Shown here: positions 1 to 64,000 of the stretch, one piece after another
Layout of the letters: the number at the start of each line of letters is the position of its first letter
Position numbering within the stretch: position 1 is the stretch's first letter
Assembly (NCBI RefSeq): GCF_000315055.1
Contig: NZ_BAER01000038.1
Span: 1 to 64,000 of the forward strand
Direction: 5' to 3'
DNA: 64,000 nt
DNA from: Paraglaciecola polaris LMG 21857
GTDB lineage: Bacteria > Pseudomonadota > Gammaproteobacteria > Enterobacterales > Alteromonadaceae
The notes under the pieces: generated by a model
The model's input: only the letters and a program-made list of their open reading frames with translations
What the model was told of the DNA's origin: nothing
Database searches by the model: none
Program-made: the position numbers and the translations under genes

Positions 1-40
1 TCGCACAGTTGGTGCTGGCGTAGTATCTAAAATTCTATAA
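1..40 (+). CDS. tuf: Elongation factor Tu, C-terminal end (partial)
   Basis: Only the last codons are in the window. From base 2 they read RTVGAGVVSKIL followed by TAA at 38-40. This matches the highly conserved end of bacterial EF-Tu (family ending GRTVGAGVV-K-I). EF-Tu is the GTPase that delivers aminoacyl-tRNA to the ribosome. The gene continues upstream of the window, so nothing can be said about its start or operon. A hairpin terminator follows 25 bases after the stop. The call rests on 12 residues, but the string is very characteristic. Confidence 0.85.
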   Translation, partial: RTVGAGVVSKIL

Positions 41-65
41 TCGTTTAGATTAAGCATGTTAATTA

Positions 66-89
66 AGGTCACTTAGGTGGCCTTTTTTT
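66..89 (+). terminator. Rho-independent terminator of tuf
   Basis: Stem AGGTCAC (66-72) pairs with GTGGCCT (77-83) with one G-T wobble across a TTAG loop, followed by a run of T to 89. It is placed just after the tuf stop codon and read on the plus strand. Confidence 0.85.
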
Positions 90-238
90 ATGCCTGTAGA
101 AAGGTAAAATGGCTTTAGATCTACAATGGCGCGTTGGTATTGGCTTCTACTGAGAGCTGCAGCGCATTTTGTTTTCGCTGTACTTCGCATAGTGATTGGG
201 TATTATTATCCAAGTGAACCGTAAGCTACTGATGAAAA

Positions 239-931
239 ATGATTAAGCCGTTAACTATCTATTTATTTTTAGGATTATCTTTTGCTCACTTTTTCGCTCA
301 AGGCAGTCAAGCCACTATCGTTCTAAAAGTGGGAGTTCCTGCCTTTCCGCCTTTTGCATACCTAGACGAAAATAATCAATTATCGGGTGCAATGGTGGAT
401 TACTTTGACCTACTCGAACAGGACACAGGATATAGATTCGATATTATACTTGAGCCTTATTCCCGAGTTATCGCGGATGTTAAACAAGGTAAATTAGATC
501 TTGCGGTTATTTTTCGTAATGCTCAGCTCGAAGGTTATGCAGATTTCATTGGTCCTGTGTCAAAATCGAAGGTGATTGTTTTACCGCAAGCCGAAAAAAA
601 TCTGGTTGATTATGGTCAGTTACTGTTACTTGATCATATTGGGGTTGTTCGAGGGGCAAGTTTTGCTAAACGTTTCGATGAGGATGCTCTGTTAAAGAAG
701 CTTTCAATCAGCGATTACGCCCAAGGGCTCAATTTGTTGCATTTGAATCGCGTTGACGCCGTAGTGGGTTCATTAGAAGGACTCGAATATAATATTTTAG
801 CATCCGGTAAAGCGTTTGAAGACTATGGTCAACCATTGCTGCTGACGGAAAAAGAATACTGGTTGCATTTTTCTAACCTTTCTTCCAATAGGCATATTGC
901 CCCTCGGCTAAAGCAAGCAATAGATAAGTAG
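239..931 (+). CDS. Small periplasmic solute-binding-like protein (SBP family 3)
   Basis: A 230-residue protein with an N-terminal signal peptide (about residues 1-25, hydrophobic LTIYLFLGLSFAHFFA). It is followed by a family-3 solute-binding fold: a start such as KVGVPAFPPFAYLDENNQLSGAMVDYFDLL, and later a region like IADVKQGKLDLAVIFR. Members bind amino acids or other small molecules in the periplasm, either for ABC import or as stand-alone sensors. No permease or ATPase gene is adjacent, so a transport role cannot be shown; in this lineage such solitary proteins are common. No good ribosome binding site precedes the ATG. The ligand is unknown. Domain call is fairly sure, role is not. Confidence 0.75.
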   Translation: MIKPLTIYLFLGLSFAHFFAQGSQATIVLKVGVPAFPPFAYLDENNQLSGAMVDYFDLLEQDTGYRFDIILEPYSRVIADVKQGKLDLAVIFRNAQLEGYADFIGPVSKSKVIVLPQAEKNLVDYGQLLLLDHIGVVRGASFAKRFDEDALLKKLSISDYAQGLNLLHLNRVDAVVGSLEGLEYNILASGKAFEDYGQPLLLTEKEYWLHFSNLSSNRHIAPRLKQAIDK

Positions 932-1096
932 TATCAAGCCGATCTCATCTACCAGCTATACCGCTCAGCTGACTCATCAAAGATAAAAACTGATGATGGC
1001 CAGTAATACTTGATCACATTTCAAATAAATTTTGCTTAAATAAAGTCAGTATACTACCTGAATTATCCCACCTTAGATTACAAACAAGGATTCAAT

Positions 1097-2149
1097 ATGA
1101 ATTACTCGAAACTGGGCCGCAGCGGCCTAGCGGTGTCACGCGTATGCTTAGGCTCAATGACCTGGGGGGTGCAAAACACGCAACAGGACGCAGATGAGCA
1201 AATTGAGTTTGCCCTTGCACAAGGTGTGAATTTTATTGATACGGCTGAATTGTATCCTGTGCCGCCATCAGGTGAAAAGTATGGGCATACTGAAATGATC
1301 ATTGGGGATTGGTTGCGCCGTCAACCGGAGCGACGTAAAGATATTATTTTGGCGTCAAAAATAGTCGGCCCGGGGTTATCTTATATTCGAGAAGGACGCA
1401 AGGTGTCAGCGGAGTCGGTTATACAAGCCGTAGATGCTTCATTGAGACGCCTAAATACAGATTATATCGACTTGTATCAATTACATTGGCCTAATCGTAC
1501 GTCTCCTCATTTCGCTAAACACGCAGTGGGTCGAGTGAATTTCTCTGCTACAGACACCGCGGCTGAGACTGCGCAAATGTTGGAAATTTTGCAGGCGCTA
1601 AACACTTGTGTTGAACAAGGAAAAATTCGGTTTTGCGGGCTTTCTAACGAAACTCCTTGGGGATTACAACAGTATCTTAATCTAAGTGAGCAGTATAATT
1701 TACCGCGTATGGTGTCCATGCAAAACGAATTTAGTTTACTGCATGCTAAAGATTGGCCCTATCTCCTCGAGCATTGCGTCGCTGAACAGATAGCATACCT
1801 TCCTTGGTCTCCCCTTGCTGGGGGGGCTCTTAGCGGGAAGTATTTGAATAATCAACGCCCAGCGGGCAGTCGTTGGAGTTTTGAGCAGCGAAATGGCATT
1901 TTTAGGGACACAGCTAATACTGCCTTAGCCGTGGCGGGTTATGTGGATGTCGCAACAGCCCATGGCTTGACTCCGTGTGAACTTGCACTGGCATGGTGTG
2001 ACGGTGTCGATGGGGTAACGTCTACGATTATCGGCGCCACGAATATGCTGCAACTCAGGGAAAACATAACCGCTTTTAGTAAGCCACTGAGTGAACAGGT
2101 TAAAACAGATATAGCCAGTGTGCTAAACCAATATCCAGCACCGTTTTAA
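1097..2149 (+). CDS. tas: Aldo/keto reductase, Tas-like
   Basis: A 350-residue NADP(H)-dependent aldo/keto reductase. It begins NYSKLGRSGLAVSRVCLGSMTWG, has the family's catalytic Asp and Tyr in FIDTAELYPVPP, and an HWP string in DLYQLHWPNR. The C-terminal IIGATNMLQLRENI segment is the cofactor phosphate-binding region. Length and the ELYPVPP motif fit the E. coli Tas protein (346 residues) better than other AKR subgroups. Tas suppresses a tyrosine auxotrophy in starved E. coli, but its natural substrate is unclear. AAGGA lies six bases before the ATG. The gene stands alone, with a weak hairpin after it and gcdH downstream on the same strand. Confidence 0.88.
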   Translation: MNYSKLGRSGLAVSRVCLGSMTWGVQNTQQDADEQIEFALAQGVNFIDTAELYPVPPSGEKYGHTEMIIGDWLRRQPERRKDIILASKIVGPGLSYIREGRKVSAESVIQAVDASLRRLNTDYIDLYQLHWPNRTSPHFAKHAVGRVNFSATDTAAETAQMLEILQALNTCVEQGKIRFCGLSNETPWGLQQYLNLSEQYNLPRMVSMQNEFSLLHAKDWPYLLEHCVAEQIAYLPWSPLAGGALSGKYLNNQRPAGSRWSFEQRNGIFRDTANTALAVAGYVDVATAHGLTPCELALAWCDGVDGVTSTIIGATNMLQLRENITAFSKPLSEQVKTDIASVLNQYPAPF

Positions 2150-2160
2150 TTTTTATGAGA

Positions 2161-2187
2161 CCACGGATATCAGTCTGTGGCCTTTCT
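2161..2187 (+). terminator. Weak hairpin terminator after tas
   Basis: CCACGGA (2161-2167) pairs with TCTGTGG (2174-2180), one G-T wobble, loop TATCAG, followed by the pyrimidine-rich CCTTTCTT. The T run is short and interrupted, so it may be a partial terminator, leaving some read-through into gcdH. Confidence 0.5.
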
Positions 2188-2208
2188 TAGACACGCTTGG
2201 AGGAAAAG

Positions 2209-3393
2209 ATGACTGAACATTCGATGGCTAAATTTAACTGGCAAGACCCTTTGAACCTCGACGCTATGTTAAATGATGACGAGCGTCTGATTCGAGATAC
2301 CGCCCATCAATATTGTCAGCAAAAGCTAATGCCCAGAATATTGCAAGGTAACCGACACGAACACTTTGATCGCGACATTATGTACGAAATGGGTGAGCTC
2401 GGGTTATTGGGTTGTACTTTGCCGCAACAATACGGATGCGCAGAGGTTAACCATGTCAGTTATGGTCTGTTAGCGAGAGAAGTCGAGCGGGTTGATAGCG
2501 GTTATCGTAGTGCAATGAGCGTGCAGTCATCTTTGGTCATGTATCCTATCTTTACGTTTGGAAGTGATGAGCAAAAACAGCGTTATTTGCCTAAACTGGC
2601 GAGCGGCCAATGGGTGGGATGTTTCGGTTTAACGGAGCCAAACTCCGGCTCAGATCCCGGAAGTATGCTAACCCGAGCAGAAGAGGTCGACGGTGGATAT
2701 GTCCTAAACGGTAGCAAGATGTGGATAACGAATTCACCGATAGCAGATGTCTTTGTCGTTTGGGGTAAGCTCAATGGGGTGATACGGGGATTCATTTTAG
2801 AAAAAGGCATGGTTGGATTGTCAGCTGCTAAAATCGAAGGTAAATTTTCGTTACGTGCATCTATTACCGGTGAAATCGTCATGCAAAGTGTTTTTGTCCC
2901 AACCGAAAATATTTTGCCACACGTACAAGGGTTAAAAGGGCCCTTTAGTTGTTTGAATAAGGCACGTTACGGAATAGCTTGGGGGAGTCTAGGCGCGGCA
3001 GAGTTTTGCTGGCATCAAGCTCGACAATACTGTTTAGACCGAGAACAATTCTCCCGACCACTGGCAGCCAATCAATTGATCCAAAAGAAGCTTGCCGACA
3101 TGCAAACTGAAATTTCGATCGGGTTGCTGGCTTGCCTACAAGCGGGCCGTTTATTAGATATAGATTCACTTGCTCCAGAAGCCATTTCGCTTATTAAACG
3201 TAATTCCTGCGGTAAGGCGCTTGAGATTGCACGTATGTCCCGGGACATGCACGGTGCAAATGGCATATCGGATGAATTTCACGTTATTCGTCATGTGCTC
3301 AACTTAGAAGCGGTAAACACCTATGAAGGTACGCACGATGTGCATGCGCTTATTTTGGGCCGAGCGCAGACTGGCCTATCAGCGTTTGGTTAG
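2209..3393 (+). CDS. gcdH: Glutaryl-CoA dehydrogenase
   Basis: A 394-residue FAD acyl-CoA dehydrogenase that oxidatively decarboxylates glutaryl-CoA to crotonyl-CoA in lysine and tryptophan breakdown. The segment [12 protein letters not shown] carries the arginine that, in human GCDH, binds the substrate carboxylate. [14 protein letters not shown] is the flavin-binding signature. [16 protein letters not shown] near the C-terminus holds the catalytic glutamate. These residues separate it from ordinary chain-length acyl-CoA dehydrogenases. The start is taken at ATG 2209 because GGAGGA lies immediately upstream (2199-2204); a TTG at 2197 is in frame but overlaps that site. Its last 44 bases overlap, tail to tail, the end of the GGDEF-EAL gene on the other strand. 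Confidence 0.93.
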
Positions 3394-5506
3394 CGGTTGT
3401 GGTTAGGTAGTCGCAAAACTGGGCAAAGGGTAATGGGCGACTAAATAAGTAGCCTTGGGCGAGATTACAGTGATTTAACTGCAAGAAGTTACGCTGTAAT
3501 TCGGTTTCTACGCCCTCGGCAATGACATTTAGTTTTAAACTATGAGCCATGGCAATTATGGCTAAAATTATGGCTTTATCATTCTCATCATTGACTAAAT
3601 CTTGAATAAAAGAACGGTCGATTTTTATATGATCGATTGGCAGCTTCTTGAGATATGAAAGTGAGCTATACCCAGTACCAAAGTCATCAATTGAAACACT
3701 GACTCCCAGTTTTCTTACTTCGGTCAATAAAAACTGCACTTTATCGTAGTTATCAACTAACACACCTTCTGTAAGCTCTAGCTCTAATTGATCCGGTTGG
3801 ATGTGATTATTCTTAATTGATGTGCGAATAAAATCTAATAAATGTCTGTCGCTTATCTGCCGGGGCGATAAATTAACTGATAGCTTACAGTTCTGTCCCC
3901 TGTGATTAAGGGTGCTAATCATTTCACACGCCTTGGATATGACCCACTTGCCAATGGGAACGATCAAGCCTGTTTGCTCGGCAATAGGAATAAATTCGTC
4001 AGGGCCTATTTTTTCAGTGTCTAAACGGTTCCAGCGCAATAATGCCTCAGCCTTAAGAATAGTGCCGGTGGTAAGGTCGAGCATGGGTTGCAAAAACAAC
4101 TCGAATTCATGATTGGTAATGGCATTTTGTAGGGCATTTTCTAACTCTATGATGCGCTGTGAAGCATCTTTGAGTTTTTGTGAATAAAACTGAACACTAC
4201 TTTTAGTTGCTTTTTTGGCATTAAATACCGCAAGATCAGCAAATTTCATTAATGTTTCGGCGTCGTCCGCATCCCGAGGGAAGCTGGCAGCACCGATATT
4301 TAAGCCGATTTCACAATGTGTGCCGTTAGGCAAATAGAAGGGTTGGGTTGCGGTCTCAATCAGTATGTGGCCTAAATCGATACATTGCTGCTCGGTAACC
4401 GTTTTCTGACGAATAATGGCAAACTCGCCCCCGCCGATACGGGCGAGCATATCGCTGGCACTTATGTGTGGAGCAATGCGTTCGACCAATTCTTGGATGA
4501 TTTGATCGCCTCTAGAATGACCATGAATTTCGTTAATGCGCTTAAAATTCTTAATATCCAAATACAGCAGGTAAAACGGCATAGCATTATTGACCGATTG
4601 CTCGAGCTGCATCCAAAAATACTGGCGATTCGGGATATCTGTTAGGGCATCATAATGAGTGAGTTTTTCGTTATTCTGTAAGAGATGTTTAACCTGAGAA
4701 ATATCATTGACGATGAATACCCAGTGCGTGATTTGCTGAAAATCTGTTTTGACAGGATAAATAGCGAGTTTAAGCCATTTGCCATTACCTGGCGGTTGCA
4801 GCCAGAATAGCTCTCCACTCCAGCGACTTCCTGTACTGATCACTCTTTCAAACTCAGGATATTGCTTTTCAAATAGCTGCAAAATAAGTTGATAAGGTTC
4901 GGTTTCTGCCTGAGCCAATTGTGTGTCAAACACACTGTAAAGCGCGGGATTCTGGCTAATCGGTTGCAGGTTGGGTGACAAGATTGCTACACCGACTTCG
5001 GTTTTTTCGATGACTTCAGTAATAGGTTGTTGAATATTTTTAAGGGTAGTGGATTGATTCAGCAATTCATCTAAACGTTGATGAATATACTCTTGTTGGG
5101 CGACGATTTTATCGTTAGATAACAACAGCTCTCGAGCTGACTGTAAGGTTTTTTGCCGCTGCTTGAACAGATCTAGCACATTGTCAATAATCAAATAAAA
5201 GTCGCCATTATCCATAGTGGCGTAAGCATTTAATTTTAGCTCTTGGTCATTAATTTTTTCATTCCAAATGCCCGATTCTATTTTTCCGTAATCAGCATAT
5301 TCCCAAAACTCCTCTGCCTGCATTAAAAAGTCATCTAAAAATGGACTGTCGCAAGGACTGGTAAAGCTCTTTTCTTGTCGTGCTTGGGGAAGCAATAAAT
5401 CTATCCATTCATGCTCCGCATATAGGGTTTCATAATGATCCGCATCGAGTCGTTTAAATACACAACAATCGATGATCCCCAATGCTTTAAAAAGAGAGAT
5501 ATTCAC
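3350..5506 (-). CDS. PAS-GGDEF-EAL cyclic-di-GMP protein of the small-GTPase operon
   Basis: A 718-residue protein with no signal peptide or membrane segment, so probably cytoplasmic. Residues 1-150 form an unrecognised N-terminal region ending in a helical stretch. A PAS-like domain follows (about 165-272), then a GGDEF-family domain (about 283-440) and an EAL domain (about 455-705). The cyclase signature is GGGEF (358-362), with Gly where Asp or Glu is needed, and no RxxD inhibitory site precedes it, so cyclase activity is doubtful. The EAL domain looks complete: EALLRW at 487, then [26 protein letters not shown] and AEGVE. It is therefore predicted to hydrolyse c-di-GMP. The gene is last of four in an operon; its start overlaps the GTPase stop by four bases, suggesting translational coupling. 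The N-terminal region may receive the GTPase signal (inference). Confidence 0.9.
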
Positions 5507-6006
5507 TGTTCAGCCTCACTTAGTAACTTTTGAGCAAGTGTCGAAAATAATAGCTCTACGTTTGCTCCGCTTTTCGCGCTTGTATGGAACGTATGGCTAA
5601 ATGGATGAGAAAGTTCCGCTAATTCATCTTCGCCCCAGTGCCAGGTACTATCTAAATCAGCTTTATTAATCGCTAAAATGGCGGGCACATCTGATACATC
5701 ACGGGCGAGCTTGAAAATTTCAATGCCTTCAATAAGGGATTGAGATCGAGTATGATCGACGACTATGATGATTGCGGCAGCGCCCCTTATATACTTGGGC
5801 TGAAAGCCGCAATAGCGATCAATACCTTCTATATCCCAAAGCATGAGTTGCACAGAGTCGCTCTGACACTCAACACGTTTTTTATCAATCTTGACCCCGA
5901 TAGAAGTAAGGTACTTATCAGAAAAAATCCCTTCTACAAATTGTTTTATGAGACTTGTTTTCCCCACTCCTGAGGCGCCTAGTAAGCATATTTTTTTTTG
6001 GATCAT
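5503..6006 (-). CDS. Ras/Rab-like small GTPase
   Basis: A 167-residue single-domain GTPase of the Ras superfamily. G1 is GASGVGKTS (residues 10-18). G2 is Thr34 within LTSIGVKI. G3 is WDIEG (57-61). G4 is NKAD (114-117). G5 is TSAKSG (142-147). In G3 the usual DTAGQ reads DIEGI, so the catalytic glutamine position holds Ile62; intrinsic hydrolysis is probably slow and a partner may be needed (inference). There is no lipidation motif. Prokaryotic relatives include MglA and the poorly known Rup-type proteins; sequence alone does not place it in either. It lies 16 bases after the OmpA-type gene and overlaps the GGDEF-EAL gene by four bases, so all are very likely made together. Confidence 0.9.
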   Translation of the reverse strand: MIQKKICLLGASGVGKTSLIKQFVEGIFSDKYLTSIGVKIDKKRVECQSDSVQLMLWDIEGIDRYCGFQPKYIRGAAAIIIVVDHTRSQSLIEGIEIFKLARDVSDVPAILAINKADLDSTWHWGEDELAELSHPFSHTFHTSAKSGANVELLFSTLAQKLLSEAEQ

Positions 6007-6022
6007 AATATATTGCTGTCCA

Positions 6023-7792
6023 CTACCGCTGTGAGGCTTGGGTTGTTATTACGTTAAACAATACCTTGCGCGCACCATTACCCGCAGCAGGTACATCAAT
6101 TATGCCAATACCAATGGCATTAAGTTTATCAGCGGGCATACCATAACCGTGCAGGGCATTCTTAACCTCTTGGGCACGTTTGATGCTCAACACTTCATTA
6201 TAGGATTGAGAGCCGTTGGCGTCACTGGCACCAATAATAATAAAATTAATTTCAAGCTTGGCTTTACTTGCAAGGGTTAATAGCGATGCGCCCTGGGAGG
6301 CGATCAGCCTAAGTGCTTTCTTTGCTATAGGACTCAGTTGGGTGCTATTGCTAGCAAACTCCACAGATGTGCTATTGATTTGGCTAATTTTGAGATTAAT
6401 AAGTGTATGAATACTAGTATCGTCATCGATATCTAAGTGTTCTGAGTCACTCACATTAATAGCGGCCAATACATCTTGAGTATTCACTAAGCCGGGTAAT
6501 TTTGTTATGGCTGCTTTTAATTCATGTAACTGTTGTTGAGATAGCTCGCCTGCTAGTGTGAACGTATCGCCCGTTCCGGTTAAGGTTACACTAGGATATT
6601 GCACTAAAAGCGATTTCACGCGAGCTTGTATTATGCTGCTCTCTAAGGATAAGTAAGACTTCTCGGTCAACCTGACAGCTGGTTCTGGGATGTTATTTTC
6701 ATGCAACCATAGGGTGATAGGTTGGGCGTGTGGGTCACGTAACACATCCAAAATAATATTTTGTATGCCGTCTCTATGAACTCGAACGAGCATTATACCC
6801 GGTTGCTGATTGATCCCTTGGATACGATCAACATAGCTTTGTATCATCCATAACTTGTATGCGTAGTAACTAGTGCCAAAAGCAACCAGTAACAAAATGG
6901 CCCAAGCCATCCATGGTTTTGACTTTTTTAAATTGGCTGATTCTTTTAGTTCAGATACTAGGCAGTCCATCAATTGTTGATCGCAGTCTGCGAACGGGGA
7001 TGCATCACCATTAAATTTCCCCAAAGAACCTTCGTATAGATTATGAATTTCTTCTACGGTTAATTGCAACTGATCTGCGACTTTTTGTGGCATATTGCCG
7101 GTCACCGCCGCGACCAAAACTGCGCTTGGACCTGCCTTTACCACTAGGGTGAAATCGTCCGTTTTAACAATATCCAAACCTTGCTCGTTGCCATCTATAT
7201 TGGGCTTAAACGAGTCCGATACGAAATCATTGATGGCCGTTAACATCGAAGAAATAAGATCGGCATCTTCTGACGTTTGCTGGTTGTAGGACACACTGTT
7301 AAGCAGTAAACCGGTTTCCCGATGAATCAAAAACACTTGTTCAACACGATAGTTAAATGTTTGGCTGGCAACGTAGTTTGCATAGGGTACGCCTGCTTGG
7401 CGCGCTTTAAGGCGCCAAGTTAAACCCTTAATCGTCAGGCTATTTTCGAGTAATTGATTGGTGCGTTCGATAAATTCGCTTAAAAATGCGGTCACCGATT
7501 TACGCACGACACTGCCGACTATAGGGTATAAATAGCCGACAAATTGTTCTTTACGATTCGCGACTGAGTATTCCACTGATTTATCAACCAGGGGCGCCAT
7601 GACCTTTTTGACACTCCCGTCTTTGTCTTGACGATCTTTGAGGGCTTCTGAAAACACCTCAGCAACAATTTCTCTGGCCTTTGGACGTATGGCTTCAGTA
7701 ATATGTTCGTTGTTTTTACCAAACAGAATCTGCCGCAATTCGTGAAGTTGCGGTTCATGTACAGACTCGTTATTACTTCCTTGGGTTGGCAT
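6023..7792 (-). CDS. Membrane protein with cytoplasmic regulatory region and periplasmic OmpA domain
   Basis: A 589-residue protein with one central membrane segment (about 293-315, WMAWAILLLVAFGTSYYAY). The N-terminal half (1-292) has no signal peptide and lysines and arginines before the helix, so it should face the cytoplasm. It begins with a short LHELRQILFG motif (17-26) shared with the neighbouring coiled-coil protein. Residues about 149-245 (from YRVEQVFLIHRETGLLL to AVTGNMPQKVADQL) have the strand-helix pattern of a roadblock/longin-like domain, a common small-GTPase partner fold; this is inference. The periplasmic half holds a BON-like segment (about 385-445) and an OmpA peptidoglycan-binding domain (about 470-585, with GASDANGSQSYNEVLSIKRA). 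The likely role is to connect the cell wall to the GTPase encoded next. Confidence 0.85.
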   Translation of the reverse strand: MPTQGSNNESVHEPQLHELRQILFGKNNEHITEAIRPKAREIVAEVFSEALKDRQDKDGSVKKVMAPLVDKSVEYSVANRKEQFVGYLYPIVGSVVRKSVTAFLSEFIERTNQLLENSLTIKGLTWRLKARQAGVPYANYVASQTFNYRVEQVFLIHRETGLLLNSVSYNQQTSEDADLISSMLTAINDFVSDSFKPNIDGNEQGLDIVKTDDFTLVVKAGPSAVLVAAVTGNMPQKVADQLQLTVEEIHNLYEGSLGKFNGDASPFADCDQQLMDCLVSELKESANLKKSKPWMAWAILLLVAFGTSYYAYKLWMIQSYVDRIQGINQQPGIMLVRVHRDGIQNIILDVLRDPHAQPITLWLHENNIPEPAVRLTEKSYLSLESSIIQARVKSLLVQYPSVTLTGTGDTFTLAGELSQQQLHELKAAITKLPGLVNTQDVLAAINVSDSEHLDIDDDTSIHTLINLKISQINSTSVEFASNSTQLSPIAKKALRLIASQGASLLTLASKAKLEINFIIIGASDANGSQSYNEVLSIKRAQEVKNALHGYGMPADKLNAIGIGIIDVPAAGNGARKVLFNVITTQASQR

Positions 7793-7800
7793 GGCCGAGG

Positions 7801-8334
7801 TTACTCGTCATCGCCAGTTTCTAAGTTAGAGGCAACCGTTGCGAGTAACTTCGCCAGCGTTTTACGATCTGTCTTGGAAGAGTTCAGTTCATTGGAAACT
7901 TGAGTCAATTGCGCTAGTGCTTGCTTTAATTGTTCGGAAAACTTATTTGAAAGGGCATTCAAGTCATGATCAATGCGTTTATGTAATTCATCATTCTCTT
8001 GTTTACTCGCCGCTTCTGCCATTTCCAGTTCAGACGACAAATTTTTACTTAGGGTAAACAACTCATTTGCTTTGCTGTCTTGACCTTTGTCGGCATTAAG
8101 TAGCTTGTCTTCCAGTTGTTGCACGTGATGCTCAAGTGCACTCTGGAGTTGATTGAACTGCCGCGTGGTTTGTTGCTCAAGTTGTTTGAGCTGAGATTGT
8201 AGTGACTGCCCGAGTTGCGTCATTTTTTGCTCGAGGTCTTTTTGTGCATCCCCAAAAACGATCTGTCGAAGATGCGCTAATTCAGAGGCGGGTGATGATT
8301 TATCGTTTTTGTCTGGAGAATGCTTTTCTGTCAT
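7801..8334 (-). CDS. Coiled-coil protein, first gene of the small-GTPase operon
   Basis: A 177-residue acidic, soluble protein with no signal peptide. After a polar start it has the motif LAHLRQIVFGDAQKDLE (about 18-34), then a long glutamine- and leucine-rich coiled coil (about 35-150). It ends in DRKTLAKLLATVASNLET. The LRQI(V/L)FG motif is also at the start of the OmpA-type protein, pointing to a shared docking site. There are eight bases between this stop and the next start, so the genes are co-transcribed. The start ATG faces a 220-base region shared with the divergent abgT gene. No known function; probably an assembly partner of the membrane protein or GTPase (inference). Confidence 0.75.
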   Translation of the reverse strand: MTEKHSPDKNDKSSPASELAHLRQIVFGDAQKDLEQKMTQLGQSLQSQLKQLEQQTTRQFNQLQSALEHHVQQLEDKLLNADKGQDSKANELFTLSKNLSSELEMAEAASKQENDELHKRIDHDLNALSNKFSEQLKQALAQLTQVSNELNSSKTDRKTLAKLLATVASNLETGDDE

Positions 8335-8554
8335 CTGAATATCCTTTTGGCAGTAACAATTTAAAGCTTAAATCTTTTATAACAATAAAGCGTTCTGCCT
8401 GATATATAAACACTTTTTTATCAAAAACTAAGCGTTTTGCACGAATATTCATCAGTAAATAAACACCCTTGTCTGAACTCTAACGTTTACTAAGTGAATT
8501 AGGTACTATAGGTGGGTAACCGTGAAATCGGATAAAAATAATTAAGGAGTCGGT

Positions 8555-10153
8555 TTGCAAGACGCTAACGAACAGAAAACTCAAACAAACCAAGACCGCC
8601 GTTCAGGGTGGTTTTCGAGGTTTTTGGCGACAGTTGAATGGTTAGGGAACTTACTCCCTCATCCCATTACGCTGTTCGCTTTATTGGCTATGTCGATTGT
8701 CATTATCAGTGGTATTTTAGGTTATTTTGACGTCAGTGTTGTCGACCCAAGACCCATTGACGCCAAGGGGCGAGCGCCCGATGGCATGATACAAGTAGTC
8801 TCGCTTTTTAATGCTCAGGGGCTGCAACGTATTGTTACCCACTTGGTAACTAATTTTACCGGATTTGCGCCACTTGGCACTGTCTTAGTTGCGCTACTTG
8901 GCGTGTCAGTAGCGGAACATTCTGGGCTACTGTCAACCGCGATGCGCGCTATGGTGATGAACGCATCGAAACGTATGGTAACTGTGGTTATCGTGTTGGC
9001 GGGTATTTTATCGAATACTGCATCTGAGCTGGGTTACGTGGTATTAATCCCTCTCGCGGCAATGATTTTTCATTCATTAGGTCGACATCCATTAGCGGGC
9101 TTAGCGGCTGCATTTGCGGGGGTTTCCGGTGGTTACAGTGCCAACTTATTATTAGGCACAGTGGATCCATTATTGTCAGGTATTACCGAAGCGGCCGCAC
9201 ACATGATCGATCAAGACTACGTAGTCGGGCCTGAAGTGAATTGGTACTTTATGTTTATCAGCACCTTTCTTATCGCGGGTTTAGGAGCGTTAGTCACTGA
9301 GAAAATCGTTGAACCGCGTTTAGGGAAGTATGATCCCAGTGAAGCGTCGATTGAATTGGGTAAGCAAGAGATGAGCGCCCCCAACGCTCAAGAAAAAAAG
9401 GCGTTACGTTGGGCAGGCGTTAGCTTCGTATTATTATGCGCGGTGTTAGCGTTAACCATAGTCCCAGAAAACGGCATTTTACGTCATCCTGAAACAGGGG
9501 CTGTGGCTGGTTCACCTTTCCTTAAAGGGATCGTCGCGTTTATCTTTGTTACGTTCGCTATCCCAGGTTTTGTGTATGGGAAAATAGCAGGCACCATGAA
9601 AAATGATAAAGACGTTATTAATGCTATGTCTAAAAGCATGGGCGCCATGGGGTTGTATATTACTTTGGTATTCTTTGCTGCTCAATTTGTGGCCTTTTTT
9701 AATTGGACAAATTTAGGCACAGTACTCGCAGTAAAGGGCGCAGAACTTATTCAAACCATAGGGTTAGATGGGCCCGGTGTGTTTATTTTCTTTATTTTAA
9801 TGTGCGGTATGGTAAATCTATCGCTTGGCAGTGCATCTGCTCAGTGGGCGGTAACTGCACCAATCTTTGTGCCTATGTTAATGCTTGTGGGTTTTGCCCC
9901 AGAAGTGATTCAGGCTGCGTATCGAATTGGTGATTCAGTTACCAATGTGATTTCCCCTATGATGAGCTATTTTGGGCTGATATTGGCAATAGCGGCGCAA
10001 TATAAGAAAGATCTCGGCATGGGCACGCTCATTGCTACTATGCTGCCTTATAGCCTCGTATTTATGGTGGGTTGGACGGTGTTATTCTATCTTTGGGTAT
10101 TTATTTTAGGTATGCCAGTCGGACCCGGTGCTGACACTTATTACCCTGGTTAG
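8555..10153 (+). CDS. abgT: AbgT-family transporter
   Basis: A 532-residue inner-membrane protein with about a dozen hydrophobic segments, beginning with WLGNLLPHPITLFALLAMSIVI as in AbgT-type permeases. The family includes E. coli AbgT, which imports p-aminobenzoyl-glutamate, and MtrF/YdaH-type members described as antimetabolite exporters; sequence reading does not decide which applies here. The start is TTG 8555, with AAGGAG at 8543-8548; no ATG is placed as well. It is transcribed away from the small-GTPase operon and ends at a strong hairpin terminator, so it forms a single-gene unit. No aminohydrolase genes (abgA/abgB) are adjacent. Confidence 0.9.
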   Translation: MQDANEQKTQTNQDRRSGWFSRFLATVEWLGNLLPHPITLFALLAMSIVIISGILGYFDVSVVDPRPIDAKGRAPDGMIQVVSLFNAQGLQRIVTHLVTNFTGFAPLGTVLVALLGVSVAEHSGLLSTAMRAMVMNASKRMVTVVIVLAGILSNTASELGYVVLIPLAAMIFHSLGRHPLAGLAAAFAGVSGGYSANLLLGTVDPLLSGITEAAAHMIDQDYVVGPEVNWYFMFISTFLIAGLGALVTEKIVEPRLGKYDPSEASIELGKQEMSAPNAQEKKALRWAGVSFVLLCAVLALTIVPENGILRHPETGAVAGSPFLKGIVAFIFVTFAIPGFVYGKIAGTMKNDKDVINAMSKSMGAMGLYITLVFFAAQFVAFFNWTNLGTVLAVKGAELIQTIGLDGPGVFIFFILMCGMVNLSLGSASAQWAVTAPIFVPMLMLVGFAPEVIQAAYRIGDSVTNVISPMMSYFGLILAIAAQYKKDLGMGTLIATMLPYSLVFMVGWTVLFYLWVFILGMPVGPGADTYYPG

Positions 10154-10165
10154 CGAATGAAATAG

Positions 10166-10218
10166 CGGTGCAACAAGTCCGATTGAGATTTTACCGCGTA
10201 CTTGTTGCACTGGTTTTT
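10166..10218 (+). terminator. Terminator after abgT
   Basis: A perfect 11-base inverted repeat, GTGCAACAAGT (10168-10178) with ACTTGTTGCAC (10200-10210), extended by two pairs outward, is followed by TTTTT at 10214-10218. The 21-base loop is longer than usual, but the position right after the abgT stop supports the call. Confidence 0.75.
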
Positions 10219-10241
10219 GAAAAACGAAGTTGAGTGTACGA

Positions 10242-11324
10242 ATGAAATATCGCACTAATGGCACATTTTCCCATGAGCAAGAAGATAAGATTGGGGTTTT
10301 GATTACCAACTTAGGTACTCCTGAAGCCCCTGAGAAAGGACCCTTAAAACGTTATCTTAAAGAGTTTTTGTCAGACCCTCGTGTCGTTGAAGTGCCTAAG
10401 TTTATCTGGTGGATGATCCTGAATCTGGTGATCTTGAATATACGCCCCAGGCGCTCTGCACATGCGTATAGTACGGTATGGACGGAGCGGGGTTCGCCAT
10501 TGATGTTTCATACACAGGACCAGGCCGATGCGCTTGCCCTTAGTATGAAACAAAGGTATGGCGACAAAGTGGTGGTAGATTTTGCCATGCGTTATGGCTC
10601 GCCTTCGATTGAGTCTGTCACCCAAACGTTACTTGAAAAAGGCGTACGTCAATTACTCGTGCTGCCGCTATATCCGCAATATAGTGGTTCAACGAGCGGT
10701 TCGACGTTTGATGCACTTGGTCAGGCGTTAAGGAAAATACGCTGGCTGCCAGATGTGCGTTTCATCAGCCATTATCATGATTTTACCCCATACATAGACG
10801 CGCTGGCTAAACGTATTGAGTTACACTGGCAAACTCATGGCCGTGCTGACAAGATTATATTTACTTATCACGGGATCCCTAAACGTTACCTTACCGCAGG
10901 CGACCCTTATCATTGTGAGTGCTATAAAACCTCTCGCCTACTGGCACAAAAGCTAGGATTAACAAAGGAGGAATACATGGTGACCTTTCAGTCCCGTTTT
11001 GGCAGGGAAGAGTGGCTACAGCCCTACACAGATCACACGTTAAAAGCGTTACCAGGCCAAGGCGTAAAGTCGGTACAGATGGTGTGTCCCGGATTCTCCG
11101 CTGATTGCTTAGAGACGATAGAAGAAATTGCTATTGAAAATCGTGATTACTTTCTCGAAGCAGGGGGGGAGCGTTACGAATATATAGAGGCATTAAATGC
11201 GCATCCGGAGCATATAGCGGCCTTGAGTGAGCTTATTGCGCGCAACCTTAGTGGATGGGATTTGCCTAAACGTAGCGGACTATTAAGTGCTCAGTTAGCG
11301 TCAGAGCTTGGAAGGGATAAATAA
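10242..11324 (+). CDS. hemH: Ferrochelatase
   Basis: A 360-residue protein that inserts ferrous iron into protoporphyrin IX, the last step of haem synthesis, at the cytoplasmic face of the membrane. Features seen: GVLITNLGTPEAPEKGPLKRYLKEFLSDPRVVE near the start, the catalytic histidine in FTYHGIPKRYL, and QSRFGREEWLQPYTD plus VCPGFSADCLETIEEI, both conserved in the family. The start is placed at ATG 10242; an in-frame TTG at 10230 would add four residues and is less likely by family comparison. The stop overlaps the start of the DUF4112-like gene by one base (TAATG), so the two are translated from one message. Confidence 0.95.
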   Translation: MKYRTNGTFSHEQEDKIGVLITNLGTPEAPEKGPLKRYLKEFLSDPRVVEVPKFIWWMILNLVILNIRPRRSAHAYSTVWTERGSPLMFHTQDQADALALSMKQRYGDKVVVDFAMRYGSPSIESVTQTLLEKGVRQLLVLPLYPQYSGSTSGSTFDALGQALRKIRWLPDVRFISHYHDFTPYIDALAKRIELHWQTHGRADKIIFTYHGIPKRYLTAGDPYHCECYKTSRLLAQKLGLTKEEYMVTFQSRFGREEWLQPYTDHTLKALPGQGVKSVQMVCPGFSADCLETIEEIAIENRDYFLEAGGERYEYIEALNAHPEHIAALSELIARNLSGWDLPKRSGLLSAQLASELGRDK

Positions 11325-11755
11325 TGTCATCATCTGAACTCAAAGCTCCTGATGCATTGCGTAAAGCACAGAAAATGGCACACCTGCTCGATTCCGCTAT
11401 TGGCATACCCTTTACCAAAATTCGTTTCGGGTTAGACAGTATTTTGGGCTTGGTGCCGGGTTTGGGCGATCTTGTTGGCGTGGCATTATCGGCGCATATT
11501 ATTCGCTTGGCGGCGCAGGTCGGCGCACCCTTATCATTACGTATTACGATGATCCGTAACGCCATTTTTGATTTTTTAATTGGCTTAATCCCGTTTATTG
11601 GTGATATTAGTGATATCTTTTATAAAGCGAATCGCAAAAATATTCGTTTATTGGAATCTTGGTGGATTAACACCCATCATGAACAAATTTCAAAACAGGC
11701 CGCTGGGCACTTAGCTGAGTGGCAAAAATCGACAGAACCGGGTAAGTACGACTAA
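11324..11755 (+). CDS. DUF4112-like membrane-associated protein
   Basis: A 143-residue protein with the pattern of DUF4112: an N-terminal helix, then FGLDSILGLVPGLGDLVGVALSAHI, then RNAIFDFLIGLIPFIGDISDIFYKANRKN. Two glycine- and proline-containing hydrophobic stretches suggest re-entrant or short membrane helices. The family has no established function. It starts on the last base of the hemH stop codon, so it is translationally coupled to ferrochelatase. Whether this has meaning for haem metabolism is unknown. Confidence 0.75.
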   Translation: MSSSELKAPDALRKAQKMAHLLDSAIGIPFTKIRFGLDSILGLVPGLGDLVGVALSAHIIRLAAQVGAPLSLRITMIRNAIFDFLIGLIPFIGDISDIFYKANRKNIRLLESWWINTHHEQISKQAAGHLAEWQKSTEPGKYD

Positions 11756-11935
11756 AGTTAGCTCGTTTTTGAGCCTTAAGCGTCAAAAAACCGCCTTTTG
11801 TCTAATGTCAAAGCAACACTGTAAAATCTAACATTAACTTATGAACACATGTTCTTGTTAGGGAATGGCGTTGCAGTATATGACTGTATCTCTCTGATAC
11901 GACTCTTATACTTGCATTAGTGGGACATATTTTTT

Positions 11936-13814
11936 ATGACGAAAATGGGTAAGTTTGTTTGGGCTTTATGTTGCTACTTTGGCTTAGTCGCCAATCTTTT
12001 GGCAGCACAGACACTGTCGGTTGCGGTGCTGACAACAAATGCGCAGCAAAGTGAAGTGTATCGTCAGGTTTTTGCTGATTTCGAAAAACAAAGCAATCGT
12101 TATCGCATTCAGTTGGCGTTTTATAGCGACAGCGACTTTAAACGCTTGTTACCTAATTGGCTTGAGTCTGGTGAGCATGATTTGCTCTACTGGCAAGGGG
12201 GCGAGCGTCTGCAAACCCTGATTCAGCAGGACGTTATTCAACCTATAAATACTTTGCTGACTAAAGCTGAGTTACAAAATTCCATTCAACCTGCAGTCCT
12301 TAACAGCGTATCCACGGAAACCGGTACTTATGCTCTACCTTTGTCCCAGTATGGTTGGGGCTTTTATTACAACAAATCGATGTTCGAAGCGTTACAGGTT
12401 AGCCCCCCCTAAAAATTGGCAAGAGTTCGTCGCCTTATGTCAGCATATCAAAAGCCAAGGGGCTAGCCCCTTGGTGCAAGCCGTCCAAGAAGGTTGGCCG
12501 ATATTGGCTTGGCTAGATTATTTATCACTGGATATTGGGGGCACAGCTTATCGCCAGCAATTGATTGACGGTGAAAGTGGAAACACTCCGCTGACAGGCA
12601 AACTAGTGGCACAGTTTAAGGAGTTATTAGGGCAAGGACTATTTTTTGCTCCTGAGCGGCTTTGGAGTTGGCAACAAGCATTGCAAGCCGTGGAACGAAA
12701 CCAAGTGGCCATGACATTAACAGGGCAATTCTCCGAAGCGAGTATCGAGCCCTCGAGCGCAAGTAACATTGGCTTTTTTCCTTTTCCTAGACAAAATAAC
12801 GCCAACAAAGGTGAAATTGCGCCTTTGGAGGTATGGGTGGTTCCGCGCTCAGCCAAGAACAAGAATGAACTGACAGATTTACTCAGGTATTTATTGGCGA
12901 ATGATGCATCTATGGCAATCGAGTTGGGTGCTCTGCCCGTTACCACAGATAGTTTTACGCAACAGTTACCTAATGAACGGATGAAAATTTCCGCCGCATC
13001 TTTGCAAGAAGCTACTGAGTTAGTGCAGTTTTTCGACCGCGACGCCAACCCCGAGTTGGCAAAAAATGCGGCCCGTAGCCTCGCCATGAGTATTAGAAAT
13101 GATAGCTCCACGGCGTTGACTGATGGTCTGATTGAAGGAATGGATGTTGTCTACGAGCTCAATATCGCGCCGGATTCTGCTCCTTTGCCGCAATTGTATT
13201 TTGCCTCGATTACTGGGTTGAAAGAGTCCTATTTTGCGTCGAACCTTATGCAAGAAATTTATCAGCAACTGGGTTACGAAATCTCGGTTACACGATTTGC
13301 CACGGTCGAAGCTTCTCTTAACTCCTATCATTTTGGTGGTGATGGTGAACTGATGCGAGTCGATGCATACAAAAAATTAGCGCCAGGACTCGAACAGATC
13401 CCAGAGCCTTTGGCGAATGTAGCGTTCTATCTGGTGTGTAAAGACTTAGAAATGTGCGCAAGTAGTCTGCCAAGAGGCAGCGAGGTGTTCGTAGTCAATG
13501 ATTTGCTGGTGGTTAAAACCTGGGCAGATGAAAATCACCTCGTTACTAAGCGTTACGATTCGATTGAAGCCTTGTTTGATGCCTTTAATAAAAGTGATAA
13601 AGGTCTATTAGTACTGGGCGCTAGTGAGATCATTGATAACAGCACTATGTTAACAGATAGCACTTACAGGACAATTATCTCTGTACCGCTTTATCACTAT
13701 GTGCATAATAAACATCAGGAATTAGTTCCTTTGTTAAACAAAGCACTCAAACAATATAAAACCACCCAGCAGTACCAAGCGCTCAAACATCGCTACTGGT
13801 TACAGCATAACTGA
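11936..13814 (+). pseudogene. Double-domain solute-binding protein, frameshifted in a C7 run
   Basis: Two overlapping frames together encode one protein of about 625 residues. The first (11936-12412) has a signal peptide (about 1-24) and the beginning of a family-1 extracellular solute-binding domain. It runs into TAA just after a run of seven C (12403-12409). Reading continues in the next frame from about 12404 as APPKNWQEFVALC. Removing one C joins the two exactly as LQVSPPKNWQEF. The rest finishes the family-1 fold (to about residue 320) and adds a second, family-3-like domain (about 330-620, YFASITGLKESYFASNLMQEIYQQLGYE onward). No ABC permease is near, so a sensory role is possible. Either a sequencing error or a true frameshift; the otherwise intact second frame favours the former. 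Confidence 0.75.
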
Positions 13815-13862
13815 TTACATGTGTTCATTGCCCAGTGCAGCAACTGACACTGGAGAATGATA

Positions 13863-14471
13863 TTGAAAATATATGAAACCAAAACTGCCCCGACTCCACG
13901 TAGAGTGCGTTTTTTTCTTGCCGAAAAAAATATTCCTATGGATTATGTTCAAGTGGATATTGAAGGTGGTGAAAACCTAAGCCCCGCTATGCGCGCTCGT
14001 AATCCCGTGGCAAAGGTGCCCGTGTTAGAGCTGGATGACGGCACCTGTATTAACGAGTCTGTTTCTATTTGTCGTTATTTCGAAGAGTTATACCCAGAAA
14101 AACCATTAATGGGAACGACACCACTCGAAAAAGCCCAAATTGATATGTGGCAACGTCAGGTCGAATTTGGCCTATTTATGCAGATCGGTATGTGCTTTCA
14201 ACATTCAACCGGTTACTTCAAAGATCGCATGACCCCTGTAGCGGAATACGGAAAAGTGGCGGGTCAAGACGCAATAAAATTTCTTGAAATTTTGAATGCC
14301 AGATTAGCCAATAATGAATATATTGCTGGAGGAAGTTTCAGTATCGCTGATATTACCGCTGTGTGTGCGATTGATTTCGGTCGCGTGGTGAAAGTGTATA
14401 TTGCACCTGAGCAAACTCATTTGCAGCGTTGGTATGACGCGATTAGCGCACGCCCAGCCGCCAAAGCGTAA
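13863..14471 (+). CDS. Glutathione S-transferase family protein
   Basis: About 202 residues. The thioredoxin-like N-terminal domain begins [24 protein letters not shown], contains [26 protein letters not shown] with the cis-proline and the ES pair that binds the glutathione gamma-glutamyl group, and an all-helical C-terminal domain follows, ending in [14 protein letters not shown]. The start is set at TTG 13863 because GGAGA (13852-13856) lies six bases before it; ATG 13857 is in frame but only one base from that site. Eleven bases separate its stop from the next glutathione transferase gene, so the two form an operon. Substrate unknown. Confidence 0.85.
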
Positions 14472-14482
14472 AAGGAAATTAC

Positions 14483-15142
14483 ATGTTTGATTTATATACT
14501 TCATCCACACCGAATGGCTGGAAAGCGTCCGTCGCCCTTGAAGAGATGCAGCTACCTTACGAAGTACACAGTATCAATTTAATGGAACAAGAGCAGAAAA
14601 GCCGCGCATTTTTAGCACGCAACCCCAACGGCAGAATTCCGGTGTTAGTCGATAGGGAGGAAGATAATTTCGCTGTGTTTGAGTCTGGAGCAATCATGCT
14701 GTATTTAGCTGAGAAAACCGGTCAGTTTATACCCAGTGATGCAAAAGGTCGTTCTCAAGTCATTCAATGGCTGATGTTCCAAATGGGTGGCGTCGGGCCC
14801 ATGATGGGACAAGCCAATGTATTTTATCGCTATTTTCCAGAGAAAATTCAGCCTGCCATTGACCGTTATCAAAAAGAAGGTCGAAGGTTGTTTGAAGTGC
14901 TGGATAAGCAATTAGCGAAACATGAGTACTTGGCAGGTGATTACAGTATTGCTGATATGGCGAATTGGTGTTGGGTACGTACTTATGAATGGTCTGGTGT
15001 GGATATATCAGGCCTAGATAATTTAGTGCGATGGAAAAATAGTATCGAAGCTAGGCCATTGGCGCGCAAGGGCACACAAGTGCCAGATAAAATAGACAAA
15101 GACAAGTTAGTCGCAGGAGCGCAAACGATTGTTACGCGTTAG
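14483..15142 (+). CDS. yfcG: Nu-class-like glutathione transferase (YfcG type)
   Basis: A 219-residue protein resembling E. coli YfcG, a disulfide-bond reductase that uses glutathione without a catalytic cysteine. Shared features are the opening [20 protein letters not shown] with the TPNG motif that replaces the catalytic Cys/Tyr/Ser, [11 protein letters not shown] with the cis-proline, [15 protein letters not shown], and the helical [13 protein letters not shown] string. AGGAAA precedes the ATG. It is the second gene of a tandem glutathione-transferase pair; the DUF3859-like gene follows closely on the same strand. Confidence 0.85.
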
Positions 15143-15183
15143 TTTTTCTTGCTTTGAGAACATTCAAAACCGAGGGCGTGGCA

Positions 15184-15615
15184 TTGTCTAAGCTGCGCTC
15201 GTGCTTTGCCATCACCAGCTTTGGTATTTACAAACACTGGGATGAAAATGACAAAGCCCTGCCAAAGATCAAAACCTTCACTACGGATATCCCTGCTGAA
15301 TTAGATATTGAATTCGGCTTTATTATTAATTGTAAAAAAGCCAAGGGCAAAAAGCTGACTTACTGCATTTACCATCCAGATATTCCTGATGAATCAGGAC
15401 GCATCATGGCGCCATTTTCCGGAGACGTTTATGTGGCGAACAATGATTGGGATTTTTATCTCGGGGATACGATTTGGCCGCCCCGTGATAACAAAGTGGG
15501 TGACTGGCGAATGACGATAGAGTTGGCGGGTGAAGTGTTAGCTGAGAAAACCTTTAGTGTGTTGGTTGAGCACGGAGACGGAGAAATTCAGTTTTGGAAG
15601 CACAGGGGATACTAA
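15184..15615 (+). CDS. DUF3859-like protein
   Basis: About 144 residues with the core of the DUF3859 family: SFGIYKHWDENDKALPKI, IPAELDIEFGFIINCKKAKGKKL, NNDWDFYLGDTIWPP and GDWRMTIELAGEVLAEKTF. It looks like a compact beta-rich protein without signal peptide or membrane helix. Function is unknown. There is no ATG in a fitting place. TTG 15184 is chosen because GAGGG (15172-15176) precedes it by seven bases; TTG 15154 and GTG 15178 are alternatives. It lies 41 bases after the YfcG-like gene and may share its transcript. Confidence 0.7.
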   Translation: MSKLRSCFAITSFGIYKHWDENDKALPKIKTFTTDIPAELDIEFGFIINCKKAKGKKLTYCIYHPDIPDESGRIMAPFSGDVYVANNDWDFYLGDTIWPPRDNKVGDWRMTIELAGEVLAEKTFSVLVEHGDGEIQFWKHRGY

Positions 15616-15659
15616 ACATCATTGGTGTGCAGACTGAGGGGTTTGAACCTGAAAGATGC

Positions 15660-16994
15660 CTATAACAACCGAGATTTTTTCTGTTTGTACATGTTTGCGT
15701 CTGCTGAACTGGCTAAATGCTCACGTTTTCTGCCGTCTTGCGGGTAGATAGCAAACCCGATGCTCGCAGACAAGGTGATATTATGGCCACCGATTTGCAT
15801 TGGCTTTTCAAATGAGTCGTTGAGCTTGGCTATGACTAACTCAACGTCACTTTGACTATGGATATTAACCAGCAAAAGGGTGAATTCGTCACCTCCTATG
15901 CGCCCGACTGTGTCCGATTCTCTTGTCGATGACTTTAGACGTTTACTAAATTCCACTAACACTCTATCTCCTACTTCATGTCCAAGAGTGTCGTTGATCA
16001 TTTTAAATTTATTTAAATCAATGTAGAGCAATGCCAGTTGCTGATTATCGCGATGAGCCTGTTTTAAGGCAAATTCCAAGCGCACATTAAATAACGAGCG
16101 ATTAGCCAGATTGGTCAATGCATCATGGCTGGCTAAGTGTAGTAGGCGCGTTTCGGCTTGTTTTCGGGTAATGGCATTGGCAATTTGCACTGATACGAAA
16201 TGTAATAGTTGTTCACTTTGCTCGTTATAATCATTGCGGTCACTGGGTTGTTGTATAACTAAAGCGCCTATGACTTTGTCAGCGGATATCAGTGGCACAC
16301 CTAACCAATCCATTTCAACCAACTTATTTGGTGGTAACTGGCTATCTGAAGCGCCGCTTTGTGTGCCATGCATGAGCAATGATTTGCCCGCTAATATGAC
16401 TTTACCCAAAGGTTCATGGGTGACTAATTCACGATCGTGATAACGACGCTTTAATTGATCGACATAATAAGGAAAGGTTAATTGATTGTTTGTGGCCTGA
16501 TATAACGCCACACAAAAGCTTTCCGCGGGCAATAAAGTGGTGATAATTTGATGAATCTGTTGATACAGCGCCGTTAAGTTAGCAGCGGTATGTGCCGCCT
16601 CTGATATATCATATAGGGCTTTTTGCTGGCGTTCGGCACGTCTCAGTGGCGTTACATCCCGGGCGACAGCCAGACGCAAGCCTTCAGATTCTGACCATGA
16701 TGCAGACCACATAACGTCAACTAGATGGCCATTTTTATGAATATAACGGTTCTCGAAATGAGGGATCGGTTCACCGGACATGACTTTTTGTGCCGTATTA
16801 AGTGTCAATTCTCGGTCGGCGGGATAAACAAGGTCTATCATGGGTGTACCAAGCAATTCTTTCGCGGTATAACCAAACACGCGTTCACTGGCGGCATTTA
16901 CAAAAACAAAACGGCCTTGGGTGTCAACCACACAAACCGCATCAAGGAGTAAATCTAAGAACTTAGGCAGCAATAGCTGAATATCTTTGCGCAT
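15660..16994 (-). CDS. PAS-GAF-GGDEF diguanylate cyclase
   Basis: A 444-residue soluble protein. Residues about 10-120 are a PAS domain (VFGYTAKELLGTPMIDLVYP, RDVTPLRRAE). Residues about 130-275 are a GAF-like domain. Residues about 285-444 are a GGDEF domain. The active-site signature is an intact GGDEF (367-371), and RESD (358-361) five residues upstream is an RxxD product-inhibition site. It should make c-di-GMP from two GTP with feedback control. There is no membrane segment, so the PAS and GAF domains would sense a cytoplasmic signal. It stands apart from hflC, separated by a strong terminator, and has its own upstream region. Confidence 0.92.
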   Translation of the reverse strand: MRKDIQLLLPKFLDLLLDAVCVVDTQGRFVFVNAASERVFGYTAKELLGTPMIDLVYPADRELTLNTAQKVMSGEPIPHFENRYIHKNGHLVDVMWSASWSESEGLRLAVARDVTPLRRAERQQKALYDISEAAHTAANLTALYQQIHQIITTLLPAESFCVALYQATNNQLTFPYYVDQLKRRYHDRELVTHEPLGKVILAGKSLLMHGTQSGASDSQLPPNKLVEMDWLGVPLISADKVIGALVIQQPSDRNDYNEQSEQLLHFVSVQIANAITRKQAETRLLHLASHDALTNLANRSLFNVRLEFALKQAHRDNQQLALLYIDLNKFKMINDTLGHEVGDRVLVEFSKRLKSSTRESDTVGRIGGDEFTLLLVNIHSQSDVELVIAKLNDSFEKPMQIGGHNITLSASIGFAIYPQDGRKREHLASSADANMYKQKKSRLL

Positions 16995-17080
16995 TTATCA
17001 GCATCTGACATGGGTAATTGTTGCCTAATTCTATCATCATAGACGGCCTAAGCAGCAAGAAAATCGCTGGTTATCCTGCA

Positions 17081-17125
17081 CAAACAAAAAGGCCTAATTT
17101 CGATTATGCACCGAAATTAGGCCTT
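17081..17125 (-). terminator. Terminator of the hflC operon
   Basis: A perfect 14-base stem, AAGGCCTAATTTCG (17089-17102) with its complement at 17112-17125 and a nine-base loop. On the minus strand it is followed by TTTTTGTTTG. It ends the nnr-to-hflC transcript and isolates the PAS-GAF-GGDEF gene. Confidence 0.9.
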
Positions 17126-17183
17126 GATTATATCTTAACTAAGTACCTTGTATCGAAAGGTCCTTATGACGAACGCTTATTCG

Positions 17184-18071
17184 CTATTGAGGTTTGCCTG
17201 TTTCACTCTTCATGTATTTAAAGAAGTCACTGTCAGGTTCGAGCACGATAACGTCTTGCTTATCGCTGAAACTATTTTTATAGGCATCCATACTACGAAG
17301 AAAGTTATAAAACTCCGCATCTTTCGTATAGGTTTTTGCGTATATTTCAGCCGCTTTTGCATCACCTTCGCCACGTAATTTACGAGCATTACGCTCAGCA
17401 TCTGCCAGCATTACGGTTACCTTGGCATCCATATTTGCTTTGATGAATTCAGCTTTCTCTTTACCTTCAGAGCGGTGTTCACGGGCAACCGCATCACGCT
17501 CCGTACGCATACGTTGAAAGATATAGTTACGTACTTCTAACGGTAAATTGATTTGCTTAACACGAACATCGACAATTTCAATGCCTAGTTCATCTGAACT
17601 ATCAGAGGCTTGAGCCATCGCATCGTCCATTAACTCTGAGCGTTCACCGGAGACTATCTGTGAAATGGTACGCGTACCAAATTCAGAGCGTAATCCGTTA
17701 TTCACCTTTTGTTGAAGTAAGACTTCTGCATTGTCTTTAAAGCCACCAGTTGCCAAGTAATATTTAGCAAAATCTTCGATTTTCCACTTTACGTATAAAT
17801 CAACGATTAAGTCTTTTTTCTCAGACGTAACAAAACGGTCAGCGACTTCATCTAAAGTTTGGATTCGCGCATCTAATTTAATAACACGATCGATAACGGG
17901 TAGCTTAAAATGTAGGCCAGGTTCAAAAACCACTGTTTCTTGGTTGGCGCTATCACGTTGCACTTTACCAAATTGTATAACGATGGCCTTTTCACCTTCG
18001 TCGACCACAAATAAAGAACTGAGTACAAGTGCGCCCAGGGCGATAATGATGACTACTATAAAATTCTTCAT
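17184..18071 (-). CDS. hflC: HflC, modulator of FtsH protease
   Basis: A 295-residue SPFH/band-7 protein with one N-terminal membrane helix (about 4-22, IVVIIIALGALVLSSLFVV) followed by VDEGEKAIVIQFGKVQRD and the SPFH domain facing the periplasm. With HflK it forms the large HflKC cage that controls access of FtsH to its substrates. The C-terminal part carries the long charged helix (DAVAREHRSEGKEKAEFI) typical of the family. The start is three bases after the hflK stop, the normal hflK-hflC arrangement, and it is the last gene of the operon. Confidence 0.95.
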   Translation of the reverse strand: MKNFIVVIIIALGALVLSSLFVVDEGEKAIVIQFGKVQRDSANQETVVFEPGLHFKLPVIDRVIKLDARIQTLDEVADRFVTSEKKDLIVDLYVKWKIEDFAKYYLATGGFKDNAEVLLQQKVNNGLRSEFGTRTISQIVSGERSELMDDAMAQASDSSDELGIEIVDVRVKQINLPLEVRNYIFQRMRTERDAVAREHRSEGKEKAEFIKANMDAKVTVMLADAERNARKLRGEGDAKAAEIYAKTYTKDAEFYNFLRSMDAYKNSFSDKQDVIVLEPDSDFFKYMKSETGKPQ

Positions 18072-18074
18072 CGC

Positions 18075-19223
18075 TTAGTTTCTCCCACTGCGTAAACGGT
18101 CGCTACGGATACCGGTATCTTGTGGACCATTTTCTGCTGCAGGATCCTGATTACGTAAACCTTCTAACGTTCTTCGATTGGTCGAAGGTGCGTTGCTGGT
18201 ATTTTGTCTTTCCAATATTTTGTCCAATGGTAAATACAACATGTTACCGCTGCCTTTGGTATCGACGAGAATTTTGCTGGTATTAGCGTACACCGATTCC
18301 AGTGTTTCAAGATAGATACGGCTGCGAGTGACTTTTGGTGCCGCTTGGTATTGTGGCAACAACTCTTCAAAGCGGGCGATTTCACCTTGTGCTTTTAAGA
18401 TCGATTGCTCTTTATAAGCTTGCGCTTCTTCTGCCATACGATTGACCTGACCACGTGCACGGGGCTCAATTTCACGAGAATAAGCTTCGGCTTCATTAAT
18501 AAAACGTTGCTCATCTTCTTGTGCCGCAATGGCATCATCGAACGCGGCTTTAACTTCTTCCGGAGGACGTGCATCTTTAAAGTTCATATCAACGATAGAG
18601 ATCCCCATGTCATACGGTTCAAGGATTGCTTGTAACTCTTCGCGTACATTTTGACGAGCAACTTCTCGACCGCTGGTTAAGACGTCGTCCATTTTAGAAT
18701 GACCGACTACATAGCGAATGGCACTATCAAATGCCTGACTCAAACTCGTTTCAGGGCTCGTGACAGAGAAGCTGTATTTGTAGGGTTCAAGAATACGATA
18801 CTGAACTTCCATTTCTACACGCACGACGTTTTCGTCTTCGGTCAACATTGAGCCAGAAGAAGGTAGTGAGCGAACCGTTTGCACGTCTACGGGTAAGACT
18901 GAGTCGATAAACGTAGGTTTCCAACGCAAACCAGGTTCAACAAAGTGGCTAAATTCGCCGAAACGTAATACTACGCCGCGCTCTGCTTCACGAATGGTGT
19001 AAAAACCACTGATAAACCAAACGATAACCAATAGGCCGACAACTAAACTAATGCCTAAACCGAAGCCTTTACCATCAGAAGAACCGCCCTTTCCGCCACC
19101 AAATTTACCGAATTTGTTTAAGATATTCTTAAACACTTCGTCCAAGTCAGGTGGGCCTTGATCGCGACCACCGCGGTTTTTCCACGGATCATTGTTATTA
19201 CCGCCGGGCTCATTCCAAGCCAT
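18075..19223 (-). CDS. hflK: HflK, modulator of FtsH protease
   Basis: About 382 residues. The glycine- and asparagine-rich cytoplasmic start (AWNEPGGNNNDPWKNRGG), one membrane helix (about 55-75, SLVVGLLVIVWFISGFY), and the SPFH domain starting YTIREAERGVVLRFGEF are characteristic. Partner of HflC in the inner-membrane complex around FtsH. Two ATG codons lie in tandem; the second, 19223, is chosen because it is seven bases from GGAG and fits the E. coli start (MAWN); the first is at 19226. The C-terminal tail is polar and disordered. Confidence 0.95.
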   Translation of the reverse strand: MAWNEPGGNNNDPWKNRGGRDQGPPDLDEVFKNILNKFGKFGGGKGGSSDGKGFGLGISLVVGLLVIVWFISGFYTIREAERGVVLRFGEFSHFVEPGLRWKPTFIDSVLPVDVQTVRSLPSSGSMLTEDENVVRVEMEVQYRILEPYKYSFSVTSPETSLSQAFDSAIRYVVGHSKMDDVLTSGREVARQNVREELQAILEPYDMGISIVDMNFKDARPPEEVKAAFDDAIAAQEDEQRFINEAEAYSREIEPRARGQVNRMAEEAQAYKEQSILKAQGEIARFEELLPQYQAAPKVTRSRIYLETLESVYANTSKILVDTKGSGNMLYLPLDKILERQNTSNAPSTNRRTLEGLRNQDPAAENGPQDTGIRSDRLRSGRN

Positions 19224-19276
19224 CATTACTCTCCAAATAGTTAATCATGTGTATTCTGTTAAAAAATTCAGTGCAA

Positions 19277-20575
19277 CTACGCTTCTATGTTTTCGATTAT
19301 CAAAGCGTCTAAGTCTGCCTCTGAGTGCTTGGCCAAACGTTGCCAATCTGCAAATGGCATATGTATCTCTACTAACCAGTCTCCATTGTCAGCGTAAGAT
19401 TCTTCAGAGATGCAGTTTAAATTAAACAAATCACCCCGTAGTTTACCTTCTTGTGGTGGAATGCGTAACTGATGGCGAACCATATTTTGAGCAAGGCATT
19501 CGCTCAGGGCTTCGAACAATAATTCCGTGCCTAAGCCTTGCTGGGCGGACATCCAGACTCTTGTTGGTAGGCCATTCTCATCTCGATCGATCCTTGGCTC
19601 AACACCATCCATGCGGTCGATCTTGTTACAAATCATTAATTGCGGTATTTCGTCTGAGTCTATTTCGTCTAATACCTCGTTCACTTGGTCGATATTCTCA
19701 CGAAATTGTTCGTCGGAATAGTCAACCACGTGGAGTAATAAATCAGCCTGTTGCGTTTCTTGTAGCGTTGCCTTAAACGCAGCGACTAAGTCATGGGGTA
19801 GATGACGAATAAAACCCACGGTGTCAGCCAGAATCGCGGGGCCAACATCTTGTAATTCAATGCGCCTGAGAGTGGGGTCCAGGGTCGCAAACAGTTGATC
19901 AGCTGCATAAACGTCTGACTGCGTGATGGTATTAAATAAGGTTGATTTTCCTGCGTTGGTATAGCCCACTAGCGCCAGCGTAGGGATCTCAGCTCGAATT
20001 CGTGCTCGGCGACCTTGTTCGCGCTGCTTCTGTACTTTACGCAAGCGCGCTTGAATGCTCTTAATTCGAGCACGCAACAAACGTCGATCTGTTTCTAGTT
20101 GAGTTTCACCGGGTCCACGTAAACCAATCCCACCTTTTTGTCTCTCAAGGTGGGTCCAACCGCGAATAAGTCGAGTAGAGATGTGTTTAAGCTGAGCGAG
20201 CTCAACTTGTAGCTTACCTTCATGGGTACGTGCACGTTGGGCAAATATATCCAAAATTAATCCGGTGCGATCTAACACACGGCATTTACATAGTTGCTCT
20301 AAGTTACGTTCTTGAGATGGCGATAAGCTGTGGTTAAAAATAACCACATCAGCTTCAGATGCGCGTACGGTATTCGCTATTTCTTCAGCCTTACCGCTGC
20401 CAACAAAATAACGGGTATGCGGAGCGCTACGGCTACCTGTTACGACATCAACCGCATTCACTCCTGCAGACGTGGCCAACAATTGAAGTTCTAGTAGATC
20501 TTCTTTGCTGCTGTCATCAGAAAAATCTATATGTACTAATACAGCCTGTTCGCCTGCTTCATAACGATCAAACAA
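19277..20575 (-). CDS. hflX: GTPase HflX, ribosome-associated
   Basis: A 432-residue Obg-HflX superfamily GTPase that splits stalled or heat-damaged ribosomes. The N-terminal HflX domain contains the KGGIGLRGPGETQLETDRR motif; the G domain shows VGYTNAGKSTLF (G1), a DTVGFIRHLPHDLV stretch (G3) and NKIDRM (G4). It starts with TTG at 20575, preceded by GGAG at a spacing of six; the opening FDRYEAGEQAVLVHI matches the E. coli protein, so the TTG start is well supported. It lies between hfq and hflK as in most gammaproteobacteria. Confidence 0.95.
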   Translation of the reverse strand: MFDRYEAGEQAVLVHIDFSDDSSKEDLLELQLLATSAGVNAVDVVTGSRSAPHTRYFVGSGKAEEIANTVRASEADVVIFNHSLSPSQERNLEQLCKCRVLDRTGLILDIFAQRARTHEGKLQVELAQLKHISTRLIRGWTHLERQKGGIGLRGPGETQLETDRRLLRARIKSIQARLRKVQKQREQGRRARIRAEIPTLALVGYTNAGKSTLFNTITQSDVYAADQLFATLDPTLRRIELQDVGPAILADTVGFIRHLPHDLVAAFKATLQETQQADLLLHVVDYSDEQFRENIDQVNEVLDEIDSDEIPQLMICNKIDRMDGVEPRIDRDENGLPTRVWMSAQQGLGTELLFEALSECLAQNMVRHQLRIPPQEGKLRGDLFNLNCISEESYADNGDWLVEIHMPFADWQRLAKHSEADLDALIIENIEA

Positions 20576-20600
20576 GCCGTTCTCCTGGGACCTTCACTAA

Positions 20601-20855
<255 letters not shown>

Positions 20856-20882
20856 CTATCCTTTATTTTTATGATCAAAATT

Positions 20883-20922
20883 GCCTTTTTACCCAGTATA
20901 CAGAAATAAAAAAGGCTGTATA
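20883..20922 (-). promoter_or_regulatory. Alternative hairpins in the miaA-hfq gap
   Basis: GCCTTTTT (20883-20890) can pair with AAAAAGGC (20909-20916), and TATACAG (20897-20903) can pair with CTGTATA (20916-20922). The two share bases and exclude each other. They lie 9-70 bases upstream of the hfq start on the minus strand and could act as an attenuator or as a 5' structure of hfq mRNA. Confidence 0.4.
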
Positions 20923-20931
20923 GCTCACGGC

Positions 20932-21882
20932 TCACGGACGAATTCTGCTGAGTTTCATCACATTAGTCAAATTGTCTTTTGAAAAGGTATCTAACCAATG
21001 TAAATTTTGCCAACTGCGCAACCAAGTTAATTGGCGTTTTGCTAGTTGTCTGGTAGCCGCGAGGCCTTTTTCACGCATTTCTTGGTAAGTATTTTCACCG
21101 TTTAGATATTGCCACATTTGCCGATACCCCACACAACGCATAGACGGCAAATCTAAGTGTAAATCTTCCCGCGCTTTTAGTCCTAATACTTCCTCTTCGA
21201 AGCCTGATTGCAACATGATGTCAAAGCGCTGAGCTATTCTATCGTGCAATACTTTTCTGTCATTAGGCGCTATCGCGAATTGCGAAAAATGATATGGGGC
21301 CGAAGGTTGTTTATTTAAACTCAGTTCGGTCATTGATTTACCGCTAATTCGATAAATTTCCAATGCCCGGGCCAAGCGCTGGGGGTCATTTGGGTGAATA
21401 CGCTTAGCTGAAACTGGGTCTATGGCTTGCAGTGACTGATGTAGGGCTTGCCAACCGAATTCGGCGGCTTGCTTTTCAATTTCTGCTCTGACCAGTGGGT
21501 CCGCTGTGGGTAAAGTGGATAAACCCTCTGTTAATGCCTTGTAATACATCATAGTGCCGCCCACCAATAATGGAATTCGACCGCGTTGAGTAATCTCGTG
21601 CATGGCAGATAAGGCATCGTTTCTGAATTCAGCCACGGAATAACTTTGTGCTGGATCAAGAATATCAATTAGCCGATGGGGAGCTTGAGCTAACTCTTGA
21701 GCACTGGGTTTCGCCGTACCAATATTCATGTCCCGATAAATTAAGGCCGAATCAACACTGATGATCTCGCAAGGTAATGCTTGGCAAAGCTCGATTGCTA
21801 AGGCCGTTTTACCCGAAGCGGTGGGGCCCATTAATAAAATAGCGGGCGGTAAATCTTGTTTATCAGTGTTGTTGTTCAACAT
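20932..21882 (-). CDS. miaA: tRNA dimethylallyltransferase MiaA
   Basis: A 316-residue enzyme that adds the dimethylallyl group to N6 of A37 in tRNAs reading UNN codons. The P-loop is GPTASGKT (about 19-26), followed by [19 protein letters not shown], and further on [14 protein letters not shown] and [11 protein letters not shown]. The start overlaps the end of mutL by 20 bases, so translation is probably coupled. Hfq follows on the same strand, the order known from E. coli. Confidence 0.96.
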
Positions 21883-23764
21883 GGCTGTTTATCATTTGGC
21901 CTAAGGGTAACAGTATGGCGGTATTCATCAGATTACCTAGTGCTTGAGGATACGCTTTTAGCTCGCCCCACATGTGTTGAACTTGAAGTGGGGCAAGTTT
22001 TACTGAATGCAATGCAATGCAGCGAAATAAATGTGCTTGCAAGCGATGGGCATCATCGGTTGGTGCATCTAATAAAAGTGGCAATATGTTCGCCCAAGGT
22101 AGCTGGCGCATACCCGAGGGGACTTTACGTAAGATAATACGCTTTTGGCTCCAGCCAATGTCTATTCTGTTGTGTAACAGTGGTTCATATAATAACTGAG
22201 CGCGCTTAAGCTGGGCGGGTTCTGCAGCGACCGATACCGGCATCAACAAGGGTTGGGCAATGGTGTTTTGCTCATCAAACGATAGACTAAGATGGACGGC
22301 CACAATATCGCATACGGCAATAACATAGTGTTTATCGTTATGCAGCATCAAAAAGTTATCTTCGTCCACGGGCATACAATATGGATCCTGAGGTAACGAA
22401 TTGGGGGACAGCGAATTCGTTACCTCTTGGGTGTTCATGAGTTGTTGATAACCTTTAATTGCTTGAGCTGAAATATTATTGCCTGAACTGCGGGCTTTGT
22501 GACCTTGGAGACTTTGATTGAACGCATGAGCGCCCACATCAGAGGGGGCACTCACGGTATCTTGTTTTGAGTGGTCACCATGGCCGCTTAACTTGGTTGC
22601 TGATTGGCCAGTGGCGGACGGCTCCCGGACAAACTGATTACTCGGCATATTTGGCTGATCGGTTGGTGCCTGCTGCAATGGCGAGATGTAATCGTGCTGG
22701 GGTGCGACTTCATCTAACTCGCTGGGACCAGTTTGCATCGGCGAGGTACTAAAATATTGGTTTATGCCCTCGCCAATAGCACGGAAAATAAAGTCATGGA
22801 CTAAGCGCGCTTGATGAAAGCGCACTTCATGTTTCGCGGGATGCACGTTTACGTCCACTTCGTGATGGGGCAGGGTCAGGTACAACACATAGTTTGGCGT
22901 AGAATCGGGGTGGATCACTCCTTCAAACGCTTGCCGAATGGCATGATTGATAAGTTTGTCACGCATCATACGACCGTTCACGTAGAAATATTGTACATCT
23001 GCTTGTTTAATTGACACCTCAGGTGGGGCAACCCAGCCAATCAGTTGCATTTCTTGGTAATGGCTGTCTAAGGCAATGGCGCTTTGGGCGAAGTCTTTAT
23101 TACAAATGGCCGCTAAACGTTTGATATGGTCAGTCTGGGCTGTCAGAGCAGGGTACTTACGCAGTAACTTACCATTGTGTTTTAGGCTGAAACTCACATC
23201 AAAACGGCTAAGTGAAATTCGTCTTATCACTTCATCTATATGGTTAAACTCGGTTTTCTCTGCACGTAAAAATTTACGCCTAGCGGGGGTATTGAAAAAC
23301 AGATCAAGCACTTCCACGCTACTGCCGTCTGGATGGGCAACGGGGTTGAGTTGTACTTGCATGTCTCGGCCATGGGCATGGGCTTGCCAGGCTTGTTGCT
23401 GGGACTTTGGTTTTGAGGTGAGCGTTAAGCGTGCTACTGAGCTGATGCTGGCAAGCGCTTCACCACGAAAACCTAAACTGTGAATATGTTCTAAATCATC
23501 TAACGAACTAATTTTGCTGGTGGCATGACGACTCAGCGCCAGCGCCAGTTGGTCTTTTTCAATTCCCCCCCCGTTGTCGCGAATGCAGATTCTTTTATGG
23601 CCGCCTTTGTCTATCTCGATATCAATTTGATTAGCGCCAGAATCCAAACTGTTTTCCACTAGCTCTTTAACGACGGACGCAGGGCGTTCGACCACTTCGC
23701 CAGCGGCGATCTGGTTAGCAAGTTGGGCAGGTAAAATACGAATGGTTGCGCTGACGGCTGACAA
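21863..23764 (-). CDS. mutL: DNA mismatch repair protein MutL
   Basis: A 633-residue protein. The N-terminal GHKL ATPase shows [19 protein letters not shown] and [13 protein letters not shown]; the transducer region contains [15 protein letters not shown] polar linker (about 340-440) leads to the C-terminal dimerisation domain. No DQHAxxERxxYE endonuclease motif is seen, in keeping with the Dam/MutH-dependent type. It starts with TTG 23764, with AAAGG eight bases upstream; no ATG is nearby. It overlaps miaA by 20 bases and follows amiB. Confidence 0.95.
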
Positions 23765-23816
23765 AAAATGACCTTTTATAAATGGATATCTGAAAGTAAC
23801 GCTATTGTATAACGGA

Positions 23817-25154
23817 CTAAGTGCGAGGAATAGTCAGGACTTGGCCGATCTGTACCACATCGGAATTCATGTTATTGGCTGCTTTGATGGCACCCACATT
23901 GACATTGTAGCGCTGGGCCAGTAACGACAGGCTTTCGCCGCTGCGAACTCTGTGTGTTCGATTATGACGGTTTTGCTTGGCCCACAACGAATCATCCGGA
24001 GGAGATTCCGTGAAATGGCTTTTGACTGCACTGAAAATAGATTGAGCCAGTTGCTGGCGAAATTGCGACCAGTTTAAGTTTTTCTCTTCAGTGGGATTGG
24101 ATATAAATCCTGTCTCTACCAAGATAGATGGAATATCTGGAGCGGTTAATACTGCCAAACTGGCTGCTTGAGGGATTTTCTTGTGCATTTTGGTAATGCT
24201 GCGCAACTTAGTGATCACTTTACGGCTCAAATCATAGCTGGTGGTAAGTGAGTGATCCATAGACATATCTAACAAGGCTTGCGTCAAATAGCGTTCGCTC
24301 GCGGTATCTTGTATCACTTCTGCTGCACCGCCTAGCAATTCTGAATGGCGTTCCGATTTCTCCATCCAGCGGCCGAGTTCTGAATTCGCTCTACGCATGG
24401 ACAATACCCAGACGGACGCACCACGCGGTTGCGGTGTGGTGAAGGCATCAGCGTGAATAGAAATCAACAAATCCGCTTTGTGTTTACGGGCAATGTCCGG
24501 ACGCTTATTGGGAGAGATATAATAATCCCCTGAGCGTGTCATAACGGCCTTCATGCCGGGTTCTGCATCAATTAGTTTTGCTAAGCGCTGAGCCACATTT
24601 AAAGTAATATTTTTTTCAAACGTACCGCCGCGGCCAATCGAACCTGGGTCTTCACCGCCATGACCCGCATCAAGCACTATAACGATGTCGCGGGACTGCT
24701 GAGATCTATTATCTTTAACTACAGTCGGCGCGCTTTGTGGTGCGTTCTTATCATCTAAGTCGATCACTAAGCGATTACGATAGGGTTCGGTTGGTGGCAA
24801 TGCGAAAAGTGTACTGTCGAGCTTGCTACTGAGCTCAATCACCACGCGTATGGCATTTTTATCTTTAGCTGAGCTATAGCGCAATTTTTTGACTAGCGGA
24901 CTTTTACTAGCGAGTGTAGCAAAGTCGAAGTTCTTTTCAGTGTTGGCTAAGTCAATGACTAAGCGCTCAGGATTATGCAAGGTGAAATAGCTGTATTCAG
25001 GGGTATCTTCAAGATCAAAAACGATACGAGTACTACCAGGAGAGGGCCAAATCCGCACACTATCAATGGCATTTTTGGCATAACTCACAGGAACGGCTAA
25101 GAGCAGCATAATGCCGAGGAAGCCTGTTGATGTCATTTGCCAAAGATACTTCAT
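23817..25154 (-). CDS. amiB: N-acetylmuramoyl-L-alanine amidase AmiB
   Basis: A 445-residue exported amidase that cleaves septal peptidoglycan during daughter-cell separation. It has a signal peptide (about 1-26), an AMIN domain (about 30-130, [26 protein letters not shown]), an Amidase_3 catalytic domain (about 155-385) with zinc ligands in [13 protein letters not shown] and SIHADAF and the glutamate of LVETGFISN, and a C-terminal LysM repeat (about 399-443, [18 protein letters not shown]). Its start overlaps the tsaE stop by four bases. Confidence 0.95.
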
Positions 25155-25612
25155 TTTTGGGCTAAATCGCTCAGTAGTTGTTGTCCGTATTCATTATTTG
25201 CTTGCACTGTTAACGAACGACTATGGTCAATAAATTCAATACTAATGTGTAAATCTGCTGCTGCCAATAGGCCGTGGCCTTTATCTGGCCATTCAATTAA
25301 ACAGATGCAATCATCCTCGAAGTAATCCCGTATGCCGATGAATTCTAGTTCTTCCGGATCTGACAGGCGATAAAGATCGAAGTGAAATATGCGCCAATTC
25401 TTGATTTCATAGGGCTCAACAAGCGTATAGGTAGGGCTTTTTACTCGCCCAACGTAGCCTAGACCATGAATAAAGCCCCGACAAAAGGAGGTTTTGCCAG
25501 CACCAAGATCCCCTTCAAGATAAATAACCGTTGCTGTGCTGCAAAGTGCCGCAAGCTTGGCGGCCAATTCAGTGGTGGCTTGTTCATCCGCCAAGTAAAA
25601 AGAATGCTTCAT
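25151..25612 (-). CDS. tsaE: tRNA threonylcarbamoyladenosine biosynthesis ATPase TsaE
   Basis: A 153-residue P-loop protein (YjeE). Motifs: GDLGAGKTSFCRGF (Walker A), VKSPTYTLVEPYEI, FHFDLYRLSDPEELEFIGIRDYF and LIEWPDKG. It regenerates the TsaBD complex in t6A synthesis at tRNA position 37. It overlaps both neighbours by four bases (nnr upstream, amiB downstream), so the three genes are translationally linked. Confidence 0.95.
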   Translation of the reverse strand: MKHSFYLADEQATTELAAKLAALCSTATVIYLEGDLGAGKTSFCRGFIHGLGYVGRVKSPTYTLVEPYEIKNWRIFHFDLYRLSDPEELEFIGIRDYFEDDCICLIEWPDKGHGLLAAADLHISIEFIDHSRSLTVQANNEYGQQLLSDLAQK

Positions 25613-27144
25613 GTGGGATTAACTAATACTCGTAAAGGTTCAAATAAATCGCTGGCAAGCATACCACGTTGACCATATTGTTGGGCAACCTTATCCGCTG
25701 CGCTGGCGTGTAAGCACACGCCGTATAATGCGGCTTGGGTTGCATGCATGCCTTGCGCAAGTAGTGCGGCAATTATACCCGTTAGTGTATCGCCCATGCC
25801 AGCCGTAGCCATGCCTGGGTTGCCGTCTGTACAAATCCAACTGTGTTCAGTGTTGCAGATAATACTGCCGGCTCCTTTAAGTACACAAGTAGTATTGTAT
25901 CGTTTAGCTAATGACTGTGCTGCTTTGAGGCGATCTTGCTCTATCTCGGGGACAGTGCAATTCAACAGGCGCGCAGCTTCACCAGGGTGTGGTGTTATCA
26001 CGCTGCGCTTGGGGCAAAGCAGGGTATTAGCGTGGCGACTCGAATCGGCGAGCAAATTCAGCCCGTCGGCGTCGATGACACAGGGCAACTTATTTGATTC
26101 AAGGTGCGACATTAGCTGGCTGAATGTCCCTGTCGCCCAATCATCTGTTCCCAGCCCTGGACCAATTGCTAAGCAAGATGACCAATTCAAGTGTGTACTT
26201 AATTGTTCACTGGCTAACATCAGTTCAGGGCGACCCATTGAAATACTTAACCGGCTATCTGTGTGGCAATAAGCACGCACTAATGCCGCCCCCGTACGCA
26301 GGGCGGCTTCGCTGGTCAAACGCAATGAACCAGGCATGTCAGCGTTGGCGCCTACCGTGAGCAGGCGGCCAAAATGACCTTTATGGGCGTTCGATTGGCG
26401 CTTTCTAAGAGCGGGTAATTGGGCATAGTTAACTAAAAAAGCGCAAGGCTGAGTAAGGGTATTAAATGCCTGAGCAATGTCTAGATCGTCAAATATGAGC
26501 TTACCGCAGTAGGTTTTCCCTTGTCCGGTGAGCATACCGAGCTTTTTGGCAACTAAGGTGACAGTGCAGTCGGCATACACACACACACCGAGTGGCGCCC
26601 CTGTGTCTGCGTCCAAACCCGATGGCACATCGATACTCAATACCGGTAGGTCGATTCCGTTAACGGTCTTAATCAGAGCAGCGGCATCGTCTCTAACGGT
26701 TCCTTTTAGCCCAGTGCCCAAAATACCATCCACGATGACATCAAAATGCTGAAAATCTAATTCCTGCCAAGGACGAATTTCACCGCCGTCCGCTAGCCAA
26801 CTCTGCTGCGCCGTGAAAGCATCGCCCGTGAGCGGTTTTGCTGGGTTGAGCGCCCCCAATGTCACGTGCCAACCAAATGATTTTGCTAGAGTTGCGACTA
26901 CATAGCCATCGCCTGCATTGTTACCCGTGCCGACTAATACCAGAATGTTATGGGCGTAAGGATAAACGGCTTTTAGGTGACGAAAAACCCCTTGTCCGGC
27001 CCTATGCATCAACATGTACATGCTGTAGCCACATGTTTGCGCGGCAGCCTCTTCGTGCTGGCGTACCTGCTGCGCGAGGAAAACTTTCTGTGATAAACTG
27101 CTCGGTGTCCAATTATCTGTCAAGGTTGTTAATGTCTTTTGCAC
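25609..27144 (-). CDS. nnr: Bifunctional NAD(P)H-hydrate repair enzyme
   Basis: A 511-residue fusion. The N-terminal YjeF_N epimerase (about 20-230) contains VLVGTGNNAGDGYVVA and SIDVPSGLDADTG. The C-terminal ribokinase-like dehydratase (about 245-505) contains HKGHFGRLLTVG, DADGLNLLAD, ITPHPGEAARLL and NPGMATAGMGDTLTG. It repairs hydrated NADH and NADPH. The start is GTG 27144, with GGAG about nine bases upstream; this start lies inside the divergent queG gene, whose ATG is at 27132, so the two coding starts overlap by 13 bases. Confidence 0.93.
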   Translation of the reverse strand: MQKTLTTLTDNWTPSSLSQKVFLAQQVRQHEEAAAQTCGYSMYMLMHRAGQGVFRHLKAVYPYAHNILVLVGTGNNAGDGYVVATLAKSFGWHVTLGALNPAKPLTGDAFTAQQSWLADGGEIRPWQELDFQHFDVIVDGILGTGLKGTVRDDAAALIKTVNGIDLPVLSIDVPSGLDADTGAPLGVCVYADCTVTLVAKKLGMLTGQGKTYCGKLIFDDLDIAQAFNTLTQPCAFLVNYAQLPALRKRQSNAHKGHFGRLLTVGANADMPGSLRLTSEAALRTGAALVRAYCHTDSRLSISMGRPELMLASEQLSTHLNWSSCLAIGPGLGTDDWATGTFSQLMSHLESNKLPCVIDADGLNLLADSSRHANTLLCPKRSVITPHPGEAARLLNCTVPEIEQDRLKAAQSLAKRYNTTCVLKGAGSIICNTEHSWICTDGNPGMATAGMGDTLTGIIAALLAQGMHATQAALYGVCLHASAADKVAQQYGQRGMLASDLFEPLRVLVNPT

Positions 27145-28322
27145 AATATGATCTCCATCAATTAGCCCAAAATATCAAGGCTTGGGGCGAAGCGCTAGGC
27201 TTTCAACAAGTTGGTATTGCTGACATTGATTTATCTGCTCATGAAGAAAAATTGCAAACTTGGTTAGATAACGGCTATCACGGGCAAATGAACTTCATGG
27301 CTGAGCACGGCATGAAACGCGCTCGACCCGATGAATTATTGCCGGGTACACTTAGAGTCATAAGCGTACGTATGGATTATCTGCCACCAGATGCAAAATT
27401 TGCGCAAACCTTAAAAAACAAGGACGCCGCGTACATTAGTCGCTATGCACTTGGTCGTGATTATCACAAATTACTGCGTAACCGCTTGAAAAAGCTCGGT
27501 GAAAAAATTCGCTCAGAATGCACGACTGCGAGTTTTAGACCTTTTGTGGATTCAGCCCCAGTGCTAGAGCATGCACTGGCAGAAAAAGCAGGTATCGGCT
27601 GGACTGGAAAACACTCACTAACCCTTAATCAGCAAGGCGGCTCGTGGTTTTTTTTAGGTGAGTTGTTTATCAATATTCCGTTACCGGTAGATGAGCCTGT
27701 TAAAGAGCAATGCGGAAGTTGCAATGCGTGCATCACTATTTGCCCAACTCAGGCCATAGTTGGCCCATATGTGGTTGACGCCAAGCGTTGTATTTCTTAT
27801 TTAACCATAGAATTGAAAGGTGCGATCCCTGAAGAGTTTCGCCCTTTATTAGGTAACCGCATCTATGGCTGCGACGATTGCCAACTGATTTGCCCATGGA
27901 ATCGTTACGCCCAGTTAACCAATGAAAGCGACTTTCATCCACGTGAAGCATTACAAGCTAAGAGCTTGGCCGAATTATCTGAGTGGGACGAAGAAACTTT
28001 TTTACGTGCAACCGAAGGCTCGGCAATTCGCCGTATTGGTCACGAGCGTTGGCAGCGCAATATATCGGTTGCTTTAGGTAACGCCCCATATTCAGATTCA
28101 ACCCGTGCAGCACTCACTGTCTTGGCCGAACAAGGGACCGAGTTGGTGAAGGAGCACGCATTATGGGGATTAAAAGAACAAGAGCGAAAACGTGCTCAGT
28201 ACATAACAATAATTGATATTAGCGCCCATGAGCAAGACAGTGCTTTATTAGCGAAACACTCCCAGCGCCTCAATCAACGACTTATTCGCAGTGTCGAAAA
28301 GGGCTTGGTGCGCGATGCGTAG
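27132..28322 (+). CDS. queG: Epoxyqueuosine reductase QueG
   Basis: A 396-residue enzyme that reduces epoxyqueuosine to queuosine in tRNA, the last step of the pathway, using cobalamin and two 4Fe-4S clusters. Cluster cysteines are seen in CGSCNACITICPTQAI and CDDCQLICPWN. YHKLLRNRLKKLGE and FVDSAPVLEHALAEKAGIGWTGKH are family strings. The C-terminal part has HEAT-like repeats (about 320-390). AAGG precedes ATG 27132. The frame is open further upstream, but that part overlaps nnr and does not resemble the family. Confidence 0.95.
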   Translation: MSFAQYDLHQLAQNIKAWGEALGFQQVGIADIDLSAHEEKLQTWLDNGYHGQMNFMAEHGMKRARPDELLPGTLRVISVRMDYLPPDAKFAQTLKNKDAAYISRYALGRDYHKLLRNRLKKLGEKIRSECTTASFRPFVDSAPVLEHALAEKAGIGWTGKHSLTLNQQGGSWFFLGELFINIPLPVDEPVKEQCGSCNACITICPTQAIVGPYVVDAKRCISYLTIELKGAIPEEFRPLLGNRIYGCDDCQLICPWNRYAQLTNESDFHPREALQAKSLAELSEWDEETFLRATEGSAIRRIGHERWQRNISVALGNAPYSDSTRAALTVLAEQGTELVKEHALWGLKEQERKRAQYITIIDISAHEQDSALLAKHSQRLNQRLIRSVEKGLVRDA

Positions 28323-28398
28323 CGATGCTCATCATATTTTGAACTTGCCATATGTATGTTCGGCATAGCCACGAGAAGCAAATGCACAGGCATGGCAT

Positions 28399-28776
28399 TT
28401 AAATAAAATATTGCACGATACGCGGTACGCTCTCGTGATCCATGGGGAGCGTGAAGCCCTGGCCCTCACAATCGGTTGGAAAACCATATAACCCAAAGCG
28501 GTTTCCTCTGGCTACACTCACAATCGCCACATAGTTAGCTTGATCGTCTAAATCATCCTCCAGTGGGTCAAGAATAGGCAGGGTGTAGCGACCAAATTCC
28601 ATGATGGCGATTTGTCTGTGATGCCTTTGTACAAAGCAAGTAAATATGGGGTTTGGCACACAAGCGTACAAAGCGAATTTAGGGATCTGAATACCTACGC
28701 CGTGCCAATGAAACTCCAACACGTGTAGGCGGTCGGTCAAGGATGAAACAGAGTTAGGTAGCGGTACAGCACGCAT
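28399..28776 (-). CDS. Small solitary CheW-like protein (tentative)
   Basis: A 125-residue soluble protein. From about residue 22 the pattern EFHWHGVGIQIPKFALYACVPNP, then FGRYTLPILDP, then YVAIVSVARGNRFGLYGFPTD resembles a degenerate CheW fold (recognition of a docking surface followed by strand, proline-Ile-Leu-Asp and a late Gly-Leu strand). No chemotaxis genes are near. The start is well supported by TGAGGAGG upstream of the ATG. It could be an adapter for a distant receptor or kinase; the fold call itself is uncertain. Confidence 0.6.
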   Translation of the reverse strand: MRAVPLPNSVSSLTDRLHVLEFHWHGVGIQIPKFALYACVPNPIFTCFVQRHHRQIAIMEFGRYTLPILDPLEDDLDDQANYVAIVSVARGNRFGLYGFPTDCEGQGFTLPMDHESVPRIVQYFI

Positions 28777-28893
28777 AAAAACCTCCTCAAGTTGAGCAAA
28801 TACATTACATATTTATATCCACTCTGATTACACTTTAGGCAATATCTGGCTAATTTCCTAGGGTTATTCGACTCGCTCAGTAGGTTGGTAATG

Positions 28894-29643
28894 CTAAAAA
28901 TTCAGGTAATAGTCTTTGCATAATGCTTTGTAGTTGGCTGAATACTGGTGATCTTGGGTATAAATAGTAAGTGCTTCATTCTTTAATGGTGTTTGTATAA
29001 AACTAAAAGCGAGGAGGCCGCGCAGTGCCGCTGAGTTGGGTTTAGAGAACACGGTTAATTGCTCACAAAGATGCAAATTCAACGTACTAGCGTAGGCAAT
29101 AAACGCTGGGCAATTATCACTGGGTAATACGCAATAAAATTTACCATCGGTTTCCAGTAACTGGCTGACGCAGTCTAGAAGCGTTTGATGACTCAAATCA
29201 ATCGTTTGCCGTGCAGTGATACGTTTTTGTGCTGCATCACTATTGACTGTTAGCGGGCTATTAAAATACGGTGGATTACTGACGATAATACTGAATTTAT
29301 GTTGGTCGATAGCCTCACGGGTAAAGGTTTGCAGCGAACAATGCTTTGCATGTATTTTATTTGTCCAAGGACTGGTGGCGATATTGCCCTTGGCTTGATT
29401 TATCGCATCTTTGTCGATATCAATAGCGGTAATATAGGTATCAACAACGCTTTTCTGGGCCAACATAATCGCCAGCAAACCACTGCCGGTACCTATATCT
29501 AGCATTCGCGTAGCGGCGTGAGTTTGCACTGGTGTAGAGCATTTTACCCAGCTGCCTAGCATGATACTGTCTGTGCCCACTTTCATGGCGCAGCTTTGGT
29601 GTTCGATGAAAAATTGCTTGAACTGAAACCCTTTCCTTTTCAT
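28894..29643 (-). CDS. trmN6: tRNA1(Val) adenine(37)-N6-methyltransferase
   Basis: A 249-residue Rossmann methyltransferase (YfiC family). It begins FQFKQFFIEHQSCAMKVGTDSIMLGSWV, has LDIGTGSGLLAIMLAQK (SAM-binding motif I) and the NPPYF tetrad (motif IV) typical of N6-adenine methylation. E. coli TrmN6 modifies A37 of tRNA1(Val). Its ATG directly abuts the stop codon of the NAD(P)-binding protein gene, suggesting a two-gene operon. Confidence 0.92.
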   Translation of the reverse strand: MKRKGFQFKQFFIEHQSCAMKVGTDSIMLGSWVKCSTPVQTHAATRMLDIGTGSGLLAIMLAQKSVVDTYITAIDIDKDAINQAKGNIATSPWTNKIHAKHCSLQTFTREAIDQHKFSIIVSNPPYFNSPLTVNSDAAQKRITARQTIDLSHQTLLDCVSQLLETDGKFYCVLPSDNCPAFIAYASTLNLHLCEQLTVFSKPNSAALRGLLAFSFIQTPLKNEALTIYTQDHQYSANYKALCKDYYLNF

Positions 29644-30276
29644 CTATTTGAATACCTGCAAGCTGATCATGCGTGTCGCCACTTGGCTTGCCGACACGGG
29701 TTTGTATTTACCTAAGCGACCAAATAATAAGGGAGCAATCAGCTGTCCAACACAAGCGGCTAGCTTTTCTACCAAGCGTGGCTGTGGACGTTCGCCAAGT
29801 AAAAAAGAAGGGCGTACTGCACTGGGGCTATTTAATCCGGACATGGCTAAAATGGCATTTTCTAACTCACCCTTCACGCGTAAGTAGAAGTGTTTACTTT
29901 TGGCATTAGCACCAACGGATGATATCCACACAAAGCTTTGTGCTTGCTGAGCTCTCGCTAACTGGGCGGCTATATGCACGTACTCAAAGTCGACTTTACG
30001 AAAAGCGGTTTTGCTTTTCATCTGCTTTAAGGTGGTGCCGAGACACACATAGACATGATCGGCGCTGAAATATCCCTGATAGTCCTGCAAATCTTCAAAG
30101 TCTATGACGATGGGTTCTAATTTACCATTGGGATCGGGATAATCACTGTGCTTCAAAGGTTTTCGTACTAAGCAGATGATCTTGTTGTATCTAGCGTCCT
30201 TGAGTAATTGTGTCACTAAAGCTTTACCCACTAAGCCTGTTGCGCCCAATACTAACGCACTATTTATGCTCTTCAT
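29644..30276 (-). CDS. NAD(P)-binding Rossmann protein (atypical SDR / HTATIP2-like)
   Basis: A 210-residue protein with an N-terminal dinucleotide-binding motif (ALVLGATGLVGKALVTQLL), a mid-protein VYVCLGTTLKQMKSKTAFRKVDFEYV, and FVWISSVGANAKSKHFYLRVKGELENAI with the tyrosine-x-x-lysine pair. This fits small atypical short-chain dehydrogenases of the HTATIP2/YwnB type. The substrate is unknown. It is transcribed just ahead of trmN6 and divergently from the DPP-IV-type peptidase, with 64 bases between the two starts. Confidence 0.85.
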   Translation of the reverse strand: MKSINSALVLGATGLVGKALVTQLLKDARYNKIICLVRKPLKHSDYPDPNGKLEPIVIDFEDLQDYQGYFSADHVYVCLGTTLKQMKSKTAFRKVDFEYVHIAAQLARAQQAQSFVWISSVGANAKSKHFYLRVKGELENAILAMSGLNSPSAVRPSFLLGERPQPRLVEKLAACVGQLIAPLLFGRLGKYKPVSASQVATRMISLQVFK

Positions 30277-30340
30277 GTTTTACCTATTTGGATCAAGCCT
30301 TTACAATGTGCAGCTTATGGTTAAAGGATACATATAATTA

Positions 30341-32548
30341 ATGAAAAACCTCATTTGGATCTTGTTATGTTCACTGGCGGTACCGGCAATGGCAACTGAA
30401 AATCTTACAATAGAACGCATTTTTGAATCTCCTGCTTTAGAAGGTAGTTCACCTAACAATGTGAAAGTCTCACCAGATGGCAAGCGCGTGACCTTTTTAC
30501 AAGGTAAAACCACGGATTACGAACGCTACGATCTATGGGAGTACAACATAGCTACCGGTAAAACACAGATGTTGTTCAATTCTGATGATTTGCATAGTGG
30601 CCCTGAATCTTTGTCTGATGAAGAGAAAGCTCGCCGTGAGCGTATGCGCTTAAGTGGCACAGGTATAGTGAATTATTTTTGGTCTGACGACGGAAAAGCT
30701 TTGTTATTCCCACTGGCAGGAGATGCGTACTACTTCCGTTTAGGGGATGAAAAAGCACAAAAAATCTTAGATACCGACGCATTCGAAACAGACATTCGAT
30801 TTTCGCCTAAAGCTAATTTCATCTCCTATGTGCGAGAACAAAACTTATATATCAAAGATATCAGTACCCAGCTTGAAACTCAGCTTACCTTTGATGGTAA
30901 AGGGACGATTAAAAATGCCATGGCTGAATTTGTAGCCCAGGAGGAAATGGGCCGAATGACGGGCTATTGGTGGTCGCCTGATGAACGTAAAATTGCATTT
31001 ACCCAAGTAGATGAGTCGCCGGTTGAGGAAATCACGCGCAGCGAGATTTATGCGGATTCAATTAAGATGATCACTCAACGTTACCCCAGTGCAGGCACGC
31101 CAAACGTTAATATTAAACTCGCGATTAAAGACATTGCCAGTGGTGACACCCAATGGATTGATTTAGGTAAAGAACAAGACATTTATCTGGCTCGAGTGAA
31201 CTGGATGAACGACAGTCAAACTTTGACCTATCAATGGCAAAGCCGTAATCAGCAAACACTAGAATTGCGCGCATTTGATTCGAGTACCGCTAAGCAGCAA
31301 GTATTGTTGAGCGAGTCCAGTGATACATGGGTTAATTTAAATGACGATCTGTATTTTTTGAAAGACCAAAAACACTTTATTTGGGCCTCTGAGAAAAGCG
31401 GCTTTAAGCACCTTTATTTGTATGAAAATGATGGCACTTTAGTGAGTCAACTGACAAAAGGTGATTGGGTGGTCGATGAAATTGAGGCCATTAATGAAGA
31501 CAAAGGCCTAATTTATTTCACTGGCCGTGCTGACACGCCTCTTGAACAACAGATATATTCAGTAGCGATTGCTGGTGGCGATATTCAAAAGGTTAGCCAG
31601 CTAAGTGGCACACATGCCCCAAGTTTCAGTGATGACGCTTCAGTTTATGTGGATAAATTTTCGACCACCAATACACCTTGGCAAGTAAGCTTGCATCAAG
31701 CAGATGGTAAGCACTTAGCTTGGTTAAGTGAAAACGCTATCAAAGCAGGCCATCCTTTGGCAGATCTGCAAGATGATTGGGTAGAGCCAACTTTAGATAG
31801 TTTTGTAACTGAAGATGGTACTGAACTTTATTACCGTTTATACAAACCTAAAAAAATTCAGGGTAAACACCCGGTAATTGTTTATGTGTACGGCGGACCT
31901 CATGCGCAAGTTGTGACTAACAGTTGGGGCGGTAATCGTGGTTTGTTGATGCAGTATTGGGCAAATCAAGGTTATGTCGTGTTTTCGGTGGATAACCGAG
32001 GAGCAAATTTTCGTGGCAAAGGTTTTGAAGACAGCCTATACAAAAAGATGGGCAGTACCGAAGTGAAAGACCAAATCGCTGGGGTGAAATTTTTACGTCA
32101 GCTGCCTTATGTTGATTCCCAGCGTATTGGCATTTATGGACATAGCTACGGTGGTTATATGTCGTTGATGAGCATGTTTAAAGCCGGTGAATATTTTCAA
32201 GCGGGTGTTGCGGGTGCGCCGGTGACAGATTGGGCTTTGTACGATACGCATTATACTGAGCGTTATATGGGGGATCCTAAGGAGGATGAAGACGCCTATA
32301 TTGCTTCTGCTGTTTTCCCTTATGCCAAGAACCTAACAGGTGATTTAATGATCTATCACGGTATGGCGGATGACAATGTGTTGTTTAGCAATAGCACTAA
32401 GCTGTATAAACATTTACAAGACTTAGCCATTCCGTTTGAAAGCATGGATTACCCAGGTAAAAAACACAGTATTCGTGGCAAGCAAACCGGCATTCATTTG
32501 TTTCACACCATTACTAACTTCTTTAATCGTCACTTTGATATGAAGTAG
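30341..32548 (+). CDS. S9-family prolyl dipeptidyl peptidase (DPP-IV type)
   Basis: A 735-residue secreted peptidase. It has a signal peptide (about 1-18), a beta-propeller (about 30-475, containing AEFVAQEEMGRMTGYWWSPDE, where the EE pair resembles the DPP-IV residues that hold the substrate amino end) and an alpha/beta hydrolase domain (about 480-735). The catalytic serine is in YGHSYGGYMSL; the acid and base are likely in HGMADDNVLF and KKHSIRG. It would release X-Pro dipeptides from peptides in the periplasm. AAAGGA precedes the ATG, and a strong bidirectional terminator follows. Confidence 0.93.
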   Translation: MKNLIWILLCSLAVPAMATENLTIERIFESPALEGSSPNNVKVSPDGKRVTFLQGKTTDYERYDLWEYNIATGKTQMLFNSDDLHSGPESLSDEEKARRERMRLSGTGIVNYFWSDDGKALLFPLAGDAYYFRLGDEKAQKILDTDAFETDIRFSPKANFISYVREQNLYIKDISTQLETQLTFDGKGTIKNAMAEFVAQEEMGRMTGYWWSPDERKIAFTQVDESPVEEITRSEIYADSIKMITQRYPSAGTPNVNIKLAIKDIASGDTQWIDLGKEQDIYLARVNWMNDSQTLTYQWQSRNQQTLELRAFDSSTAKQQVLLSESSDTWVNLNDDLYFLKDQKHFIWASEKSGFKHLYLYENDGTLVSQLTKGDWVVDEIEAINEDKGLIYFTGRADTPLEQQIYSVAIAGGDIQKVSQLSGTHAPSFSDDASVYVDKFSTTNTPWQVSLHQADGKHLAWLSENAIKAGHPLADLQDDWVEPTLDSFVTEDGTELYYRLYKPKKIQGKHPVIVYVYGGPHAQVVTNSWGGNRGLLMQYWANQGYVVFSVDNRGANFRGKGFEDSLYKKMGSTEVKDQIAGVKFLRQLPYVDSQRIGIYGHSYGGYMSLMSMFKAGEYFQAGVAGAPVTDWALYDTHYTERYMGDPKEDEDAYIASAVFPYAKNLTGDLMIYHGMADDNVLFSNSTKLYKHLQDLAIPFESMDYPGKKHSIRGKQTGIHLFHTITNFFNRHFDMK

Positions 32549-32603
32549 CCAGTGGCGTTGGGCACAACACTAATGCCCAGACACTGATTTGTGACGAGTA
32601 ATG

Positions 32604-32631
32604 AAAAAGGCGACGTTTAAGTCGCCTTTTT
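32604..32631. terminator. Bidirectional terminator
   Basis: AAAAAGGCGAC (32604-32614) pairs perfectly with GTCGCCTTTTT (32621-32631) across a six-base loop. It lies between the convergent DPP-IV-type and PH-domain genes and can serve both. Confidence 0.92.
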
Positions 32632-32648
32632 CACGTTCACAGATAAAT

Positions 32649-33023
32649 TTAGGCAAACATATGAGTGGCTAACGTGCGCTGAATACCAACCACTGTGTCC
32701 TTTTTAAGTTCTTTTTCGATAGGCTGTTCTTGCCCGGACACCCAGATTTTCAATTCCGCATCTAAATCGAAGTGCCCTGCGGTTTCAATCTTGAATTGAG
32801 TGATCGCACGATAAGGAATGGAGTGGTAATCCACTTTACGACCGGTTAATCCTTGTTTATCAATTAATAACAACCGTTTGTTGGTAAATACATACATGTC
32901 GCGTATGACCTTGAAAACCTGTTGAATCTCTTCCGTCGCCCCTATGATAGGTGCCAGTTCTTCACTGACTTCACTTACGTCAACTTCTGATGCGTTGCCC
33001 ATGAGGGCATCAAGTAAACCCAT
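32649..33023 (-). CDS. Bacterial PH-domain protein
   Basis: A 124-residue soluble protein with a bacterial pleckstrin-homology-like domain: IRDMYVFTNKRLLLIDKQGLTGRKVDYHSIPYRAI followed by FKIETAGHFDLDAELKIWVSG. The family (bPH_1/DUF1696 type) has no firm function. AAGGAG lies upstream of the ATG. It is a single-gene unit between convergent and divergent neighbours. Confidence 0.85.
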   Translation of the reverse strand: MGLLDALMGNASEVDVSEVSEELAPIIGATEEIQQVFKVIRDMYVFTNKRLLLIDKQGLTGRKVDYHSIPYRAITQFKIETAGHFDLDAELKIWVSGQEQPIEKELKKDTVVGIQRTLATHMFA

Positions 33024-33141
33024 GTTGTTCTCCTTGTTTTTTACCTAGTAAAACCGATTTCGGCATAAAAGAGAACTGATAACGGCGGTTTCCCCATGTT
33101 AAAATGCGAGTCTGTTTGTTTTCTTTAGGAGCCTTATTGCT

Positions 33142-34158
33142 ATGCCAAGTGTGACTTTTACCGATATCAGCGCTGCAAGACAGCGTATAGCGAGTTACGT
33201 ACACACCTCTGATGTGATCTCCTCTTCATTACTTAATTCATGGTTAGGACATGAGGTTTTTTTTAAAACAGAATGTTTGCAACGTACAGGCGCATTTAAA
33301 TTACGCGGCGCGTTGAACACACTCTTACATGCCCGTGAGCATAACCAGAGCATAAAACGTGTGGTAGCAAGCAGTTCCGGCAATCATGCCCAAGCTGTGG
33401 CTTATGCTGCATCTTTATTTAATCTCCCCGTTACTATCTACAGCGCGCAGAATATCTCCAAGATTAAAGCCGCAGCCACGCGCTCTTATGGGGCTGAGTT
33501 GCGCTTATTTCCATTACGTGAAGAGGCGGATAATGCCGTGGCTGAAGCGGCGAAAGAACCTGGCATTTTGTGGATCCCACCATTTAACCATCCAAATGTT
33601 ATTGCGGGTCAGGGGACTGTCGCTGCGGAAGCATTTGAACAAACGGCTGATCTGAATGCGTTATTTATGCCCTGTGGTGGTGGTGGATTGGCATCAGGGA
33701 GTATGCTTGCTACTCGCCAGCTCAGTCCTGGTACTAAGGTCATTGCGTGTGAACCATTGGCTGGTAATGATGCTGCGCAATCTTTACGCTTAGGCAGTAT
33801 CCAGTGTTTACAGACACCGGCCAAAACTCTTGCTGATGGCGCAGCCACGCCTGCTGTGGGTGAGCACACGTATCCACTTTTACAACAACTTGATGGGTTT
33901 TATGAAGTAGACGAAGTGCAAATAGCCTACTGGACCCAATGGTTGCAACACTTGCTAAAACTGCACATCGAGCCAACTAGCGCCATGAGTATGCACGGTG
34001 TCGTTAATTACTTAGCTGCACAATCAACGCCACAACGCGTCATGGTGATTTTGTCAGGTGGGAATATTGATGCTCAAAAAATGCAGCAAATTTGGCAGGA
34101 TGATCATTTACTTACGCCCCCCTCGTTGCCGTTGATAGCAATGGCATCCGTTATCTAA
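33142..34158 (+). CDS. Threonine/serine dehydratase-like PLP enzyme
   Basis: A 338-residue fold-type II pyridoxal-phosphate enzyme. The cofactor lysine is Lys53 in GAFKLRGALN; SSSGNHAQAVAYAA binds the substrate carboxylate, and CGGGGLASG binds the cofactor phosphate. It lacks the C-terminal ACT regulatory domain of biosynthetic IlvA, so it is like catabolic threonine dehydratase or serine racemase. AGGAG precedes the ATG. It is terminated by a strong hairpin and stands alone. The precise amino acid cannot be decided by reading. Confidence 0.88.
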   Translation: MPSVTFTDISAARQRIASYVHTSDVISSSLLNSWLGHEVFFKTECLQRTGAFKLRGALNTLLHAREHNQSIKRVVASSSGNHAQAVAYAASLFNLPVTIYSAQNISKIKAAATRSYGAELRLFPLREEADNAVAEAAKEPGILWIPPFNHPNVIAGQGTVAAEAFEQTADLNALFMPCGGGGLASGSMLATRQLSPGTKVIACEPLAGNDAAQSLRLGSIQCLQTPAKTLADGAATPAVGEHTYPLLQQLDGFYEVDEVQIAYWTQWLQHLLKLHIEPTSAMSMHGVVNYLAAQSTPQRVMVILSGGNIDAQKMQQIWQDDHLLTPPSLPLIAMASVI

Positions 34159-34171
34159 TCACCCACTGACA

Positions 34172-34206
34172 AAAAAGCCCCGAAAGATAAAGCTTCGGGG
34201 CTTTTT
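34172..34206. terminator. Bidirectional terminator
   Basis: AAAAAGCCCCGAA (34172-34184) pairs perfectly with TTCGGGGCTTTTT (34194-34206), loop of nine bases. It separates the convergent PLP-enzyme and aguB genes. Confidence 0.95.
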
Positions 34207-34237
34207 ATTGTGTTCATTTTTTTAGATGAATATGAGG

Positions 34238-35146
34238 CTAGTCGCGCCAACGCTTAGTCATATCTTCGTAAGCATCGATGCGACGGTCACGAAAATATGG
34301 CCAAATTCGCTTAACTTGCTCAGTGCGAGATAAATCTAATTCAACCATCAGGTTCTGCTCACTGTCAGCATCAGCTTGAGCAAGTATCTCACCCTGGGGG
34401 CCTGTGATGAAACTTTGCCCCCAAAACTGAATACCGTTATCACCTTTAACAGGAGACGCCTCGAAACCGGTGCGATTAGCAACAATGACGGGCACTGAGT
34501 TTGCTACTGCGTGGGAGCGTTGAATCGTTTGCCATGCACCAAATTGACGTTGTTGCTCGTCTTTCGTGTCTGCTGGATCCCAGCCTATCGCAGTGGGATA
34601 AAACAACATGTCTGCACCGCGCATGGCCATCAGGCGTGCGGCTTCTGGATACCACTGATCCCAACATACCAACACACCTAATTTACCTACGCTGGTTTGA
34701 ATCGGCTCAAAGCCTAGATCACCTGGGGTAAAATAAAATTTCTCATAAAATCCTGGATCGTCGGGAATATGCATCTTGCGATATTTTCCGACCATACCGA
34801 GTTGACGATCGAACACCACAGCTGTGTTGTGGTACAAACCAGATCCTCGTTTTTCAAACAAAGAGGTGATGAGCACAATATTGAGCTTGGCGGCTAAGAT
34901 GGCAAAAAAGTCAGTAGCGGGGCCGGGGATCGGCTCGGCTAAATCAAAAAAGTCGGTGTTCTCTTGCTGACAGAAATACAAGGTGCTGTGCAGTTCTTGC
35001 AGCATGATTAATTCGCAGCCTTGTTCGGCGAGTTCCGTTACTTGCTCAGCGCTGCGTTGCCAACTTAATTGCTTGTCGTTATTGGCAACCGCTTGTTGAA
35101 CAACTCCTACTTTTAGGGTTTTAGCGGTTTGCGGGGTGCGGCTCAT
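34238..35146 (-). CDS. aguB: N-carbamoylputrescine amidase
   Basis: A 302-residue nitrilase-superfamily enzyme. The Glu-Lys-Cys triad is seen in MLQELHSTLYF, YRKMHIPDDPGFYEKFYF and VLVCWDQWYPEAARL. It converts N-carbamoylputrescine to putrescine, CO2 and ammonia. Its start overlaps the agmatine deiminase stop by four bases, so both steps from agmatine to putrescine are made from one message. Confidence 0.95.
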   Translation of the reverse strand: MSRTPQTAKTLKVGVVQQAVANNDKQLSWQRSAEQVTELAEQGCELIMLQELHSTLYFCQQENTDFFDLAEPIPGPATDFFAILAAKLNIVLITSLFEKRGSGLYHNTAVVFDRQLGMVGKYRKMHIPDDPGFYEKFYFTPGDLGFEPIQTSVGKLGVLVCWDQWYPEAARLMAMRGADMLFYPTAIGWDPADTKDEQQRQFGAWQTIQRSHAVANSVPVIVANRTGFEASPVKGDNGIQFWGQSFITGPQGEILAQADADSEQNLMVELDLSRTEQVKRIWPYFRDRRIDAYEDMTKRWRD

Positions 35147-36195
35147 AACTCACTGACTCCTGTTGCTAGTTTTTTACTAATCTCGAACGTTAATGTACTG
35201 ACTGGAACTTGCATACTAATACAGTGCAAGCTACCGAATTGCTGTACCAAGGGTAAACAGTTTATTGGCACTATTGTGTGTCCAGGATAGGCCTTGGCCA
35301 TCACGTCCATGGCTAGGTCATCTTCCGGTTGCTGATATATAGGACATAAGATCTGTTTATTATTTATCAAGTAGTTGGCATAAGAAGCGGGTAAACGCTC
35401 TCCTTGTGCATTGACCACATGTGGCAAGGGTAATTCAAAAATCTGATGCTCAGGCAAGGCAACCTTACATTCAGCAACTAATGCCGCTAAGCCTTGATAA
35501 TGAGAGTCTTGAGGGGCATTGAACGCTGACTGCACAACCAGACCATCATCAGGTGTAAAGCGCACTAGGGTATCGATGTGCCCGTCGGTATCATCGCCTT
35601 CTAGATGACCTTGTTGGAAAATATTAACGCTTTTTGCCCCCAAGGCGACTTTAAATACACCTCTGTATTGGGACATTGTCATGTCGCCATTACGCTCAGG
35701 ATTCGATAAACAAAATTCAGTGGACAACAGTACGCCAGCGTCATTAATTTCTACTGCTCCGCCTTCGGCCACAATATCAAAACTCTGTAATGGCAATCTG
35801 CAAAGGTCTGATAATACCTGTTGGTTTATCTGGTTATCTTTATTGGCATCAAACTTATTGCCCCAGCCGTTGAAGTTAAACTCCACTGGTTGCATGCCGC
35901 CTGAACTGTGACAGGTTAAAAAGCCATAATCCCGTACCCAAGTGTCATTGTAATCAGCGCGCACGAGTAACACTCTATTAATAGGTTGCGTAAAATCCTG
36001 GCTTAGTAAGTTAAATGCAGAGATTTCCTGTTCTCGAATAAGCAATATAACCCCTGTATTAGCTCGATTAAGGGTCGCTATGATTGTCAGATAGACCTGC
36101 CTAACATCTTGTAGCCATGGTTGCCAATCCGTTTTTTGATCAGGCCAAGCAAGAATAATCGCTTCTTGAGGCGCCCATTCAGGGAGTAGTCGCAT
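35143..36195 (-). CDS. aguA: Agmatine deiminase
   Basis: About 350 residues; converts agmatine to N-carbamoylputrescine. Family strings are LLPEWAPQEAIILAWP, DTWVRDYGFL, VEFNFNGWGNKF, EGGAVEINDAGVLLST, EGDDTDGHIDTLVRF and the catalytic cysteine in FGSLHCISMQ near the end. The start is given at ATG 36195; GTG 36210, in frame, would add five residues and cannot be excluded, as neither has a clear ribosome binding site. Forms an operon with aguB, giving putrescine synthesis from arginine-derived agmatine. Confidence 0.93.
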   Translation of the reverse strand: MRLLPEWAPQEAIILAWPDQKTDWQPWLQDVRQVYLTIIATLNRANTGVILLIREQEISAFNLLSQDFTQPINRVLLVRADYNDTWVRDYGFLTCHSSGGMQPVEFNFNGWGNKFDANKDNQINQQVLSDLCRLPLQSFDIVAEGGAVEINDAGVLLSTEFCLSNPERNGDMTMSQYRGVFKVALGAKSVNIFQQGHLEGDDTDGHIDTLVRFTPDDGLVVQSAFNAPQDSHYQGLAALVAECKVALPEHQIFELPLPHVVNAQGERLPASYANYLINNKQILCPIYQQPEDDLAMDVMAKAYPGHTIVPINCLPLVQQFGSLHCISMQVPVSTLTFEISKKLATGVSEL

Positions 36196-36210
36196 AAAAT
36201 TTACCGTCAC

Positions 36211-36713
36211 AGATTAAAGTTGCTCAATATTCGCGGAGTATAATGATAACAAACAGGCGGGTCTTGTGAATTTTGTCTGTTTAGCTAGAAAATGCTTAGA
36301 AATCTTATTCATTATTACCCAGCTTGAGAAAAAACGAGCGTGGCAAATAATGTAATAAAAACTACATTATTTGTAATTTAACAACATTATAACGTCTGCA
36401 AGCAGCTTGAATGTTATAAATTGCTGTTTTTTTAAGCTCATTCTGATTTTGTTTTATTTTCACTTTCAGTTTTGAGCAGATGTTTTTGGAATAAATAGGA
36501 ATATTCATTACAGTTATGGGTATATATAAATAAAAAATATCATTTAAAATCAACTGCTTATAAATGTTACTTTAATGTAACTCATTGTTTTACATCATTT
36601 TTACTAGTTTCGAACAATAAAACCACAGACATGATCATCAAATTCATGGATATTTCAGTGGCAGGCAGAACCTGTAGTACACCTAACTAGCCAACCTATT
36701 TTTGGAGCACACC
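36211..36713. other. AT-rich gene-free stretch upstream of the DUF3718-like gene
   Basis: About 500 bases with no convincing coding frame; a 63-codon frame on the minus strand (36362-36553) has no family likeness and poor composition. The stretch is visibly richer in A and T than its surroundings. It contains a perfect 11-base inverted repeat at 36344-36373 and a second smaller one (TTATAAC with GTTATAA around 36388-36417). It may hold promoters for aguA (minus) and the DUF3718-like gene (plus) or a small RNA; nothing firmer can be said. Confidence 0.6.
36344..36373. repeat. Perfect inverted repeat
   Basis: CAAATAATGTA (36344-36354) is exactly complementary to TACATTATTTG (36363-36373), with an eight-base spacer. 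No T run follows on either strand, so it is more like an operator or RNA hairpin than a terminator. Confidence 0.6.
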
Positions 36714-37034
36714 ATGAAAAAAGTACTTATCTCTCTTGTTGCGTTAACCGCTTTTAATGCAAGTGCCGCAATGGAATCAAGCAGCAAAGTTCGCTTCGCA
36801 GGTGACAATGATTATTCAAGTTTCTGTAAAGCAGTAGTAAACGATGACCTTGGCATGCTTAAGCGCAGCTTACGCGGTAAAGTGGGTCACGTTGCAGCAA
36901 ATTCTAATGATGTACTTCGTAAGCTTGTATCGTCTGAAGGTATGAAGTGTAACGGTGTTGATTTGATTCAATTCTCAGAACAACGTGAAGCATCTCAAGT
37001 TAATGCTTATTTAAAGACTAAAAACAATGCATAA
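36714..37034 (+). CDS. Small exported DUF3718-like protein
   Basis: A 106-residue protein with a signal peptide (about 1-19, KKVLISLVALTAFNASAA) and a mature part with two cysteines (in SSFCKAVVNDD and EGMKCNGVDL) that could form a disulfide. The pattern fits DUF3718, small periplasmic proteins of Alteromonadales without known function. The start is ATG 36714 with GGAG seven bases upstream; a TTG at 36702 overlaps that site. A hairpin terminator follows. It stands alone. Confidence 0.75.
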   Translation: MKKVLISLVALTAFNASAAMESSSKVRFAGDNDYSSFCKAVVNDDLGMLKRSLRGKVGHVAANSNDVLRKLVSSEGMKCNGVDLIQFSEQREASQVNAYLKTKNNA

Positions 37035-37065
37035 GAGGTATCTTGATACCTCAATCAGCATAGGC

Positions 37066-37091
37066 AAATAGCCTGCCCAGCAGGCTATTTT
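37066..37091 (+). terminator. Terminator after the DUF3718-like gene
   Basis: AATAGCCTG (37067-37075) pairs with CAGGCTATT (37081-37089) across CCCAG, then TTT. A second hairpin just after the stop codon (GAGGTATC 37035-37042 with GATACCTC 37045-37052) may help. Confidence 0.8.
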
Positions 37092-37139
37092 AGCTTCCTT
37101 TTTCTGAGGTTGCTAAACAATACGTTTAAGCGTAACGGC

Positions 37140-38450
37140 TTAGTGTTCTACTGTCCTTCCTTTATGTTTTGCAGAATTCGAATGACCATTAGTGTGTTTT
37201 CGCATACTCGACTGTGACCTGTGTTGTTGTTTAGATGACGAGGTGCGTTCAACTTTTCTGTTTACCTGAATTTTTTTGTTACGATCATGAGCCATTGGTG
37301 CGCTTTTCACGGCTTTAGTCGGTCTTGATACATGTTCGTTTTTAGCACTGTATCGCTCAGACCGTTGGCTGTTATATGCTCTTTCTGGTTTGGTTCTGTG
37401 TTTATCAACCTTAAACGCCTTACTGTTTGACGACGTCCCTTGCTTAGAAAATACGTCATGCTTGTTATTCTGGCTCGGCTTATGTCTATATTCAGAACGG
37501 CTGTGCTGAGCTTGCTTATGTTTTAAACCTGATATGACCTTCGTGCGGTGACTTTGACTCTGTTGAGACTGATAGTTACGACTCGTTATGCCGCGTTGAT
37601 GACGGCTATTCTGGCTTGTTTGGTACTTCACCGAACGTCTATGGTGACTATTATGGTGCCAACGTGGGTACTCCCGCACCTGTCTGTAGTTATATCTATG
37701 ATTTGATCTACGAGAACGATAATCGTGATTAACCACCACATAATTGTTGCTCCACCTGAATCCCCCAAAAAAGAAGCCACTGCTGATATGAAAACGCGGA
37801 CTCCAATAAATGCCTGAATGATAGGCATAGTGGCGTGGCGTGCGCCAATAAATAGGCTGATGCACTGTCCACCACCAATCACCGTACACCACCCGGGTAT
37901 CATAATAAGGCACATAAACTGTTTCGCGCTCTACACTATGAATGACAATTTTATCCTTTTCCCGCTCGATATTTTGGTATTGGTTGTCTTGTAAATTACC
38001 TTTGACATATGCACGGCTTCGAAGGGTTTGCACACTCGTAAGTACCTGAGCTTCATTCGCTAAAAATGCGTCACCTAGGCTCTGTAGCCAGACTAAGTCT
38101 TTGCTCATGCGAGCGAGTAGTTCAGTAAAAGGGGTGAGGGCGATTACGCTAGGATCCCAGTCTTGCTCTTGAGCAAGATCCAGCGCTTGTTGCTCAGACA
38201 AATTATCATGCTCCTCACGCCAACGTGCTGCCTGTACCACTTCTAAAGGATAAGTGGCAGCAATTAAAATATGTGACAACAGAGAATCGGGATACAAAGC
38301 GATGGGGGCAAGCATTTGGTCTAGCTTGGCTTGATGCAATTCAACTATGGGCTGCTCTTGCGTTTCAGCATGCACCAGTTGCACGGTAGCACCTACTAAT
38401 AGGCTTATCGCGGCAATGTAACTTATGATGTGTTTGGCAGATTTTCCCAT
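37140..38450 (-). CDS. DUF3300 envelope protein with basic, histidine-rich tail
   Basis: A 436-residue exported protein. It has a signal peptide (about 1-28), then the DUF3300 region (about 38-200: LDQMLAPIALYPDSLLSHILIAATYPLEVV, DWDPSVIALTPFTELLARMS, VYVPYYDTRVVYGDWWW). Residues about 240-436 are of low complexity, rich in Ser, Arg, Lys, His and Gln, strongly basic and probably disordered. Function is unknown; a basic tail suggests binding to nucleic acid, anionic polymer or metal (inference). Confidence 0.82.
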   Translation of the reverse strand: MGKSAKHIISYIAAISLLVGATVQLVHAETQEQPIVELHQAKLDQMLAPIALYPDSLLSHILIAATYPLEVVQAARWREEHDNLSEQQALDLAQEQDWDPSVIALTPFTELLARMSKDLVWLQSLGDAFLANEAQVLTSVQTLRSRAYVKGNLQDNQYQNIEREKDKIVIHSVERETVYVPYYDTRVVYGDWWWTVHQPIYWRTPRHYAYHSGIYWSPRFHISSGFFFGGFRWSNNYVVVNHDYRSRRSNHRYNYRQVREYPRWHHNSHHRRSVKYQTSQNSRHQRGITSRNYQSQQSQSHRTKVISGLKHKQAQHSRSEYRHKPSQNNKHDVFSKQGTSSNSKAFKVDKHRTKPERAYNSQRSERYSAKNEHVSRPTKAVKSAPMAHDRNKKIQVNRKVERTSSSKQQHRSQSSMRKHTNGHSNSAKHKGRTVEH

Positions 38451-38610
38451 GGGGAGACCTCAATTAGTCGTGCCTTTAATTTAATATAAAAGGACATTCG
38501 GTAAGCCTAGTGTCGATGACGAACGCTTAACCAAAACTGAATCGAGACTAAATGCGGGAGACAAACCAATTGAGAGTGTTGGTTGCAATACTGAATAAGT
38601 AAAGCAATAT

Positions 38611-38627
38611 GGCCGTCGTAGACGGCC
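38611..38627 (-). terminator. Possible terminator after ribA
   Basis: GGCCGTC (38611-38617) pairs with GACGGCC (38621-38627) across three bases. On the minus strand it follows the ribA stop by 11 bases, but the T run after it is poor (ATATTGCTTT). Confidence 0.5.
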
Positions 38628-38638
38628 TACATAAAAAA

Positions 38639-39253
38639 TTATTTGAGCAGATGCGGGTCGAACTTATGACCAAGCTTTTCAGTTTTGGTGCGAATGTAGT
38701 GACGGTTGTCGTCGGTGACCCCATGGTCAATAGGGGTGCGACTTACCACTTCAATGCCCATTCCTTCCAATGCGATGCGTTTTTTGGGATTGTTAGTCAT
38801 CAAATTTACCCGTTGTACATTAAGTGTGTCCAACATGAGTTTACACATACCGTATTCGCGCAGGTCGGCATCAAAACCCAGATGCTCGTTTGCTTCTACA
38901 GTGTCTAAGCCCTGATCTTGTAAATTATAAGCCCGAATTTTATTCAGTAAACCAATGCCACGGCCTTCTTGGCGAAGGTATAACAACACCCCTTTGCCTT
39001 GTTCAACGATGTTTTGTAGGGCTTTCTCAAGTTGAGCTCCACAGTCACAACGGGTACTAAACAATGCGTCCCCTGTTAAGCATTCGGAGTGAATACGAAT
39101 GGGCACCACATCGCCAGTTTGCCACTGGCCGAAAGTAAGGGCGACATGTTCTTGTTCGGTAGCAGTCTCAACGAACCCGTGTATGGTGAACTTCCCCCAG
39201 TGGGTGGGTAACGAAGCTGAGCTCACGAATTCGTACTTCTGATGTAGTTTCAT
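38639..39253 (-). CDS. ribA: GTP cyclohydrolase II
   Basis: About 204 residues; opens GTP to the first pyrimidine intermediate of riboflavin synthesis. Motifs: [23 protein letters not shown] with the zinc-binding cysteines, [34 protein letters not shown] and LMTNNPKK. There is no fused DHBP synthase (RibB) domain. The start is ATG 39253, giving [21 protein letters not shown], comparable with the E. coli protein; an in-frame GTG at 39298 would add 15 residues without family support. Confidence 0.93.
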
Positions 39254-39361
39254 ATTTTTACTTGCTGACTTGTATGGGTTATTCACAGAGCGTGTCACAT
39301 TGGATGAAAATATGGGTGCGTATTATTCAAATACAAGTGCTTTTTGCAGCTCTATTTTTGA

Positions 39362-42250
39362 TTAACCGTTTTTATCGCCATCCGCCATTGTGCTTAAGGA
39401 TGCAGGTTTATTGACGCCGTATCCTTGAGCGAAATCGACACCAATTTTGCCTAGCTCAACCATGATTTCTTTTGATTCAACGTATTCGGCAACGGTTTGT
39501 ATTTGCATGGCGCTGGCAATGTCTTTTATTGAGGTAACCATCGCCATATCGACGGGATCTATGAGGATATTTTTGACGAAGTCACCGTCAATTTTCACCT
39601 GATCGACCGGTAGATTTTTTAGATAATGATAAGATGAAAAGCCACTACCAAAATCATCGAGGGCGAAGGTACAACCTAACGCTTTGAATGTGTTGATAAA
39701 ATCCACAGTTTCGTCGAGCTTTAAAATCGCCATGCTTTCAGTGATTTCAAAACAAATTTTATTGTGTGGTATCTGATATTTTTCAAATGCACTGAGTATG
39801 AACAACTTTAAGTCTTGGTTTCCCAAGGAGTGTCCACTGAGATTGATATTGCATCGATAAAGAGCGTCTTTGTGTTTTGGGTTGTCGTTTAACCAAGTGA
39901 AATAGCGGTCGATGACCCAACGATCAATTTTAGCACTTAAGTTATAACGCTCAGCAGCAGGAAGGAATTCATTAGGCAGAATGTGTTGGTCATGTTCATC
40001 CACCAAGCGCAGCAATATTTCATAATGATGGCCATGGGCCATAGTGGTCATCGGCATGTAGCTTTGACAAAACAATTCAAAACCGTCATGGGCCAGCGCA
40101 TGTTGAATGCGTGGTAGCCAACTCAACTGAGACTCATATTTTGCGATGTGTTTGTCGGTAGCTGAATAGGTATGTAGCCGATTACGGCCGAGCTTTTTCG
40201 CCATATAGCAGGCTGAGTCGGCCATGCTCAATAACTGCTCAGAGCTGGAGATAGCTTTATTCCACGGGACTTGGCCTATGCTGACGCACAAGTTTAAGCG
40301 TCGCTCTTCCCATGCAAAATGAAACTCTCGCACAGTGTTTAACAACTTGTTAGCCAGCATAAAGCTATTCTGTGCATTATTCCCCGTCAACAATATGCCA
40401 AATTCGTCTCCGCCCAATCGTCCGATAATTCCGTCACTTGTGACTGTTTTGAGCATTAATTCGGAAAACTGTTTGAGTATAGCGTCGCCTGCTTTATGGC
40501 CGTGGGTGTCGTTTATAGCTTTAAATTGGTCGATATTCACATGCAATAAAGTCAGTTCGTCTTGTTGTTTGCCAGCAACATTTATGGCCATGTGCAAACG
40601 TTTTTCAAATTCTTGACGTTGATAAAAACCGGTTAACGTATCGTGGCTAGCCATATATATCAGGCCTAAATCTGTGGACTTCTGGGCACTAATATCCAGA
40701 ATAGATCCACAAATCACTTTTTCTTCACTATCAGCTTGCTTACTTAGCTGGGCTGATACCGTTAACCATATGTCTTTCTGTTGGCGGGTTTTGCCACGTA
40801 ATTCTTTACCCAAGGTATATTGATTTTTGTGTAACTCTCCTAGCAATAACTCACGTTCATTTGGTTCGGCATATAATTGCGACATTGAGCTGAGTTGCCC
40901 TAGCATTTGTTGCACGTCGTCGTAGCCAAAAATTTTTGCTAACGCACTATTGGCGCGTAGGAGTCGGCCGTCAAGACTCGAGATAAAACGCCCTTCAGGA
41001 GCGAATTCAAACATGTCGACAAATTGCTGCAAAGCACGAATATCGTCTTGTTGCTCGTTGTGATGACGAAAAGCAATGACCTTTTCATGGGCGGCAATAG
41101 CAACGGCAATCAACACTATGCCTATGATTATCAGGGTACTTAAGGCCAGGGAAAGTCGTTCAGGAAAGGCAATCCAATTCAGGTAGAGACCTAAGTGCGC
41201 GCAGGTTGTAAGTGTAATGAGCGACAAGCCTAAGGCAAATACACGATTGCTGATGGTGTGATCTTTATAGCGATAGAAAATGGCCAATAGAGCGATCACC
41301 ACAATCGCCATGATCGACGCCCCTGCCACGACGAGGATCTGTTGATAGCTATTTAATATTAATGCTGCCGCCGCACTCAACCAACCCATAGCGTATAGAA
41401 AATAGCGATAATATGTGGGCAGTGGACGAAAGATCGTAAAGGTGATTTTGGCTAAAGAGAACAACAGTAATGCACATACAATCGTGCTGATATTATCAAT
41501 GTAAGCGTTGAATCCAGAAACGTGGCTGATTATTCCCTGACTGTTTAAAAACAGCAGTAAATAACCCGCACTGGCCACTGAAAACCAAAAGCGAACAGGA
41601 CTACGAAGCAGAGTGTAGGTGACTAAAAAGTACAACACCATCATCGCAAGTGCACCACTAAACAAGGCGAACACTGTGCTGTTTCGCTGCTCTTTTTTAT
41701 TCAGTGCTGCTTCGGACTTGAGTTTAAAAGCAAACACTAATGGGCCTTCGTCCCGAACCTTAATATAGATATTGCGCGGCTGTGCATAAGGTACATCAAG
41801 GGGCACAACGAACAGTCTGTGCTCGTAAGGGCGATTCTCTAACGGACGAGTTGTGCCTAGCCGGTAAGAGCTAATAATTCGCTCGCGCTCATCTAGAACG
41901 TAAATGTCCAGTGCGTCAATGCGCGGATTATCGATACTAATAAAATACGGTTGATGGCTACTGTCACTCTGCAGTGTGACTTTGCCCCATAGACTTTGGT
42001 TAGCATTTAGCGGTTGAGGTGAAAAAGTGCTACGCCAAGTTTGCAATTCCTGCACGTCAGATAATTGTACGCGGTTGTCAGCGACCAACCATTGACTGTG
42101 TGTTAACAAATCAATGGTGGGAGACGAACCATCGAGATTCACCATTGGGTGGGGTAAAGGTGCTTGCGCCCAGACAGTTTGGCTTAGTTGCACGGTAAGC
42201 AACATAAAACAAAACAACGAACAGGCGTGAGTTAAAAGACGCATTTTCAC
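39362..42250 (-). CDS. 7TM sensor with PAS, GGDEF and EAL domains
   Basis: A 962-residue inner-membrane protein. It has a signal peptide (1-28), a periplasmic 7TMR-DISMED2-like sensory domain (about 45-180), seven membrane helices (about 190-390), a PAS domain (about 405-525), GGDEF (about 535-695) and EAL (about 710-950). The cyclase motif is an intact GGDEF (613-617), without an RxxD inhibitory site. The EAL signature reads EIL (744-746), keeping the metal-binding Glu; FEITES, DDFGSGFSS and KIDGDF are present, so phosphodiesterase activity is possible. The periplasmic domain probably binds a small ligand, perhaps a carbohydrate. Stands alone between ribA and selO. Confidence 0.92.
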   Translation of the reverse strand: MKMRLLTHACSLFCFMLLTVQLSQTVWAQAPLPHPMVNLDGSSPTIDLLTHSQWLVADNRVQLSDVQELQTWRSTFSPQPLNANQSLWGKVTLQSDSSHQPYFISIDNPRIDALDIYVLDERERIISSYRLGTTRPLENRPYEHRLFVVPLDVPYAQPRNIYIKVRDEGPLVFAFKLKSEAALNKKEQRNSTVFALFSGALAMMVLYFLVTYTLLRSPVRFWFSVASAGYLLLFLNSQGIISHVSGFNAYIDNISTIVCALLLFSLAKITFTIFRPLPTYYRYFLYAMGWLSAAAALILNSYQQILVVAGASIMAIVVIALLAIFYRYKDHTISNRVFALGLSLITLTTCAHLGLYLNWIAFPERLSLALSTLIIIGIVLIAVAIAAHEKVIAFRHHNEQQDDIRALQQFVDMFEFAPEGRFISSLDGRLLRANSALAKIFGYDDVQQMLGQLSSMSQLYAEPNERELLLGELHKNQYTLGKELRGKTRQQKDIWLTVSAQLSKQADSEEKVICGSILDISAQKSTDLGLIYMASHDTLTGFYQRQEFEKRLHMAINVAGKQQDELTLLHVNIDQFKAINDTHGHKAGDAILKQFSELMLKTVTSDGIIGRLGGDEFGILLTGNNAQNSFMLANKLLNTVREFHFAWEERRLNLCVSIGQVPWNKAISSSEQLLSMADSACYMAKKLGRNRLHTYSATDKHIAKYESQLSWLPRIQHALAHDGFELFCQSYMPMTTMAHGHHYEILLRLVDEHDQHILPNEFLPAAERYNLSAKIDRWVIDRYFTWLNDNPKHKDALYRCNINLSGHSLGNQDLKLFILSAFEKYQIPHNKICFEITESMAILKLDETVDFINTFKALGCTFALDDFGSGFSSYHYLKNLPVDQVKIDGDFVKNILIDPVDMAMVTSIKDIASAMQIQTVAEYVESKEIMVELGKIGVDFAQGYGVNKPASLSTMADGDKNG

Positions 42251-42372
42251 TATCTAGGAAACCAAAGGAATATCGATTGCAGCTGCCAAGCACAACCTTG
42301 AAATGTATCGTGATCTGTAGCCTAACATCGGATATTCCCTTTCAACAAAGAGTTTATCTCTTGTCTTTAGGA

Positions 42373-43815
42373 TTAGCTGCTGCATGAAATTTCCATATGT
42401 TTACCCCAATCAGGTGGTGGTTTTGCAAAATCTGCATATTCAGGCTTTGATTCAAAAGGTTGTTGTAACACGTGTAAAAAGGTTTTAAATCGAGAGAAGT
42501 CACCGTCCTCCGCTGCGTCGATGGCAAGTTGCGCCTGATAATTACGCAACACATACTCGGGGTTTACTTGACGCATTCTATTTTGGCGTTCTTCCACGGG
42601 TACGCCTTGTTCAAGCAGTGTTTGTTGGTATTGACTTAACCAGCTTTGGGCCGCTTCACGTTGAATGAAATGATTCACCAGTTGAGGGTTGAGCTGATGT
42701 TCATTTATCTCGCATAGTAGGCGAAAGCTAATATGGTAGTCCCGCTTGTCTTGAGACACTAAATCAAGCCAGCCATTTACCAACTCAGCCGTGGACGGAC
42801 TCGGCGTAAATAAGCCGAGTTTTTGGTGCATCAGTTGAGAGAACTCACTGAGTAATTGGCTCTCGTAGTTGCCTAAGGCGAGTTTGATTTCCTCAATGCT
42901 CAAGTACGGTGTAAATGCATGGGCCAAAGCGTTTAAGTTCCATAGTCCAATGCCGGGCTGTTCTTCAAAAGCGTATCGCCCCTGGTGATCAGAATGATTA
43001 CACACAAACTTGGGATCAAAATCATCAAGAAACGCATAGGGGCCAAAATCAAAGGTGATCCCATGAATCGACATGTTATCTGTGTTCATTACACCGTGAT
43101 TAAAACCAAAAGCTTGCCATTTAGCGATTAGGCTTGCGGTGTCCAAAACAATACGCTCAAGCATAGCAAGATGCGGATTTTTAGCATTAGCACAGGATTT
43201 GAAATGGTGTTCCAAGCAATAGGCAAATAGTTTTTCAAGTTTATCGAGCTGACCACTGTGATAAAAGTACTCAAAATGACCGAAACGAATATGGCTTTGA
43301 CTGACACGGATCATCATAGCTGCTCGTTCTTGTTTTTCTCGATACACAGGCTCGTCACTGGTTATCAAACACAATGCCCTAGAAGTCGGAATACCCATAT
43401 GATGCAGGGCTTCGCTGGCAAGGTATTCGCGCAATGTAGAGCGTAATACGGCACGCCCATCAGCAAATCGAGAATAGGGAGTCGGGCCAGCGCCTTTTAG
43501 GTGTAGATCCCAACGTTGACCGTTTTTATCTTTCACGTCGCCTAGCAATAGACCACGGCCATCGCCTAAGTCAGGATTCCAGCCGCCAAACTGATGCCCA
43601 CCATACTTTTGTGCAAAAGAATGTTTCGTAAATGAACTTGTATTGTCAAATAGCATCGACATTATGCTAGATTGCGTAAAACCTGATGCAGGTAGTTGCA
43701 GCGCGTCGCGTAAAGTGTGGTTAACCTCAACCAGTTTAGGATTCGCCACACCTAAGGGCTTAGTAAGGGCACCTAAGTCACCTAATTGCGTTGCATATGA
43801 ATGATCTAAATTCAT
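42373..43815 (-). CDS. selO: Protein adenylyltransferase SelO
   Basis: A 480-residue YdiU/SelO-family pseudokinase that transfers AMP to serine, threonine or tyrosine of target proteins, linked in other bacteria to redox stress. Typical strings are YGGHQFGGWNPDLGDGRGLLLG, LHLKGAGPTPYSRFADGRAVLRSTLREYLASEAL, GFNHGVMNTDNMSIHGITFDFGPYAFLDDF and the C-terminal ISCSS. In the animal homologue the last-but-two position is selenocysteine; here it is cysteine. Single-gene unit. Confidence 0.95.
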   Translation of the reverse strand: MNLDHSYATQLGDLGALTKPLGVANPKLVEVNHTLRDALQLPASGFTQSSIMSMLFDNTSSFTKHSFAQKYGGHQFGGWNPDLGDGRGLLLGDVKDKNGQRWDLHLKGAGPTPYSRFADGRAVLRSTLREYLASEALHHMGIPTSRALCLITSDEPVYREKQERAAMMIRVSQSHIRFGHFEYFYHSGQLDKLEKLFAYCLEHHFKSCANAKNPHLAMLERIVLDTASLIAKWQAFGFNHGVMNTDNMSIHGITFDFGPYAFLDDFDPKFVCNHSDHQGRYAFEEQPGIGLWNLNALAHAFTPYLSIEEIKLALGNYESQLLSEFSQLMHQKLGLFTPSPSTAELVNGWLDLVSQDKRDYHISFRLLCEINEHQLNPQLVNHFIQREAAQSWLSQYQQTLLEQGVPVEERQNRMRQVNPEYVLRNYQAQLAIDAAEDGDFSRFKTFLHVLQQPFESKPEYADFAKPPPDWGKHMEISCSS

Positions 43816-43881
43816 TATCTGCCTCTATATATTACTTGTAGAATGGTTTTTCAAAAACCGACATTATCTTAAGGACCAATT

Positions 43882-44208
43882 ATGAATCTAATCTCAAAAG
43901 CATGTGTTGTGGCGAGTCTGTCAACGGTTGCCATATTATCAACTAACGTTTTCGCTGGCGACATAGCAGCAGGTAAATCTAAAGCGGCTACGTGTGTTGC
44001 ATGTCATGGTGCTAACGGTATATCACAAATTCCTATGTATCCGAATTTAGCTGGGCAAAAAGAGCAGTATTTATCGTTGCAACTTAAGGCCTTTCGCTCA
44101 GGTGAACGTAAAAATATGATAATGGCACCTATGGTCGCAGCCTTAAGTGATGCTGATATTGAAAATTTATCGGCCTATTTTGCAAGTTTGGATCCGTCAG
44201 GAAAATAG
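43882..44208 (+). CDS. Small periplasmic cytochrome c (c553/c5-like)
   Basis: A 108-residue exported protein. It has a signal peptide (about 1-25, ending NVFAG), one haem attachment motif CVACHG (about 37-42) and a likely axial methionine in [24 protein letters not shown]. Such proteins carry single electrons between membrane complexes. AAGGA precedes the ATG. Followed by a strong terminator, so transcribed alone. Confidence 0.9.
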
Positions 44209-44238
44209 CACAACTTTTTGTTTTTTATAAATTTATTT

Positions 44239-44275
44239 AGGGCTGGACGATAGCTTGTCTGCAGCCCTTTTTTTT
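44239..44275 (+). terminator. Terminator after cytochrome c gene
   Basis: AGGGCTG (44239-44245) pairs with CAGCCCT (44262-44268), then a run of eight T to 44275. The loop is long (16 bases), but the T run is strong. Confidence 0.85.
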
Positions 44276-44388
44276 GCATTTCATCAAGGTCGGTGGATAT
44301 AACAACATATTCATAAATTTGATGAGCCAGTTTGCTCGTTTACGCGTACTTTAATCTTCTTAACTCTATATTTACCCTAGGTGCTTCT

Positions 44389-45054
44389 ATGATCACACTT
44401 CACCACCTCAATAATTCCCGTTCTCAGCGCATTCTATGGATGTTGGAAGAACTGGGTGTCGAATATGAGATTAAGCGCTACCAGCGTGATGACCAGACTA
44501 ATTTGGCTCCAGAATCCCTAAAAAAAGTTCATCAGTTGGGTAAGTCCCCCGTGATCACTGACGGCGAAGTGACGGTGGCTGAATCAGGTGCAATCATTGA
44601 TTATTTAGGGCGAAAATACAGTGAGAGTTCACTTATTCCTCACGCTGACACCGAAGCATATCGTCAGTATACATATTGGTTACATTTTGCCGAGGGAACA
44701 CTGATGCCGCCTATGGTCGCAAAATTAGTGTTTGATAAAGTCCGTCAGAATGCCAAACCATTTTTTGTCAAAATGATTGCTAATAAAATTGCAGACAAAG
44801 TGATGGACGGCTACTACGGGGTAAACTTGGTGGCTAATCTTAAATATGTTGATCAATATCTGGCCGAAAATGAGTGGTTTGCTGGAGATACGTTATCAGG
44901 GGCTGATGTGCAGATGAGTTTTCCACTCGAAGCGATGGCGTCACGCAACGTGGCTGGTGAGTACCCGAATATCGCTGCCTACGTTAAACGTATACATGCA
45001 CGCCCTGCATATCAACAGGGTCTGTCACGTGGTGGACATTACGATTACGCTTAG
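44389..45054 (+). CDS. Glutathione S-transferase
   Basis: A 221-residue GST. It begins ITLHHLNNSRSQRILWMLEELGVEYEIKRYQRD, has LGKSPVITDGEVTVAESGAIIDYLG (cis-proline and ES pair), and a helical C-terminal domain ending in IHARPAYQQGLSRGG. SRSQRILW places a serine at the catalytic position, as in Theta/Beta-like bacterial enzymes. The start is ATG 44389; an earlier in-frame ATG (44332) would add a stretch not found in the family. Substrate unknown. Confidence 0.87.
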   Translation: MITLHHLNNSRSQRILWMLEELGVEYEIKRYQRDDQTNLAPESLKKVHQLGKSPVITDGEVTVAESGAIIDYLGRKYSESSLIPHADTEAYRQYTYWLHFAEGTLMPPMVAKLVFDKVRQNAKPFFVKMIANKIADKVMDGYYGVNLVANLKYVDQYLAENEWFAGDTLSGADVQMSFPLEAMASRNVAGEYPNIAAYVKRIHARPAYQQGLSRGGHYDYA

Positions 45055-45077
45055 TTCATTGTGCGAATCACAAAATT

Positions 45078-45104
45078 GAATAGCCCGCCAAAGTAGGGCT
45101 ATTC
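45078..45104. terminator. Shared hairpin between the GST gene and metJ
   Basis: GAATAGCCC (45078-45086) pairs with GGGCTATTC (45096-45104) across nine bases. It lies between convergent genes and overlaps the last codons of metJ; T runs on either side are modest. Confidence 0.65.
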
Positions 45105-45422
45105 TTCTGAATCGATATCAATCCCCATCTCCTGCATAATGCGCAGGGCATCACTTGGGATCCGGTTTTCGTTGTCTTTTTGTAAGTCGTTGTCGTTCGG
45201 TAACGGTTGCCCAGTAAAAGCATGCAAGAATGCTTCACATAATAATTCTGAGTTCGTTGCATGACGAAGATTATTTACTTGCCTACGGGTACGTTCATCC
45301 GTTAACACCTTAAGTACTTTAAGAGGAATTGAGACAGTGACTTTCTTCACTTGCTCGCTTTTCTTTCCATGCTCGGCATAGGGATGAATGTACTTCCCAT
45401 TCCATTTTGTTGTTTTAGCCAT
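45099..45422 (-). CDS. metJ: Methionine repressor MetJ
   Basis: A 107-residue ribbon-helix-helix repressor. The sequence [70 protein letters not shown] is strongly conserved with E. coli MetJ (quoted here in parts: [54 protein letters not shown]). With S-adenosylmethionine it binds met boxes. It is divergent from metF, and met boxes lie between the two genes, so it probably represses metF and perhaps itself. Confidence 0.97.
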
Positions 45423-45529
45423 CGTTTACTCACTTTTTTCTTTCTTATAAGGGGAAATTCTAACCATAAACCAATAAAGGTCAACGATAGACTGCTAAAC
45501 ATCTTGACGGCTTTACGTACAAAGTTTAG

Positions 45530-46453
<924 letters not shown>

Positions 46454-46488
46454 AGTCTTCACTCTTAGCCTGTTGTACAAGGAAATAT

Positions 46489-47391
46489 ATGGAGCCCAAG
46501 ATTATATTATTGGATGTATTCAGACGTTGGTTGCCAAAGGCGAATATCTTTGTCCGCATGTTTGTATCTCATTGTCAGCGCGATGGGATCACTGTTTCAG
46601 CCGGGCATTTAGCTTATGTTTCTTTATTGTCTTTGGTGCCTTTTATTATGGTGTTTTTCACCATTTTATCGGCATTTCCAGCATTTTCTGAGGTCAGGGG
46701 GGAAATCGAAAGCCTGATCTTTGGCAATTTCATTCCCACTTCGGGGGATCTAATCCAAGGTTACGTCGCCGAGTTTGTGGGGAATGCCTCAAAAATGGGG
46801 GCGATTGGGATTTTATCTTTGGTTGTGGTGGCATTACTGCTGATCTCAAATATTGATAAGACCTTGAATCGTATTTGGCAAGCGAAGAGCGAGCGGCCAA
46901 TTATCTTTACGCTCGCTATCTATTGGATGATCCTAACATTAGGGCCTTTATTAATTGGCTTGAGCGTGATCATGAGCTCTTATTTGGTGGCCTTTGCTAA
47001 TTCAGCTGAGGCTTACACTATGGGCGCGACGACGGCCATGCTCAAAACTGTGCCCTTTATTGCCTCTGTGTGCGCTTTCTTTATTTTATATATGATTGTA
47101 CCCAATAAGCGTATTAATCCTCGTCACGCCATTGTGGGTGCGTTTGTTGGGGCATTACTGTTTGAACTGTCTAAGAAAGGCTTTTCATTTTACATAACCC
47201 ATTTTCCGTCTTACCAAATGATTTACGGCGCGATGGCCGTGATCCCAATCTTATTTGTGTGGGTGTACTTATCTTGGATAGTCGTGTTACTCGGGGCTGA
47301 GTTAACCCATGTGATTGAGGTGTTTTTTCATGAAGAGCCTGAAGAGAGTTTTACGCAGGTCGACGATGAGGATCCTCAGTCGCCTGCATAA
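46489..47391 (+). CDS. yihY: YihY/BrkB-family membrane protein
   Basis: A 300-residue inner-membrane protein with about six hydrophobic helices. Strings such as GHLAYVSLLSLVPFIMVFFTIL, IGILSLVVVALLLISNIDKTLNRIW and PFIASVCAFFILYMIVPNKRINPRHAIVGAFVGALLFELSK mark the family (formerly mislabelled ribonuclease BN); these are quoted as short landmarks. Its biochemical role is not established. AAGGA precedes the ATG. It lies 35 bases after metF on the same strand, and is convergent with the DUF2959-like gene. Confidence 0.9.
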   Translation: MEPKIILLDVFRRWLPKANIFVRMFVSHCQRDGITVSAGHLAYVSLLSLVPFIMVFFTILSAFPAFSEVRGEIESLIFGNFIPTSGDLIQGYVAEFVGNASKMGAIGILSLVVVALLLISNIDKTLNRIWQAKSERPIIFTLAIYWMILTLGPLLIGLSVIMSSYLVAFANSAEAYTMGATTAMLKTVPFIASVCAFFILYMIVPNKRINPRHAIVGAFVGALLFELSKKGFSFYITHFPSYQMIYGAMAVIPILFVWVYLSWIVVLLGAELTHVIEVFFHEEPEESFTQVDDEDPQSPA

Positions 47392-47404
47392 TGGGCATCA
47401 TATG

Positions 47405-48043
47405 TTAATCACGCATGCTGGATATAAATGCGTTTGACTCTTTGATGGCGTTATTCATTTCAGCAATTAGCTGATTTATATCGTTTTTAACGCCATTGAA
47501 TTCACTTTGCAGCGCACCGATAGCCGTGGCATTAAGGTTATGTTTTAAATACAATACATTGTCTTGCAAGGCGGATAGCACAGGCGACATTTTGGCCTCT
47601 GCCTTGCGCATGCTTTTTACTAGGCTTTGGTACCGGCGTTGGGTGTCTTGCAATTTACTCGCGCTTTCTCGACGTAGACCCGGATTAGTATACTTATCAA
47701 GCTCTGTTTCCCATTCATCAAACAGAGCATCGGCTACACTCTCAACCTTATTAATACGCTTAGTGACTTCAGCAGCAGCTTGGTTACTTTCTTCATATTG
47801 CTCTTTCAGCTCTTCGTATACGTCTTGTAATTCACCGCCATCGTAATTCATTAAATGGGTGAATTGCTCTAACGCGTCACTAAATTGCTGTTGAGCATCT
47901 TCTTGTGACTCTTTAGCGTCCTCTACACGATCAACCATGATATCGCGCTTTTCTACACCGACTTTCTCCCAGGCGGCATAATAAGCACTCTGGCATCCAG
48001 CTAGTAAGGTAAATAAGAATAACGTTGGGATAATTTTATACAT
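47405..48043 (-). CDS. DUF2959-like lipoprotein
   Basis: A 212-residue protein. The signal peptide ends in the lipobox LLAGC (about residue 13-17), so it is probably a lipoprotein. The mature part is almost wholly helical and rich in Glu, Gln and Lys (coiled coil), with VGVEKRDIMVDRVEDAKESQEDAQQQF near the start, as in DUF2959 proteins of Shewanella and Alteromonas. Function unknown. It lies 20 bases after a small membrane protein gene on the same strand. Confidence 0.82.
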   Translation of the reverse strand: MYKIIPTLFLFTLLAGCQSAYYAAWEKVGVEKRDIMVDRVEDAKESQEDAQQQFSDALEQFTHLMNYDGGELQDVYEELKEQYEESNQAAAEVTKRINKVESVADALFDEWETELDKYTNPGLRRESASKLQDTQRRYQSLVKSMRKAEAKMSPVLSALQDNVLYLKHNLNATAIGALQSEFNGVKNDINQLIAEMNNAIKESNAFISSMRD

Positions 48044-48063
48044 GAAAACCTCGTAAATATTGT

Positions 48064-48291
48064 TTAGCCGCGATATTTTGCGGCGTCAATGATGGACCAA
48101 ACTTGAAATATAAATCCAAAAATCGCCATGAAAAAGAGAATACCTGTCGCTGCGAGTGCATAGTTTGTCCACACTAGGACGAAAAATATCAATGCTGCTA
48201 ATATGCGACCTTGCACTAACTGCCCTAATCCTGGAATAAATAAGTTACAAATCGCTGCAATTACATTTCCACCTGAACCTTGTCCTGCCAT
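48064..48291 (-). CDS. Small two-helix membrane protein (TM2-like)
   Basis: A 75-residue hydrophobic protein: NVIAAICNLFIPGLGQLVQGR, then two membrane helices (LAALIFFVLVWTNYALA and TGILFFMAIFGFIFQVWSI), ending in DAAKYRG. The GLGQ turn between short helix and membrane segments resembles TM2-type proteins. Function unknown. The gene precedes the DUF2959-like lipoprotein gene and is probably co-transcribed with it. Confidence 0.75.
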   Translation of the reverse strand: MAGQGSGGNVIAAICNLFIPGLGQLVQGRILAALIFFVLVWTNYALAATGILFFMAIFGFIFQVWSIIDAAKYRG

Positions 48292-48385
48292 ATGTTGCCC
48301 CTAAGTTATTAATTCTTTATTGTTATCGCACTTTATCAAATTATTGCAATTGGTTGGAAGAAACAATGTCAAAGCAGATCCCTTT

Positions 48386-49354
48386 ATGAGTGAACTCTAT
48401 CCGGCAATTAAACCATTTTTTAGTGAGATGTTAGCGGTAAGTGATGGTCACTCACTATATCTAGAGCAAAGTGGTAATCCTAAAGGGATACCTGTGCTAT
48501 TTCTACACGGCGGGCCAGGAGCGGGACTTTTCGCCAATTATCGACGATTTTTTGATCCGCAAAAATATTGGATCATTGGTTTTGACCAAAGAGGCAGTGG
48601 TCAGTCGACACCATTTGGCAGTGTTGAGCATAATACCACTGAGAATTTATTGAACGATATCAGCCAAATAAGAGAGTACTTGGGGGTTCAGCAGTGGGTG
48701 TTGTTTGGTGGTTCCTGGGGCGCTACCTTGGCTCTACTCGCGGCAATAGCGCGACCTGAAAGCGTAAAAGGACTGGTGTTAAGAGGAAGTTTCTTGGCAC
48801 GGGCGGAAGATTTCGCTTGGTATCTAGATGAAAAAGGTGGGGCAGCGCAGTTATTTCCTGATTATTATCAGGAATTTGTGTATCCCGTGCAAGATGCTTT
48901 GGCTACCAGCACCCTAGTGGATGCGTATTATGCTTTATTTACCGGCAGTGATGAAATTCACAAAATGGCGGCAATTAAAGCCTGGTGTTTATGGGAAGCA
49001 CGCATCAGTCGTTTACATTGTAAAATGCGCGAAGATGATTTACTGCCTGATGTACACAGAGGAATTAGTTTAGCGAAATTGGAATGCCATTATATTAAGC
49101 ATCAGTGTTTTATCGAACCTAATTATATATTAGACAACATCTCTAAAATCCAGCATATCCCAGCCACTATTATTCATGGTCGTTACGACTGTGTATGTAA
49201 AATACAAGGGGCATTTGCGCTGAATCAACATTGGCCCGCCAGTCAGTTAACCATAGTGCCCGAGTCTGGTCACAGTGCAAACGAGCCTAAAATAAGCGCA
49301 GCATTATGTTTAGCAGCGACCGCTATGGCTGATTTCATTAAGGAGAATAAATGA
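48386..49354 (+). CDS. pip: Proline iminopeptidase
   Basis: A 322-residue alpha/beta hydrolase (S33) that removes N-terminal proline from peptides. Seen: [13 protein letters not shown] (oxyanion), [13 protein letters not shown], the nucleophile serine in [12 protein letters not shown], aspartate in IHGRYDCVC and histidine in [10 protein letters not shown]. The start is ATG 48386, giving [11 protein letters not shown], comparable to family starts; earlier in-frame codons add an unlike stretch. Its stop overlaps dtd by four bases (ATGA). Confidence 0.9.
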
Positions 49355-49788
49355 TAGGTCTGTTACAGCGGGTTAGTGAGGCCAAGGTAACGGTCGATGG
49401 CGATATAACAGGACAAATCGATAAGGGGATCCTCTTGCTGCTTGGTGTGGAAAAAGATGACGATGAAGCTAAAGCTAAAAAGTTGTTCGAGCGGGTGCTG
49501 AATTATCGTATTTTTAGTGATCAGGGCGGTAAAATGAGCCTCAACCTACAGCAAGTGGGTGGGGAATTACTGGTGATCTCACAGTTCACTTTGGTGGCAC
49601 AAACGAATAAAGGTAATCGACCGGGCTTTTCCCAAGGCGCCTCTCCACAGCTAGGGGAGTCACTTTATAACTACTTTGTGAAATTAGGTGAGCGTAGCGA
49701 AGTATCCTGTCAAACTGGGATATTTGGTGCAAATATGCAAGTTAGCTTAGTAAACGACGGTCCAGTTACTTTCAGTTTGCAGGTGTAG
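49351..49788 (+). CDS. dtd: D-aminoacyl-tRNA deacylase
   Basis: A 145-residue DTD1-type enzyme that hydrolyses D-amino acids from tRNA. It begins [16 protein letters not shown], and has the two motifs SQFTL (about 77-81) and NDGPVTF (about 135-141) containing the cross-subunit Gly-Pro. Translationally coupled to the iminopeptidase by a four-base overlap; AAGGAG lies inside the end of that gene. Confidence 0.95.
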
Positions 49789-49883
49789 TTTGCTCAATAG
49801 CCACGAATGATATTTAATGGTGTGCTGGCTGATTAAACATAGCCACAGGTTATCGATATTTCCACAAGGATAAATGCATCGTA

Positions 49884-50810
49884 ATGTATAAAATTGAAAC
49901 CCCCGAATCCGAAGTAGATTTCGACGCTTATTTTGAGTTTCGCTGGCAAATGCTGCGCAAGCCTTGGAACTATCCGCAAGGATCAGAAAAAGATGAGTAC
50001 GAGCAGGTTAGTGAGCATCGTATGATCCGCAACAATAAAGGCGAAGTGATTGCTATTGGTCGGGTTCATATGAACAACGCTGAAGAGGCTCAAATTCGTC
50101 ATATTGCCGTTGCCAATGAAGCCCAGGGCCGTGGCTTAGCTAAAATGGTTATGTCATCCCTTGAAGCCGTCGCTCGGCAAGAAGGGGCCGTGCGAATAGT
50201 CACCAACAGTCGTGAGTTATCCACCCCTTTTTTTAAAAGCTGCGGATTTGAAGTAGAGAGAGAAGCGTCAGCTGAACTCGGTAAGCTTAAGCGCCAGCAG
50301 ATGGTTAAGCGTTTGCTGGATCACAATACCATTCTATTACATCCCAAATGGTGTAAGGAGCTACAGGATACGTGGCATGACACTATTCCAATTAGTGAGC
50401 AAATGGGTATAAAGCTTCACCAGTATTCGGGCAAAACCCTAGAAAATCGTGCATCGTTGAACAAAAATATAAATTTACACGGCACCATGTTCGCCGGCAG
50501 TATCTTTTCACTTGCGACGTTAACGGGCTGGGGAATGATTTTTTTACAGCTCAAAGAAAAGAATTTAATGGGGGAAATCGTATTGGGGGATGGCAACATT
50601 CATTACCATAAGCCGATTACCATGCAACCTAGAGCCTTGTGTCATATCGAAAGCTTAAACGGGAAATTTGATGTGCTGTCCAAAGGTAAAAAATGTCAAA
50701 TTAAGCTTCACGTAGATATTTTAGATGGTGATACAGCCGTGGCTGAATTTAGCGGTGTATATTGGATCCTGCCGCCCGAGCCTGAAGTGCAAACGGACAA
50801 CGAGTCATAA
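49884..50810 (+). CDS. GNAT acetyltransferase fused to a YiiD-type hotdog thioesterase
   Basis: A 308-residue two-domain protein. Residues about 1-145 are a GNAT domain with the acetyl-CoA loop RHIAVANEAQGRGLAKMV. Residues about 150-300 are a YiiD_C-like hotdog domain (NINLHGTMFAGSIFSLATLTGWG, IVLGDGNIHYHKPITMQPRA). The same order occurs in E. coli YiiD. The substrates are unknown. AAGGA lies upstream, and a strong bidirectional terminator follows, separating it from rpoH. Confidence 0.87.
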   Translation: MYKIETPESEVDFDAYFEFRWQMLRKPWNYPQGSEKDEYEQVSEHRMIRNNKGEVIAIGRVHMNNAEEAQIRHIAVANEAQGRGLAKMVMSSLEAVARQEGAVRIVTNSRELSTPFFKSCGFEVEREASAELGKLKRQQMVKRLLDHNTILLHPKWCKELQDTWHDTIPISEQMGIKLHQYSGKTLENRASLNKNINLHGTMFAGSIFSLATLTGWGMIFLQLKEKNLMGEIVLGDGNIHYHKPITMQPRALCHIESLNGKFDVLSKGKKCQIKLHVDILDGDTAVAEFSGVYWILPPEPEVQTDNES

Positions 50811-50863
50811 GTCACTGAAGCTTGTATTACTAAGTATTACTATCTCAGCAAATTTAAGACAAT

Positions 50864-50892
50864 AAAAAAGCGCGTTATAAACGCGCTTTTTT
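50864..50892. terminator. Bidirectional terminator between acetyltransferase gene and rpoH
   Basis: AAAAAAGCGCGTT (50864-50876) is perfectly complementary to AACGCGCTTTTTT (50880-50892) with a three-base loop. It serves both convergent genes. Confidence 0.95.
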
Positions 50893-50909
50893 GTGCTTAA
50901 GTTACTGAG

Positions 50910-51761
50910 TTACACCATGGCACTCTGTAATTTTTTCATAGCGTTCTTTTCAATTTGACGAACACGCTCAGCGGAAACTTGATATTTGTCCGCTAGGTCT
51001 TGCAGTGTTGTCTTGTCGTCGCTTAACCAACGCGTCTGAATAATGTGCTGGCTGCGCTCATCAAGTGTTTTGATCGCGGAATACAGTTTTTGTGATGCAA
51101 TGGCATCCCAATCGGCATTCACTACGTCAGTTTCAACGCTAGGGCTTTTATCTTCTAAGAACTGCACAGGGGCAAAACTGCCGCTTTCATCGTCATCAGC
51201 AGAAAGATCAAATGCCTGATCGTGGCTACTCATGCGGGCTTCCATCTGCAGTACTTCTTTCTCGCTCACTCCTAGATCGCTCGCTACTTTCTGCACTTCT
51301 GCATGGGTAAACCAGCCTAGACGCTTTTTATTTTTACGTAGATTAAAGAAAAGCTTACGTTGCGCTTTGGTCGTCGCAACTTTCACTATGCGCCAATTAC
51401 GCAGCACAAATTCGTGAATTTCGGCTTTTATCCAATGTACTGCAAAAGACACCAATCTAACGCCGACAGTAGGGTCGAAGCGTCTTACTGCCTTCATTAA
51501 GCCGATGTTACCTTCTTGAATTAAGTCTGCTTGAGGTAGGCCATAACCAGAATAAGATTTAGCAATATGCACAACGAAACGTAGGTGCGACATGATTAGC
51601 TTTCTTGCAGCCAATAGATCGTCGTCCTGTTGTAAACGTTCTGCTAGACCTCGTTCTTCCTCGGCGCTGAGCATATTAATGCTACTAACAGCCTGAACAT
51701 AAGTTTCAATGCTACCGGTCTGTGGAACGGTTAATGTTAATGCGCGCATATCTGTTGTCAT
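50910..51761 (-). CDS. rpoH: Heat-shock sigma factor RpoH (sigma-32)
   Basis: A 283-residue sigma-70-family factor. Region 2 is seen in [43 protein letters not shown], the RpoH box in [17 protein letters not shown], and region 4 in [26 protein letters not shown] (quoted as landmarks). It directs transcription of chaperone and protease genes. The start is ATG 51761, with GAGGTG five bases upstream, giving the canonical length; the frame is open 17 codons further but without support. It is downstream of ftsX in the usual order, but an oppositely oriented EAL-HDOD gene is inserted between. A perfect FNR-type palindrome lies 159 bases upstream of its start. Confidence 0.96.
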
Positions 51762-52289
51762 AATCACCTCGTGTAACAATGTGTTCCGGGATCTATGCAA
51801 TGACTTTGCCATCCAAGAACCGCTTTGAGTTAAGCTCGCTGTAGTAGACCACCCAAATGCGAAAAAATTTCATGTAGCAGCTGATATATTGGTGCGATAA
51901 TATAAAAAATAAGATTTAGTTGATCAAGATCAATTGAAACGTTATTAGAGCGCTACTTGGTGTTGTTCGAATACCATGAACAATCAATGAAGTCACCATA
52001 ATAACAGATGTTACTGTACGCAAGAACTATCTTAGTAATATTAATATTCTATTACATATGAACGCACTTCCATAACGTTTGGCTGCTGGAATTGATCATT
52101 TTTGTTTTAATGGTGTAAAAACAACAATTTGTCTTATTTACAAAGTTTAAATGAGTCTGTTAATCTGAACTTGATTAAAAATTCGGCGGGAGGGTACTTT
52201 AGGTATCGCATCAGGTCCGTATTCGCTACCCATGCGTTATGTCTTAGTTAGGCCTAATAGTTTAATAAAATGATTTCAAAGGGATGTAA
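51762..52289. other. Long divergent intergenic region between rpoH and the EAL-HDOD gene
   Basis: About 530 bases without a credible coding frame. It must hold the promoters for rpoH (minus) and for the EAL-HDOD gene (plus). The only sharp motif is the FNR-type palindrome at 51920-51933. AT-rich patches occur at 51890-51920 and 52030-52080. No known riboswitch was recognised in the leader before 52290. Confidence 0.7.
51920..51933. promoter_or_regulatory. FNR/EtrA-type binding site
   Basis: TTGATCAAGATCAA matches the FNR consensus TTGAT-N4-ATCAA in all ten defined positions. It is 159 bases upstream of the rpoH ATG and 356 bases upstream of the EAL-HDOD ATG. FNR (EtrA in Shewanella) acts at low oxygen. 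Binding here is inferred only from the sequence. Confidence 0.6.
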
Positions 52290-53531
52290 ATGTTCGCCTT
52301 TATTGCTCGTCAGCCTATATTAGATCGTCAAAGAGATGTGTTTGCCTACGAATTGCTTTTTCGAGATGGTAAGAACAATTGCTTTCCGGACACGGTGAGA
52401 GATGAACGTACGGAGAAACTGATTGCTAAGCACTACCTTACGCTGGGCTTAGATGATATCTCCTGTAATAAAAAGTCGTTTATTAATTTTCAAAAAGAAA
52501 CACTAGTGAATGGGCTTCCCTCGGTTTTAGACCCAGCAAACGTGGTGGTTGAATTATCCGATGCATTATTACCCCACGATACCCTGCTGGACGTGTGCCG
52601 TCAGGTTAAAGATACCGGGTTTACCATCGCATTGGATGATCATAATCTAGATCCTAAGTGGAATGAATATCTGCCTTATGTGGATATTGTCAAAGTTAAC
52701 GTGATGCAAAGTGACTATGACGGTGTGGCCAAAAGCATGCCTAGATTACTCGATTCCAACGTCAAACTTGTGGCTGAAAAAATCGACACTCAGCAAGATT
52801 TTGAAATTTACCTAGATATGGGGTTTGACTACTTCCAAGGATATTTCTTTGCTAAACCTGAAGCGATAAAGCAACAAAACCTGCCCACGTCACAATTGAC
52901 TTTAGTCGAATTAATGGGGGTTAGCTCTAGTGAAACCTTCGATATCGAGCGGGTCAATTCTGTTATAGAGCATGACGTCGGTTTGTCGTACATGCTGTTG
53001 CGTTTTGTGAACAACCCTATGGTGAATAAGCGCTATAAAATAACCTCACTGCGTCACGCTATTACCTACATGGGTGAGGTGGAGTTGAAGAAGTTTGTCG
53101 CTTTATTGGCATTGGCAAATTTAAATGACAACAAACCTATCGAGTTACTGCATTTGTCCCTTGTTCGGGCTAAGTTCTGTGATTTGGTCGCCCATGAAGC
53201 TAAGAAGGGTGACAACCCGCCTGTTGGCTTTTTGGTGGGGTTGTTCTCTTTATTAGATGCCATACTCGATCAGAATATGGATACTTTACTCAATCAGTTA
53301 CCTATTGATGACGAAGTGAAGTTTGCCCTAAGTGGGGGGCAGAATGATTTGTCTATCTATTTAGTGCTAGCGAGAGCGTTTGAAAGTGCGAACTGGTTGA
53401 AAGTGATCCGTATCGCAGGGCTACTCAAGATTGACCAAAAACGCCTGCACAGTATGTTTAATCAAGCGATTGTTTGGGGTAACGGCTTACGGCAGTCCGT
53501 ATCTCCTCATTTCCCGGAAACGAAGGCTTAA
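52290..53531 (+). CDS. EAL-HDOD signalling protein
   Basis: A 413-residue cytoplasmic protein. The N-terminal EAL-like domain (about 1-195) begins FIARQPILDRQRDVFAYELLFRDG, as in YuxH/CdgJ-type proteins; the EAL signature reads ELL, ELTE is reduced to ELSD, and DDFGTG is DDHNLD, so several loop residues are missing and catalysis is doubtful. The C-terminal HDOD domain (about 200-390) lacks metal-binding His-Asp pairs, as usual. In other bacteria such proteins influence motility and biofilm. GGGATGTAA precedes the ATG. The gene lies between ftsX and rpoH, in opposite direction to both. Confidence 0.9.
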   Translation: MFAFIARQPILDRQRDVFAYELLFRDGKNNCFPDTVRDERTEKLIAKHYLTLGLDDISCNKKSFINFQKETLVNGLPSVLDPANVVVELSDALLPHDTLLDVCRQVKDTGFTIALDDHNLDPKWNEYLPYVDIVKVNVMQSDYDGVAKSMPRLLDSNVKLVAEKIDTQQDFEIYLDMGFDYFQGYFFAKPEAIKQQNLPTSQLTLVELMGVSSSETFDIERVNSVIEHDVGLSYMLLRFVNNPMVNKRYKITSLRHAITYMGEVELKKFVALLALANLNDNKPIELLHLSLVRAKFCDLVAHEAKKGDNPPVGFLVGLFSLLDAILDQNMDTLLNQLPIDDEVKFALSGGQNDLSIYLVLARAFESANWLKVIRIAGLLKIDQKRLHSMFNQAIVWGNGLRQSVSPHFPETKA

Positions 53532-53585
53532 GCACTGGAATAAATAAAATAAGGGGGATGATAGTCGGTAATATAGAACCTTAAC

Positions 53586-54566
53586 TTATTTAGGCTCTAT
53601 AGCGCTCACATGACGTTTTACGGATATTATCGAACCGGTTAACCCTAATAGCACTGAGGTAGACAGCATGATCAATAAAGTGCTGAAATCCACACCGGTT
53701 AAATTAAACTGTTTCTGGTATAACTCACTTACTGCTGTCACGCTGGCGCTCATCCACCACAACAGACAAATAACAGTAAACCATGCGAGTAAGCCACCGA
53801 GTAGGCCGTACCAAAATCCTGTATACATGAAGGGTCGTTGAATAAAGGCATCGGTCGCGCCAACCAGCTTCATCACCAAAATTTCGTCTTTTTTGCTTAA
53901 AATATTTAAACGTATTGTGTTTCCAATAATCAAAACAACGGCTAAAAATAACAGCAATGCAATAATAGTTACCAGCTCTTTGGCGACGGTAAGCATGGCG
54001 TCTAAGCGCTTTAACCATTCAACATCTAGTTTGCCGATATCCACTTCCCGCTCTTTTTGCAATTTTTCCAACAGCATACGCGCGGCAGTCGGTCCAGAAT
54101 GTTGCTCTGTCGGTGACACTAGCACCACAGGAGGTAGGGGGTTTTTATCGAGATAAGCGATTGCATCACCGAACCCTGAAAGTGCTTTAAATTCATCTAG
54201 GGCGTCATCTGCCGGGATATAGGTGACTTTACCTACTTCTGGCCAAGCGTTAATGCGGGTCAGTAGTTGGTCAATATGTTGCTTTGAGGTTTCTGATTTT
54301 AAAAACAAAGAAATTTCTGATGCCTGATCCCAGCCTGCGCTCACCTGCTCGACGTTTTTGACCAAAATATACAAAGTGCTTGGCAAGGTGATGCTTAATC
54401 CCAGCACACCTATGGTCATAAGAGAAGCCGCGCCAGCGCGCCACATTTCCCCTAAGCTGCCAAGTGATTGACGTAAATGGCTGAGGAAAAACATTTGAAT
54501 ACGCTGCACAATCGATATTTGACTAAGCTTTGCGCCCTGAGCCCGCCCTTTAAATAATAAACTCAT
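53586..54566 (-). CDS. ftsX: Cell division protein FtsX
   Basis: A 326-residue inner-membrane protein with four hydrophobic helices: one near 45-68 (GVLGLSITLPSTLYILV), then three in the C-terminal half (ELVTIIALLLFLAVVLIIGN, FWYGLLGGLLAWFTVICLLWW, LLIMLSTSVLLGLTGSII). The periplasmic loop between TM1 and TM2 binds the amidase activator EnvC in E. coli. With FtsE it couples ATP hydrolysis to septal wall splitting. It follows ftsE by 54 bases. AmiB, a likely downstream target of this system, is encoded elsewhere in the window. Confidence 0.95.
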   Translation of the reverse strand: MSLLFKGRAQGAKLSQISIVQRIQMFFLSHLRQSLGSLGEMWRAGAASLMTIGVLGLSITLPSTLYILVKNVEQVSAGWDQASEISLFLKSETSKQHIDQLLTRINAWPEVGKVTYIPADDALDEFKALSGFGDAIAYLDKNPLPPVVLVSPTEQHSGPTAARMLLEKLQKEREVDIGKLDVEWLKRLDAMLTVAKELVTIIALLLFLAVVLIIGNTIRLNILSKKDEILVMKLVGATDAFIQRPFMYTGFWYGLLGGLLAWFTVICLLWWMSASVTAVSELYQKQFNLTGVDFSTLLIMLSTSVLLGLTGSIISVKRHVSAIEPK

Positions 54567-54620
54567 TCTGCAACCTCACTTATGAATGTTGACCGAGGCC
54601 ATCGATATCTCATTAATTGT

Positions 54621-55295
54621 TTAAAAGTCTTGGGAAAGACCATCGGTGATCATTTGTCCGCTTTTCAGGGTTAGCGTACGGTACTTCATGCGTGCGATTA
54701 ACCCTAAGTCATGGGTGGCAATAAATACCGATACACCGGCCTGATTAAAATCTTCGAACAGGCGAATGATTTCCATAGACAACTTGGGGTCCAAATTACC
54801 TGTTGGCTCATCTGCTAGCAGTAATGGGGGTTTGTTAACGACTGCCCGAGCAATCCCTACCCGCTGTTGTTCACCGCCGGACAGCATAATCGGTAAATTC
54901 TTAACTTTGTCGCGTAGGCCTACCATCTCAAGCGCAGCGTGCACACGTTTACTGGTTTCTTTATGTGAATAGCCTTCGATAATCAAGGGTAAGGCTACAT
55001 TGTCGAATACGCTTTTATCCATCAATAACTGGTGGCTTTGAAATATCATGCCTATGTCTCGGCGGATATAGGCTATCTGTCGACGGCTAATTTCATTTAA
55101 ATCATGACCATTAATCAATACCTGACCAACAGTGGGACGTTCCATTAAGCTGATTAATTTCAGCAAAGTACTCTTTCCGGCACCAGAATGTCCGGTTAAA
55201 AAGGCCATTTCACCCGGCTCGATATGAAAATCGACTTTGCGTAACGCCTGTTGCCCGCCGGGATATGTCTTGCTTACTTGCTGAAACTTAATCAT
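54621..55295 (-). CDS. ftsE: Cell division ATP-binding protein FtsE
   Basis: A 224-residue ABC ATPase. Walker A is GHSGAGKST (about 36-44), the signature is LSGGEQQRV, and Walker B is [12 protein letters not shown], followed by the switch histidine in ATHDLGLI. Partner of FtsX. It starts seven bases after the ftsY stop, in the usual ftsY-ftsE-ftsX order. Confidence 0.97.
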
Positions 55296-55302
55296 AGAAT
55301 AG

Positions 55303-56691
55303 TTATTCGTTTAACAGGTGGTTGTCTGACGAACGATCATCGGCGGTGACGTTTTCAGCGAATAACGCATCGACAAATTCTTCGCTAGAAAACGGACGTA
55401 GATCATCAATTCCTTCACCGACACCTATGTAACGAATAGGAATTTTAAACTGATCTGCCAAGGCAAAAATGACGCCGCCTTTTGCGGTTCCATCAAGTTT
55501 TGTTAACGTAATACCGGTGAGGCCTACAGCTTGATTAAACAACCTAGTTTGGCTGACTGCGTTTTGGCCAGTTGCGGCATCTAGCGTCAACATTATTTCA
55601 TGGGGAGCGGCTGGATTAATTTTACGCATCACTCGAACGACTTTTTTGAGTTCTTCCATTAAATGTTCTTTGTTCTGCAGGCGACCAGCTGTATCGGCAA
55701 TAAGCACATCGACGTTACGTGCCTTAGCTGATTCTAAAGCATCGTAGATGACCGAAGCACTGTCGGAGCCAGTTTTCTGGGCTATGACTGGAATGTTATT
55801 ACGCTCACCCCATACTTGCAGTTGCTCTACGGCTGCAGCTCTAAAAGTGTCACCGGCAGCAAGCATGACTTTTTTACCTTGAGCCTGAAATTGCTTGGCC
55901 ATTTTACCTATGGTGGTGGTTTTACCGACGCCATTTACCCCTACCATTAGGATGACAAAGGGGCCACTTTCACTTTTCGGCTCAAGCGGTTGGCTAACCT
56001 CTTGCAAAATGCTGCTCATTTGTTGTTTAAGCAACTGGTATAATGCATAGCCATCTTTAAGTTGATTGCGTTTGGCGCTGTCAGTCAACTTGGTGATGAT
56101 TTTGCTGGTGGTATCAATGCCCACGTCAGCAACGAGTAGTTGGGTTTCTAATTCTTCAAATAATTCATCATCAATGGCTTTGCCACGAAATAAGCTAACG
56201 AAACCACTGCCCAAGTTTTCTTTGGTTCGAGACAGGCTTTGCTTCAATTTAGCAAATAAGCCTATTTTCGCCGGTTTCTCTTGTGCTTTTAACGGCTCAG
56301 GCTGAGTCTCTTCTTCAATGACCGTGGCCGGTGAGTCATCAATGACCACAGGTACTTGAACATCAGGCGTCGCGTTAACCGCCGGTGTTTTTTCAGCGTC
56401 GCTAGTCAGGAGGGAAACACTATCTTCAGGGTCTATGCTTTGCACATCAACAACTTTGCCTTCGTCTAGTGTTACTTCTACCTCTGTTGGTTGAGTTACG
56501 GTTGATGACGTGTCGACCTCAGTTGCAACCACTACTTGGTCGGAGGCATGCTGGTTGTTTTCCTGCCGCTCAGCTTCTTGGACAGGGTCCTGTTGTGACT
56601 CTGCTTGGACGGCTTCTGGTGTGCTCTTTGGGGTATCTTGTGGCTCTGACTTGGGCTTGTCTTTTTTGAGCCAACCGAAAAACTTGGACAT
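55303..56691 (-). CDS. ftsY: Signal recognition particle receptor FtsY
   Basis: A 462-residue SRP GTPase. The N-terminal acidic region (about 20-150, rich in Glu, Asp, Pro, Thr, Val) precedes the NG domain (about 160-455), with GVNGVGKTTTIGKMA (G1), DTAGRLQNKEHLMEEL (G3) and TKLDGTAKGG (G4). It docks SRP-ribosome complexes at the membrane. The start is ATG 56691 (SKFFGWLKKDKPKSE); an in-frame GTG at 56736 would add 15 unlike residues. Divergent from rsmD, as is usual. Confidence 0.95.
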   Translation of the reverse strand: MSKFFGWLKKDKPKSEPQDTPKSTPEAVQAESQQDPVQEAERQENNQHASDQVVVATEVDTSSTVTQPTEVEVTLDEGKVVDVQSIDPEDSVSLLTSDAEKTPAVNATPDVQVPVVIDDSPATVIEEETQPEPLKAQEKPAKIGLFAKLKQSLSRTKENLGSGFVSLFRGKAIDDELFEELETQLLVADVGIDTTSKIITKLTDSAKRNQLKDGYALYQLLKQQMSSILQEVSQPLEPKSESGPFVILMVGVNGVGKTTTIGKMAKQFQAQGKKVMLAAGDTFRAAAVEQLQVWGERNNIPVIAQKTGSDSASVIYDALESAKARNVDVLIADTAGRLQNKEHLMEELKKVVRVMRKINPAAPHEIMLTLDAATGQNAVSQTRLFNQAVGLTGITLTKLDGTAKGGVIFALADQFKIPIRYIGVGEGIDDLRPFSSEEFVDALFAENVTADDRSSDNHLLNE

Positions 56692-56775
56692 ATTGACTAG
56701 AAATCCTTGGAAAATCGTTAAGTTAATTGAGTACACTTACGTATGTTTGCAGCAATCATAACATTCCTACTATAA

Positions 56776-57361
56776 ATGAAGCGAGACGTAAAAAAGACTC
56801 AAGCCGCCAATGGCGCAATTCGTATTATCAGCGGCCAATGGCGTGGGCGAAAATTACCCGTGATGGATGTCCAAGGACTGCGGCCCACAACGGATCGTAA
56901 CAAAGAAACTTTATTTAACTGGCTAATGCCATATACCCAAAACAGTCGGTGTTTAGATGCGTTCGCGGGAAGTGGTGGTTTAGGTTTTGAAGCTTTATCT
57001 CGCTACGCCAAGCATGTCACCTTTATAGAGCTGGATAAAAAAAGTCGCAGCTAATTTACGGCAAAATCTGGCTAACTTAAAGGCGCCCCAGGAAAGTGCT
57101 GAAGTGATTTGCGCAGACACATTAGGCTATTTGATGCAACTGCAACACTCATTCGAGCTGATTTTTCTTGATCCCCCGTTTCATAAGAATCTACTACCTG
57201 GGGCAATCGATAAAATTCAACAACAGGGTTTGTTGGCTGAAAACGGTTTGGTGTATATCGAATGCGAAACAGCCAATGCACAATATGCCGTGCCATTACA
57301 TTGGCGGTTACTAAAAGAAAATCAAAGCAGCCAAGTCACAGCACGGTTATACCAAGGGTAG
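56776..57361 (+). pseudogene. rsmD: 16S rRNA (guanine(966)-N2)-methyltransferase RsmD, frameshifted in an A7 run
   Basis: Together two frames encode a protein of about 194 residues, close to E. coli RsmD (198). The first (56776-57054) has GAIRIISGQWRGRKLPV, LRPTTDRNKETLFNWL and the SAM motif CLDAFAGSGGLGFEALSR, and ends at a premature TAA after ELDKKSRS. The second resumes in the next frame as VAANLRQNLANLKAP, then LIFLDPPF (the DPPF catalytic motif) and ends in VTARLYQG. Removing one A from the run of seven at about 57037-57043 restores the whole protein. The enzyme methylates G966 of 16S rRNA. Either a sequencing error or a recent inactivation. It is divergent from ftsY, its normal neighbour. 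Confidence 0.88.
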
Positions 57362-57364
57362 GCA

Positions 57365-57955
57365 TTAAGACGCAATATCAATGCCGATATTGCTCATGCC
57401 TTCACCAATAGCGATTTCTTTTAATGCCTTACAGGTCTCGCCATTTTTTGGACTGTTTGCTAATAAGGTCAGTAATTCCTGCTGAATTTCTATTTCCCAT
57501 TGCATGAGTGGGTGCTGCTTAATTTCTTCATCACTTATTTCTACGTCAGAGGTCGCTTCAATGAAGGCTTCAACTGTGCCTTGGGCTAACTTACTGACTA
57601 CAACCGCGCCTTGTAAGTCTTCTTCCATTAATAACAAGATAATCGCCGACATCGACATCGCGGTATCTATGGCTGGGTAAACGCCAATCGTGTCAAAATC
57701 ATTTGGGTCGGGCACAGATGCTTCGACTTTTTCAAGCTGTGCGGCAAGATTAATTTTGGTTTTTGGGTGAGCAAGCCACTCCCATATGATATTCAAGCTA
57801 TTGCGATATGGACTCGGATCAGCGAATTCTGTTGCTTCACAAAACAGCTGATAGTTAGGTAACATTCTTTCTAATAATGCTGCCGAAAAGGCCACTGCTG
57901 GCCAAGATTCTAATTCTCTAACTTGCTGAAAAATAGTTAGTTTATTGTCTTTCAT
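57365..57955 (-). CDS. yjaG: DUF416 protein, YjaG family
   Basis: A 196-residue soluble, largely helical protein: SWPAVAFSAALLERMLPNYQLF, NSLNIIWEWLAHPKTKINLAAQLEK, and YPAIDTAMSMSAIILLL match the YjaG/DUF416 family. Function is not established. Lies convergent with rsmD (three bases apart) and 22 bases after the MarC-family gene on the same strand. Confidence 0.9.
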   Translation of the reverse strand: MKDNKLTIFQQVRELESWPAVAFSAALLERMLPNYQLFCEATEFADPSPYRNSLNIIWEWLAHPKTKINLAAQLEKVEASVPDPNDFDTIGVYPAIDTAMSMSAIILLLMEEDLQGAVVVSKLAQGTVEAFIEATSDVEISDEEIKQHPLMQWEIEIQQELLTLLANSPKNGETCKALKEIAIGEGMSNIGIDIAS

Positions 57956-57977
57956 TTTTGCCTCATTGTTTCGCAGT

Positions 57978-58568
57978 CTAAACTAGCGAATAAAATTGTC
58001 CGATGCCATCTAACAGCATTTGAATTGAAATCATGATTAGGATCATACCCATTAAACGCTCGATGGCGATGAGTCCCCGTTCGCCAAGTACGCGATGAAA
58101 TAAATTGGAAAACATTAAAATAACCGCAGTCACAAACCAAGCTGCGAGTAGCGCAAGCGACCAATCAAGCATGCGACTATGATCCTGATTGGCTAATAAT
58201 ATTAACGCCGCGAGAATAGATGGTCCCGCAATCATAGGAATGGCCAAGGGCACAATAAAAGGTTCTTCTCCGGCGGGTAGACCGGTAACACCGCCGGGTT
58301 GAGGGAAAATCATTTTAAGAGCAATTAAAAATAGAATGATGCCGCCAGCAATACTGACCGTTTCTTGTTTCACACTCAGAAAGTCTAAGACCGCTTGACC
58401 GCTAAACAAGAAGCCCATCATGATCAGCAGCGAAAATATTAATTCACGGATTAGAACGATGCGCCGACGCTTCGGCTCAATGCTTTTCAAAACGGACATG
58501 AATACAGGCAAGTTACCTAGGGGATCCATGATCAAAAATAATGTAATGGCCGCTGACCAAGTATCCAT
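57978..58568 (-). CDS. yhgN: MarC/YhgN-family membrane protein
   Basis: A 196-residue inner-membrane protein with about six helices. It starts DTWSAAITLFLIMDPLGNLPVF, the hallmark of the MarC family, with GLPAGEEPFIVPLAIPMIAGPSILAALILL in the middle. E. coli YhgN has 197 residues. The transported substrate, if any, is not known. The start is ATG 58568; an upstream frame start at 58640 adds 24 residues unlike the family. Confidence 0.9.
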   Translation of the reverse strand: MDTWSAAITLFLIMDPLGNLPVFMSVLKSIEPKRRRIVLIRELIFSLLIMMGFLFSGQAVLDFLSVKQETVSIAGGIILFLIALKMIFPQPGGVTGLPAGEEPFIVPLAIPMIAGPSILAALILLANQDHSRMLDWSLALLAAWFVTAVILMFSNLFHRVLGERGLIAIERLMGMILIMISIQMLLDGIGQFYSLV

Positions 58569-58794
58569 AGAGTTACTCTGTTGCTGATGATTTGTGGAAA
58601 AGGAAAATTTGCATGTCAGTGTATAACATATGCGAAGCACCGCCCATCTGATTGAAACATTTATCTATTTTTATTAATTCATGACATCAAGCGTCAATTG
58701 GATAAATTATTTGCTATGGTTGGTATTTATAATTGGGTTAACGAATAGCACCTAGGCCGTTAAGCGGCATTTCAACGTAAATAAGGAACAAAAA

Positions 58795-58977
58795 ATGAGT
58801 GTGATGACAGTCGATGAGGTAGCAGAATTTTTGGGTGTGGAAGCGATTCGAGTAGAACGCTTAGAACGTGAAAGTTTACTTATCGCCATTGAAAAAGACG
58901 CACAGGGTAAGCCGCTGTTTAATTCCGCCGATGTTGAAAAATACAAAGTGCTCGCCCAAAGATTAGGTGGACTGTAG
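58795..58977 (+). CDS. Small helix-turn-helix DNA-binding protein
   Basis: A 60-residue protein: MTVDEVAEFLGVEAIRVERLERESLLIAIEKDAQGKPLFNSADVEKYKVL has the shape of a winged-helix (MerR/excisionase-like) DNA-binding unit, with the helix-turn-helix at about 4-26 (quoted parts: VDEVAEFLGVEAIRVERLE; GKPLFNSADVEKYK). AAGGAA is well placed before the ATG. A TATAAT hexamer lies about 65 bases upstream. No phage genes are near, so it is more likely a small chromosomal regulator than an excisionase. Target unknown. Confidence 0.78.
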   Translation: MSVMTVDEVAEFLGVEAIRVERLERESLLIAIEKDAQGKPLFNSADVEKYKVLAQRLGGL

Positions 58978-59082
58978 CTTGTAAGCCCACCTAATTTCTC
59001 ATTGAATAACCTAGGTATCGATTCACTGATACTTAAGTGACGCTCATTAATGCTTTTTATGCACAAACAGCTGTGTGTTTTA

Positions 59083-60369
59083 TTACTCTTCTAGCAAGGC
59101 TCGAGCGATAGTTCGAATGCCCATAGCGGAAGCGCCAGCAGGTGAATAAGCATCAGCACTATCATTAAAAGCGGCTGCCAGATCCATATGTAACCAGCCC
59201 TGTGCCCCTTCTCTTACAAAGCGCGATAAGAACCCTGCTGCATTAGATGCGCCACCCGCTCCCCCGCCTTTTTGTGCTCGGCTATTTGCCGTATCAGCGT
59301 AATTAGACGGACACTTTTCCTGATGCCAGGTCTCCAACGGTAATGGCCAAGCCAGTTCATTTTCTTCGCTGGCATAACCAAGCATGCGCTGCATGAGATT
59401 TTTGTCCAAGGCGAAAAAGGCATTGTAGTCACGACCTAACGCTGCGCTTGCTGCTCCGGTCAGGGTTGCTGCATCGATAATCAGCGGGGCTTGAGTTTCA
59501 CATGCAGCCATTAAACCGTCGGCTAATACTAATCGTCCTTCGGCATCGGTATTGACTATCTCGACAGTGGTGCCATTTTTATAGGTGATAACATCTCCCA
59601 ACTTATAGGCATGTCCACTGATCAAGTTTTCGGCACAGCATAAATACAGTTTTACCCGTTTATTCAAGCCTTGCATGATAGCCAAACCCAAGCCCCCAGT
59701 GACCATAGCAGCTCCGCCCATATCGCATTTCATGTGCAACATACCTTCGCTGCTTTTAATACTGTAACCACCGCTGTCAAATGTGATGCCTTTGCCCACT
59801 AGTGCTGCGCTGACCGGAGCTAAGGGGTCACCCGTTGGGTTGTAATCCACCTCTAACATAACCGGGGGGCGCACGCTGCCGCGTCCGACGTTGTACAAGC
59901 CAAACCATTGCTGTTCGACTAATTCTTCACCGGTCCATTGCTTGGCACTCACGTGGCTAGGACTCAAGCTGGTTAACCATTCGGTACTGCTATTGGCCAA
60001 TTTTTCTGGAGATAAATCTTCCGGAGTCGCATTGGTTTGATTGCGAGTGAACACTAATGCTTGGTAACGTTGGATTAATTCGTTGCTGTGCTCGTCGTCA
60101 GCCCACTGGATATGGTGCTGCTTTTTGGTGTTAGTGAAGCTACAGGCAAAAGCCCATTGTTGTTCGATATGCCACTTGCCGCATAAAGTAACGAAATCTA
60201 AATTCAAACCGTCTAGAATGCGCGCAGCACGGCGTATGGTTCGATATTGATGAGCATCATCAGATAACAGGTGGATCGTGGCGCTTTCATTGTCAAACGA
60301 CACCAGTGCATTTTTACCCCAATGGGCGGATGCTGGTGAAGTAGACAGTTGAATTGAAAGTCGAGACAT
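59083..60369 (-). CDS. pepB: Aminopeptidase B (leucyl aminopeptidase family M17)
   Basis: A 428-residue cytosolic zinc/manganese peptidase. The metal and catalytic residues are in GKGITFDSGGYSIK, CDMGGAAMVTG and the M17 signature NTDAEGRLVLADGL. The length and N-terminal region fit PepB (427 residues in E. coli) rather than the longer PepA. It releases N-terminal residues from peptides. AGGAG precedes the ATG. Divergent from sfsA. Confidence 0.92.
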   Translation of the reverse strand: MSRLSIQLSTSPASAHWGKNALVSFDNESATIHLLSDDAHQYRTIRRAARILDGLNLDFVTLCGKWHIEQQWAFACSFTNTKKQHHIQWADDEHSNELIQRYQALVFTRNQTNATPEDLSPEKLANSSTEWLTSLSPSHVSAKQWTGEELVEQQWFGLYNVGRGSVRPPVMLEVDYNPTGDPLAPVSAALVGKGITFDSGGYSIKSSEGMLHMKCDMGGAAMVTGGLGLAIMQGLNKRVKLYLCCAENLISGHAYKLGDVITYKNGTTVEIVNTDAEGRLVLADGLMAACETQAPLIIDAATLTGAASAALGRDYNAFFALDKNLMQRMLGYASEENELAWPLPLETWHQEKCPSNYADTANSRAQKGGGAGGASNAAGFLSRFVREGAQGWLHMDLAAAFNDSADAYSPAGASAMGIRTIARALLEE

Positions 60370-60437
60370 AAAACACTCCTAAGAGAAAGTAAGCAAATGG
60401 CGTAATAATTTTGTGACGATAAACAATATGGTGAAAA

Positions 60438-61142
60438 ATGCAATTTAATAACAGTTTGATTAAAGGCGTATTGATTAAACGTTACAAGCGGTTTTTAGCA
60501 GATGTGACACTGGAAAACGGTCAAGAAGTGATAGCACATTGTCCTAATACTGGTGCTATGACAGGGTGTGCAGAGGCTAATATGCAGGTTTGGTTGAGCC
60601 CAAGTAATAACCCAAAACGAAAACTCGACTATACTTGGCAGATAGGAATTACGGCTAAAGGGCACTGGTTAGGTATCAATACCAACAATGCGAACAAGGT
60701 AGTGGGTGAAGCATTGGAGCAACAGCGTATTCCCGAGCTGGGTGAATATGATTCCATTCAACCAGAAGTACGTTTTGGACATGAAAACAGCCGAGTTGAT
60801 TTTCTATTAACGGGTGATGGGCAAAAGGATTGTTACCTTGAAGTGAAGTCGGTGACTTTGCTTGAGGGGGAACAGGGTTATTTTCCGGATGCAAAAACGG
60901 TACGTGGGCAAAAACACTTACGTGAATTGACGTCTATGGTTGAGCAAGGAAATCGAGCAGTATTGCTTTTTTGTGTTCAGCATACCGGTATCCGTAGTGT
61001 AAAAGTTGCTGGCCATATTGATCCTAAATATGCGCAATGTTTTATACAAGCGTTAGCTGAGGGAGTGGAAGTTATGGCATACTCGTGTGATATCGACGAA
61101 CAAAATATTACGCTAAATCAAAGGCTCCCTGTCATTACATAA
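60438..61142 (+). CDS. sfsA: SfsA, sugar fermentation stimulation protein homologue
   Basis: A 234-residue protein with the SfsA pattern: LIKGVLIKRYKRFLADVTLENGQEVIAHCPNTGAM at the start (parts quoted: KRYKRFLADVTLENG; AHCPNTGAM), RVDFLLTG, CYLEVKSVTLLEGEQGYFPDA and RGQKHLREL. The late part resembles a nuclease-like fold; SfsA was named for an effect on maltose use in E. coli, and its function remains unclear. It precedes dksA, as in E. coli. Confidence 0.94.
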   Translation: MQFNNSLIKGVLIKRYKRFLADVTLENGQEVIAHCPNTGAMTGCAEANMQVWLSPSNNPKRKLDYTWQIGITAKGHWLGINTNNANKVVGEALEQQRIPELGEYDSIQPEVRFGHENSRVDFLLTGDGQKDCYLEVKSVTLLEGEQGYFPDAKTVRGQKHLRELTSMVEQGNRAVLLFCVQHTGIRSVKVAGHIDPKYAQCFIQALAEGVEVMAYSCDIDEQNITLNQRLPVIT

Positions 61143-61307
61143 AATAAAAGTTGATTTTTTCACCGACGACGCCATATTGCCCGTCGTAATTTGGTTTTTA
61201 GCATTTACAGCAGGTCAGTGGGCAAAATTGCCAGCGGTATTTCTTTCTGTTATACATACCCGCTTGCACAAAACCGTCCTGTGCTCGTAGTTAAGGAGAA
61301 TTGGCTG

Positions 61308-61757
61308 ATGCCAACAGGAAACACGATGAAAACACTCGGATTATTAGCCTTAGCTGGTCTTACTCCCTATCAGGAGAAAGCAGGCGAGGAATACATGAAT
61401 GATAAACAAATGGAGCATTTCCGTTTGTTGTTAAAAGCATGGCGTGACCAGTTGCGTCAAGAGGTTGACCGCACTGTGCATCATATGCAAGATGAAGCGG
61501 CTAACTTCCCAGACCCTGTCGATCGGGCTGCCCAAGAAGAAGAGTTCAGCATTGAATTGCGCACGCGTGACCGCGAACGCAAATTGATTAAGAAGATCGA
61601 GAAAACCCTCAAGCGTATTGAAGAAGACGATTTCGGCTTCTGTGATACCTGTGGTATTGAAATCGGTGTAAGACGGTTAGAAGCACGGCCTACTGCTGAT
61701 TTATGTATCGATTGTAAGACTCTGGCTGAAATTAAAGAAAAACAGCTGCAAGGTTAA
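61308..61757 (+). CDS. dksA: RNA polymerase-binding regulator DksA
   Basis: A 149-residue protein. The coiled-coil tip carries [11 protein letters not shown] (about 72-82), whose aspartates act in the secondary channel of RNA polymerase; a zinc finger with CDTC and CIDC follows (about 112-138). It works with ppGpp in the stringent response. The start is ATG 61308 with AAGGAG upstream; the frame is open 39 codons further but that part has no similarity. It is ended by a strong terminator before gluQRS. Confidence 0.96.
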
Positions 61758-61773
61758 TTCCTAGCATTGTTAA

Positions 61774-61799
61774 GAAAGCTGCTCAGTGCAGCTTTTTTT
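61774..61799 (+). terminator. Terminator after dksA
   Basis: AAAGCTGC (61775-61782) pairs with GCAGCTTT (61788-61795) across TCAGT, followed by T to 61799. A T-rich tail makes it efficient. Confidence 0.92.
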
Positions 61800-61822
61800 A
61801 TGCATATGAATAATCGAGGTCA

Positions 61823-62752
61823 ATGAATTTACCTTTTGTCGAACAACGCCTTAATCAAAGTACTCAGTATGTGGGTCGGTTTGCGCCATCCCCTTCTGGT
61901 CCTTTGCATTTAGGCTCATTAGTCGCCGCGCTGGGCAGTTATTTACGTGCCCGTCAATTGGGTGGCAAGTGGCTATTACGTATTGAAGATATTGACCCTC
62001 CCAGAGAGCAATCGGGCGCCACGGAACGTATTCAAACCACGTTAGCCTGCCATGGTTTAATATGGGACGATGAGGTTGTGTATCAGCATGATAACCACAG
62101 CCATTATGAGCAAGCATTAACAGCATTATTCGTAAATGGTCATAGTTATTACTGCCAATGTACTCGTAAAGAGCGTTTAGCCAATCCCCAGGGGCAACGA
62201 TGCCCATGTGCAGAATTAATACTTGCCCCAAGCACCAGCGCCATAGTTTTGCGTAATTCACTTGGGATCACTGAAATGAATGACCTACTACTAGGGCAGA
62301 TCAGTTTTGGTGAAGAGGCGAAAGAGGATTTTATTTTACGTCGTAAAGACGGTTTATATGCATACCAGTTGGCGGTTGTTGTGGATGATATTCACGCTGG
62401 AGTAACCGAAGTGGTGCGTGGCGCAGACATTTTACCCGCCACAGCTTATCAATTGGCGCTGTACCGATTATTCGAGCGATCACCGCCAGTTTATCTGCAT
62501 TTACCCTTAGTACTGGGTGAGAATAATCAAAAACTAAGTAAACAGAATCACGCTCCGGCATTGATAAATACAAATGCTCGGCGTAATTTATGCACCGCGT
62601 TAGGCTTTCTCGGTCTGAAAGCGTCGGCCAATATGAATGATGCTCCCGTGGATGAAATATTAGCTTGGGCAACGCATAACTGGAACGTGACGCTAATCGC
62701 TGATAAAGCGAATGCGTTTGGCAATAGAATTGACGCGTCAGACAGTATATGA
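61823..62752 (+). CDS. gluQRS: Glutamyl-Q tRNA(Asp) synthetase
   Basis: A 309-residue paralogue of the catalytic half of glutamyl-tRNA synthetase; it attaches glutamate to queuosine in tRNA(Asp). The HIGH-like motif is PSGPLHLGSL, the KMSKS-like motif is KLSKQN, and zinc ligands are in YYCQCTRKE and CPC (about 113-133). No anticodon-binding domain is present, as expected. It uses queuosine, whose last synthesis step (QueG) is also encoded in the window. Downstream pcnB lies in the same reading frame. Confidence 0.95.
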   Translation: MNLPFVEQRLNQSTQYVGRFAPSPSGPLHLGSLVAALGSYLRARQLGGKWLLRIEDIDPPREQSGATERIQTTLACHGLIWDDEVVYQHDNHSHYEQALTALFVNGHSYYCQCTRKERLANPQGQRCPCAELILAPSTSAIVLRNSLGITEMNDLLLGQISFGEEAKEDFILRRKDGLYAYQLAVVVDDIHAGVTEVVRGADILPATAYQLALYRLFERSPPVYLHLPLVLGENNQKLSKQNHAPALINTNARRNLCTALGFLGLKASANMNDAPVDEILAWATHNWNVTLIADKANAFGNRIDASDSI

Positions 62753-62806
62753 TCACACGCGTTAAAAACCCTACTATGGGTAAACCGTCATCATGGAGCT
62801 GAACTT

Positions 62807-64000
62807 ATTATTTCTCGTGTAATCAACAAGGTAAAAGAAGCGTTTAAAAGCACGCCGAGCATTACTAAACCCACTCTTGTTGCCAATATAATTCCTCGTG
62901 CTGAGCACCCTGTGTCACGCAGTGATATCAGTGATAATGCCCTCAAGGTACTTTATCGTTTGCATAACAACGGCTTTCAAGCTTACTTGGTCGGTGGTTG
63001 TGTACGAGACATTTTATTGGGTAAAGAACCCAAAGACTTTGACGTGACGACGGATGCAACACCCGAGCAGGTTAAAGAGTTATTCAGAAATTGTCGCCTT
63101 ATTGGGCGTAGGTTTCGGTTAGCCCATGTGGTTTTTGGTCGAGAAATTATTGAAGTAGCAACTTTTCGAGGTCATCACCCTAATCAAGATGAAGAGGCTA
63201 AAGACAACTTAAGTAAACAAAGTGATCACGGTCAATTATTGCGTGACAACGTTTTCGGCAGCATTGAAGAAGACGCAGAGCGTCGAGACTTTACCGTCAA
63301 TGCCATGTATTACAATATTGCAGACTTTAGTATTCATGACTTTGCTAAGGGTATGCAGGCCATTGAAAAACGTGAAATTAGCATGATTGGGGACCCTGCG
63401 ACACGCTATCGAGAAGATCCTGTTCGTATGTTGCGTGCTGTCCGCTTCGCCGTTAAGTTGGGCATGAAAATTAGCCCTGATACGGCAAATCCCATGTACG
63501 AACTTGCTCCTTTGATGGCTAATATTCCCTCTGCACGTTTATTTGAAGAAGTACTTAAGCTGCTGCTTTCAGGTCAAGGCCTAGAAACATACAAACTGCT
63601 GAATGAATTTAATTTATTTGAGCAGTTATTCCCACAATTAGGGCCGTTGTTAAAAACACAGAATAGCCGTGAGTTAGCATTTATAGAACAAGTGCTGATG
63701 AACACAGATAACCGTATCAATTCAGACATGAAAGTTACCCCCGCTTTCATCTTCGCCGCTTTATTGTGGTATCCATTAGAAGAGCGTTGTCAGCAGCATA
63801 TGGTAGAGGGTGGACTCAATCACTTTGATGCTTTTAATTTGGCACTAAGTGACGTGTTACACCGCCAGATACAACGTATTATGATCCCCAAGCGCTTTAC
63901 TATTACCGTGCGGGAAATTTGGCAGTTACAGCAACGATTGCCAAAACGTTATGGGCGCAGAGCGTTTCAGATGCTTGAACATCCAAAGTTTAGAGCCGCC
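62807..64000 (+). CDS. pcnB: Poly(A) polymerase I (partial, ATT start)
   Basis: The gene runs off the window; about 398 residues are visible. It adds poly(A) tails to RNA, promoting decay. Seen: IPRAEHPVSRSDISDNALKVLYRL, VGGCVRDILLGKEPKDFDVTTDATPEQVKELF with the nucleotidyl-transferase aspartates, RRFRLAHVVFG, VATFRGHH, SIEEDAERRDFTVNAMYY and YREDPVRMLRAVRFA (quoted as separate landmarks). Between the gluQRS stop and the conserved core there is no in-frame ATG, GTG or TTG at the right place. The frame reads ATT ATT TCT CGT GTA at 62807-62821, with GGAG (62795-62798) eight bases before the first ATT. E. coli pcnB is known to start at AUU. Either ATT (62807 or 62810) could be used. Confidence 0.9.
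   Translation, partial: MISRVINKVKEAFKSTPSITKPTLVANIIPRAEHPVSRSDISDNALKVLYRLHNNGFQAYLVGGCVRDILLGKEPKDFDVTTDATPEQVKELFRNCRLIGRRFRLAHVVFGREIIEVATFRGHHPNQDEEAKDNLSKQSDHGQLLRDNVFGSIEEDAERRDFTVNAMYYNIADFSIHDFAKGMQAIEKREISMIGDPATRYREDPVRMLRAVRFAVKLGMKISPDTANPMYELAPLMANIPSARLFEEVLKLLLSGQGLETYKLLNEFNLFEQLFPQLGPLLKTQNSRELAFIEQVLMNTDNRINSDMKVTPAFIFAALLWYPLEERCQQHMVEGGLNHFDAFNLALSDVLHRQIQRIMIPKRFTITVREIWQLQQRLPKRYGRRAFQMLEHPKFRAA

Follow-up and report, generated by a model that had tools for sequence, protein, structure and literature searches.

AUU start codons are generally treated as a peculiarity of two Escherichia coli genes. The start of E. coli pcnB, the gene of poly(A) polymerase I (PAP I), is known to be AUU, and low initiation is reported to keep PAP I scarce, as given in the title of the original paper and in citations of it (Binns & Masters 2002, Mol Microbiol 44:1287). 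An AUU start, together with autocontrol by initiation factor IF3, has also been described for E. coli infC, the gene of IF3 itself. In Streptomyces, the regulatory gene sigR is described as kept low by a non-canonical GTC start that is misannotated in genomes, and repression by IF3 was measured there (PMC5472188). The case of sigR resembles that of pcnB in these features and differs in gene, codon and phylum, and in that its IF3 effect was measured. In Staphylococcus, cvfC1 (AUU) and ccpN (AUA) carry conserved non-canonical starts with a strong extended Shine-Dalgarno (SD) sequence, the conservation of the cvfC1 start being described among staphylococci (PMC13009471). These two genes share with pcnB the conserved non-canonical start and the SD, and they are unrelated genes of another phylum. 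On pcnB starts, the accessible text of two further articles (PMC11742677, PMC8710568) held nothing past a reference. The breadth of AUH (AUU, AUC or AUA) starts in pcnB and their survival across unlike N-termini had no published account in the partly accessible sources consulted; Binns & Masters 2002 may discuss relatives.

The pcnB locus of Paraglaciecola polaris LMG 21857 was compared with these systems. The window is the whole stretch of 64,000 nucleotides that was analysed, and all features described lie on its forward strand. The upstream neighbour gluQRS (tRNA glutamyl-Q(34) synthetase, 61823-62752) was identified by a profile model match, and its TGA at 62750-62752 is the in-frame stop upstream of pcnB. 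The two genes share one frame over 61823-64000, with a single TGA and then 54 bases to the ATT. The pcnB gene occupies 62807-64000, where it is cut by the window end; in the whole genome the open frame counts 479 codons from the upstream stop. The window protein scored 484.7 bits against the NCBI PcnB subfamily model TIGR01942 (cut-off 305.65) and 559.8 bits against the equivalog NF008634 (cut-off 702), the query lacking the C-terminus that is cut by the window end. The gene order dksA-gluQRS-pcnB was found, gluQRS by model; the window dksA is presumed from its reading frame and a motif only. The order in E. coli K-12 is the same, dksA-gluQ-pcnB.

The SD core GGAG lies at 62795-62798 (GGAGC, -5.6 kcal/mol) and is followed by the spacer 62799-62806 and the ATT at 62807-62809, so that the eight-base spacing given in the initial annotation was found exactly. 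A walk along the frame from the TGA at 62750 to the GTG at 62912 revealed no ATG, GTG or TTG, in agreement with the earlier observation that no ordinary start separates the gluQRS stop from the conserved core. In a MAFFT alignment of 137 loci, the ATT at 62807 shared its column with the AUU start of E. coli K-12, the window start IISRVINKVKEAF being aligned against IFTRVANFCRKVL. This alignment and the conservation described below strongly support the proposal that pcnB starts here at an ATT homologous to the E. coli AUU. The two loci agree in the gene, the aligned codon, the gene order, the upstream SD and the N-terminal amphipathic stretch, and they differ in the SD (GAGGTG in E. coli, GGAG here) and in codon 2 (TTT in E. 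coli, ATT here). Expression has been studied for the E. coli gene; the gene of the window is described here from its sequence. The AUU start passed all the sequence tests made and, judged from the alignment, is homologous to the E. coli case. A second ATT stands at 62810, directly after the first, and initiation one codon downstream would use the same codon and the same SD. A conserved Ile is indeed found one codon further on in some families (for example in L030 and L040); however, the SD spacing is 8 bases to 62807 and 11 to 62810, and it is the first ATT that aligns with the start Ile of E. coli, which makes a start at 62810 improbable.

The conservation of the site was analysed within the genus in 22 genomes, the own genome and 21 others, of which 21 loci were used, one locus (L018) being cut at a contig end. 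Codon 1 was ATT in 20 loci and ATA in one, thus AUH in all, while codon 2 was ATT and codon 3 was TCT in 21 of 21. In the core of the same loci, 2 of the 64 amino-acid-invariant, degenerate codons kept a single codon. The GGAG and the motif ATHATTTCTCG recurred in the 21 loci, separated by 8 or 9 bases of variable sequence. Nineteen of them had no ordinary start from the in-frame stop to the Ile codon, the exceptions being L020 with two TTG and L023 with one GTG. An upstream ATG in close relatives, which had been named as an argument against the AUU start, was absent between stop and Ile codon in all 21 loci. Three loci (L004, L005, L009) had no ATG, GTG or TTG anywhere upstream of the catalytic motif; in these, a canonical start would remove part of the core. 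As a separate observation, pcnB of a one-contig genus genome (G001:C1:511280-512466) was split into two matches that lie in different frames, one of them interrupted by two TAA stops, and may represent a broken gene or an assembly error.

The near invariance of codons 1 to 3 at synonymous sites could also mean that the site is conserved for another nucleotide function, such as an RNA structure or a small RNA site, and is not a start. The constraint, however, falls on the SD and the start while the spacer varies, and other families keep AUH and SD with a different sequence; this reading is considered very improbable. A special RNA structure at the start was tried as a candidate and rejected, the fold of the window sequence being weak (-6.4 kcal/mol for 76 nt). 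In another explanation ribosomes would arrive at pcnB by reading through the gluQRS TGA, or else through coupling to, or a frameshift from, a mini-ORF of nine codons that begins at an ATG in another frame (62793-62822) and overlaps the pcnB SD and start. The frame shared by gluQRS and pcnB with one TGA between them, and the overlap of the mini-ORF ATG with the SD, favour it. Against readthrough, stops lie one or two codons upstream of the site in some relatives (L028, L010 and loci of other families), and the peptide before the ATT at 62807 is not conserved. The mini-ORF ATG was found in 4 of 21 genus loci only and was judged incidental and not a general mechanism. Both routes were rejected, and there is hardly any probability left for them. 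A start at the GTG of 62912-62914, which is the first ordinary start codon in the frame and would give a protein without the first 35 codons, can practically be dismissed, as this GTG encodes the V of HPVSR inside the conserved IPRxEHxxSR block, occurs among the genus loci read only in the window and in L020, has no canonical counterpart before the catalytic motif in the three loci named above, and would discard a conserved N-terminal stretch. Initiation at the AUU of 62807 is, by sequence comparison, shown as well as the letters of the DNA by themselves can show it.

The initial annotation had proposed an alignment of the upstream region in other Alteromonadales, and this was carried out on 216 aligned loci, consisting of 135 order-sample loci, two E. 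coli records and 79 of 80 named loci. Left out of the order sample were five of 77 rows without locus (G067, G074, G094, G144, G146) and also G037; L348 gave no motif. The start codon was called by the strongest SD no more than two codons away from the aligned column, a rule that raises SD strength slightly and is corrected for by five-codon control windows. Four loci called AUH by the rule (L113, L114, L115, L302) were taken out by hand because an ATG follows. AUH was found at the site in 170 of the 216 loci (144 ATT, 22 ATC, 4 ATA), some single calls by the rule, such as L073, L106, L107, L293 and L349, being doubtful. The SD energy was -4 kcal/mol or lower in 155 of the 170 AUH loci, and 106 of the 170 had no ordinary start between stop and site; in 21 AUH loci the in-frame stop lay at most four codons from the site with no ordinary start between. 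The AUH start occurred in 21 of the 25 family codes of the order sample, a few of them represented by single, doubtful loci. Of the 79 named loci, 61 had it (L293 and L349 doubtful). The named genera with AUH include Alteromonas, Glaciecola, Shewanella, Colwellia, Pseudoalteromonas and Idiomarina, and further Photobacterium, Ferrimonas, Serratia, Citrobacter and Xenorhabdus. Within E. coli, the 65 bases around the K-12 start were matched in 5374 of 5426 genomes, 5367 of them at 99% identity or more; one of the seven matches below 99% was inspected and showed a change at -2 with the ATT intact.

The association of the Ile codon with the SD was evaluated against controls. An SD of -5.5 or lower preceded 89% of the 170 AUH sites vs 6% of 1880 matched five-codon windows. 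The share of ATT was 144/170 at the start vs 708/1369 among internal Ile codons (p = 2e-17). When all codons of the order sample were compared, ATT was the one most associated with an upstream SD (120/240 vs a base rate of 9.7%, p = 2e-56), and in the named set ATT again ranked first, with 63 of its 126 codons preceded by an SD. When the codon with the best SD was picked blindly from ATG, GTG, TTG, ATT, ATC and ATA in 136 order-sample pcnB genes, the choice fell on ATT in 90, ATC in 11, ATA in 1 and ATG in 8. The same pick on the control gene dksA, made in the 56 loci of the named set, returned ATG in 52; none of the 56 lacked an ordinary start (24 not found). The dksA order sample was dropped, 3 of its 14 loci having seemed startless and several of the 14 regex matches not being dksA. 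The gluQRS gene lacked an ordinary start in 0 of 55 order loci (82 not found) and in 0 of 59 named loci (21 not found). In pcnB, no ordinary start at all was present up to the core in 26 of 136 order loci and 8 of 79 named loci. As a control, gluQRS serves well for the presence of an ordinary start and poorly for the SD test, weak SDs standing before the majority of its sites (37 of 55 and 34 of 59).

Outside the order, a class sample of 128 loci was analysed, of which 4 were without the motif and 124 were read, 12 of 112 rows being left out for want of a locus. No ordinary start was present up to the core in 17 of the 124, GTG or TTG only in 35, and an in-frame ATG in 72; AUH stood at codon -36 in 20. 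The SD enrichment of ATT was mild (23/121, p = 0.0045), with CCT and ACC ranking equally high. A class-wide claim from the class sample alone was rejected on the grounds of the 72 loci with in-frame ATG and the mild enrichment, and single orders were read in depth because the enrichment was weak. The orders of G163, G192 and G171 hold 1, 2 and 2 genomes only. In the order of G222, referred to as the second order, 57 genomes were searched, 53 gave a match and 50 loci were read, 3 of 23 rows without locus being left out as partial genes.

In part of this second order, PcnB has a short, unlike N-terminus of the pattern I-N-E-P-V-I-I-P-R-A-Q-H. AUH was found at codon -36 in 26 of the 50 loci (ATT 25, ATC 1). 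Upstream of that codon 15 of the 26 AUH loci had no ordinary start and 11 had one; 10 of the 26 were also without ordinary start before the core, and in 6 of these 10 the distance from the in-frame stop to the AUH codon was two codons only. Internal Ile codons of the second order favour ATC (169/242) whereas the start favours ATT (25/26, p = 6e-12). The SDs are moderate, with a median of -4.4 vs -1.5 at control Ile codons (p = 1e-14). The other 24 loci, family f172 among them, were without AUH at -36. The f172 loci (L431-L440 and others) had no AUU at -36 and mostly a common TTG at -40, which may be the start of those pcnB genes. In G192 and its genus-mate G301 (L164, L394), a common CGGAG SD and the ATT at -36 were found behind different upstream sequences. 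AUH is thus retained in loci whose N-terminal peptide is another one, and conservation of the weak start codon reaches beyond the peptide it begins.

The N-terminal stretch of the window protein, (M)ISRVINKVKEAFK, is encoded at 62807-62848; it is conserved, amphipathic and positively charged, and is likely to form a helix. Over the first 12 residues of the 170 AUH loci the mean moment was 0.68, with a mean z of 2.0 vs shuffles and 94% of the loci above z 1, and the mean net charge was +2.9. By these properties the stretch resembles a membrane-binding helix or membrane-targeting sequence. Residue 28 of the window protein is the first one covered by TIGR01942, and the model is therefore no help in fixing the start.

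The loci without an AUH start were also examined. Among the named loci, 18 of 79 were non-AUH: 12 of Halomonas and kin, 3 of Vibrio, and others. The Vibrio loci L282, L295 and L302 start with ATG (MNKNDY), and those of Halomonas and kin with ATG (MFKGF and similar peptides). Family f14 has GTG in 3 of 3 loci, and family f7 has ATG in 4 of 6 with 2 unclear and no AUH. Families f13 and f26 showed no AUH, 4 of 6 loci of family f21 were undecided, and the small genomes L110 and L113 were also without an AUH start. In the window's own family, 5 of 40 loci were not called AUH (L029, L053, L097, L131 and the cut L018). Since the AUH start is not universal, AUU is dispensable. A rough tree gave at least seven changes between AUH and canonical starts, a minimum that is itself rough, the FastTree tree having been built on about 113 core residues and 207 rows, 190 of them labelled, some by hand. 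Family f20 reads ATG GTA in 4 of 5 loci; in these loci (L043, L044, L068, L096) ATG GTA replaces the Ile start, the ATG standing one codon upstream of the aligned site, and it is perhaps a switch to a strong start.

The infC gene of the window's genome was read as well and has the sequence GGAGG...ATT AAA GGC. At this locus (L058 / L360), GGAGGAATAACAT precedes ATT AAA GGC, and one codon separates the ATT from an in-frame TAA (TAA CAT ATT). The gene thus also appears to start at ATT, by which both infC and pcnB would have a non-NUG start in this genome. A survey of infC matched 58 of 59 genomes; 30 loci were fetched, and AUH was found at the start in 27 of the 27 that were readable, by eye, including members of f7, f14 and f20. 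In seven of these 27 an ATG, GTG or TTG is present in the start stretch as well. Members of f7, f14 and f20 thus combine an AUH infC with a pcnB that mostly has ATG or GTG, and the two genes are therefore not linked in their start codons. The autocontrol of infC has a feedback logic that pcnB lacks.

In the mechanism proposed for the window locus, ribosomes would bind the GGAG at 62795-62798 and initiate pcnB at the AUU of 62807 with the initiator tRNA, giving PAP I as (M)ISRVINKVKEAF... with its N-terminal amphipathic stretch intact. AUU would pair poorly with the initiator tRNA, so that initiation would be slow and PAP I scarce, acting as a throttle on RNA polyadenylation. As IF3 rejects non-NUG starts, this throttle would respond to the balance of IF3 and ribosomes, as it does for infC. 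By analogy with E. coli, PAP I would be kept scarce by low initiation at AUU; the IF3 sensitivity of the pcnB start, for which E. coli infC and Streptomyces sigR are the models, is put forward with less support. AUH is retained by most of the families sampled in the order, and AUU by part of a second order whose PcnB has another N-terminus; the weak start codon itself therefore appears to be under selection. Taken as a whole, the explanation by initiation at GGAG and AUU 62807, with a putative throttle by scarce PAP I, a putative IF3 response and apparent selection on the weak start, is regarded as highly probable. A wider reading, to which we incline with reserve, holds that in much of the Gammaproteobacteria an AUU or AUC start of pcnB is the old condition, maintained by selection, and that the start outlasts the peptide because an inefficient, IF3-sensitive start sets the dose of PAP I. 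The lineages with AUG or GUG (Vibrio, Halomonas and kin, f7, f14) would then be natural replicates that must limit PAP I otherwise. If AUH is kept across most sampled families of one order and AUU in part of another, weak initiation is a selected trait, and selection is likely to target the dose of an enzyme by which RNA is marked for decay; the ATG and GTG lineages offer a ready comparison for the purpose of the weak start.

The annotation of pcnB starts was inspected, as automatic annotation had been expected to miss the true start. This expectation failed for E. coli K-12, E. coli SE15, one other E. coli and Enterobacter hormaechei, in which the RefSeq start is at ATT, and it appears to hold for Legionella adelaidensis, annotated from an internal TTG. 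In the latter (plasmid record, L448:510-570) the CDS begins at a TTG that lies ten codons within the open frame and follows an in-frame AUC/AUA stretch; a stop stands two codons before an ATC that is preceded by GGTGA, and the skipped stretch IIKIIKK resembles that of L187. In some genomes the pcnB start may thus be annotated too far downstream, with loss of the conserved amphipathic N-terminal stretch. The pcnB of Amphritea japonica is annotated from ATG. A 150-kb E. coli plasmid record (CP044307.1:133038-134436) matches 88% of a pcnB-covering query at 69% identity, and the region is annotated there as two hypothetical proteins.
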